This document shows, one piece after another, positions 1 to 36,542 of a stretch of 36,542 nt of DNA; the first letter of the stretch is position 1; each line of letters starts with the position of its first letter. The position numbers and the translations under genes were made by a program. This DNA is from Bdellovibrio sp. (lineage in GTDB: Bacteria > Bdellovibrionota > Bdellovibrionia > Bdellovibrionales > Bdellovibrionaceae): NCBI GenBank assembly GCA_025359945.1, contig JANYDD010000004.1:1-36542 (forward strand), read 5' to 3'. The notes under the pieces were generated by a model that made no database searches, was not told the DNA's origin, and saw only the letters and a program-made list of their open reading frames with translations.

Positions 1-341
1 CATTTGGCTGGATTTGTAAATATAGAAGACTTCTTACGTATGCACATGACGCCACCTACCTGTCGTGTTCGACTGGAGCGCATTCAAGTCGACAATATTC
101 GACAAGGCGAATTTGCTGGCGTCATGTGCATAGGTGGGGAAGACTTAGCAAAGACTACGAACACTTCACCGATTCAAGTGAATCGATGATTTATATCGCC
201 ATGATACAGCTCATGCTGCACAGACTTGCTCGACACAACACTTCTTAAACACGCTCTTAATTTTCAAAAAGATTATTGATTCTTTATATGTTTAGGTTTT
301 TAAATAAGGATCTACATTTATTTTCAAAAAAAAGGCCAACC
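1..341. other. Non-coding left edge upstream of actA
   Basis: I see no convincing gene here. A plus-strand frame is open from the window edge to 189 (61 codons), but it has no ribosome binding site and it reads straight through a long inverted repeat, so it may be the tail of a broken or mobile element or simply chance. A second, short palindrome (arms 170-176 and 179-185) follows. The stretch 240-341 is AT-rich and probably carries the promoter of the act operon, but no -35/-10 pair stands out. Confidence 0.4.
39..132. repeat. Long imperfect inverted repeat / hairpin
   Basis: Positions 39-54 (TATGCACATGACGCCA) and 117-132 are perfect 16-base reverse complements. Inside them, shorter complementary blocks continue the stem: CCTGTCG near 59-65 against CGACAAGG near 101-108, and TCGACT (69-74) against AGTCGA (87-92). 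The single strand could fold into a hairpin of about 94 nucleotides. It has no U-tract, so it does not look like a simple terminator. It could be the end of a mobile element, a structured RNA or a recombination site. Confidence 0.6.
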
Positions 342-1007
342 ATGTCGAGTTCCATTTTTGATTCCGATTCCAATTCGCGTTTCCGGTCGAAGTCTCAAGC
401 CCAATTCCAATCTCATTCCCAGGTGAGCAACGTATTTAGAAATAATTCTGGTTCTGTGGTTGTCAAAGCTGTCTTGGGAGTGGTTGCTCTTGCCCTTGGC
501 GGTTTAATTTTATTTTCATTTTCGAAAGGCTGCAATCATCAGCCCGGTATCGGATACAACCAGGGTTACCAGCCGGAACAGCCGATTCCTTTTGATCACT
601 CGTTGCACGCCGGGCAAAATCAAATTCAGTGTAAGTATTGTCATAATCAGGTCGAACGTTCGACACACTCCAATATTCCGGCGCTTTCCACCTGCATGAA
701 TTGTCATTTGGTCGTCAAAACGGATTCGCCGCTGATCCAAAAAATGCGCGAAGCTTACGACAAAGGTGATTCAATTCCGTGGGTGAAGGTCCATATGCTT
801 CCCGATCACGTAAAGTTTAATCACTCGGCGCATTTGGAAAAAATTGAAAAGCATACGGGCGAGATCGCGTGCAAAACTTGTCACGGACCCATTGAAACGA
901 TGAAAGTGGTTTACCAACATTCAACCTTGTCAATGGGATGGTGTGTGAATTGCCATCGTGAACCTCAATACAGTGCACCTTTAAATTGTTCCACATGCCA
1001 TCATTAA
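342..1007 (+). CDS. actA: Alternative complex III subunit ActA, pentaheme cytochrome c
   Basis: Membrane-anchored multiheme cytochrome of alternative complex III, which oxidises quinol and passes electrons to periplasmic acceptors. From the ATG at 342 the protein has 221 residues: a Ser/Gln-rich N-terminus, one membrane segment (about residues 39-61) and a periplasmic part with five CXXCH haem motifs (CKYCH, CMNCH, CKTCH, CVNCH, CSTCH), the last at the very C-terminus. Five haems is the usual number for ActA. In-frame TTG (276) and ATG (288) codons lie upstream, so a 22- or 18-residue longer product is possible; 342 was chosen because the extra residues are not signal-like. It is the first gene of the act operon, 30 bases before actB. 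Confidence 0.9.
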   Translation: MSSSIFDSDSNSRFRSKSQAQFQSHSQVSNVFRNNSGSVVVKAVLGVVALALGGLILFSFSKGCNHQPGIGYNQGYQPEQPIPFDHSLHAGQNQIQCKYCHNQVERSTHSNIPALSTCMNCHLVVKTDSPLIQKMREAYDKGDSIPWVKVHMLPDHVKFNHSAHLEKIEKHTGEIACKTCHGPIETMKVVYQHSTLSMGWCVNCHREPQYSAPLNCSTCHH

Positions 1008-1037
1008 ATTTTTTTACTTTAGAAGAGGTCTTTGCTC

Positions 1038-4000
1038 ATGTCTGACAATCATTCTTCCAGCCCCGATCAAGAAAATTTAAATTCGACTTACTGGAGATCT
1101 TTAGACGAGCTTTCCGAAAAGGTGAGTCCCAGTGCGAATGCCAGTGCCGAAGTTAAAAAAGTGGCAGATGCTGAATTCACCCAGGGTTCTTTGGAGCGCC
1201 GAGATTTTTTAAAATTAATGGGGGCTTCGGTGGCGCTAGCAACGACCAGTTGCATCCGTCGCCCGGTTCAAAAAATTATTCCTTATAATAAACAGCCCGA
1301 AGAAATCACTTTTGCTGTCCCCAATTTTTATACCTCGACTTACCTTGATGGCATTGAGCCGTTGGGGCTTTTGGTGAAAACGCGCGAAGGTCGCCCGCTA
1401 AAAGTGGACGGAAATCCTGAACATCCTATGAATCAGGGTGGCCTTTCTGCAAAAGCACAAGCGCATATTTTATCTTTGTACGATCCCGAACGCATGAAGG
1501 GTCCGGTCAAAAACCTTCTGAATAAAACTAGATCTAATTTCGACACGGTAAGCACCTCTTGGGAAGACGCCGACAAGGCGATTACCGCGCAGTTAAAAAA
1601 AGGAAATGTCGCCATTCTTACCGGTCCGGTCTTGTCACCAACGACACAAATGTTAATTAATGATTTCTGCCAGGGATTTAAAGCTAAGCATTATGCTTGG
1701 AGTCCATTAAGCATTGCTCATCTTGTCGAGGCTCAGAAAGTATCCTACGGAACGGCCACTTTGCCTCAGTACCATATTGAAAAAGCGCAAGTGATTGTCA
1801 GCGTTGATGCGGACTTTTTGGGGACTTATTTAAAGCCCACCACTTTTGCGAAACAGTTTGCGGTGGGTCGCCGAAATTATAAAAAAATGAATCGGCTGAT
1901 TTCATTTGATTCTCAGTACAGCTTAACTGGTGCCAACAGTGATCTGCGATATAAAATTAAGCCTTCTGAAGGGGCTTCGGTCATTTTGGGACTTGCTTAC
2001 GAGATCGTCGTTAGGGGCGCGAAGAGTTCGTACGCTGCGAATGCACAAGTTAAATCTTATCTTGGAAATTACGCCAACGTGGCTCAGGAAATTGGTGTTT
2101 CGCCAGAACTTTTTTCCAGGGTGGCGCAAGATTTATGGAACGCTAAGGGTGAATCTTTAGTTTTGGTGGGTGACACTCAATCGGACGTCAGTTTTGAAGC
2201 TCAAGTGGCCGCAAACTTTTTAAATTCAGTTTTAGAAAACGAAGGTAAAACCATTGTGGCTGGAGTGCATTCGGGCACTGCATCTTCGTATGGATCACCT
2301 TCTGAAATTTTGCAGCTTTTAGCAGATTTGAACGCGGGCAAGATTTCAACTTTGGTCGTTCACGGCGTAAATCCATTGTACACGTTGCCCGAAAGTTTAA
2401 ATGCAAAAGACGCTTTTAAAAAAGTAGAGCTTTTAATTTCGACGGCGGATCGCCAAGATGAAACCGCGACGCTGGCCCATTACATTTTGCCGGATAATCA
2501 TGTGCTTGAATCATGGAACGACTTGGATTTTGGCAATGGGGTTGTCAGTCTTCAACAACCAACGATTCGGCCTCTTTATGAAACCAGATCGATTCATTTA
2601 AGTTTAATGACTTGGGCCTATTTAGGTGATCGCGGTCCAAAGCGACTAACGACTTTTGAAACCTATTATGATTATTTGCGAAACGCTTGGAAAGAAGAAC
2701 TTTATCCCAAACTTGGAAAGGGTCAGGGATTTGACGATTTCTGGGACGAGGCTTTGCAAAAAGGTTTTGTTGGAACTCCAAAAGAAAGCAGCGGCAGAAG
2801 TTTAAAATTAGATTCATTAAAAGCTGGTTCGCCAGCAAAAGCAGTGAAAGGCCTTCAACTTCATTTGTATCCTACCGTGCAAATGGGTGATGGATCCTTG
2901 TCCAATGTGGCTTGGCTGCAGGAACTTCCTGATCCAGTCACCAAAATTGTTTGGGACAACTACGCAAGTATTTCTTTGAAACTCTCTGAGACTTTAAAAG
3001 TTAAAGAGGGGCAAATGGTTCAATTGAAAGTGGGCTCGGCGACTTTGGAAGTTCCCGTACATATTCAACCAGGTTTGCATTCTGAAGTTGTGGCCCTTGG
3101 ATTAGGCTACGGTAGAACTCATGCGGGAAAAGTTGGAAACGGAATTGGGTTTAATTCGTATAAATTAGCGCAAGCTTCAAAATCTGATAAAAATCAATTC
3201 CTGCAGCTTTCCGGTATTTCTGTTGAAGTGATTCCAACTAGCAATTTCTATGAACTTGCTAGCACTCAATCGCATCATGTTTTGGATAGTAAAAATGATG
3301 GAAAAAGAAAAATTGTTGTCGAGGCTACTCTTAAAGAATTTGAAGAGAATCCCGCGGCAAATAATCACAAACACAAGATTTTTAGCATTTGGGAAGGCCA
3401 CGAGTACAAAGGCCATAAATGGGCCATGACAGTGGATTTGAACACTTGCACCGGCTGCAGTGCTTGCGTGATCGCGTGCCAGTCCGAAAATAATATTCCG
3501 GTAGTGGGAAAGAAATACGTTTTGCAGGGACGTGAAATGCACTGGATCCGTGTGGATCGTTATTTTATCGGAGACGCTGAAACTGCAGAGGCCGTGTTTC
3601 AACCTTTGATGTGCCAACAGTGCGACAATGCCCCATGCGAAACCGTGTGTCCGGTTTTGGCGACTGTTCATAATAGCGAAGGCCTGAACGACATGGTGTA
3701 CAACCGCTGCGTTGGAACTAGGTATTGCTCGAACAACTGCCCTTACAAAGTACGCAGATTTAATTGGTTTAATCTGACCGGTAATATTGAAAAACCTTTG
3801 AATTTGGCGCTGAATCCCGAGGTCACTGTAAGGTCTCGTGGAGTCATGGAAAAATGTACTTTTTGCGTTCATAAAATTAAAGCCGGAAAAAATAAAGCTA
3901 AACTTGAGAAACGGGATCTGGTGGACGGAGAAATTAAAACTTCTTGCCAAAGTTCGTGCCCCACAGGCGCCATTGTTTTCGGAGATCTTAATAACCCAGA

Positions 4001-4166
4001 AAGCGCGGTTTCGAAAATCTACAAAGAAGATCCTCGAAACTACGCCCTGCTCGAGGAGTTCCATGCGGCTCCGACGGTGCGATACCTAACAAAAATTAGA
4101 AATAATCACGAAGAACACCGACCTCAATCCGAGATCACTCATCATAAGAAGGGAGGTCATGCATGA
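1038..4166 (+). CDS. actB: Alternative complex III subunit ActB, fused molybdopterin-like/iron-sulfur protein
   Basis: Large periplasmic iron-sulfur subunit of alternative complex III. The ATG at 1038 has an AGAAGAGG ribosome site at 1021-1028. The 1042-residue product starts with a twin-arginine export motif ([11 protein letters not shown], about residues 53-63) followed by a Cys. The middle resembles the molybdopterin-oxidoreductase fold, which in this family binds no cofactor. The C-terminal third is a ferredoxin-like domain with four Cys clusters: [35 protein letters not shown] and CTFC, the last completed by CQSSC, fitting one 3Fe-4S and three 4Fe-4S centres as known for the family. Some bacteria split this protein into B1 and B2; here it is a single fused chain. 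The stop overlaps the actC start (ATGA). Confidence 0.93.
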
Positions 4167-5521
4167 TACAACGAAAGCCTCTGGTTTTAGGAGATAAATC
4201 ACTACATCAGGTCACTGAAGATATTGTTGCGCCTGTCGAACGTTGGCCCTCAAAAGGTTGGGTCGGCTTATTCTTAGGGGCCAAAACGCTATTTATTTTT
4301 TATATCACTTGTATTGGGATTGTTGTTTCCGTGGGAATGGGACTTTTAGGAGTTAGCCATCCCGTTGGTTGGGGAACGATGATTATCACGTTCGTCTTTT
4401 GGATCGGGATTGGACACGCTGGAACTTTAATTTCGGCGATTCTTTTTTTATTCCGTCAAAAGTGGAGAACTTCGGTGGCTAGGACCGCCGAAGCCATGAC
4501 CGTTTTTGCGGTAATGACGGCAGGAATTTTTCCACTGATCCATACAGGACGACCTTGGTTAGATTTTTGGCTTTTTCCTTATCCCAACCAGCGCGGACCT
4601 TTGTGGGTTAACTTTCGTTCGCCATTGTTGTGGGACGTTTTCGCGGTTTCAACGTATGCGACTGTGTCCATGGTATTTTGGTATATCGGGATGGTGCCTG
4701 ATTTTGCGACGCTAAGGGATCGCTCAAAAAATAAAATTCGATATTTGGTTTACGGAGCGCTTTCGTTGGGATGGCGGGGAACAGCCAGAAATTGGAGCCA
4801 TTACGAAATGCTGTATTTAATTTTAGCTGGTCTTTCGACGCCGCTAGTTTTGTCGGTACATACTATCGTCAGTTTTGACTTTGCTGTTTCAGGTTTGCCG
4901 GGTTGGCACGCGACTATTTTTCCGCCTTATTTCGTAGCGGGAGCGATTTTTTCTGGTTTTGGGATGGTTGTGACTCTGATGACGTTGGTCCGCATCGGGT
5001 TTCCTGAATTTAAAAATTATATCACAATCGATCATATGGAAGTTATGAACAAGATCATTATGGCCACTGGCCTGATGGTTGGTTACGCGTATGGATCCGA
5101 ATTTTTTGTGGCTTGGTATTCTGGAAACCCTTACGAGCAGTATGTTTTTATTAATCGAGCCATGGGCCCTTATGCATGGGCTTACTGGACGATGATTGTG
5201 TGTAACGTCGTTATCCCGCAGCTTTTTTGGGTCAGGAATTTCCGTCGAAGTATTCCGGTGATGTTTGTGATATCGATCTTCGTCAATATCGGAATGTGGT
5301 TTGAGCGATTCGTGATCACTGTGACGTCGTTGCACCGCGATTACCTGCCGTCAAATTGGGGCATGTACAATTGGACTTTTTTTGATTCGGCAATTTTATT
5401 GGGAAGCTTTGGGATGTTTCTAACCCTTTTCTTACTTTATCTTCGTGTTTTTCCAGCCATCTCGATCGCCGAAATCAAACCGGTATTGGGTGTGGGGAAA
5501 GAGGGGGCTCATCATGGCTAA
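4163..5521 (+). CDS. actC: Alternative complex III subunit ActC, NrfD-like quinol-binding membrane protein
   Basis: Polytopic NrfD/PsrC-family membrane protein, one of two in the complex; the family forms the quinol-oxidation site on the periplasmic side. The 452-residue product has about ten hydrophobic segments separated by short loops, and typical NrfD text such as the [16 protein letters not shown] region (about residues 88-103) and a long run of aromatic, Trp-rich helices. It starts at an ATG overlapping the actB stop by four bases, and its end overlaps actD by eight bases, so translation is very likely coupled along the operon. Confidence 0.93.
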
Positions 5522-6053
5522 TGCTTCAGGACCTTCAAAATTTAAAATGGGCGTTGCCGCAATTTATGACAGCGAAGAAAAAGTTCTTCACGCAGCAAAA
5601 AGTTTTTATGCACAAGGTTTTAGAAAATTCGATGCTATTTCTCCGTATCCCATACACGGAATGGAAGAAGCCTGCGGGATTAAACGATCGATGATTCCTT
5701 GGGTGACTTTTGGTGCAGGCGCGGTTGGTTTGACCTGCGGTTTACTTTTAACATGGTGGACGTCAGCAGTGAATTGGCCCATCAACGTTGGGGGAAAACC
5801 TTATTTTTCTCTGCCGGCTTTTATTCCGATAGTTTTTGAATTAACGATTTTGTTTGCGGCGCATTCAAGCGTGGCGGCCCTATTTGTTCTTTGTGGTCTG
5901 CCCAAAAAACAACCGCCAGTGATCGACCTGGATCTTACTTGTCATAAATTTGCTATTTTTGTGCCGGAAGAAGATTTTGGTTTTGAATTTCAGAAAGTCG
6001 AAGCTTTAATGAAATCGACAGGTGCAGAATCGATCAAAAAGACGGAGTTTTAA
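5514..6053 (+). CDS. actD: Alternative complex III subunit ActD (DUF3341 membrane protein)
   Basis: Small membrane subunit of alternative complex III. The ATG at 5514 lies inside the end of actC (shared ATGGCTAA) and has a GAGGGGG ribosome site at 5501-5507, so the longer frame reaching back to 5445 is not used. The 179-residue product has a soluble N-terminal ferredoxin-like region (about 1-55, containing [11 protein letters not shown]), then two hydrophobic segments (about 60-85 and 100-130), and a soluble C-terminal tail with [13 protein letters not shown]. This is the standard ActD layout. The CHKF motif is not a CXXCH haem site. Its exact role in the complex is structural as far as is known. 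Confidence 0.9.
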
Positions 6054-6056
6054 TTG

Positions 6057-6623
6057 ATGGAATTTTTATCTTTTATTTCAAGAATGCGGATTTTGGTTTT
6101 AATTTTATCCGCTTTTGGATTGGTCTCTTGCACCGATAAATCAAAGCCCAATATCGAACTGATCCAGGACATGATGGAGCAACCTGCAGTTAAAGCGCAA
6201 AAAGAGGAAAAATTTTTTAAAAATGGGATTTCAGAACTGGTGCCTCCTGAAAATACAGTACCGGTGGGATTTAAACCCTACAAATTTAAGGCCGATCCCG
6301 AAGCCGCGGGTTTGAAAAATCTGAACCCCCTTCAGGGCCGTCTTGACGAAGAAACTTTGGCCGTTGGAAAAAAGTTTTTTGAAACCAATTGCGCTGTTTG
6401 CCACGGTTACAGCGGCAAAGGTGATGGACCGATCTCTTCAAAATATCCCACCAAAATCCCAGCTTTGGTTTCAGACAAAGTTAGAAATTGGAAAGACGGC
6501 AGTATTTACCACGTGATCACCATGGGTCAGGGCCAGATGGGGCCATACGCTTCCCATGTACCGCAAAAATATAGATGGCAAGTTGTAAACTATATTAGAA
6601 AAATTCAACAAGAGACAAAGTAA
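6057..6623 (+). CDS. actE: Alternative complex III subunit ActE, monohaem cytochrome c lipoprotein
   Basis: Monohaem cytochrome c of alternative complex III, thought to hand electrons on to the terminal oxidase or soluble cytochrome c. The 188-residue product begins with a lipoprotein signal (hydrophobic stretch, then lipobox LVSC, Cys at about residue 26). The cytochrome domain occupies the C-terminal half: CAVCH haem motif followed by GYSGKGDGP, and a likely Met axial ligand in the GQGQMGPYA region. An in-frame TTG at 6054 touches the actD stop; the ATG at 6057 is preferred. It sits between the two NrfD-like subunits in the usual act order. Confidence 0.9.
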   Translation: MEFLSFISRMRILVLILSAFGLVSCTDKSKPNIELIQDMMEQPAVKAQKEEKFFKNGISELVPPENTVPVGFKPYKFKADPEAAGLKNLNPLQGRLDEETLAVGKKFFETNCAVCHGYSGKGDGPISSKYPTKIPALVSDKVRNWKDGSIYHVITMGQGQMGPYASHVPQKYRWQVVNYIRKIQQETK

Positions 6624-6652
6624 CAAGTGACCAATTAAGGACGGAAAAAATA

Positions 6653-7855
6653 ATGGCCAATCAACACGCTAAGACTGATTTGCAAGTTGCCCCATTCATC
6701 CCATCACAAGGGCTAAAAACTTTTGCTTTTTCGGCCATCGGAATTGGTCTGATAGGACTATGCATCGGATTGTTACAAAATCCCGAGCGCGTTTGGCCCG
6801 CATATTTAACGGCCTTTTTCTTTGTTTCTTGCCTAAGTTTGGGCGGGCTTTTTTTTACGGCGATTAATCATCTGACCAATGCGGGTTGGAGCGCCAGTAT
6901 TCGCCGCATGTCTGAAGGTATGACATCGTTTGTTCCGATGATTCTGGTGGGCAGTTTAATTTTATTATTTGGTGCGAAAAATCTTTATCCTTGGATGAAC
7001 GCCGATGTGGTTGCGGATAACGAAGTTTTAGCTGGAAAATCCGCTTATTTGAATATTCCTTTTATGGTGATTCGAATTCTAGTTTTTGCCTGTGGGATGT
7101 GGATCTTTAGAAATATTATGGTTGGCAACTCGCTAAAACAAGACAAGACGGGTGACGACGGATTAACAGCTAAGTCGGTAAAACCATCGATCGCATTTAT
7201 TTTATTTTTCGCGATCACTTTTTCATTGTTCTCGGTGGATTTGCTGATGAGCTTGATGCCCATGTGGTATTCGACGATTTTTGGAATTTACGCCTTTTCT
7301 GGGCTTTTTCAGTCGTCGCTAGCATTTCTAATTCTTTTATTAATTTACGTGAAAAGAAATAATCTGGTTTCTGGTTACATCACCATCGAGCACATTCACG
7401 ACTGCGCCAAGTTTTTGAAAGGGTTTACGGTTTTTTGGGCGTACATCGCCTTTTCTCAATTTATGTTGATTTGGTATGCGAACATTCCAGAAGAAACTGA
7501 ATTTTATCTGATGAGATCTCATTTTGGTTGGATGTCGATCTCGATAGGATTACTGATTTTTAAATTTATCGTTCCATTTTTGGCGCTACTTCCAAGATGG
7601 GCTAAGCGGACTGAAAATCATTTGGTGGCTGTTTGTATGTTGATCTTGGCCATGCAATACGTGGATATTTACTGGATCGTCTACCCCAACTTTAATGACA
7701 ATCATTTAGTCTTTGGATTTTATGAAGTAGCGCTTCTACTGGGATTTTTAGGTCTATTTGTTTTATCAATGATGAAGTTTTTCCAGAAAAATTCATTGGT
7801 GGCCATAAAAGATCCTAGGATGCAGGAAGCGCTTTCTCACCACGTAACCTATTAG
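6653..7855 (+). CDS. actF: Alternative complex III subunit ActF, second NrfD-like membrane protein
   Basis: Second polytopic NrfD-like membrane subunit of alternative complex III, 400 residues with about ten hydrophobic segments. It is a diverged paralogue of ActC; the known complexes carry both, and only one is believed to bind quinol. Supporting text includes [16 protein letters not shown] (about residues 83-98) and [19 protein letters not shown] (about 263-281), both typical of ActF. A ribosome site (AAGGACGG) lies about 10 bases before the ATG. This is the last recognisable act gene; no actG, SCO or cytochrome oxidase gene follows. Confidence 0.9.
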
Positions 7856-7865
7856 GGGGACCTTT

Positions 7866-9089
7866 GTGAAAAAAATTAAAGTTTCCAATCCCGTTGTCGA
7901 AATGGACGGCGATGAAATGACCCGAGTAATTTGGGCGTTTATTAAACAAAAATTAATTCTTCCCTATTTAGACGTAGATATTAAGTATTTTGATTTAGGA
8001 ATTGAAAACCGGGACAAAACTGAAGACCGTGTTACCGTTGAATCGGCGGAAGCCACAAAAAAATTTCAAGTGGGAATCAAGTGCGCCACTATCACTCCGG
8101 ATGAAAATCGAGTGAAAGAATTTAAACTAAAAAAAATGTGGAAGTCTCCGAACGGGACGATCAGAAATATTTTGGACGGTACCGTTTTTCGAGAACCGAT
8201 CTTGTGTAAAAACGTCCCTCGATTAATTCCCAACTGGACCCACCCAATTGTTGTGGGTCGGCATGCTTTTGGTGATCAATACCGAGCTACTGACACCAAG
8301 ATTACGACATCGGGTAAGCTAACTATGACCTTTACCCCGCAACAGGGCGCACCTCAAACTTGGGAAGTGTTTGATTATGATTCTCAGGGTGGAGTGGCCA
8401 TGGCCATGTACAATACAACAAAATCTATAGAAGGTTTTGCGCGCAGCTGTTTTAACTTTGCGCTGATGAAAAAGTGGCCGCTTTATTTTTCAAGTAAGAA
8501 CACGATTTTAAAAGCTTACGACGGACACTTTAAAGATATTTTTCAAAAACTTTATGACAATGATTACGCCGGTAAATTTAAAGAAGCGGGAATCACCTAC
8601 GAACATCGTTTGATCGATGACATGGTAGCCAGTGCTTTGAAAATGCACGGTGAGTTTATTTGGGCCTGCAAGAACTACGACGGCGACGTGCAAAGCGATA
8701 TCGTGGCGCAAGGTTTCGGATCCTTGGGACTAATGACTAGCGTTTTAATTACTCCTGATGGCAAAGTGATGGAATCCGAGGCCGCGCATGGAACCGTGAC
8801 CAGGCATTATCGCCAGCACCAGAAGGGCGAGAGAACTTCGACAAACCCAATAGCTTCGATCTTTGCATGGACAAGGGGTTTAAGTTTCCGAGCTGATTTA
8901 GATCAGAACAAAGAATTAAAGAATTTTGCGGAAACTCTTGAGCGAGTTTGTATCGAAACAGTCGAGAGCGGAAAGATGACCAAAGATCTGGCTTTTTGTG
9001 TGCACGGGGAAAAAGTGACCGATAAAGACTATCTTTTCACCGAAGACTTTCTGTCGGCCATCGATACCAACCTGAAAAAATCGTTCTAA
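7866..9089 (+). CDS. icd: NADP-dependent isocitrate dehydrogenase, eukaryotic-type
   Basis: Oxidative decarboxylation of isocitrate to 2-oxoglutarate with NADP+ in the TCA cycle (cytoplasm). The start is GTG at 7866 with an AGGGGGA ribosome site at 7853-7859. The 407-residue length and motifs match the homodimeric subfamily II found in eukaryotes and some bacteria rather than the E. coli type: [11 protein letters not shown] near the N-terminus, [19 protein letters not shown] (substrate loop, about residues 94-112), and [20 protein letters not shown] (about 312-331), which holds the NADP-binding Arg/His residues. It follows actF by 10 bases, so it is likely co-transcribed with the respiratory complex. 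Confidence 0.95.
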
Positions 9090-9189
9090 GTCCAACGAGC
9101 AGTCAGTCTAACTTGGAACTTCTAAATAGCTCTAAGGTCATAGAGGAATTGAGCATAGGCTAAAACCAAATGCTCAAACTAAATTCTCA

Positions 9190-9228
9190 GACCAAAAGCG
9201 CTGACCAAAAGCGCAGACTAAAAGCCGA
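9190..9228. repeat. 13-bp tandem repeat, three copies
   Basis: Three head-to-tail 13-base units: GACCAAAAGCGCT (9190-9202), GACCAAAAGCGCA (9203-9215) and GACTAAAAGCCGA (9216-9228). The first two differ by one base. A related core, GACCAAAAGGCCGA, occurs in the direct repeat near 25630-25673. Function unknown; slipped-strand duplication is the simplest origin. Confidence 0.75.
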
Positions 9229-9453
9229 TCTGAGCTAGTAAGCCTCCGGCGCGGCTTATGCGGCGGTAATTTATTCTTTGACGGGTCGCGAATTTATATT
9301 TACGGTCTGAATATGGTTTGTAAATCAGCTTTTATAGCCCCGTCTATTATTTCCTTTTAATGATTTTCATTTTTTCTAATCCTCTTATTTCTTGGCCTAT
9401 TTTCAAAAAGTACACTTCCTCAAAGTCCTTTCTGAAGTTATTTATTCGAAAGA

Positions 9454-9507
9454 TCCCTTTTCAAATTACCATTCAAAGGGACTTATTGGCAAATTTCACT
9501 TTGCCAA
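9454..9507 (+). promoter_or_regulatory. Two hairpins in the probable thrS leader
   Basis: Two neighbouring stem-loops about 100-150 bases before thrS. The first has 7-bp arms TCCCTTT (9454-9460) and AAAGGGA (9475-9481) with a 14-base loop. The second has perfect 8-bp arms TTGGCAAA (9486-9493) and TTTGCCAA (9500-9507) with a 6-base loop. Neither is followed by a U-tract, so these are not simple terminators. In E. coli, thrS represses its own translation through a tRNA-like leader; a similar role here is only an inference. Confidence 0.4.
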
Positions 9508-9607
9508 AGTGGCTACCAAAATTATTTGCTCTAAATTTGCCTTTACCATTTTCACTTCGAGTTGACCCCATAAATTATTTTTCATTTATTCGATCTTCAA
9601 TGGCATC

Positions 9608-11566
9608 ATGGCAACAATAGAAATCATACTTCCGGATCAATCGATCAAAAGTTTTGACCACGAACCCACGGCTTTGGAAGTGGCGCAATCGATTGGCTCC
9701 AGATTGGCGCAAGATACCCTGGGTGTGCGAATTAACGGCCAACCTGAAATTCAGGATTTGCGCCGGCCGTTGGCGCACAGAAGTAAGATCGAACTGATCA
9801 CCACAAAAAGTGCAGACGCCAACGAAGTGATCCGGCATTCGGCGGCGCATATTTTAGCTCAGGCGGTACAAGCTTTGTGGCCTGAAGTTAAAGTGACCAT
9901 CGGACCGGTGATTCAAGATGGATTTTTCTACGATTTTGATTCACCTAGAAATTTTTCTGAAGAAGACTTTGAAAAAATTGAAAAGAAAATGCGCGAAATT
10001 ATTCATGCCAATTACCCCTTGGTTAGGGAAGAATGGCCCAAAGAAAAAGCTATCGAAACATTCTCAAAATTAGGCGAGCGTTTTAAAGTTGAAATTATCC
10101 GCGACCTCAATGAACCCGTGGTCAGTATTTATCATCAAGGCCCTTGGTTTGATCTGTGTCGGGGCCCACACGTGCAATCGACCGGTCAAGTGAAAGCAGT
10201 CAAGGTTCTTTCGGTCGCCGGCGCTTATTGGCGCGGTAACGAAAAAAATCCCATGCTGCAGAGGATTTACGCCACCGCTTTTCGCGATCCCAAAGAACTT
10301 GAACTGCACCTGAAAAATCTTGAAGAGGCCAAAAAAAGAGACCACCGGAAATTGGGCAAAGAATTGGGCCTGTTTCATTTTCATGAACTGTCGCCTGGGT
10401 CGCCGTTTTTCACAGGCAAGGGCACGGTTATCTACAACGAACTGCAGTCGTTTTTGCGCGAGCTTTACCGAAAATTTAATTACCAAGAAGTGATCACTCC
10501 GCAAATTTTTGACACCCAGTTATTTCAAACCTCAGGTCATCTTGAGAACTATCGCGAAAATATGTACTTCACCAAAATCGACGAGCGAGATTTTTCTGTA
10601 AAGCCCATGAATTGCCCCGGCCATTGCGTTTTGTATTCTCAAGATTGGCATTCGTACCGTGATTTGCCTTTGCGGATGGCCGATTTTGGACGTTTGCATC
10701 GCTTTGAAAAAAGCGGGGCCATGCACGGGCTGACCCGTGTTCGCACTTTTTGCCAGGATGACGGACATATTTTTTGCACTCAAGATCAGGTCGAAGTGGA
10801 AATTTCAAATTTTTTAGAGTTGTTGCATTTGGTGTATAAAACTCTGGGAATGAACGAATATAAAGTCTTTTTATCGACCCGGCCTGAAAAGAGAATGGGT
10901 TCGGACAGCCTATGGGATCAGGCGGAATCAGCGCTTAAAAAGGCCTCGGAAAAAAACAATATTCCCGTACACCTGAACGAAGGGGATGGCGCTTTTTATG
11001 GACCCAAGCTGGACGTGATGTTTGTCGACGCGATTCGCAGGTCGTGGCAATTGGGGACCTTGCAACTGGATCTTAATTTGCCCGAGCGATTTAATTTAAA
11101 ATATGTCGGCGAAGATAATACGGAACATCGCCCGGTCATGCTTCATCGGGCGATTTTAGGAAGCTTAGAGCGTTTTATCGGGGTCTATTTAGAACATACG
11201 GGCGGGCATTTGCCCTTTTGGCTGCACCCGGTTCAAATTAAAATACTGATCGTCACCGATCGGGCCCTGGAAATGGGTCAGCGACTTCAAAGTCACTGGA
11301 AAGCTTTGGGATTTAGGGTGGAATTGGATCTTCGCAACGAGAAATTGAACTTTAAAATCCGCGAAGCTCAACTAGAAAAAATTCCTTATATGGTGATTTT
11401 AGGTGACAAGGAAGTCGAGCAAAAACAAATCTCTGTTCGGCACCGTAGTGGCCAGAATTTTAATTTTTTAAGTATAGAATCCGTGGTTCAGAAATGGACC
11501 CAAGAAAAAGAACATCGACTGCTAGAGTCTTTGTTTACTAACCCAAACCAGGAGGTTTCCCATTAA
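9608..11566 (+). CDS. thrS: Threonine-tRNA ligase
   Basis: Charges tRNA-Thr with threonine in the cytoplasm. The 652-residue product has the full domain set: TGS domain (about 1-62), editing domain with HSAAH (about 77-81) and the far HGPW-type region, class II catalytic core (about 245-535) with zinc ligands in MNCPGHC, in the DDGH segment and in MLHRAILGS, and a C-terminal anticodon-binding domain (about 540-640) ending in the GDKEVEQ region. No clear Shine-Dalgarno sequence precedes the ATG, which is odd for such a well-expressed gene and fits control through the structured leader. It starts the thrS-infC-rpmI-rplT group and overlaps infC. Confidence 0.97.
   Translation: MATIEIILPDQSIKSFDHEPTALEVAQSIGSRLAQDTLGVRINGQPEIQDLRRPLAHRSKIELITTKSADANEVIRHSAAHILAQAVQALWPEVKVTIGPVIQDGFFYDFDSPRNFSEEDFEKIEKKMREIIHANYPLVREEWPKEKAIETFSKLGERFKVEIIRDLNEPVVSIYHQGPWFDLCRGPHVQSTGQVKAVKVLSVAGAYWRGNEKNPMLQRIYATAFRDPKELELHLKNLEEAKKRDHRKLGKELGLFHFHELSPGSPFFTGKGTVIYNELQSFLRELYRKFNYQEVITPQIFDTQLFQTSGHLENYRENMYFTKIDERDFSVKPMNCPGHCVLYSQDWHSYRDLPLRMADFGRLHRFEKSGAMHGLTRVRTFCQDDGHIFCTQDQVEVEISNFLELLHLVYKTLGMNEYKVFLSTRPEKRMGSDSLWDQAESALKKASEKNNIPVHLNEGDGAFYGPKLDVMFVDAIRRSWQLGTLQLDLNLPERFNLKYVGEDNTEHRPVMLHRAILGSLERFIGVYLEHTGGHLPFWLHPVQIKILIVTDRALEMGQRLQSHWKALGFRVELDLRNEKLNFKIREAQLEKIPYMVILGDKEVEQKQISVRHRSGQNFNFLSIESVVQKWTQEKEHRLLESLFTNPNQEVSH
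11550..11556 (+). promoter_or_regulatory. Shine-Dalgarno sequence of infC
   Basis: AGGAGGT lies within the last codons of thrS, five bases before ATT at 11562. It is one of the strongest ribosome sites in the window and is what fixes the AUU start of infC. Confidence 0.8.
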
Positions 11567-12215
11567 CAACGGCCCTTTTCAGCCCAGGCCCAGCCGCTTT
11601 CCAGTTAAAGACTTTCGCAAAAAAGACAAAGATGGACTTCGAGTCAATCGCGAGATCCGTGCCCCACAAATTAGGGTGATCGACGATGCCGGAACGATGC
11701 TTGGCGTGATGACCGTCCCCGAGGGGCTAAAAATGGCTGAAGACCGTGGGTTAGATTTGTTGGAAATTGCTCCGACCGCGACCCCTCCCACCTGCCGAAT
11801 TATGGATTACGGCAAATGGAAGTATGAAAATAAAAAAAAGCAGGCCGTGGCCCGAAAAAAACAAGTGATCGTACAGGTCAAAGAAATCCAACTACGGCCG
11901 CGAACGGATTTGCACGACCTTGAAACCAAGATGAAACATTCGAAAAGATTCTTGTTGGACGGCGACAAAGTGAAGGTGAATGTGCGTTTTATGGGTCGCG
12001 AGATGGCCCATCAAGAACAAGGTTTTGCTTTGCTTAAAAAAGTGGTCGAGCTGTTGAAAGAAATTGGATCTCCAGAGGTCAACCCGAAGATGGAAGGTAA
12101 GCAGCTGTTCACAATCATTGCCCCCGATGCCATGAAGATTAAAGAGTACCTTAAGAAAAATCCTAAACCTGAGGGCTTAGAAGATCAGGCCGATGAAGAA
12201 TCAGGTGAAGATTAA
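11562..12215 (+). CDS. infC: Translation initiation factor IF-3, AUU start
   Basis: Binds the 30S subunit and checks start-codon/initiator tRNA pairing. The conserved N-domain text (VNREIRAPQIRVIDDAG, about residues 28-44) begins upstream of any in-frame ATG, GTG or TTG before 11676, so the gene must begin earlier. The frame stays open to ATT at 11562, five bases after a perfect AGGAGGT. An AUU start lets IF-3 repress its own synthesis, as established in E. coli. With this start the protein has 217 residues, with about 28 basic/Pro-rich residues before the usual N-terminus and an acidic C-terminal tail. C-domain text includes VRFMGREMAHQEQG. The first codon lies in the thrS stop region (five-base overlap). 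Confidence 0.93.
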   Translation: MNNGPFQPRPSRFPVKDFRKKDKDGLRVNREIRAPQIRVIDDAGTMLGVMTVPEGLKMAEDRGLDLLEIAPTATPPTCRIMDYGKWKYENKKKQAVARKKQVIVQVKEIQLRPRTDLHDLETKMKHSKRFLLDGDKVKVNVRFMGREMAHQEQGFALLKKVVELLKEIGSPEVNPKMEGKQLFTIIAPDAMKIKEYLKKNPKPEGLEDQADEESGED

Positions 12216-12394
12216 AAACACTTGCTCTTCAATTAGGTTAATCATACAAACAAATTTCGTAAAACAGTTCGAGCTCATGAAGTGATTGGTTTTGTGCCGA
12301 TCCGCCGCTGTTAAAAACCGATTGAAAAATCGGAAAAAAAATCTGATGTACGGGGTGAAACCTCGGTAATTCAGGCCAACAAACGAGGACGAAA
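12216..12394 (+). promoter_or_regulatory. Structured leader of rpmI-rplT, possible L20 control site
   Basis: A 179-base gap in an otherwise tight operon. It contains a stem-loop CCGAT/ATCGG (12318-12322 and 12329-12333) followed by an A-run, and a GC-rich imperfect hairpin around 12348-12367 (TACGGGG against CCTCGGTA). In E. coli and Bacillus, ribosomal protein L20 represses this operon by binding an mRNA structure in this position. I cannot show the L20-binding fold, so this is inferred from position and structure. Confidence 0.35.
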
Positions 12395-12589
12395 ATGTCT
12401 AAGATCAAAACCCATTCGGGTGCCAAGAAGCGCTTGACGCTCCTTAAAAGCGGAAAAGTAAAACGAAAACAAACACGCATGAGACATTTAAATTCTCATA
12501 TGAGTTCCAAAACCAAAAGACATCTTGGTGATGTTGTGTATGTAGATGATGCCAATTATCTACAGGTGCGACGTTGTTTGGTGTTTTAA
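12395..12589 (+). CDS. rpmI: 50S ribosomal protein L35
   Basis: Small basic protein of the large ribosomal subunit. The 64-residue length and the text KTHSGAKKRLTLLKSGKVKR near the N-terminus and RHLNSHMSSKTKRHL in the middle are typical of L35. A GAGGAC ribosome site lies about six bases before the ATG. It sits in the conserved infC-rpmI-rplT order, 51 bases before rplT. Confidence 0.97.
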   Translation: MSKIKTHSGAKKRLTLLKSGKVKRKQTRMRHLNSHMSSKTKRHLGDVVYVDDANYLQVRRCLVF

Positions 12590-12640
12590 CTAGGTCAAAA
12601 GAACTCATCAGAGAAAAAAGATTTTTTAAGGAGAATTTAA

Positions 12641-12991
12641 ATGAGAGTAAAAGGCGGATTTACAAATCGAAGACGACATAAAAAGGTCCTAAAACGCGCC
12701 AAGGGTTACTATGCAGCCAATGGTCGGGCCTATATTCACGCGGTTGAAAAGAACGATCGCGCGTTAGCTTATGCTTACAAACATCGAAAGATGAAGAAGC
12801 GAGATTTCCGAGCGCTTTGGAATCAGCGGATCAACGCGGCAGCTCGATTGAACGGCACAACTTATTCGCGTTTGATTGGTGGATTGATCAAAGCTGGAAT
12901 CGAAATCAATCGAAAGGTTTTGGCGGATCTAGCGTATTCAGATGCCAAGTCTTTCTCGGCACTTTGCCAGCACGCCATTCCTAAACCATAG
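12641..12991 (+). CDS. rplT: 50S ribosomal protein L20
   Basis: 23S rRNA-binding protein needed early in large-subunit assembly, and the usual autorepressor of this operon. The 116-residue product carries the family text RRHKKVLKRAKGYY (about 11-24), ALAYAYKHRKMKKRDFR and LWNQRINAAARLNGTTYS. An AAGGAG ribosome site lies eight bases upstream of the ATG. It is followed by only 16 bases before the IPP isomerase gene, with no terminator, so the mevalonate genes are probably read from the same transcript. Confidence 0.97.
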   Translation: MRVKGGFTNRRRHKKVLKRAKGYYAANGRAYIHAVEKNDRALAYAYKHRKMKKRDFRALWNQRINAAARLNGTTYSRLIGGLIKAGIEINRKVLADLAYSDAKSFSALCQHAIPKP

Positions 12992-13007
12992 AAACCCATA
13001 GAAATCG

Positions 13008-14051
13008 ATGGTCGAAACTCCAGAGCAATTTGAACGTCGCAAATTGGATCATATTCGAATTGCTTTGGAGGCCCATCAGCAAACCGCTTCACTGTCGGAT
13101 CTGGAAAGGCTTCATTTTCAGCACGAAGCTTTTCCGGAAATTAATTACTCGGGTGTTTCGATTCAATCTAGTTTTCTTAAACACAAAATAAAAACTCCGT
13201 TTTTAATAAGCTCAATGACCGCGGGTCATGCCAAATCTGAAAACCTTAACCTGAATTTGGCTAAAGCGGCTTCCCGCAGGGGTTGGATAATGGGTGTGGG
13301 ATCACAACGCCGCGAGATCAACGACGTTAAGGCAGGCAGCGAGTGGCAAAGAATTCGGGCGCAGGTGCCTGATTTAGTTTTGTTAGGGAACCTAGGGGCT
13401 TCGCAATTGTCTGAAATTTCTGTGGATAAAATCGTAGATATGGCCGAACGAATGCTGGCCAATGGATTTATTATTCACACAAACCCCTTGCAGGAAGTGC
13501 TGCAAAAAGAGGGCACCACCGAATTTTCGGGAGTCTTAAAAAAACTAGAGCAGTTGGTGAAGCGATTGAAAATTCCGGTGATTGTTAAAGAAGTCGGTTG
13601 CGGAATCAGTCTAAAGACTTTGAGCAAATTGGATTCCACAGGGGTTTTTGCCGTAGATTTGGCGGGTTTGGGCGGAACACATTGGGGTCGGGTCGAGGGT
13701 GCTCGTTGGCCAAATGACAGTCTACCAGCGAAGATCGCGAAAACGTTTGATAATTGGGGCCTATCCACGACTGGATGTTTATTGGCAGCCCGCGAACGGG
13801 TTTTTTCTTTTGAAGTTTGGGCTTCCGGTGGCGTTAGAAATGGATTGATTGCGGCCAAGTTTTTGGCTTTGGGAGCGCTACGAATTGGCGTGGCTCAGCC
13901 GCTAATGCAGGCGGTTATGGCCGGCCCTGATAGTTTGGATGAAGTCATGGAACAATTTGAAACGGAACTAAAGATTACCCTTTTCTGTACAGGCAGCAAA
14001 AATATAAAAGAGCTAAGCCACCCGGGTAAAATTAGCGTAGGATCTTTTTGA
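13008..14051 (+). CDS. fni: Type 2 isopentenyl-diphosphate delta-isomerase (FMN-dependent)
   Basis: Interconverts IPP and DMAPP, the last step of the mevalonate route, using reduced FMN. The 347-residue product is a TIM-barrel flavoprotein of the type 2 family: RRKLDHIRIAL near residues 10-20, ISSMTAGHA (about 67-75), GVGSQRREI (about 96-104), HTNPLQE (about 157-163) with the conserved Asn and Gln-Glu, KEVGCGIS (phosphate/flavin region) and a C-terminal GGVRNG-type phosphate-binding loop. The Nudix-type (type 1) enzyme is unrelated. The ATG at 13008 has only a weak ribosome site. It follows rplT by 16 bases and precedes HMG-CoA reductase by one base. Confidence 0.95.
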   Translation: MVETPEQFERRKLDHIRIALEAHQQTASLSDLERLHFQHEAFPEINYSGVSIQSSFLKHKIKTPFLISSMTAGHAKSENLNLNLAKAASRRGWIMGVGSQRREINDVKAGSEWQRIRAQVPDLVLLGNLGASQLSEISVDKIVDMAERMLANGFIIHTNPLQEVLQKEGTTEFSGVLKKLEQLVKRLKIPVIVKEVGCGISLKTLSKLDSTGVFAVDLAGLGGTHWGRVEGARWPNDSLPAKIAKTFDNWGLSTTGCLLAARERVFSFEVWASGGVRNGLIAAKFLALGALRIGVAQPLMQAVMAGPDSLDEVMEQFETELKITLFCTGSKNIKELSHPGKISVGSF

Positions 14052-14052
14052 A

Positions 14053-15351
14053 ATGGCATTGAAATCAAATTTTGAGCAAATACTTTCTGGATTTTCTAAA
14101 CTCTCGTACCTAGAGCGTCTGTCCAAGTTAGAAGAAGCCGGTTTTATCAGGCACGAAGATTCTCTTTTTTTAGCCGGGGGCGGGCTAAAAGATTTTCGGC
14201 TGGGCGAAAAATTTATCGAAAATGTGATCGGGTATTTTCAATTGCCCCTTGGGGTTGCGACTCAATTTCGAATTGATCAAAAAGATTTTGTAATCCCGAT
14301 GGCGGTGGAAGAAACCTCGATTGTGGCCGCGGCATGTAAAACAGCGAAATGGGTTCGCGAGTGTGGGCGAATCACAACGTCTGTTTCGGGCGCTCAAATT
14401 ATTGGTCAGATTCAATTGGCTAAAGTGGCCAATTTTGAAAAATTTAAAGCGCTTATTCTAGAAAAAAAATCAGAATTTATTTCGTTAGCAAATCGTGACG
14501 TGGCAGCAAGCATGGTCCGCCGAGGCGGTGGCGTTACCGATATTTTAGTCCGAGAGCTAATTCGCCCCGAGGGCGGTTGCATGGCTGTGATCCACGTTTT
14601 AATGGATCCCAAAGATGCGATGGGTGCCAACATTGTCAATCAAGTTTGCGAATACTTAAAATTTCCAATCGAACAAGCGACTCAAGAAAAAGTAACAATG
14701 TGTATACTTTCGAATTTGGTCGATACAAAAATTACCCATGCACAAATTGTTTTAGAAAAAATCGATCAGGATTTGGCTCATAAAATCGAAGAGGCCTCGC
14801 TGTTTTCTGAGCTTGATCCCTACCGTGCGGCGACAAACAATAAAGGTGTTATGAATGGCATTGATCCCATTTTGATCGCTACAGGAAATGACTGGCGCGC
14901 CGTCGAGGCCGGGGTTCATGCCTATGCCGCCCGGTCGGGCCAGTATAGATCGGTGACTCGATGGAAAAAAACGGGTCAAGGTTTAGTAGGAAGTTTTGAA
15001 GCTCCTATCGTCGTAGGGACCGTGGGTGGTGTCACTAATTTGCATCCCACTGCGCAGTTAGCTTTAAGGATTTTAGGAGTTTCAGGCGCCAATCATTTGT
15101 CACGTATTTGTGCGGCCGTTGGACTGGTGCAAAATTTAGGTGCTTTGAAAGCGCTGACAACGGTGGGAATAATTGAGGGTCATATGAAACTTCATATCAA
15201 AAATTTAACTTTGGGCGCCGGAGCTGAAGAACCCGAAATCCCTTACGTCGTCAAACGATTGGAAGAAATTTTGGGATTAAATAAGAGAATTTCAATGTCT
15301 CAAGCGGTTGAGGTTTTGCAAGAGCTTCGATCGCAGAACAGCCCTCCCTAA
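14053..15351 (+). CDS. mvaA: Hydroxymethylglutaryl-CoA reductase, class II
   Basis: Reduces HMG-CoA to mevalonate, the committed step of the mevalonate pathway. The 432-residue soluble protein lacks the N-terminal membrane part of eukaryotic class I enzymes and shows the class II pattern: substrate motif ENVIGYFQLPLG (about 56-67), catalytic Glu86 in EETS, Lys264 in NNKGVMNG, Asp280 in GND and His377 in EGHMKLH. The dinucleotide site lies around residues 140-215. Whether it uses NADH or NADPH cannot be told from the sequence alone. The start is one base after the fni stop and the end is five bases before the next kinase, so this is a tight operon. Confidence 0.96.
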   Translation: MALKSNFEQILSGFSKLSYLERLSKLEEAGFIRHEDSLFLAGGGLKDFRLGEKFIENVIGYFQLPLGVATQFRIDQKDFVIPMAVEETSIVAAACKTAKWVRECGRITTSVSGAQIIGQIQLAKVANFEKFKALILEKKSEFISLANRDVAASMVRRGGGVTDILVRELIRPEGGCMAVIHVLMDPKDAMGANIVNQVCEYLKFPIEQATQEKVTMCILSNLVDTKITHAQIVLEKIDQDLAHKIEEASLFSELDPYRAATNNKGVMNGIDPILIATGNDWRAVEAGVHAYAARSGQYRSVTRWKKTGQGLVGSFEAPIVVGTVGGVTNLHPTAQLALRILGVSGANHLSRICAAVGLVQNLGALKALTTVGIIEGHMKLHIKNLTLGAGAEEPEIPYVVKRLEEILGLNKRISMSQAVEVLQELRSQNSPP

Positions 15352-15356
15352 GTGAG

Positions 15357-16250
15357 ATGCCTTTGACGGTTTTTTCCTGCCCAAGCAAAGTGATTTTTTT
15401 TGGTGAGTACGCGATCCTGGAAGGCGCTGCAGGAGTGGTCATTGGCACCAAGCCCAACTTTGAACTTGAGGTTGCCGCCATCGGACCACAGAAATTCAAA
15501 TCTCCTTTTCACCCGGACAGCCCAGCGGGCCAGCTGATTTCAAAACACTTCAGTTCTTTGTCTGAAACCGAATGGACTTGGCGCGATCCTTTTTTGGGGG
15601 GCGGGGGCTTTGGCGGATCCACAGCAGAATATCTTCTTTGCTACCGAGCTTTGCAGCACTTGCAGTTGGAAAGCGCTTCAACAGACTTATGGGAATTGCG
15701 CGAAAGATTTTTGAGCCATTTTTCTGATGGCCGTCCTAGCGGTTATGATTTGTTGGCGCAGGCGTTCGGCGGGATTTGCTCTATCAATGCCGAAGAAAAA
15801 ATAATCAAAAATGTGGGTTGGCCGTTCGCCGATCATTGCCTTTGGATTGCAAAATCTAAGACAAAAATTAAAACCCACGAACATTTGGCGACTTTGGATC
15901 GAAAGAAATTAAAGCCAATGACCCAGCTGTCAGCGAAACTTTCTACTTATTTTCAAGGCGCGCGCAATGAACCCCAGCCCTTTTTAGAAGACCTAAAGCT
16001 TTGGCGGCAAGAGCTTCAGCGCCTAGATTTAATTCACCCGCAGACTTTGCTTTCCCAAAAAGTTTTTGCTTCAGAAAATTTATTTTTAAAAGGCTGCGGG
16101 GCTTTGGGTGCGGATGTTGTGGCTGTCTTCGCAGAAAGTGGTTGTGACCAGTTGGTCAAAGAACTGTTCTTCAAAAATAATTTACATTATGTAGCCACCG
16201 TAGGGCCAAGTGTTAGAAGGGATAAAAAGGATAAAAAGGATAAAAGGTAG
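15357..16250 (+). CDS. GHMP-family kinase, probable phosphomevalonate kinase
   Basis: Soluble 297-residue GHMP-superfamily protein. Visible parts are the N-terminal PSKVIFFGEYAILEG (about 9-23), which is the family's first motif, a strongly altered glycine loop GGGGFGGSTAEY (about 82-93) in place of the usual GLGSSAA, and RPSGYDLLAQAFGG (about 123-136), resembling the SGxD substrate-site motif. Mevalonate kinase and the decarboxylase are recognisable further down, so by exclusion this gene fits the missing phosphomevalonate kinase step. It could instead act on another small phosphorylated alcohol. The C-terminus ends in a DKKDKKDKR tail created by a 9-base repeat. The ATG at 15357 lies five bases after mvaA. 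Confidence 0.65.
   Translation: MPLTVFSCPSKVIFFGEYAILEGAAGVVIGTKPNFELEVAAIGPQKFKSPFHPDSPAGQLISKHFSSLSETEWTWRDPFLGGGGFGGSTAEYLLCYRALQHLQLESASTDLWELRERFLSHFSDGRPSGYDLLAQAFGGICSINAEEKIIKNVGWPFADHCLWIAKSKTKIKTHEHLATLDRKKLKPMTQLSAKLSTYFQGARNEPQPFLEDLKLWRQELQRLDLIHPQTLLSQKVFASENLFLKGCGALGADVVAVFAESGCDQLVKELFFKNNLHYVATVGPSVRRDKKDKKDKR
16221..16246 (+). repeat. 9-bp tandem repeat at the 3' end of the GHMP kinase gene
   Basis: GATAAAAAG occurs at 16221-16229 and 16230-16238, followed by a partial third copy (GATAAAAG, 16239-16246). The unit is three codons long (DKK), so changes in copy number would alter tail length without shifting frame. Confidence 0.75.
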
Positions 16251-16265
16251 GATTTATAAAATCCT
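16249..16265 (+). terminator. Weak stem-loop after the GHMP kinase gene
   Basis: Perfect 7-bp arms AGGATTT (16249-16255) and AAATCCT (16259-16265) with a 3-base loop, starting at the stop codon. It is AT-rich and followed by TTGG rather than a real U-tract, so termination would be partial at best. Confidence 0.35.
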
Positions 16266-16334
16266 TTGGTCAGCTGTAAACCAAGAAAGACATGAGTAAG
16301 ATTTAGCGATTTTGAATTACGAAATAATAGGAAT

Positions 16335-16476
16335 GGGATCACGCAAAACTCAGTGGGTGAGAAAACAGAACGTGATCACGCAAAGATCAATGTGTAAGTA
16401 ATAAGAACGGGATCACGGAAAAGTTTAAGGAAGGATTAATTGGACTAAAATCACAAAGATCAATAGGTCGAGCGAG
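16335..16476. repeat. 37-bp degenerate tandem repeat upstream of mvaD
   Basis: Units start at 16335, 16372 and 16409 (exact 37-base period), with a further diverged unit from about 16446, offset by one base. Each begins with a form of GGGATCACGC and the first two end in AGAAC. Units 1 and 2 match at about 28 of 37 positions by eye; units 2 and 4 share CAAAGATCAAT. A still weaker copy may precede (16298-16334). The array fills most of the 250-base gap before mvaD and could be a degenerate minisatellite or a set of phased protein-binding sites (GATCAC core). Confidence 0.65.
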
Positions 16477-16500
16477 TGATTGAGCCAAACGGAGCAAATG

Positions 16501-17469
16501 ATGAGCGAGTTATTTTTCGAAGACAGCGCCCCCGCCAATATTGCTTTAATCAAATACATGGGAAAAACCGATGCCAGCGGAAATGGACCGGCCAATTCTT
16601 CTTTTTCTTATGTGCTAGAGTCTTTAAGAACATTCGTGAGCTTGGAATTTAGGCCGGAGGCAAAAGAAGATTCGTGGTTGCCTTTGCAGCAGACCGAAAG
16701 TGGAATTTCTTTAATGCCGATTCAATTGTCTGAATCAGGGCAAGCGCGATTTTTAAAACATCTGCAGTTTTTAAAAGATCAATTTAAGTTTGCAGGATCT
16801 TTTTTGGTTCGATCTGGGAATTCTTTTCCATCGGATTGCGGATTGGCTTCATCGGCATCTAGCTTTGCGGCCTTAACTAAAACAGCTGTTCGGACATTCT
16901 CAGAAATGGGACTGCAAGCCAAGGTGGGGACTGCCCAGTTAGCGCGATTGTCTCAAGCTGGGTCGGGGTCATCGTGTCGATCGGTGACGGGGCCCTGGGT
17001 TTTATGGACCCGGGAAGGTATTCAAGCGGTTGAAACTCCCTATCCGAAACTTCACCATTTGGTTATTTTAGTCGAGAATAAAAAAAAGGAAGTTTCATCC
17101 AGCGAAGCCCATCGACGAGTTCCTACAAGCTTGCTTTTTCTTGGCCGCCCGGAAAGGGCCGAGGTAAGATTGCGGCAACTGCTAACGGCGTTGGATCAGC
17201 AAAATTGGCGAAATGCATTTGAGATTTGTTGGACCGAATTTTGGGATATGCATGGGCTGTTTGAAACCGCCAGTCCGCCTTTTCGATATTTAAGTTCTGG
17301 GTCACTTCAAGCCCTTGAAATTTTAACTGACAAATGGAAAGCGGACCAAGATGGCCCCTTGGTCACCATGGATGCTGGCGCGAATATCCATCTATTGTTT
17401 CGCCCTGATCAGGAACCACTTTTAACTGAGTACAAAAAGATTTTTGACGGCCAAGTGCTGGTCCCCTAG
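16501..17469 (+). CDS. mvaD: Diphosphomevalonate decarboxylase
   Basis: ATP-dependent decarboxylation of mevalonate diphosphate to IPP. The 322-residue GHMP-family product shows APANIALIKYMGK (about 8-20), the phosphate loop CGLASSASSFAAL (about 113-125), GSGSSCRSVTGPW (about 151-163) and the catalytic Asp in TMDAGANIH (about 287-295). The usual IKYWGK has Met for Trp, and MDAGPN reads MDAGAN; both are mild changes. GGAG at 16491-16494 points to the ATG at 16501 (or 16498); an in-frame TTG at 16480 is less likely. It is separated from the upstream kinase by the repeat array, so it may have its own promoter. Confidence 0.93.
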   Translation: MSELFFEDSAPANIALIKYMGKTDASGNGPANSSFSYVLESLRTFVSLEFRPEAKEDSWLPLQQTESGISLMPIQLSESGQARFLKHLQFLKDQFKFAGSFLVRSGNSFPSDCGLASSASSFAALTKTAVRTFSEMGLQAKVGTAQLARLSQAGSGSSCRSVTGPWVLWTREGIQAVETPYPKLHHLVILVENKKKEVSSSEAHRRVPTSLLFLGRPERAEVRLRQLLTALDQQNWRNAFEICWTEFWDMHGLFETASPPFRYLSSGSLQALEILTDKWKADQDGPLVTMDAGANIHLLFRPDQEPLLTEYKKIFDGQVLVP

Positions 17470-17545
17470 TGTTTTAGCGCGGGGACATCGCATAAAAGTC
17501 ATTTTATAACTTGTTGGAAAAGTTAATTTTTTGTTTATTGGTTTA

Positions 17546-18427
17546 ATGAACTTTGAAATTCACGTCCCCGGCAAATGGATTCTATGTGGTGAGCACGCGG
17601 TTTTAAGGGGATTTCCGGCATTGGTTTTCCCTTTAGCCAGTCGAAGTTTAAACTTCTCATTTGTTTCAATTGCGGGTTCAAAACAATTAAAATTAATTCT
17701 ATCTGGCGAGCATGGCCAAGATTTGTCGATTTTATTTTGGGGTGTTTTAGAACGAGCGTGTGAACTTCGAAACGTCCGCAGGTCAGATCTAGAGGGCGAA
17801 ATTAGTATCGCGTCGTCTCTACCTGTGGGTGCTGGCCTTGGTGCTTCGGCAGCTTTATGTGTTGCCGTTGGCAGATGGTTTGAAAGTCGGGGATTCGTCC
17901 CATCGTCCCAGCTTGCAGAGTTCTCAAGGATTTTAGAAAATATTTTTCATGGTGAAAGCTCGGGCGTGGATATCGCGGTTGTGCTAAGCCAGCTTCCTTT
18001 GCGATTTGTGCGCCAAGAAACACCACAGATTTTCAAACCGCAATGGCAGCCGAAATGGTTTATTTCTTATTCTGGGCAAAGAGGCGTCACGATGGAATGT
18101 GTGAACAAAGTTAAAAAGTTATTTTTGGAAAATCCGACTTTAGGCAAAAAGTTAGACTTGCAAATGGGGCAATCAGAGCAACTAGCTGAGAAGGCTTTAT
18201 CTTCGAATGTGGAAACTGGAATGAGGTTCCTGATTGAATCGATTCAATTGGCTGGCTCTTGTTTTGAAGGTTGGGGTTTGACGGCAGGGGCTTTGCAAAA
18301 TCATATGGATGATTTGGTAAAAAGGGGAGCTCTGGCCGTGAAGCCTACGGGTTCTGGTGCTGGTGGATACGTTTTAAGTGTCTGGCTGCAGGACCCGCCT
18401 ACTGATTTGGGATTGATACCTTGTTAA
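17546..18427 (+). CDS. mvk: Mevalonate kinase
   Basis: Phosphorylates mevalonate to 5-phosphomevalonate. The 293-residue GHMP kinase begins at the ATG at 17546 (an in-frame TTG at 17531 is less likely). Motif 1 is PGKWILCGEHAVLRG (about 8-22), motif 2 the ATP loop VGAGLGASAALCVA (about 94-107), the substrate region HGESSGVD (about 134-141) has the conserved Ser/Asp, and motif 3 is KPTGSGAGGY (about 266-275). The match to mevalonate kinase is clearer than for the kinase at 15357. The last four bases overlap the end of a convergent minus-strand ORF, and no terminator separates them. Confidence 0.88.
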   Translation: MNFEIHVPGKWILCGEHAVLRGFPALVFPLASRSLNFSFVSIAGSKQLKLILSGEHGQDLSILFWGVLERACELRNVRRSDLEGEISIASSLPVGAGLGASAALCVAVGRWFESRGFVPSSQLAEFSRILENIFHGESSGVDIAVVLSQLPLRFVRQETPQIFKPQWQPKWFISYSGQRGVTMECVNKVKKLFLENPTLGKKLDLQMGQSEQLAEKALSSNVETGMRFLIESIQLAGSCFEGWGLTAGALQNHMDDLVKRGALAVKPTGSGAGGYVLSVWLQDPPTDLGLIPC

Positions 18428-18699
18428 GCCGATTTTTTAAGTTTTGCGTAACGCTTTCGCGCGCTGATGACGTATTCCTTGCCATGAAAAAAAGCATGTT
18501 CCGCAACCTGAATAACGTTCTTTATCTTGAGCAACGACGGCGCGCTTGCCCACGAAACCAAACGATTGAAGGGACGATCAATCCAAAGCGATAGCGAGCG
18601 AATCTGTAGGTGGCCCGAAACCTCGATGGAAGATTTCTTAAGGTCTTCAAGTAGGCCAGTTTCTGTAAAAAAAATGTTCCGGATTTGAACTGGATTCAT
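18424..18699 (-). CDS. Small protein of unknown function
   Basis: 91-residue ORF that I do not recognise. It is basic at the C-terminus (ARKRYAKLKKSA) and has no membrane segment or signal peptide. It lies 42 bases after the GDPD-like gene on the same strand, so it could be the last gene of the glycan cluster, and overlaps the end of mvk by four bases on the other strand. No clear ribosome site precedes the ATG. The composition (DLKKSS, WIDRPFNRLVSW, HAFFHGKEYVI) looks protein-like rather than random, but expression is uncertain. Confidence 0.45.
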   Translation of the reverse strand: MNPVQIRNIFFTETGLLEDLKKSSIEVSGHLQIRSLSLWIDRPFNRLVSWASAPSLLKIKNVIQVAEHAFFHGKEYVISARKRYAKLKKSA

Positions 18700-18741
18700 T
18701 CAATTTTTCGAGCAGGTTTTGTAAAGAACGGGTGAAGGAAA

Positions 18742-19335
18742 CTACTTTGACAACCAATCTGCTGGCGATTTAGTGCAGATGGCGTGAACTTGGGATTTTA
18801 ATTCTAAGAAGGGCGAACCACTTTCTAAAGTTTTTCCCTGCAGCTCGGGACTGACCAAACAAATTTTAAAAGATTTGTTCAATCTTTGGATTTGCAAAAG
18901 ATCGGGTGGAAGTCCAAAAAAACAATCGGCCCACAGCCAATGACATCGCCCTTGAAAACCTAAAACAAAATCTAAGTTTTCAAATTGAGAATATCGAACT
19001 GCAAAATTCTTAATTCCTTTTTCGGACCACTGAACCATTGTCGGAATCGTCGTATCTAAGAAAAAAAAGTTCGCGATTTTAAATTTTCTTAACAATTCCA
19101 GGCAAACTGGCTCTAGACCATCTTCTTTTGTATTTAAAATTAAAGGTCCAGTAAATTTTTTAATGGCGTATTTTTCTAACCACACCTCAAAGTCTGGTCC
19201 GGTTGCCCAGGCATCGTGAGCTAAATGAATTTTTCCTTTTTTCGAAAAGTCGGAACGTAAGTCAATCTCGACACCCTGAAATCCAGCTTCATCCAAACTT
19301 TCTAAAGTATTACAGCGATGTTTGACGATCATCAT
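18742..19335 (-). CDS. Compact GDPD-like (glycerophosphodiester phosphodiesterase fold) protein
   Basis: 197-residue soluble protein resembling glycerophosphodiester phosphodiesterases, but shorter. The key active-site text is kept in reduced form: KHRCNT near the N-terminus (normally HRG...ENT), GVEIDLR with the acidic pair, and LAHD for the second His. Further text (GPLILNTKEDG, NFFFLDTTIP, ICLVSPELQGK) resembles a GDPD-like family that, from memory, occurs in capsule and surface-glycan loci. Its substrate is not known. The ATG at 19335 overlaps the GT2 stop (ATGATGA) and has an AAAGGAAAAG ribosome site, so the GTG at 19359 is not used. Confidence 0.75.
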   Translation of the reverse strand: MMIVKHRCNTLESLDEAGFQGVEIDLRSDFSKKGKIHLAHDAWATGPDFEVWLEKYAIKKFTGPLILNTKEDGLEPVCLELLRKFKIANFFFLDTTIPTMVQWSEKGIKNFAVRYSQFENLDFVLGFQGRCHWLWADCFFGLPPDLLQIQRLNKSFKICLVSPELQGKTLESGSPFLELKSQVHAICTKSPADWLSK

Positions 19336-20057
19336 TGCTTTTCCTTTCGTAATCTCCACATGTAGGCGATCATACCTAAAATTGTTTTATATCTTCCCAG
19401 AAAAGTCGAGGCCCAGTTTGATGTTCCGAATTTTCTTGGTGGAAAAAGCACTTCGATCTCACTAATTTTAAAATGATTTTTGCCGGCTTGATAAAGCATG
19501 TAAAGATCGAATGCAAAATTCCATGGTGGTTGAATCATTTTTTTCAAAAAACTTTGATGAAAAACTTTGGGCTGAGCATTGATTTCGTGAAAACGAACGT
19601 TCAAAATAATCCACGCCAAAGTTTCGAAAACTTGCGAAACAAAAGCATCTTTCGGATCCCGCCCAACGCGAACGCCTTTCACAAAAGTTTTTTGTGGGTC
19701 CGCCGATTTTTTAATAACTTGAAAAGCGCGAAAGGCATCGGCGGGATCGGTCTGTTCGTCCGCATGGGACCAACCCACAAAAGGGGCCTGACAAGTGCTA
19801 AGTCCCGAAAAAAGTCCAAATCCATAACCTTGATTGACCGGGACCGGGACAATTCTAAACCATGCCCCCAGTTCGGTTTTTGAAAGTTCATGCATTCGTT
19901 GAAGCGAATCATCTTTGCTTCCGTTTTCGACCAACACTAGTTTGAATTGGTCCGGCGTTAATCCCGATTTTTCTGCTTCCATGGAAGCTCGGGTCACAAT
20001 TGAATGCAAACTTTTCGATTCATTGTAGCAGGGCAAGACCAATTCAAATTCAAGCAT
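19332..20057 (-). CDS. Family 2 glycosyltransferase (dolichyl-phosphate-mannose-synthase-like)
   Basis: 241-residue inverting GT-A glycosyltransferase. From the ATG at 20057 it opens with FELVLPCYNES (about 3-13), then VLVENGSKDDS (about 41-51), the NQGYGFGLFSGL region and the metal-binding stretch GWSHADEQTDP (about 95-105, with Asp for the DXD-type site). A C-terminal basic segment (FPPRKFGTSNW) resembles the acceptor region of polyprenyl-phosphate transferases. There is no clear transmembrane anchor. The ATG overlaps the stop of the nucleotidyltransferase gene by eight bases (ATGCTTGA), so translation is coupled. The sugar and acceptor are unknown. Confidence 0.88.
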   Translation of the reverse strand: MLEFELVLPCYNESKSLHSIVTRASMEAEKSGLTPDQFKLVLVENGSKDDSLQRMHELSKTELGAWFRIVPVPVNQGYGFGLFSGLSTCQAPFVGWSHADEQTDPADAFRAFQVIKKSADPQKTFVKGVRVGRDPKDAFVSQVFETLAWIILNVRFHEINAQPKVFHQSFLKKMIQPPWNFAFDLYMLYQAGKNHFKISEIEVLFPPRKFGTSNWASTFLGRYKTILGMIAYMWRLRKEKQ

Positions 20058-21675
20058 TGTTTTCTCCAACCAGCGAGCTTTCCAAAACGCCTTCAAATCG
20101 TTGTCGCGGGGCTAATTTATGTCCGCCGAAAACTTCTTCCCAGTAAAGCGTGGAAGCCAAGGAATCTGGATCCCCCCAGCCCATATACCCCGACAAAGGA
20201 ACTCGACGGACGATTAAATTTTTTTCTAAATACAGGTTGAGAACCGAGTCCAAATAAATCTCATTATTAATTCGAAGGTCTCTTTGCACTAACTCTTGGA
20301 TCAGTTCCATCAATTGGCGGACCGAACGAAACCAAAAGGTGCCGACCAAAAGATTTTCAGTTCGGGCGTTTGTCGTCGTTGGCTTTTTCAGAGAAACTGA
20401 TTCAGCATGGGAAAATGGATCTGCTTCGTTAACGACGGGTACAAAGGAAAATGATTTTGGCGATTGCACTACCGAAGGAAAACCCTGAATGGTCATCACG
20501 CCCGCATCCGCTTTTAAAGCCAGAAAATGCTGCCAATCTTTGGGTTTTAAAACAATCCCGTGATCGCATGCCGAAATAAAAACTGATTTGTCAGGGTGTA
20601 ATCTCTTTAACCCCTCAAAAGTAGTCAGAGCCTGACCCTCCGGAGTGGATTTTAAATACACGTATTCAATTCCATCAGCAGGCTTAAGAAATTTTCGGTG
20701 TTCGTCAGTTGTGACACATACGGTTTTGGGGCTGTCAGGCAATGATCGAATTGCTTTTTCGTACATCGGCAATCCTTGTAAATTTAAAAACGGCTTGGGA
20801 GTTTGAAAAATATTTTTAAATCGCGATCCAAAGCCGGCCATTGGAATCAACACTTGTTCAGTGGTCGAACAGCCACTCTTGCAAAAATCTTTGGAATACT
20901 TTAAGTGGCTTTTAAAAGTTTTTTCCCAGTACTCAAATTCTTGCAGGTCTTCGGGTGTTCCCCATTGGTAAAAATACGGAATTTCGTAAATAAGCGCTTT
21001 TGATTTTTGTTTTCGCAGCAAGGCTTCTTGCGCCAAGCTTAAGTAGAATTCATTTTGGCCAGCCGTTAGATTTAGTTTTTTCTGATGATCAATGGCACTA
21101 AAAAGTGTGTCCAGATTTTTGAAATAATAGGCTCCAGCGGAAGCAAATTCGTTTTCGCGATTATCGGTGAAACAACTTTTTTCTTTGATCTCGACAATTT
21201 GTTGGTGTTGAACTTTTGAATAAGCATACATCTGCGGATGAGTGTAATGAGCATGAAACCCACGGTAGGAAATCACCGCCAAATCGGGATCTGCATTTTG
21301 CACAAATTCTTCAAAGTGCCTAGCATCCCAAGAAAGCCCATAGTCGCAGTAAGAAACCAAAACCCCATCGTTTGGATTTTTTGCAGAGCTTTTGATTTCG
21401 TCGCGTGCCAACGCCACAGACTGCGAAGGCCCCTGACCTGTGTGCGCCTGAAATATTTGGCGGCCATGGGGAACTAAGTGATTCAAAAGTTCCGCCAGTC
21501 CTGAATGCCTGTGGTCCTGGTTAATAATAAAAGTATATTCCCAATCCAAGGGCATTGTTTTCAACAAGCGTTCGATGATTGGAACGCCATTCACCCGAAC
21601 CAATGGTTTGGGATCAGCGTAACCAGCTTTTTTAAAGCGGGATCCCTTTCCCGTCATCGGAATAACAATATGCAT
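20050..21675 (-). CDS. Tandem double sugar nucleotidyltransferase
   Basis: 541-residue protein made of two NTP_transferase domains in a row. Domain 1 (about 1-260) starts with IVIPMTGKGSRFKKAGY and PKPLVRVNGVPIIE; domain 2 (about 270-520) repeats the pattern with VLIPMAGFGSRFK and PKPFLNLQGLPMYE. Both keep the Gly-rich nucleotide loop, the signature Lys-Pro-hydrophobic motif, and end in a GTP/GDP-type motif (QWGTPEDLQEF and GWGDPDSLAS). The family makes NDP-sugars or NDP-polyols from a phosphorylated precursor. Which nucleotide and substrate cannot be told. AAGGA precedes the ATG by about nine bases; the upstream GT-C-like gene ends 12 bases earlier. Confidence 0.85.
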   Translation of the reverse strand: MHIVIPMTGKGSRFKKAGYADPKPLVRVNGVPIIERLLKTMPLDWEYTFIINQDHRHSGLAELLNHLVPHGRQIFQAHTGQGPSQSVALARDEIKSSAKNPNDGVLVSYCDYGLSWDARHFEEFVQNADPDLAVISYRGFHAHYTHPQMYAYSKVQHQQIVEIKEKSCFTDNRENEFASAGAYYFKNLDTLFSAIDHQKKLNLTAGQNEFYLSLAQEALLRKQKSKALIYEIPYFYQWGTPEDLQEFEYWEKTFKSHLKYSKDFCKSGCSTTEQVLIPMAGFGSRFKNIFQTPKPFLNLQGLPMYEKAIRSLPDSPKTVCVTTDEHRKFLKPADGIEYVYLKSTPEGQALTTFEGLKRLHPDKSVFISACDHGIVLKPKDWQHFLALKADAGVMTIQGFPSVVQSPKSFSFVPVVNEADPFSHAESVSLKKPTTTNARTENLLVGTFWFRSVRQLMELIQELVQRDLRINNEIYLDSVLNLYLEKNLIVRRVPLSGYMGWGDPDSLASTLYWEEVFGGHKLAPRQRFEGVLESSLVGENNA

Positions 21676-21687
21676 TTCTTTTAATCC

Positions 21688-23358
21688 TTATTTCTTTCGT
21701 GTTTGTTTTTCCCAAAGTTCAAAACCGCACGAATCTTTGTGCGCCAAGCTCCAACGCTGCCCAAGGGGGTCTAAGGCTTGGGTCTGGCCGTTGAACAAAC
21801 GGTAAAACAATTTTGTTTGTTCAATATCTCGTAAATGCATGGCCACTTGGCCGGTATTGCCTGGGCCTTGATTCAAGTAGGTTTGGTAGTAATCTTTTTT
21901 TAACGCGATCCAAGTGGTTGATTCTGAAATTCGGTTTAAGTCCATATCCCAATGGGAAAAGATGGTTTTGTCGTGAAACTGGCGATCATACGGCAAAACA
22001 GGATCGACTAAAATTTGCGCTTCAGGCAAGGCAGCCGCTTGATTTAGAATTTTCTCGACAGCGTGAACTTCCTCAGAACAGCGAACTCGGATGTGGGCTT
22101 GGGTCTCGAAATGGGTTGGCCATAACCCACCAATCTGGGGCGCTAGGCCCAAAAGAATTCCAAAAAACCAGCGAGAACTTTGCAAACGCTGAAAAAAAAA
22201 TCGACCTCTTCGCAGAAATGAAGCTAGAGAATACTTAATTCCGAAATAGGTATTCAAACTTTCGAAAAGTAGAATCCACCAAACCAAAATTCCTTGAGTG
22301 ATAGGAAAAGTGTACCAATGATAAGGCGGATTTAGCTTACGTAGTACTAAGAAAAGAAACGCCAAGGCAACAAACCAAGTAAAAGAAAAAAAAGTTTTCA
22401 GCGGGATGTTGATCTTTCTCACCGGTCCTAACAAGTAAAAAAATAATATTAGCCAGGGAATCCAAAGCAGTTCTAGTTGGAACAATTTGATCCACTCTTT
22501 AAAAAAAGAGAAATGGCCCCAACTGCTGTTTTTATGTTGATCAACCAGGTATTGAATTCCGCCGGGCAAATCCCAAGTTTGCGGCAAACCCAAAACAAAA
22601 TACCCTACGGAAAAAAAAATCAGAAACTGAAAACCGATTTTGGATCTTTTTCGTAAATGCCAGGCAAGAAATAAAAAGCTTGGGATGTAGAACAGAACGG
22701 CCAATTTAGTCGCCGAAGTCACTCCCCACAAAAATGAAAATCTATTTAGGGATTCTTTCCGGCGGTCAGCTAGGAAACGCACCAAGAAAATAAGACTTGC
22801 AGTTAAAAATAAGCAAAACAAAAAATCAGGTTTCGCGGTCAATAGAAGCTCTAGACGGTTTGGGTTCAAGAGGGTCAGTGGCACAAAAAGGTAAGTCATC
22901 AGCAGCGACCAATGAAGTGAATTCAAAAAAAAGGAAGCTAAAATAAATCCCACAAAATAAAGCGAAATGAGATTGAGACTAAGCAACTGATAATGAGTAT
23001 TTTTCTCAAGTGCCTTCCGGTCGTCTAGAGTTTCTTTGGTGATGTCCTTGGTGATGTCCTTGGTGATGGAGTTGGAGGTGGCGCTAAAAAAACGCATCAG
23101 CGATGCTAATTTGTAATATATCGGTCCGTAAATTCGCCAGCCATTGTCGTTAATAAGATTTGTTCTTAGAGTTACCTCGACGGCGGCGCCAGAATCATTG
23201 TCGTTAGCCGAAACCACGGCTAAATCGCTAGTCATTCCAAACAATCGCCCCGAGAATTTTTGATACTGAGTCCACAGCGCGAAAATCAAAACCGCGGCAA
23301 AAATTTTCTCCCATTGAAGATCGCGAATAAAATAGAAAACGGCAGAGCTTGAGCGCAT
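21688..23358 (-). CDS. Polytopic membrane protein, probable GT-C glycosyltransferase
   Basis: 556-residue protein with about ten hydrophobic segments and a long soluble C-terminal tail (about 430-556). The N-terminal layout, a first helix followed by an extracytoplasmic loop with charged/aromatic residues (NGWRIYGPIYYK), and the polytopic middle resemble GT-C enzymes of the ArnT/PMT/Alg type that use lipid-linked sugars. No family signature is firm, so the role is inferred from shape and neighbours. A 12-base repeat encodes ITKD copies in the first loop. The ATG at 23358 is preferred to the in-frame TTG at 23418, which lies in the divergent promoter region. Confidence 0.65.
   Translation of the reverse strand: MRSSSAVFYFIRDLQWEKIFAAVLIFALWTQYQKFSGRLFGMTSDLAVVSANDNDSGAAVEVTLRTNLINDNGWRIYGPIYYKLASLMRFFSATSNSITKDITKDITKETLDDRKALEKNTHYQLLSLNLISLYFVGFILASFFLNSLHWSLLMTYLFVPLTLLNPNRLELLLTAKPDFLFCLFLTASLIFLVRFLADRRKESLNRFSFLWGVTSATKLAVLFYIPSFLFLAWHLRKRSKIGFQFLIFFSVGYFVLGLPQTWDLPGGIQYLVDQHKNSSWGHFSFFKEWIKLFQLELLWIPWLILFFYLLGPVRKINIPLKTFFSFTWFVALAFLFLVLRKLNPPYHWYTFPITQGILVWWILLFESLNTYFGIKYSLASFLRRGRFFFQRLQSSRWFFGILLGLAPQIGGLWPTHFETQAHIRVRCSEEVHAVEKILNQAAALPEAQILVDPVLPYDRQFHDKTIFSHWDMDLNRISESTTWIALKKDYYQTYLNQGPGNTGQVAMHLRDIEQTKLFYRLFNGQTQALDPLGQRWSLAHKDSCGFELWEKQTRKK
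23036..23068 (-). repeat. 12-bp tandem repeat inside the GT-C-like gene
   Basis: TTGGTGATGTCC at 23036-23047 and 23048-23059, then nine matching bases to 23068 (plus-strand reading). On the coding strand it gives repeated Ile-Thr-Lys-Asp in a predicted extracytoplasmic loop. Copy-number change would keep the frame. Confidence 0.8.
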
Positions 23359-23366
23359 CTGTTGGC

Positions 23367-23397
23367 ATGATAAGGGGATGCAGTGAAGATTCGTCAA
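23367..23397 (-). promoter_or_regulatory. Possible promoter of the glycan operon
   Basis: On the minus strand, TTGACG (23397-23392) is followed by TATCAT (23372-23367) with 19-base spacing, slightly long for a sigma-70 promoter. Transcription would begin near the ATG at 23358, giving a nearly leaderless mRNA, in line with the lack of a ribosome site there. A second TTGACA lies at 23418-23413. Confidence 0.25.
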
Positions 23398-23446
23398 GAA
23401 ATTTCCTTGGCTTGTCAATACACGGAATTTTAGCTAACGGTAATTT

Positions 23447-24451
23447 ATGTCTTTGAAAGTCTCTGAATCATTTCCGCCCCAAGAACTTTTCACATTATCT
23501 GAGAATGTCGGCCGTCGGATTCCAGATTGGACTCAAGGAGCCGGCGGCAATATTTCCGTTAAATCGAAAAATAGCCTTTGGATCAAAGCGTCCGGGGAAA
23601 GACTGTCTGATATAGCTGGGCCCGCAGAGCGAAATAGGTTTGCTCGACTGGATTGTGTGAAGTTCGCTCAAGAGTTTCAAATCCTGCAACAAGGAATCGA
23701 CCGAACGAAGATCAAACAGTCTTCAGTGGGCTTCGATCCATCTGGCGGTCTTTTTGAAAAGGAAAAAAAATACTCCGAAATGCTGAAAGTATTTTCAGAC
23801 CCAGAATTTGGTAAGGCTTCTATGGAGACTGCATTTCATATTAAACTACCGCAGAAGTACGTTTTACACTTTCATGCATTGAGCTTTATCCTGATTCACG
23901 AACTCACTTCGGCTGATCCCGCTTTAATGGCTCAAGTTCAAAAACTGCTGCGAGCAAAGTACCAAATTTCTTGCCATTGGGTTGATCTTTTTTTGCCAGG
24001 TTTTCAGCTTTCACTTTTTTTAGAAGTCGGCGCTGGCGATCAGATTTATATTTTAAAAAATCATGGGATCATCTTGGCCTCGGATAGCGAAACAATCCTT
24101 AGTAAATTTGAAGTCTTGGAAAAGGACCTGCTGAAGGAACTTGATGTCGCGTGGGAATTCAATCAGGCGGTACCGGAAAATGTTGGTGGGCCAATAAAAG
24201 TTTTTTTCCCAGATTTTATTATTTTTAAAAATGAAATCAAAAAGCATCTGAAAAATTCGGGTGATAAAAAATATTTTTTTTCACGTCCATCTCCCGAAGC
24301 CACTAAAGAGGAGCGGGGTGCTTTTGAGAACTGGTGGGCGACCCAAAAATTGTTTGCAAGCAACCCGCACTTGGCGGAGCTTTCAATTGATTTTCAACGT
24401 GAGGTTTTGGGACTACCCACGGAAAAAGAAAGATTCAACAAAAGCCGATAA
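23447..24451 (+). CDS. Class II aldolase/adducin-family protein
   Basis: 334-residue soluble protein. The first two thirds are a class II aldolase fold: WTQGAGGNISVK (about 27-38), LWIKASGERLSDI (about 44-56), METAFH with a catalytic-type Glu (about 125-130), HFHA zinc ligands (about 144-147) and LKNHGIIL with the third His (about 203-210). The last ~90 residues are an extension without clear motif. The family cleaves or epimerises phosphorylated sugars; the substrate is unknown. It is divergent from the glycan operon, 88 bases away, and ends at a strong terminator, so it is probably a single-gene unit linked to that pathway. Confidence 0.8.
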   Translation: MSLKVSESFPPQELFTLSENVGRRIPDWTQGAGGNISVKSKNSLWIKASGERLSDIAGPAERNRFARLDCVKFAQEFQILQQGIDRTKIKQSSVGFDPSGGLFEKEKKYSEMLKVFSDPEFGKASMETAFHIKLPQKYVLHFHALSFILIHELTSADPALMAQVQKLLRAKYQISCHWVDLFLPGFQLSLFLEVGAGDQIYILKNHGIILASDSETILSKFEVLEKDLLKELDVAWEFNQAVPENVGGPIKVFFPDFIIFKNEIKKHLKNSGDKKYFFSRPSPEATKEERGAFENWWATQKLFASNPHLAELSIDFQREVLGLPTEKERFNKSR

Positions 24452-24478
24452 AAAAGCGCCCAAGACCAGCGCTTTTTT
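24450..24478. terminator. Strong bidirectional intrinsic terminator
   Basis: Perfect 10-bp arms AAAAAAGCGC (24450-24459) and GCGCTTTTTT (24469-24478) with a 9-base loop. It gives a U-tract on both strands and lies between convergent genes: the aldolase (plus) and the secreted protein (minus). It begins at the aldolase stop codon. Confidence 0.9.
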
Positions 24479-24498
24479 AAAAATGCCTCTAAAAAGAT

Positions 24499-25383
24499 CT
24501 AATCCCAGTTCTGAGGATCGGCGTGCAAACAAAAGCGATCTTTTTTCATGCAAGATCTGGATGGCACTTTTCCTTCTCCATAAACTTCTTTTAAACTTTG
24601 AAGCACCAGCGAAACTAAATTGCCAAGGTTAATATCGGCGTCGTTTTCGATCGGCTGCACTACCGTTAAAGAAGAAACGCACGAAAACATTCTTCGTTCG
24701 CGCATGTCGGCTTGAGCCTTCAATAAAGAAGAAACATTCGTAAATTCTTGATCATAAAGCTTCCAGGCTAAAACTCGCGAAGACAAATTGTAGGGCGGGG
24801 GTTCCACAGGCTGGAGTTTTTCTTTTGGATTCGATTCAAGCACAGCATTGGCGTTGAACTGATTTAACAGTTTCTCGCAAACATAGCGCCAGTGAATCCG
24901 ATCAGATTCGGCAACAGCTGGCGACCGAGAACCCTCTAAGCACACACTTTTAGTTTCCTTTTCAAAGCTGGCCTCGACGCTATCTCGTTTCAGTGCCGGC
25001 GGTAGAAAAGTTCCTAAAGCAAGCGCTGCCGCCGGCACTCCGCAAACAATGCTAACCCCACAAGCCACGTAGCCTAATGTATCTAAAAAAGGTGCCATTT
25101 CAGAAATCTTTTGAAAATTATCTGTCATACATGACTTGGCTTTATTTTCGCCAATGTATTCTCGGGTAACCGCTAGTTGCTGTGACATTGGCGCCGTTGG
25201 AATCTGAAAATGCCAGGCGTCTAGTTGCTTCTGGAATTCGGCTGTCCTTTGTGTTTGAGCCTTTTGATTTGAATGGTAAATCTCTTCTAACGTAGCACTT
25301 TGGGCCATCGACGAAAAAGCACCCGTCAAAAATAACAAACTGACTAAAAACGAAACCCCTGAATTTAAGTCTAAAACTCTCAT
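24499..25383 (-). CDS. Secreted protein of unknown function
   Basis: 294-residue protein I do not recognise. It has an N-terminal signal peptide (hydrophobic FLVSLLFLTGAF, likely cleavage after SMAQSA) and a second hydrophobic segment (about 103-127, YVACGVSIVCGVPAAALALG). About eight Cys residues are spread through the mature part, including two near the C-terminus (SRSCMKKDRFC), which suggests disulfides in the periplasm or outside. An AAAGGAGGA ribosome site favours the second of two adjacent ATGs (25383). It stands alone between a terminator and a gene-poor stretch. Such proteins are common in predatory Bdellovibrionota, but no role can be assigned. Confidence 0.7.
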   Translation of the reverse strand: MRVLDLNSGVSFLVSLLFLTGAFSSMAQSATLEEIYHSNQKAQTQRTAEFQKQLDAWHFQIPTAPMSQQLAVTREYIGENKAKSCMTDNFQKISEMAPFLDTLGYVACGVSIVCGVPAAALALGTFLPPALKRDSVEASFEKETKSVCLEGSRSPAVAESDRIHWRYVCEKLLNQFNANAVLESNPKEKLQPVEPPPYNLSSRVLAWKLYDQEFTNVSSLLKAQADMRERRMFSCVSSLTVVQPIENDADINLGNLVSLVLQSLKEVYGEGKVPSRSCMKKDRFCLHADPQNWD

Positions 25384-25723
25384 CATTCCTCCTTTGTTAA
25401 TCTTGGAGACCGATCTCTATCACAAAACTACGCAAAACCGCTAACTGAAGTTGAGAGATTGTAAACCTGGTCGGTGCAGTTTGCGGTCCGAAGAATATGT
25501 GCTGAAAGAAGGCGTCACGGATTACTTTAGATTGCCCCCTTTAAAGGAAATCGTTGGCCAGAATCAGAGCCAAAATGCCAATCTCCCCACTCGATAGGAT
25601 CATAGATGAGGCGCCATGATTGAAGAGCTCAAGCGCCCAAAAGGCCGAAACTCAAGGGACCAAAAGGCCGAAAAGAACTTTCTAAAAAATCGATCAATCG
25701 GCCTCAATCCACAGAATAGTTTT
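25384..25723. other. Gene-free interval between the SpoU methyltransferase and the secreted protein
   Basis: 340 bases with stop codons in all frames I checked by eye and no clear RNA gene. The only structure I see is the direct repeat at 25630-25673. It should contain the promoter of the secreted protein and the terminator of the rsmG-spoU pair; neither is clear. Confidence 0.4.
25630..25673. repeat. 21-base direct repeat, two copies, 23-base period
   Basis: Copies at 25630-25650 and 25653-25673 agree at 19 of 21 positions and share CCAAAAGGCCGAAA. The core resembles the 13-bp units at 9190-9228. Confidence 0.7.
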
Positions 25724-26488
25724 TTATTTGGAGTGGGCTGATCTAGCGGTCTGACAGCTGTAGATCGCAAGGCTTGCCGCTACCGTGGCGTTAAGGCTTT
25801 CGATTTTTTCTGTGGGAATTGAGACGCTTTGAAATAGCTCTTGCTGGGAAAATCCGGGGCCCTCTTCGCCAATCACCAGGCGCAGGTTTTTGGGCCAGCG
25901 GACATTTTGAATGTTCTTTCCATTTTGGGCCAAGATAAATGTAGATTCAGCAAACGGAGAAGTCTCTAAAGTCTCGATAGTCTTTCTCAACGAATCGGCG
26001 CGCTCAGTCAGTACTCTTAACGCGCTTCCAGCCGAGGCCTTAATTGCTTTTGGTAGAAAGGGTGAAGCGCTTTCCGAGGTCAGAATAATTTTTCGAACGC
26101 CAAACCCCTCGCAGGTTCTAAGTAATGCGCCCACATTTTGTGGGTCCCCTAAAGGGCAGATCACTTCAAGTCCGTGCGGTTCGGACAAAGGATCCCATTT
26201 TATCTGATTTGGTTTTTTTAAAATCAAAATATTAAACCCTGTCCCCAGTTCGTCGACAGCATCAAATAAACTATTGGAAAGCTCTAACGCGTTTTCAATT
26301 CCAGAAAGGGGCTTCAAATCCGGCGGAAAGATCTCGCCTAAAATTTCCAAGTTGGGGCTTTTCAGAAATTCATGAACTAATTTTTCCCCGCTCAGTAAAA
26401 TCAATTTCTCTTCGCGGATTCCCTTATTGGTACCCAAGGTTTTTAGGCGGCGGTAAAACGGATTGTGGGGGCTAGAAATAAACTTCAT
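25724..26488 (-). CDS. SpoU/TrmH-family RNA 2'-O-methyltransferase
   Basis: 254-residue SPOUT methyltransferase acting on rRNA or tRNA with S-adenosylmethionine. The three signature motifs are present: DPQNVGALLRT (motif 1, about 115-125), VIGEEGPGF (motif 2, about 204-212) and IPTEKIESLNATVAASLAIY (motif 3, about 222-241), which form the trefoil knot. The N-terminus (ISSPHNPFYRRLKTL) resembles the substrate-binding domain of RlmB/TsnR-like enzymes. The exact target nucleotide cannot be told. It starts 15 bases after rsmG on the same strand, without a clear ribosome site, so it is likely co-transcribed with rsmG. Confidence 0.9.
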   Translation of the reverse strand: MKFISSPHNPFYRRLKTLGTNKGIREEKLILLSGEKLVHEFLKSPNLEILGEIFPPDLKPLSGIENALELSNSLFDAVDELGTGFNILILKKPNQIKWDPLSEPHGLEVICPLGDPQNVGALLRTCEGFGVRKIILTSESASPFLPKAIKASAGSALRVLTERADSLRKTIETLETSPFAESTFILAQNGKNIQNVRWPKNLRLVIGEEGPGFSQQELFQSVSIPTEKIESLNATVAASLAIYSCQTARSAHSK

Positions 26489-26503
26489 ACAAAAACGCTT
26501 GGC

Positions 26504-27364
26504 TCAAAGTTCCGGAATCGGAAGCTGTTTGATTTTTCGGTAAACTAAAAGCCTGCGATTTTGAGGTGTGCCTGGCAACACATAGGCCTGGTCCAATTCT
26601 AAAGAATAAAATTCTTTTAAGTCCTTCGCACGCTCGATTTCGGGATCCACGCCTGGACCCTTCATAAAATAAACACAGCCGCCCATTTTTAGACACGATC
26701 CCACGTTGTAAAGGGTGTTCGAAATATCTTCGACCGCGCGTGAAATCACCGATTGGGTGGGATAAAAGAAATCGGCTTTCACATTTCGTCCGATGATATC
26801 TAGATATTTTAAATCCAAACTCTCGCGCACCGATTTTAAAAAATCGACACGTTTTTGAACCCCTTCTGTTAAAACGATTTTTTCTTCAGAAAATAATATT
26901 TTTAATGGAATCCCTGGAAACCCTGCGCCCGAACCTAAATCCAGCAGCGGAAATTCTAACTTCACCAATCGCGGGATAATCAGGCAATCGATAAAATGTT
27001 TGATCGCGGTCTCGCGCAACGTCACTAGCCGAGTGATATTGAGCACTTTTTGTTTTTCCATCAACAACAGATAAAACTGGGCTAGCTGCTTTCGCTGCTC
27101 GTGAGTGATATGCCCAAATTGGTGATTTTTAAAAATATCTTGCAAGCGCGAGTTGATTTCTTCGAACGAGAAAGTTTCGCTAGGGCGGCGGTGGCGGCCG
27201 GCGTTTGCGAAATTTTCAGCTTTAGGTTTTTCCTCCAAGGTTTGCGCAAGAGTCGAATTTTTTTTGGCTAAAGTTCCGGGGTAATTAAAGATGACGCCGG
27301 CGCCGCTTTTGGATTTTTTTCGAGCCGTATAGGGGCTCCAGTTGCTTATGTTTTTATGGGCCAT
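26504..27364 (-). CDS. rsmG: 16S rRNA (guanine-527 N7)-methyltransferase RsmG
   Basis: Methylates G527 of 16S rRNA; its loss gives low-level streptomycin resistance in many bacteria. The 286-residue product carries the SAM-binding motif LDLGSGAGFPGIPLKI (about 140-155) and the conserved LNITR and HFIDCLIIPRL stretches before it. It is longer than the usual ~210 residues because of about 65 extra N-terminal residues that are basic and low-complexity (TARKKSKSG, GRHRRP). No better start was found inside. rsmG usually sits beside mnmG or parAB; here it is paired with a SpoU gene and divergent from pheS. Confidence 0.93.
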   Translation of the reverse strand: MAHKNISNWSPYTARKKSKSGAGVIFNYPGTLAKKNSTLAQTLEEKPKAENFANAGRHRRPSETFSFEEINSRLQDIFKNHQFGHITHEQRKQLAQFYLLLMEKQKVLNITRLVTLRETAIKHFIDCLIIPRLVKLEFPLLDLGSGAGFPGIPLKILFSEEKIVLTEGVQKRVDFLKSVRESLDLKYLDIIGRNVKADFFYPTQSVISRAVEDISNTLYNVGSCLKMGGCVYFMKGPGVDPEIERAKDLKEFYSLELDQAYVLPGTPQNRRLLVYRKIKQLPIPEL

Positions 27365-27413
27365 ATTTTATTTTCTTGATCATTTTGATAAAAATTAGAA
27401 TAATCAACAGCTT

Positions 27414-28466
27414 ATGTCACAAATTAAAGATCCGCACCATAATCTGTCGCAAGCTCTAGAGCAACTTAAAAATCAAGCTCTGGAAAGCTTTCAGAATTCC
27501 ACGCAACGCCAAGAACTTTACGATCAAAAAGTTCGCTTTCTTGGAAAGCAAGGCCTACTTACGGATTTTATGAAAAAGCTTTCAGGCGTTCCCAAAGAAG
27601 AACGGCCAAAGTGGGGTCAATTGCTGAATCAAATCAAGGTTCAGTTGGAAAGTAGGCACGCAGAAGTTGAAACCAAGCTGCAGAAAAAAGAGCTCGATCA
27701 AAAAATTCAAAGTGAAAAAATTGACGTGACCTTGCCATCGGCTGGTGAACCCTTGGGGACGTCTCATCCGGTGACATTGGTCACTCGCGAGTTTTTTCAG
27801 ATTATGTCTAGGCTGGGATATTCTTTAAACATGGGTCCTTGTATCGAGTCCGATCACTATAATTTCCAAGCGTTGAATATTCCGCAGCACCATCCTGCTA
27901 GAGATATGCAGGATACTTTTTTCGTCGATGATAATTTAGTGCTTCGCACGCATACGTCGCCGGTGTGGTCGCGATATTTAGAATCCAATAAGCCGCCGTT
28001 TCGAATTTTGGGGACTGGCCCGGTTTTTAGATGTGACAGTGATATTTCTCATCTGCCGCATTTTCATCAGTTCGAGGCCGCACTTGTGGATCGCAAAGTT
28101 TCGATGAGCGATCTCAAGGGAACAATTAGTTTTGTCGTTCGCGAGTTCTTTGGGCAGGGTCTGCAGACGCGATTTCGCCCAAGCTTTTTTCCCTTCACCG
28201 AGCCCTCTGCCGAAGTCGATTGCACTTGCCCCATTTGCCATGGCAAGGGTTGTAGCCTGTGCAAACAATCTGGTTGGATCGAGATCGGCGGTTGTGGCTT
28301 GATTCATCCAAACGTGTTTTCCGAAGCTAAAGTTTCGTCGGAAGAATGGCAGGGATTTGCTTTTGGATTTGGGATCGAGCGCATGGCCATTATCAAGTAC
28401 GGCATTCCGGATATTCGACTTTTTCCCGAAAACGATTTGCGTTTTTTAACTCAGTTTGGGGCTTAA
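27414..28466 (+). CDS. pheS: Phenylalanine-tRNA ligase alpha subunit
   Basis: Catalytic subunit of the heterotetrameric PheRS. The 350-residue product has an N-terminal coiled-coil tRNA-binding arm (about 1-100), motif 1 region ([15 protein letters not shown]), motif 2 ([17 protein letters not shown], about 204-220) and motif 3 ([14 protein letters not shown], about 321-334). A Cys cluster ([14 protein letters not shown], about 265-278) is a known insertion in a subset of bacterial PheS proteins and may bind zinc. The ATG follows a 49-base AT-rich divergent region shared with rsmG. The stop is directly adjacent to the pheT start. Confidence 0.96.
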
Positions 28467-30953
28467 ATGAAAATTAGTCTTTCTTGGATTCAAGAATTTA
28501 TCGACATTAAAGAATATTTCGAGGCTCCTCAAAAGCTTGCTGATCAATTGACTCAAGCGGGGCTTGAGGTCGAAGAGCTGAAAGATCTTTCGCAGGCTTT
28601 TCGTTTTGTGGTCGTTGGTTTAATTTTAAAAATTGATAAACATCCGCAAGCTGACCGTTTGACGGTCTGCCAGGTTTCTACGACTTCAGGCGCGCAAGGC
28701 GGATTGGTTCATCAAATTGTTTGCGGTGCCACCAATCACAAGGTGGGTGATAAAATTGTTGTTGCGTTGCCCGGAGCCATTTTACCCAACGGGGTGATGA
28801 TTCAAAAATCGATTCTTCGCGGTGTTGAATCCAATGGAATGTTATGCTCGGAAAAAGAACTAGGTTTGGCTGAAACAAGTGCGGGTCTGATGATTTTGGA
28901 TCCAGCCGTCGAGGTTGGAATGCAGGTTGCGGATTTGTTGGGAAAAAACGATATCACTTTTGACTTGAAAGTGACTCCCAACCGGGCGGATGTTTTAAGT
29001 CAGTACGGATTGGCGCGCGAGCTTTCAACACTGCTGAAGAAACCTTTAAAAAAAATTGAACCCGTGCTTGCGTCCGCTCAAACCGCTCAGTCTGCAACGG
29101 CGTCGGTGGTTTCTATTGAGGTACTTCAGGATTCACCGTGCACGCGGTACTCGGCCCGAGTGATCAAAGGTGTACAAATCAAACCATCGCCTCAATGGCT
29201 GCAGCAAAGACTTGAAGCTTGCGGAATGAAACCAATCAACAACGTGGTTGACGCTACCAATTATGTGATGCTGGAGCTTGGGCAACCGCTGCACGCGTTT
29301 GATTTGCAGCAGCTGGCTGGCCCGACAATTCAAGTGAGTCTTGCTGATAATGGCGAAAGTTTTAAAACCTTTGATGGTTCGGATTTAACTCTGAAGGGTT
29401 TTGAATTAGTGATCAAAGACCAAACCAAATCGGTTTGCTTGGCCGGAGTTATCGGCAATCCCAACAGCGGTGTGACCGCCAACACCCAAGATCTTTTGAT
29501 CGAGTCCGCTCACTTTCAGGCCGACAGCGTTCGCAAAACCATGCGAACTCATGGCCTGCAAACAGAATCTGGCTATCGTTTTAGTCGTGGGGTCGATTCG
29601 TCGGGGACTTTGCTAGCGTTAGATCGAGTCACCGAGCTAATTTTAAAAATCGCAGGTGGAGTCGCGTTTTCGCAAGCCTTTGATTTCTATCCGCAGCCCA
29701 AAATTTCAAAACCAGTGGACGTGAATCTTCACAATATCAGTCAGCGTTTAGGCTACACGGCAGAAGAAAAAACATTTGAAGAAGATCTGAAAAATCTTTC
29801 GTGTGAATTTAAGAAAAAAAACGAATTGCACAGCAACTTGTACAGCAACATGTACATTGTGACGCCGCCGTCATTTCGATTTGATCTGGAAAGTGAAATC
29901 GATTTTGTAGAAGAATACGCAAGACTTCGCGGCTATGCGCAGTTTTCTGAAACCTTGCCCGCCATGGTCGAGTCACCTCAGCCGCAGAGTCCGATGTTTT
30001 TATTTTTAGAAAGTCTTCGTGCTCCACTGCAGGCCGCGGGTGCCAGCGAAGCCTGCAATCAGGTCTTTGTTTCTGAAAGTCAAGAGAACCAGATCTTGCC
30101 CAATCTGGCGTACCTTGAAAATTTAAAATTATTATCTTCGGAAAAAGCCGTGAAAATAAAAAATCCATTAAGCGCCGATGGATCTGCCCTGCGCAGGACT
30201 TTACTTTATTCGCTTTTTGAAAACTTGGTTTATCATTCGGCCCAAGGCCAGAATCAGGGCTTTTTATTCGAGGTTGGAAAAGTATTTTCAAAAAACGAAA
30301 GCGTTTACGATGAGCATTGGAATTTAGGGCTTTGTCTGTTTGGCGACCGAGAAAATTTATGGAAAGGAAAAAATCCGCAAGCGCCCTTGTTGATGAAACT
30401 TAAAAAAAGCCTTGAAAATCTGGGTCACCAAGTTCGAAGGCCATTTGAATTAACGCCATGGAGTGATAGTTCAGAAGTTTTTCCATTTTATCATTCGGGA
30501 CAGCTAGGCACTATCCAGTCTGCAGATTTGGGTGTGATCGGAACTTTTGGATCCTTGCACCCGCAGATCCGCGAGAATTTTAAAATTAGGTCCGATGCCG
30601 TCTTTGCCGAAATCCATCTTGAAAAATGGATCAAAGCCCCGGTGAAAAAAATAAAAGTTCAACCTATTTCAAAGTTTCCAATGATCGTTAGGGATTTAGC
30701 GTTAGTGGTGAAGAAGTCGCTGCCGTCAGCCGCAGTAGCTACAGAAATAACAGCCTTGGCAGGCGAAAACTTGAAGGCCGTCGAGGTCTTTGATCTTTAT
30801 CAGGGCGAAAATTTGGCCCCGGGCCAAAAATCTTTAGCATTCCATCTTTATTTTCAAAAGTCGGACGGATCTTTACTTGATGAAGAAATCAACCAGCTGA
30901 TAACCACCATCCAAAAGAAAATGAAAGAAACCCATACTTTTGGAGAAAGATAG
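28467..30953 (+). CDS. pheT: Phenylalanine-tRNA ligase beta subunit
   Basis: Structural and editing subunit of PheRS, 828 residues, close to the bacterial norm. Domain order: N-terminal B1 part, EMAP-type tRNA-binding domain (about 40-155, with PQADRLTVCQV and ESNGMLCSEKELGL), B3/B4 editing domain (about 215-385), B5 helix-turn-helix domain, class II-like core and C-terminal ferredoxin-fold anticodon-binding domain (about 735-828, from SKFPMIVRDLALVV). It starts right at the pheS stop (TAAATG). A 12-base duplication (29830-29853) inserts SNLY/SNMY in the B5-core linker. No terminator separates it from ihfA. Confidence 0.96.
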   Translation: MKISLSWIQEFIDIKEYFEAPQKLADQLTQAGLEVEELKDLSQAFRFVVVGLILKIDKHPQADRLTVCQVSTTSGAQGGLVHQIVCGATNHKVGDKIVVALPGAILPNGVMIQKSILRGVESNGMLCSEKELGLAETSAGLMILDPAVEVGMQVADLLGKNDITFDLKVTPNRADVLSQYGLARELSTLLKKPLKKIEPVLASAQTAQSATASVVSIEVLQDSPCTRYSARVIKGVQIKPSPQWLQQRLEACGMKPINNVVDATNYVMLELGQPLHAFDLQQLAGPTIQVSLADNGESFKTFDGSDLTLKGFELVIKDQTKSVCLAGVIGNPNSGVTANTQDLLIESAHFQADSVRKTMRTHGLQTESGYRFSRGVDSSGTLLALDRVTELILKIAGGVAFSQAFDFYPQPKISKPVDVNLHNISQRLGYTAEEKTFEEDLKNLSCEFKKKNELHSNLYSNMYIVTPPSFRFDLESEIDFVEEYARLRGYAQFSETLPAMVESPQPQSPMFLFLESLRAPLQAAGASEACNQVFVSESQENQILPNLAYLENLKLLSSEKAVKIKNPLSADGSALRRTLLYSLFENLVYHSAQGQNQGFLFEVGKVFSKNESVYDEHWNLGLCLFGDRENLWKGKNPQAPLLMKLKKSLENLGHQVRRPFELTPWSDSSEVFPFYHSGQLGTIQSADLGVIGTFGSLHPQIRENFKIRSDAVFAEIHLEKWIKAPVKKIKVQPISKFPMIVRDLALVVKKSLPSAAVATEITALAGENLKAVEVFDLYQGENLAPGQKSLAFHLYFQKSDGSLLDEEINQLITTIQKKMKETHTFGER
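29830..29853 (+). repeat. 12-bp tandem duplication within pheT
   Basis: ACAGCAACTTGT (29830-29841) is followed at once by ACAGCAACATGT (29842-29853), one mismatch. In frame it encodes repeated Ser-Asn-x-Tyr, in a variable region of the protein. Confidence 0.75.
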
Positions 30954-31083
30954 GCTCGCTTAAGGAACGGCGCAATAATTTACCGCTGTGAAATTTTTTT
31001 CCAGATAAATTCTTGAAAGTTATCGGTAAGTTGCTAGCCTTGTTGTGAGTGTTGCTTAAATTTTTTTGCAGCGAAAGGTGATC

Positions 31084-31434
31084 ATGCCTAGCCAAAATAT
31101 CGGAAACTCCACCATCACGAAAGCGGACATTGTCCACAAAGTTTACGACAAAATTGGTTTTTCTAAAAAAGAGGCCAGTGAACTGGTGGAACTGGTTTTT
31201 GGTTCCTTAAAAGATCAACTTTCCGCTGGCCAAAAAGTAAAAATCTCAGGCTTTGGAAATTTTGTGGTTCGAGAGAAAAAAGAACGGGTCGGTCGAAACC
31301 CCCAAACGGGCGAGCAAATTAAAATCAGCGCCAGACGAGTTTTAACTTTCCGCCCCAGCCAAGTCCTAAAAGCGATGTTGAACGGCGAAGACTTCGCACA
31401 TTTAAAAGACGATAGCGAAGACGACGAAACATGA
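31084..31434 (+). CDS. ihfA: Integration host factor alpha subunit
   Basis: DNA-bending HU/IHF-family protein. The ATG at 31084 has an AAAGG site at 31074-31078; the TTG at 31066 is not preferred. The 116-residue product has TKADIVHKVYDKIGFSKKEA at the N-terminus, the GFGNFVVREKKER core (about 57-69), the DNA-intercalating loop GRNPQTGEQIKI (about 71-82) with the critical Pro, and FRPSQVLKAML. It has about 8 extra residues before the family start and an acidic tail (KDDSEDDET). The order pheT-ihfA-merR is conserved across many proteobacteria. Its end overlaps the merR start (ATGA). Confidence 0.94.
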   Translation: MPSQNIGNSTITKADIVHKVYDKIGFSKKEASELVELVFGSLKDQLSAGQKVKISGFGNFVVREKKERVGRNPQTGEQIKISARRVLTFRPSQVLKAMLNGEDFAHLKDDSEDDET

Positions 31435-31919
31435 ATGATATGAATTCGACATCGAATGAAATCGATCTTCAAGATCACTTTACAGAAAAAACCGCTCAGC
31501 TAGAGATCGTTGATCTCACTCTGCCAGCAGCTTTGTGCGACGATGAATTGATTCGCGAAATTTCGCAAATCCCGCCAAAAATGGGATTTAAAATCGGTGA
31601 GGTCGCAGAACTTTTAGGAATCAAACAATATGTCTTGCGCTATTGGGAATCCGAGTTCGACCTTTTAAAACCAAAAAAAGCTTCCAACAACCAAAGATAT
31701 TTCACTAAAAAAGATGTGGAAAATGCTTTTTTGATTCGAAAGCTTTTACATCGCGACCGGTTTTCCATCGAAGGTGCTCGCGCGGCGGTAAAAGATTTGA
31801 AATTCTATGTCAAAAAAGAAAAAGACTATTCGCAAGCCCAAAGTAAACTTGACCACTTGGGTGAAAAAATTTTAGAGCTAAGCCGTCAAGTATCCCGTCT
31901 GAAAAGTTTATTTAGTTAA
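31431..31919 (+). CDS. MerR-family DNA-binding regulator
   Basis: 162-residue transcription regulator. A MerR winged-helix domain lies at about residues 51-120: FKIGEVAELLGIKQYVLRYWESEF, then KPKKASNNQRYFTKKDVENA. It is preceded by about 50 mostly acidic residues and followed by a short coiled-coil tail (LGEKILELSRQVSRLKSLFS) for dimerisation, with no effector domain. It is the small MerR protein usually found directly after ihfA. The ATG overlaps the ihfA stop by four bases; a second in-frame ATG is at 31440. The regulated genes are not known. Confidence 0.9.
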   Translation: MNDMNSTSNEIDLQDHFTEKTAQLEIVDLTLPAALCDDELIREISQIPPKMGFKIGEVAELLGIKQYVLRYWESEFDLLKPKKASNNQRYFTKKDVENAFLIRKLLHRDRFSIEGARAAVKDLKFYVKKEKDYSQAQSKLDHLGEKILELSRQVSRLKSLFS

Positions 31920-31930
31920 TTAAAAAAAAA

Positions 31931-32007
31931 CTGCGCGTGGCTCAGCTTGGTAGAGCACCAGCTTGGGGTGCTGGGGGTCGCTGGTTCAAATCCAGTCGCG
32001 CAGACCA
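31931..32007 (+). tRNA. tRNA-Pro (anticodon GGG)
   Basis: Full cloverleaf: 7-bp acceptor CTGCGCG/CGCGCAG with C1-G72, D-stem GCTC/GAGC, anticodon stem CCAGC/GCTGG with loop TTGGGGT (anticodon GGG at 31965-31967, G37 next), 5-base variable loop, T-arm with TTCAAAT, discriminator A and encoded CCA (32005-32007). C1-G72 is typical of bacterial proline tRNA. It follows the merR stop by 11 bases and may share its transcript. Confidence 0.97.
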
Positions 32008-32315
32008 AAATTTTAAGCGAGGCGGTGACTGACTATAAGTGGCTGTGAGTGACTGTGGGTGTGACTCTGCGCCGATGACGAAAGCGAGCATACGGTCAAA
32101 AGTGACTTTAAAAAGATGGGTTTCATGTTTAAAAAACTCCTTTGCGGATTTAGTGGGCTCAATCGAGTAACCTAAAATCGAAAATATTCCCATTTTTTGG
32201 TTTGCCTTTTCTTGTTGGTCCCTTTTCTATTGTAGAATCTGCATGCTCAGTGAATTTTGGTCGCCGCCTTCTTCGCTTTTGTAGTAGAGCTGCTGGACTT
32301 CAAAGGAGTTTTTTT
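32008..32315. other. Interval between tRNA-Pro and the secreted protein gene
   Basis: About 300 bases. A GT-rich simple-sequence stretch (32030-32070) follows the tRNA. The only possible gene is the 37-codon ORF on the minus strand (32013-32126), divergent from the gene at 32316. The region 32127-32300 should carry both promoters, but I cannot pick them out. Confidence 0.4.
32013..32126 (-). CDS. Possible short secreted His-rich peptide, or signal-peptide remnant
   Basis: 37-codon ORF with an AAAGGAG site 10 bases before the ATG. The product begins like a signal peptide (MKPIFLKSLLTVCSL, then SSSAQ, a plausible cleavage site), leaving only about 17 residues: SHTHSHSQ, then PLIVSHRLA. It could be a real small exported peptide that binds metal, or the 5' remnant of a gene for a secreted protein cut off by the tRNA locus. 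The ribosome site resembles that of the divergent secreted-protein gene at 32316. Confidence 0.3.
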   Translation of the reverse strand: MKPIFLKSLLTVCSLSSSAQSHTHSHSQPLIVSHRLA

Positions 32316-32966
32316 ATGAAGACATCTTTATTTTTCGTTACAATATTCACTGGGATTTCGATGCTCGGTACATCTTCAATGGCTGAACAAAATTCGGCGC
32401 CGGTTCTTCGGGCATGGCACGCGATGCTTGGATTAAAAGCGTATCGCGGACTTGAGGCTGGTTTTAGTTACTCTTATAAATTGGATTTGGCCCAAGGCCC
32501 CGCTGGCGAATTGCTTTTTCATATGTGGGGTTTCGCTGTGGGCTTGGCCGAAGACGCACAAATGAAAAAAGCTTGGATTCAATTCCGAAATGAAAACCCT
32601 GATATCACGAAAATGAAACCTGCGATGGACCGCGAACCGTCCGATGAGGCTAAATCATTGGGGAAAAATTTGATCAGAGTTCTTGATCAGGCTGCTTCTG
32701 CAAGCACTCCAGCGGAAGTTGATCAAATTTTTGGTGATTCGCAAAATCTTCAATTTAACCCGCGGATTTTGCCTAACTCTGAATACAGATATTTAGCCGC
32801 TGGAATTTTTTATCAATTTTTGATTCAATGGATCGCGATTTCTCCAGAAGACGACTTTACGTCATTGAGATTTCAGGAATTACTTAAGCATAAGTTTTTG
32901 ACGAATGAAGCCGCAGTTGACGGAATTCAAAAAAGTTTTGAAGAAAGCTTGTCGCCTAAGAAATAA
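32316..32966 (+). CDS. Secreted protein of unknown function
   Basis: 216-residue protein I do not recognise. The ATG at 32316 has an AAAGGAG site eight bases upstream; the in-frame TTG at 32202 is rejected. It has a clear signal peptide (FFVTIFTGISMLG, probable cleavage near SSMAEQ). The mature part is mostly helical-looking (RAWHAMLGLKAYRG, LRFQELLKHKFLTNEA) with no Cys, no repeats and no known motif. It ends 139 bases before a histidine kinase gene on the same strand and may be independent of it. Confidence 0.7.
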   Translation: MKTSLFFVTIFTGISMLGTSSMAEQNSAPVLRAWHAMLGLKAYRGLEAGFSYSYKLDLAQGPAGELLFHMWGFAVGLAEDAQMKKAWIQFRNENPDITKMKPAMDREPSDEAKSLGKNLIRVLDQAASASTPAEVDQIFGDSQNLQFNPRILPNSEYRYLAAGIFYQFLIQWIAISPEDDFTSLRFQELLKHKFLTNEAAVDGIQKSFEESLSPKK

Positions 32967-33105
32967 ATTTGCTTTTCGAGCTTCTGATGGCTCAAGTTAT
33001 GCGCTTGCTAATTCTTTGTGCAGATTAGTTACAGAAGTAAAAAACCTAGACCATAAAATATTTGTTTTATTTAACTTCGGTTTTTATTTCCTACATAATG
33101 AGGGG

Positions 33106-34743
33106 ATGAAATCAGCACCTCTGCATCCCCAAGAAAAAGCTCGCTTAGAGTCTTTAAAGGCTCTTGAAATTCTAGATACGTTACCCGAAAAAGATTTTGA
33201 CGATATTACTTTGATCGCGTCGCAGATTTGCTCGACGCCGGTTTCATTAATTTCATTGGTGGACGAAGATCGCCAATGGTTTAAGTCAGCCGTAGGCGTG
33301 GCCGCCCAGCAGACTCCGCGAGAATGGGCTTTTTGTGCTTATGCGATTTTGCAAGATCAGCCGTTTGTCGTTAAAGACGCACTTAGTGATGATCGTTTTG
33401 CTGATAATCCTTTAGTGGCGGCAGCCCCCCACGTTCGCTTTTACGCCGGAGTCCCGCTGAAGTCTCCGGAGGGAATGCCCATTGGAACTTTGTGTGTGAT
33501 TGATTCCAAGTCACGCGATTTAACGGATGCTCAGATGAATGCCTTGAGCGCCCTGTCCAATCAAGTCGGTCGACTTTTGGAATTAAAAGTTCAACTTAAA
33601 AAACTGCAAGAGTCCCAAAAAAAATTAGAAATTAAGAACGTCGCCATCGAAAATATTTCTGAAGGGATAGTGCTTCAGGACAGTACGGGTACGATTTGTG
33701 ATTTTAACCCCGCAGCGGCCGAACTTTTGGGTATGTCCGCGAATCAACTTCGTGGAAAGACTTTTTTAGATTCGTCATGGCGAATCGTAAGAGCTGACGG
33801 TAGCCCATTGCCAGGTGCAGAACATCCGGCCATGGCTTGTCTGCAAACAGGAAAAATCCAGAGTGAAATTGAAATGGGTGTCTATATCAAAGCCAATCAA
33901 TTGCGTTGGCTTCGAGCTAGGTCTGTCCCCCTGTTTACGATTGGAACAAACGCTGTCAGCCATGTGGTCACTAGTCTTTATGACATAACTAGTTTTCGTC
34001 GGGCCGAAGCTCATCGTCGAGCGGTTGAAATGAAGCTTAGCGAAGCCGCAAGACTAGCTACTTTGGGTGACATGGCTTCAGGAATCGCTCATGAAATTAA
34101 TAATCCATTAGCGATTATCTTGGGCAAAGCCAATTTGCTGAAAAGTAAATTAGAATCCCACCTAGATTTTAAAAATTGGGGAAAAGATTTTCAGATCATC
34201 GAAGACGCTGTTCACCGAGTGGCAAAAATAATTAAGGGTCTGAGATTGTATGCTCGCAGTGCCGAAAATGACCCCTTTGAAATTCAAAATGTGGCCACCC
34301 TATTGAGTGAGACTTTGGACCTGTGCAAAATGCGATTCAGAGCGGCTTCGATCGAAATTCAGGTGACCTGCGATCCAAACCTGACGGTCGAATGCCGGGC
34401 AGCTCAGTTGTCGCAATTGATGATGAATCTTCTGACAAATTCGTATGACGCGATTTTTGAACTTCCGGAACGTTGGGTTCGCATAGAGGTCTCGCAAGAA
34501 CAGAATTCATTGATCACAGTTGTCACCGACAGCGGGCCCGGTTTACCAGTTGAAATTCTAGATAAAATTATGAATCCTTTTTTCACTACTAAGGAAGTTG
34601 GCAAAGGCACAGGCTTGGGCTTGAGCATCTCGAAAGGAATTGCTGAAATTCATGGCGGGACTTTTAAATATATTCCCGGTTTGAAAAACACCACATTTGT
34701 TTTACAATTGCCGATAGTCCAAGAAAGAAAAAAACGTGCGTAG
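33106..34743 (+). CDS. GAF-PAS sensor histidine kinase
   Basis: 545-residue cytoplasmic two-component kinase without membrane segments or signal. Domains in order: GAF (about 15-160; [11 protein letters not shown] and [20 protein letters not shown] are typical of this signalling type), PAS (about 180-300), HisKA with the phospho-acceptor His in [12 protein letters not shown] (about 328-339), and HATPase_c with N-box [10 protein letters not shown]1 DSGPGLP and G2 [14 protein letters not shown]. No response regulator is adjacent, so it is an orphan kinase here. The ATG at 33106 is preceded directly by GAGGGG with almost no spacing; no better in-frame start was found. KefB-like follows after 14 bases. 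Confidence 0.92.
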
Positions 34744-34757
34744 GAAATTTACATTTA

Positions 34758-36428
34758 ATGAGCCATGAACTTTTGCTTCAAGTCTGTCTTTTTCTTCTGC
34801 TCTCGGTAGTTTTTGTTCCACTTTCAAAAAAAATCGGGTTGGGTTCGGTGATTGGGTATTTAGCTGCGGGTTTGTTGGTTGGTCCCCACGGATTTTGGTT
34901 GGTGACGGGCGTTCAAGATGTTCAGCATTTTTCAGAAATGGGCGTCGTCATTTTACTTTTTTTGATCGGTCTGGAATTAGACCCCCAAAAATTGTGGCGA
35001 TTGCGAGCTGCGATTTTTGGTTTAGGTACGTTGCAGATTGTTTTTACTACCTTGGCATTTTGTGGCCTAGTTTTTCTGTGGAATCAAAATTTTCACACTT
35101 CGCTGATCGCAGCACTGGGGTTTTCGCTTTCATCCACAGCCATCGGGCTTCAAATTCTTAAAGAAAAAAATCTTTTGAGTCGGGAATCGGGACAGAACTC
35201 GTTTTCAGTTCTATTATTCCAGGATCTGGCGGTTATTCCCATGCTGATTTTAATACCCCTATTATCGCCCCTGCAGAATACAAAACTTGAGCCTTTTTAT
35301 TTTATACTCGCTCGACTGGCATTGGCGGTTTTTGTCGTTTTTTTGCTGGGTCGATTTATTTTAAAACCGGTGTTTAGGTTCGTGGCCCATTCACGCTTGC
35401 GAGAGGTTTTCACCGCATTTTCGCTTTTAATTGTACTTGGGATTTCATTGATGATGGATTCGTTGGGTTTGTCGATGCCATTGGGAACTTTTTTAGCGGG
35501 CGTTCTTTTGGCTAATTCGGAATATCGTCATGAACTTGAAATCGATCTTGAACCCTTTAAAGGTTTATTGGTGGGTCTTTTCTTTGTGTCGGTCGGAATG
35601 GAAATTAATTTGGAACGCGTGGTTGAAAATCCCGTTTTGATTTTAGTTTCAGTTTTTGCTTTGGTGGGTGTGAAGTTGTTAATTCTTTATTTTTTGGCTC
35701 GTCGCTTTAAGATGGATGTCAAAGAGTCGATGATTTTTTCGATTGCCCTTTCTCAAGGTGGCGAGTTTGCATTTGTTCTTTTTAGCACCTCTCAGCGCTT
35801 GGAAATTTTGGCAGGGCCAATGGTGGTAGACCTAAATTTAATTTTGGCACTGTCGATGGTGACTACCCCTATTTTGTTTACATGCTTTGAAAAAATATTT
35901 TATCGCTTAGAAAAATCAGAGAAAAAAGAATTTGATCAGATTCAAGAATCTCACCCAGTGATCGTCGCGGGTTTTGGGCGGGTCGGGCAAATGGTTAATC
36001 GATTGCTTCGTGCGAAGGGGATTTCTTCAACGGTTATCGATTTGGATCCGAATCAAATTGATCTGGTGACCAGGTTTGGCTTTAAAGCTTATTACGGCGA
36101 TGTGACTAGATTTGATCTGTTAGAGTCCGCAGGTCTGCATCAGGCGCGGCTTTTGATCCTAGCGGTAGACGATGCTCAAGCTTCTTTAAAAGTGGTGGAA
36201 TATTGCCAGCGCCTGTACCCAAATCTTAAGATTTTAGCCAGGGTTCGCAATCGTGTTGAGGCCTATCAGCTGATCAACAAGGGCATCGAAGTGCATCGCG
36301 AGACTTTTGGAACAGCAATGGACATGGCTTATTCGTGTCTGGTCCATTTGGGATTTTCTGCCGCCGATAGTTTGCGGTCGGTCGAAAAGTTTGAAAAATA
36401 CGATATTATTAATAAGTGCGTTAGATAG
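34758..36428 (+). CDS. KefB/KefC-like monovalent cation:proton antiporter, C-terminus probably truncated
   Basis: CPA2-family antiporter, 556 residues. About 12 hydrophobic segments fill residues 1-380, with family text GYLAAGLLVGPHG (about 33-45), FLIGLELDP (about 68-76) and the ion-site motif LLFQDLAVIPML (about 150-161). A cytoplasmic RCK_N (TrkA-N) domain follows from about residue 398, with VAGFGRVGQMVNRLL and the acidic DLDP that binds NAD-type nucleotides. KefB/KefC relatives usually run on for some tens of residues after the last motif; here the frame stops soon after EKFEKYD, 45 bases before an IS630-like gene, so the tail may have been lost to an insertion. Confidence 0.85.
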   Translation: MSHELLLQVCLFLLLSVVFVPLSKKIGLGSVIGYLAAGLLVGPHGFWLVTGVQDVQHFSEMGVVILLFLIGLELDPQKLWRLRAAIFGLGTLQIVFTTLAFCGLVFLWNQNFHTSLIAALGFSLSSTAIGLQILKEKNLLSRESGQNSFSVLLFQDLAVIPMLILIPLLSPLQNTKLEPFYFILARLALAVFVVFLLGRFILKPVFRFVAHSRLREVFTAFSLLIVLGISLMMDSLGLSMPLGTFLAGVLLANSEYRHELEIDLEPFKGLLVGLFFVSVGMEINLERVVENPVLILVSVFALVGVKLLILYFLARRFKMDVKESMIFSIALSQGGEFAFVLFSTSQRLEILAGPMVVDLNLILALSMVTTPILFTCFEKIFYRLEKSEKKEFDQIQESHPVIVAGFGRVGQMVNRLLRAKGISSTVIDLDPNQIDLVTRFGFKAYYGDVTRFDLLESAGLHQARLLILAVDDAQASLKVVEYCQRLYPNLKILARVRNRVEAYQLINKGIEVHRETFGTAMDMAYSCLVHLGFSAADSLRSVEKFEKYDIINKCVR

Positions 36429-36473
36429 TATACATAAACATTGATTTAATTTTCAGATATGTTTTAATTGGTT

Positions 36474-36542
36474 ATGAAAAAAACTGACGGCAGAAAATTA
36501 GACCATCAAACCCTAGAAGATATGAGAGTACGCGCTGTAAAA
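36474..36542 (+). mobile_element. IS630-type transposase, 5' end only (cut by window edge)
   Basis: The ATG at 36474 opens a frame of 23 codons to the right edge. The product begins MKKTDGRKLDHQTLEDMRVR, the characteristic N-terminus of the helix-turn-helix part of IS630-family transposases. The left end of the element must lie between the KefB-like coding sequence and 36474, possibly inside the last codons of that gene. The inverted repeat cannot be confirmed without the other end. IS630 elements insert at TA dinucleotides; several TA steps occur at 36410-36435. Confidence 0.7.

Follow-up and report, generated by a model that had tools for sequence, protein, structure and literature searches.

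Parts of the gene cluster reported here resemble several described systems. In the GtrA/GtrB/GT-C systems of the serotype-conversion type, the likeness lies in a DPMS/GtrB-like GT2 glycosyltransferase, in a GtrA gene that adjoins it in the loci of many other carriers (between the nucleotidyltransferase and GT2 genes), and in a variable polytopic membrane protein that occupies the slot of the acceptor-specific transferase. However, the module described below has its own donor-making genes, that is a double nucleotidyltransferase (NTase), a kinase, a HAD phosphatase and an aldolase, as well as an enzyme resembling glycerophosphodiester phosphodiesterases (GDPDs), and no GtrA (PF04138) was found in the genome studied here by a search whose controls gave signal. 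In haloarchaea, an RuBP phosphatase and a FucA-type aldolase are a proven pair whose successive substrates are RuBP and ribulose-1-P (PMC9700705), and the module likewise combines an RuBP 5-phosphatase-like HAD with a FucA-type class II aldolase; unlike that non-carboxylating pentose bisphosphate pathway, the module is bacterial, it stands in surface-glycan loci together with NTases and a glycosyltransferase, and its RuBP would come from a phosphoribulokinase rather than from ribose-1,5-bisphosphate isomerase. The Calvin cycle phosphoribulokinase (PRK07429; PDB 6kev, 6hzk) shares the P-loop and the ribulose-5-P site motifs with the module kinase, whereas the latter lies C-terminal to a GT-C-like membrane domain and in a glycan context, not in carbon fixation. 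The NDP-heptose route (HddA, GmhB, HddC) leads from sugar phosphate to nucleotide sugar by the same logic of kinase, HAD phosphatase and NTase, although the kinase family of the module is unrelated and its substrate would be of the pentulose type. As for the polyol-phosphate system TarI/TarJ, no dehydrogenase was found at the locus studied here.

The object of this study is a contig of 36,542 nucleotides from Bdellovibrio sp. (GCA_025359945.1, JANYDD010000004.1), which is called the window. Five neighbouring genes in it belong to a widespread module of six families, namely the GDPD-like protein, the NTase pair, GT2, the FucA-type aldolase, the HAD and MPRK, in which a GT-C-like membrane domain is fused to a C-terminal phosphoribulokinase domain; GtrA is often added to these. 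Most of the module proteins belong to known superfamilies and are annotated generically by NCBI, and their combination is apparently unstudied, since no paper on it was found in a literature search that lacked most subscription journals.

Gene layout and gene products at the window locus

The five reading frames listed in the earlier note (GDPD-like protein, GT2, double NTase, membrane protein and class II aldolase) are all present in the sequence. On the minus strand, the gene of a polytopic membrane protein (21688..23358) is followed after 12 bases by that of the double NTase (20050..21675), whose stop overlaps the GT2 gene (19332..20057, ATG at 20057) by eight bases, and the GT2 stop in turn overlaps the ATG of the GDPD-like gene (18742..19335, ATG at 19335) by four (ATGA); both overlaps, 20050-20057 and 19332-19335, are exactly as they had been described. 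For the membrane protein, the ATG at 23358 is the probable start, in line with where its homologue begins, and from there 88 bp delimited by ORF starts (23359..23446) separate it from the divergent aldolase gene on the plus strand (23447..24451). A divergent gap is thus present as previously noted, but the promoter placed in it did not emerge when a consensus promoter was looked for in these 88 bp. Similarly, the extent given for the cluster holds for 18742-24451 but not for its left end, as 18428-18741 is outside the genes and holds none of them. On the left, a plus-strand gene run ends in two mevalonate pathway enzymes (16480-18427); on the right, the ORFs at 27414-30953 have translations that read as phenylalanyl-tRNA synthetase chains. 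With mevalonate and phenylalanyl-tRNA synthetase-like genes as its flanks, the window cluster therefore does not lie within a large polysaccharide locus.

Counted from its ATG (19335), the GDPD-like protein has about 197 aa; an upstream GTG at 19359 would make it 205 aa. Its GDPD identity, proposed from the sequence, turned out to be right at the level of the fold: the AlphaFold2 model (pLDDT 94.4) has GDPDs as all of its top 19 PDB matches in Foldseek, with E from 2e-6 to 2.5e-4 and TM (query) of 0.63-0.76. By sequence, no usable match was obtained in the PDB, so that the fold search alone gave relatives; the search with PF03009 gave no match to the window protein, one distant member reached 14.4 bits against the cut-off of 23.6, and Pfam offered no family for either this protein or the window membrane protein. 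Compared with characterised glycerophosphodiester phosphodiesterases (2pz0, 2o55), the TIM-barrel, the catalytic His pair and the Glu/Asp metal pair are shared, and the corresponding residues H14, E31, D33 and H48 are identical in 51 GDPD-like sequences. In contrast to those enzymes, the module protein falls short of the matched structures by about 30-70 residues, is missed by PF03009, and has the invariant N76 of an LNTK motif in place of the third metal Glu (LEIK-type motif), the two positions being equated by motif and not by superposition. The protein belongs to the GDPD superfamily, from which an activity cannot be assumed. The phosphodiester-containing modification put forward before is possible, and the GDPD-like fold is the one feature that points to it.

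In the 541-aa NTase, both halves match NTP_transf_3 (Pfam, 3.4e-19) and both retain the GxGxR..PK, CD and K motifs in the alignment. The PDB relatives are 4evw, GlmU and HddC-type enzymes; the N-terminal half resembles the NTases of heptose pathways (5xhw, 6jq8), and the second half gives an IspD-like score in Pfam. The GT2 protein (PF00535, 2.2e-10) has by hydropathy no hydrophobic segment and hence no membrane helix of its own, in agreement with the soluble enzyme that had been suggested. Its profile finds as best PDB matches DPM synthase (9.7e-17), ArnC (3.3e-16) and the GtrB-type sll0501 (1.7e-13), by which it is, on sequence, a glycosyltransferase of the polyprenyl-phosphate type and points to a lipid-carried glycosyl unit. 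The aldolase, which carries a C-terminal extension, matches PF00596 (7.2e-8) and in the PDB 3m4r (4.9e-24), and its closest characterised relatives are L-fuculose-1-P aldolases (1.5e-9). With active-site positions equated by motif, the catalytic Glu (E127) and the Zn-ligand His residues (H141, H143 and H206) are invariant.

The window membrane protein is polytopic by hydropathy, and a weak profile similarity to the membrane domain of MPRK makes it possible that it is a GT-C transferase; its AlphaFold2 model, made with an alignment of 2 sequences, has a pLDDT of 40. Homologues adjoin the module in two other genomes (G017 and G026). The family occurs in 15 of the 369 genomes sampled from the phylum, and just 4 of these 15 carry the module. 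In fact, the membrane-protein slot of the module is filled by several families that are unrelated by sequence. The earlier reading of this protein as a part of the set is corrected by this: it is an optional and exchangeable partner.

Occurrence and variants of the module

A scan of genomes with the GDPD-like alignment gave more than 500 relatives across phyla, and among 60 relatives each genome with the GDPD-like gene also has the NTase, usually within a few kb. Profile searches of six-frame translations covered the 48 loci in which the sequence extends for 8 kb or more in both directions from the GDPD-like gene. They showed the NTase in 45, GT2 in 45, MPRK in 43, the aldolase in 43 and the HAD in 42; all five partners are present in 40 of the 48, which is far above chance. 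The co-occurrence check that the earlier note called for thus came out in its favour. The carriers belong to Pseudomonadota, Bacteroidota, Bdellovibrionota, Bacillota, Melainabacteria and Acidobacteriota. In the phylum sample of 369 genomes, 35 have the GDPD-like gene (two weak partial matches left out), and the NTase occurs in 34 of these 35. A module-type MPRK is present in 20 genomes, each of which also has the GDPD-like gene (p 6e-24, uncorrected for relatedness); MPRK itself occurs in eight families of the phylum. The five-gene set proposed before is accordingly real, yet it is part of a larger one in which MPRK and the HAD are also regular members.

The module also travels on plasmids. 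Where a full-length MPRK is found in plasmid records, the GDPD-like gene adjoins it (3/3), and the contigs of the viral collection that have the GDPD-like gene hold the full set (2/2). In E. coli, a search that needs about 85% DNA identity found near-identical close copies of the module in 2 of 5,426 genomes, in both cases on plasmids.

The variants are informative on what is constant. In the loci L044/L073 and L139/L097, Zn-dehydrogenases, a relative of ribulose-phosphate 3-epimerase and a TIM-barrel protein replace the kinase, HAD and aldolase; the Zn-dehydrogenases are confined to the variant loci L044 and L139 and are best named as other than TarJ. Other loci lack kinase and aldolase but have the GDPD-like protein, HAD and NTase, and in one (L141) the NTase and the HAD are fused. 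Since kinase and aldolase are missing or replaced in these loci, the core consists of the GDPD-like protein and the NTase, whereas the genes of the sugar feed can be exchanged; feeding by a pentulose is one version of the module rather than its invariant core. Both main feeds involve ketose phosphate enzymes.

The kinase fusion and the phosphatase in the same genome

MPRK and the HAD are absent from the window and are located on two other contigs of the genome, both in polysaccharide loci. MPRK lies at C90:18932-20944 (E 3.7e-276), with ManC (mannose-1-phosphate guanylyltransferase), a GDP-mannose dehydratase, a methyltransferase and an ABC-2 exporter pair as its neighbours, and it groups with the module MPRKs of Bdellovibrionota relatives with a support of 100/100. 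The HAD lies at C39:68477-69130 (E 1.9e-64); it adjoins another NTase, and a bacterial sugar transferase is nearby. The window takes up contig C43 from end to end, and MPRK and the HAD are well inside their contigs; their separation therefore reflects dispersal and not a break of the assembly. That all families are kept in this genome though scattered argues for one function.

The kinase domain of MPRK matches phosphoribulokinases at 2e-57 to 6e-53, as compared with 9e-28 for uridine kinase, and NCBIfam PRK07429 at 7.5e-53, although the 179.8 bits of that match stay below the cut-off of 236. It retains the P-loop motif, and the MPRK of the window's genome keeps, residue by residue as in PRK, the motifs D-x-Y-H-x-x-x-R, Y-x-H and QRD..RGHS, which we take to be the surroundings of the ribulose-5-P site. 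Uridine kinase was considered as an identity for this domain and rejected on the weaker score, the PRK motifs and the NCBIfam result. For the membrane domain, a match to GPI mannosyltransferase 1 was obtained with E 3e-4.

For the HADs of kinase-bearing modules, RuBP 5-phosphatase (NF053830) is the top NCBIfam match in 7 of 9 and the second in the other 2. In those 7 the E-values are 1e-41 to 1e-53 with 141-182 bits; all module HADs, at 79-182 bits, are below the curated cut-off of 330. With the HAD of the window's genome, RuBP 5-phosphatase ranks third (64.5 bits, 1.1e-17). Modules without the kinase have a different HAD, of the phosphoglucomutase type.

A candidate pathway and its alternatives

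That the gene set is a surface-glycan module, as was proposed for the window genes, is well supported by the co-occurrence of its families across phyla in polysaccharide loci; polyprenyl phosphate as the carrier is moderately supported, and a pentulose phosphate as the precursor less so. Taken together, we consider it an even chance that the module makes a glycosyl unit derived from pentulose phosphate and delivers it to a surface glycan, by reactions and in an order that we infer as follows. The phosphoribulokinase domain of MPRK would phosphorylate ribulose-5-P at C1 to give RuBP, from which the HAD phosphatase would take off the 5-phosphate to leave ribulose-1-P. The FucA-type aldolase may then act on the ketose-1-P by cleavage, reformation or epimerisation; its fit is uncertain, because cleavage of ribulose-1-P would consume the proposed substrate of the NTase. 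One NTase would activate the 1-phosphate, the DPMS/ArnC-type GT2 would transfer the unit to polyprenyl phosphate, after which it would be flipped (by GtrA where present), and membrane proteins of the GT-C type would attach it to the surface polysaccharide. The GDPD-like enzyme and the second NTase may handle a phosphodiester or a second activated unit.

There are two alternatives that we regard as unlikely, though worth weighing. One is that a pentitol or ketose phosphate is CDP-activated and transferred as a phosphodiester-linked, teichoic-like substituent, with the GDPD-like protein trimming or forming the phosphodiester. The GDPD fold would suit it, as would the score by which the second NTase half looks IspD-like and the Zn-dehydrogenases and ribulose-phosphate 3-epimerase of the variant loci, which a polyol phosphate would need; however, no TagF/TagB-type polymerase is seen in the set, both NTase halves have the motifs of sugar-1-phosphate NTases, and GT2 is nearest to polyprenyl-phosphate glycosyltransferases, often with GtrA adjoining. 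This reading is close to that of the earlier note itself. The other, to which we give a similarly small chance, keeps the architecture and exchanges ribulose-5-P for a different sugar phosphate, under the NDP-heptose logic of a 1-kinase, a bisphosphate phosphatase and an NTase. The heptose-pathway likeness of the N-terminal NTase half (5xhw, 6jq8) and a HAD that is merely distantly RuBP-phosphatase-like agree with it, whereas the retained Ru5P-site motifs of the kinase and the fact that the type of HAD tracks the presence of the kinase speak against it.

It is improbable that the module's kinase, its phosphatase and its aldolase serve catabolism, as a pentose bisphosphate shunt that yields DHAP and glycolaldehyde, with the glycan genes as incidental neighbours: the haloarchaeal phosphatase-aldolase pair is indeed catabolic (PMC9700705), but the module kinase shares its polypeptide with a membrane domain that resembles GPI mannosyltransferase 1, and the NTase, GT2 and GDPD-like genes accompany the set across phyla. 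A chance neighbourhood of ordinary glycan genes, conceivable in that GT2, NTase and aldolase families are generally common, is hardly credible and is refuted by the near-obligate co-occurrence, even in a genome with dispersed genes.

As for the glycans that a pentulose module could serve, we know of no described donor route for xylulose residues in bacterial glycans. Xylulose is rare in them, with one producer reported and four others listed (PMC8707391). E. coli O95 is among the listed pentulose-glycan producers (PMC8707391), yet close copies of the module were found in that species only in the 2 genomes mentioned above, so some pentulose glycans may form without it. More tentatively than the pathway itself, and with considerable doubt, we suggest a Rubisco-free use of RuBP in non-autotrophs that leads to an NDP-pentulose (e.g. 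NDP-ribulose or NDP-xylulose), its delivery on a polyprenyl carrier to surface polysaccharides, and a new phosphodiester step carried out by a GDPD-derived enzyme. If this is true, functions would be given to several families that are named merely generically in databases, a testable gene set would be at hand for a rare class of glycan residues, and RuBP chemistry, which is usually tied to carbon fixation, would be linked to surface glycan assembly in many phyla.

Genes flanking the window cluster

The five-gene cluster (18742-24451) is separated by 315 bp from the end of genes for diphosphomevalonate decarboxylase and a mevalonate kinase-like protein (16480-18427), which lie on the opposite strand to its four minus-strand genes. 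Diphosphomevalonate decarboxylase and mevalonate kinase are part of isoprenoid (polyprenyl carrier) supply. Beyond the aldolase, a minus-strand ORF of 295 aa (24499-25386) was assigned to no family and had no homologue among the compared loci.

Variant and divergent GDPD-like loci

Next to the GDPD-like gene of the related locus L141, HAD and nucleotidyltransferase are fused in a single protein (8353-9744). Divergent GDPD-like and HAD pairs were also seen on plasmids of P. aeruginosa and Scandinavium, in the same loci as WavE-family and ABC transporter genes.

The module on viral-collection contigs and E. coli plasmids

The full module is present on two IMG/VR contigs (L148 and L149), which may be of viral origin or may be host DNA wrongly assigned. 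It is also complete, including GtrA, on an IncR plasmid (NZ_CP145712.1; locus L143, 6022-14984) of an E. coli from human stool, where an IS26 transposase lies close to it. A second, near-identical copy was found in a bullfrog isolate, giving 2 of 5,426 E. coli genomes in a search requiring roughly 85% DNA identity.
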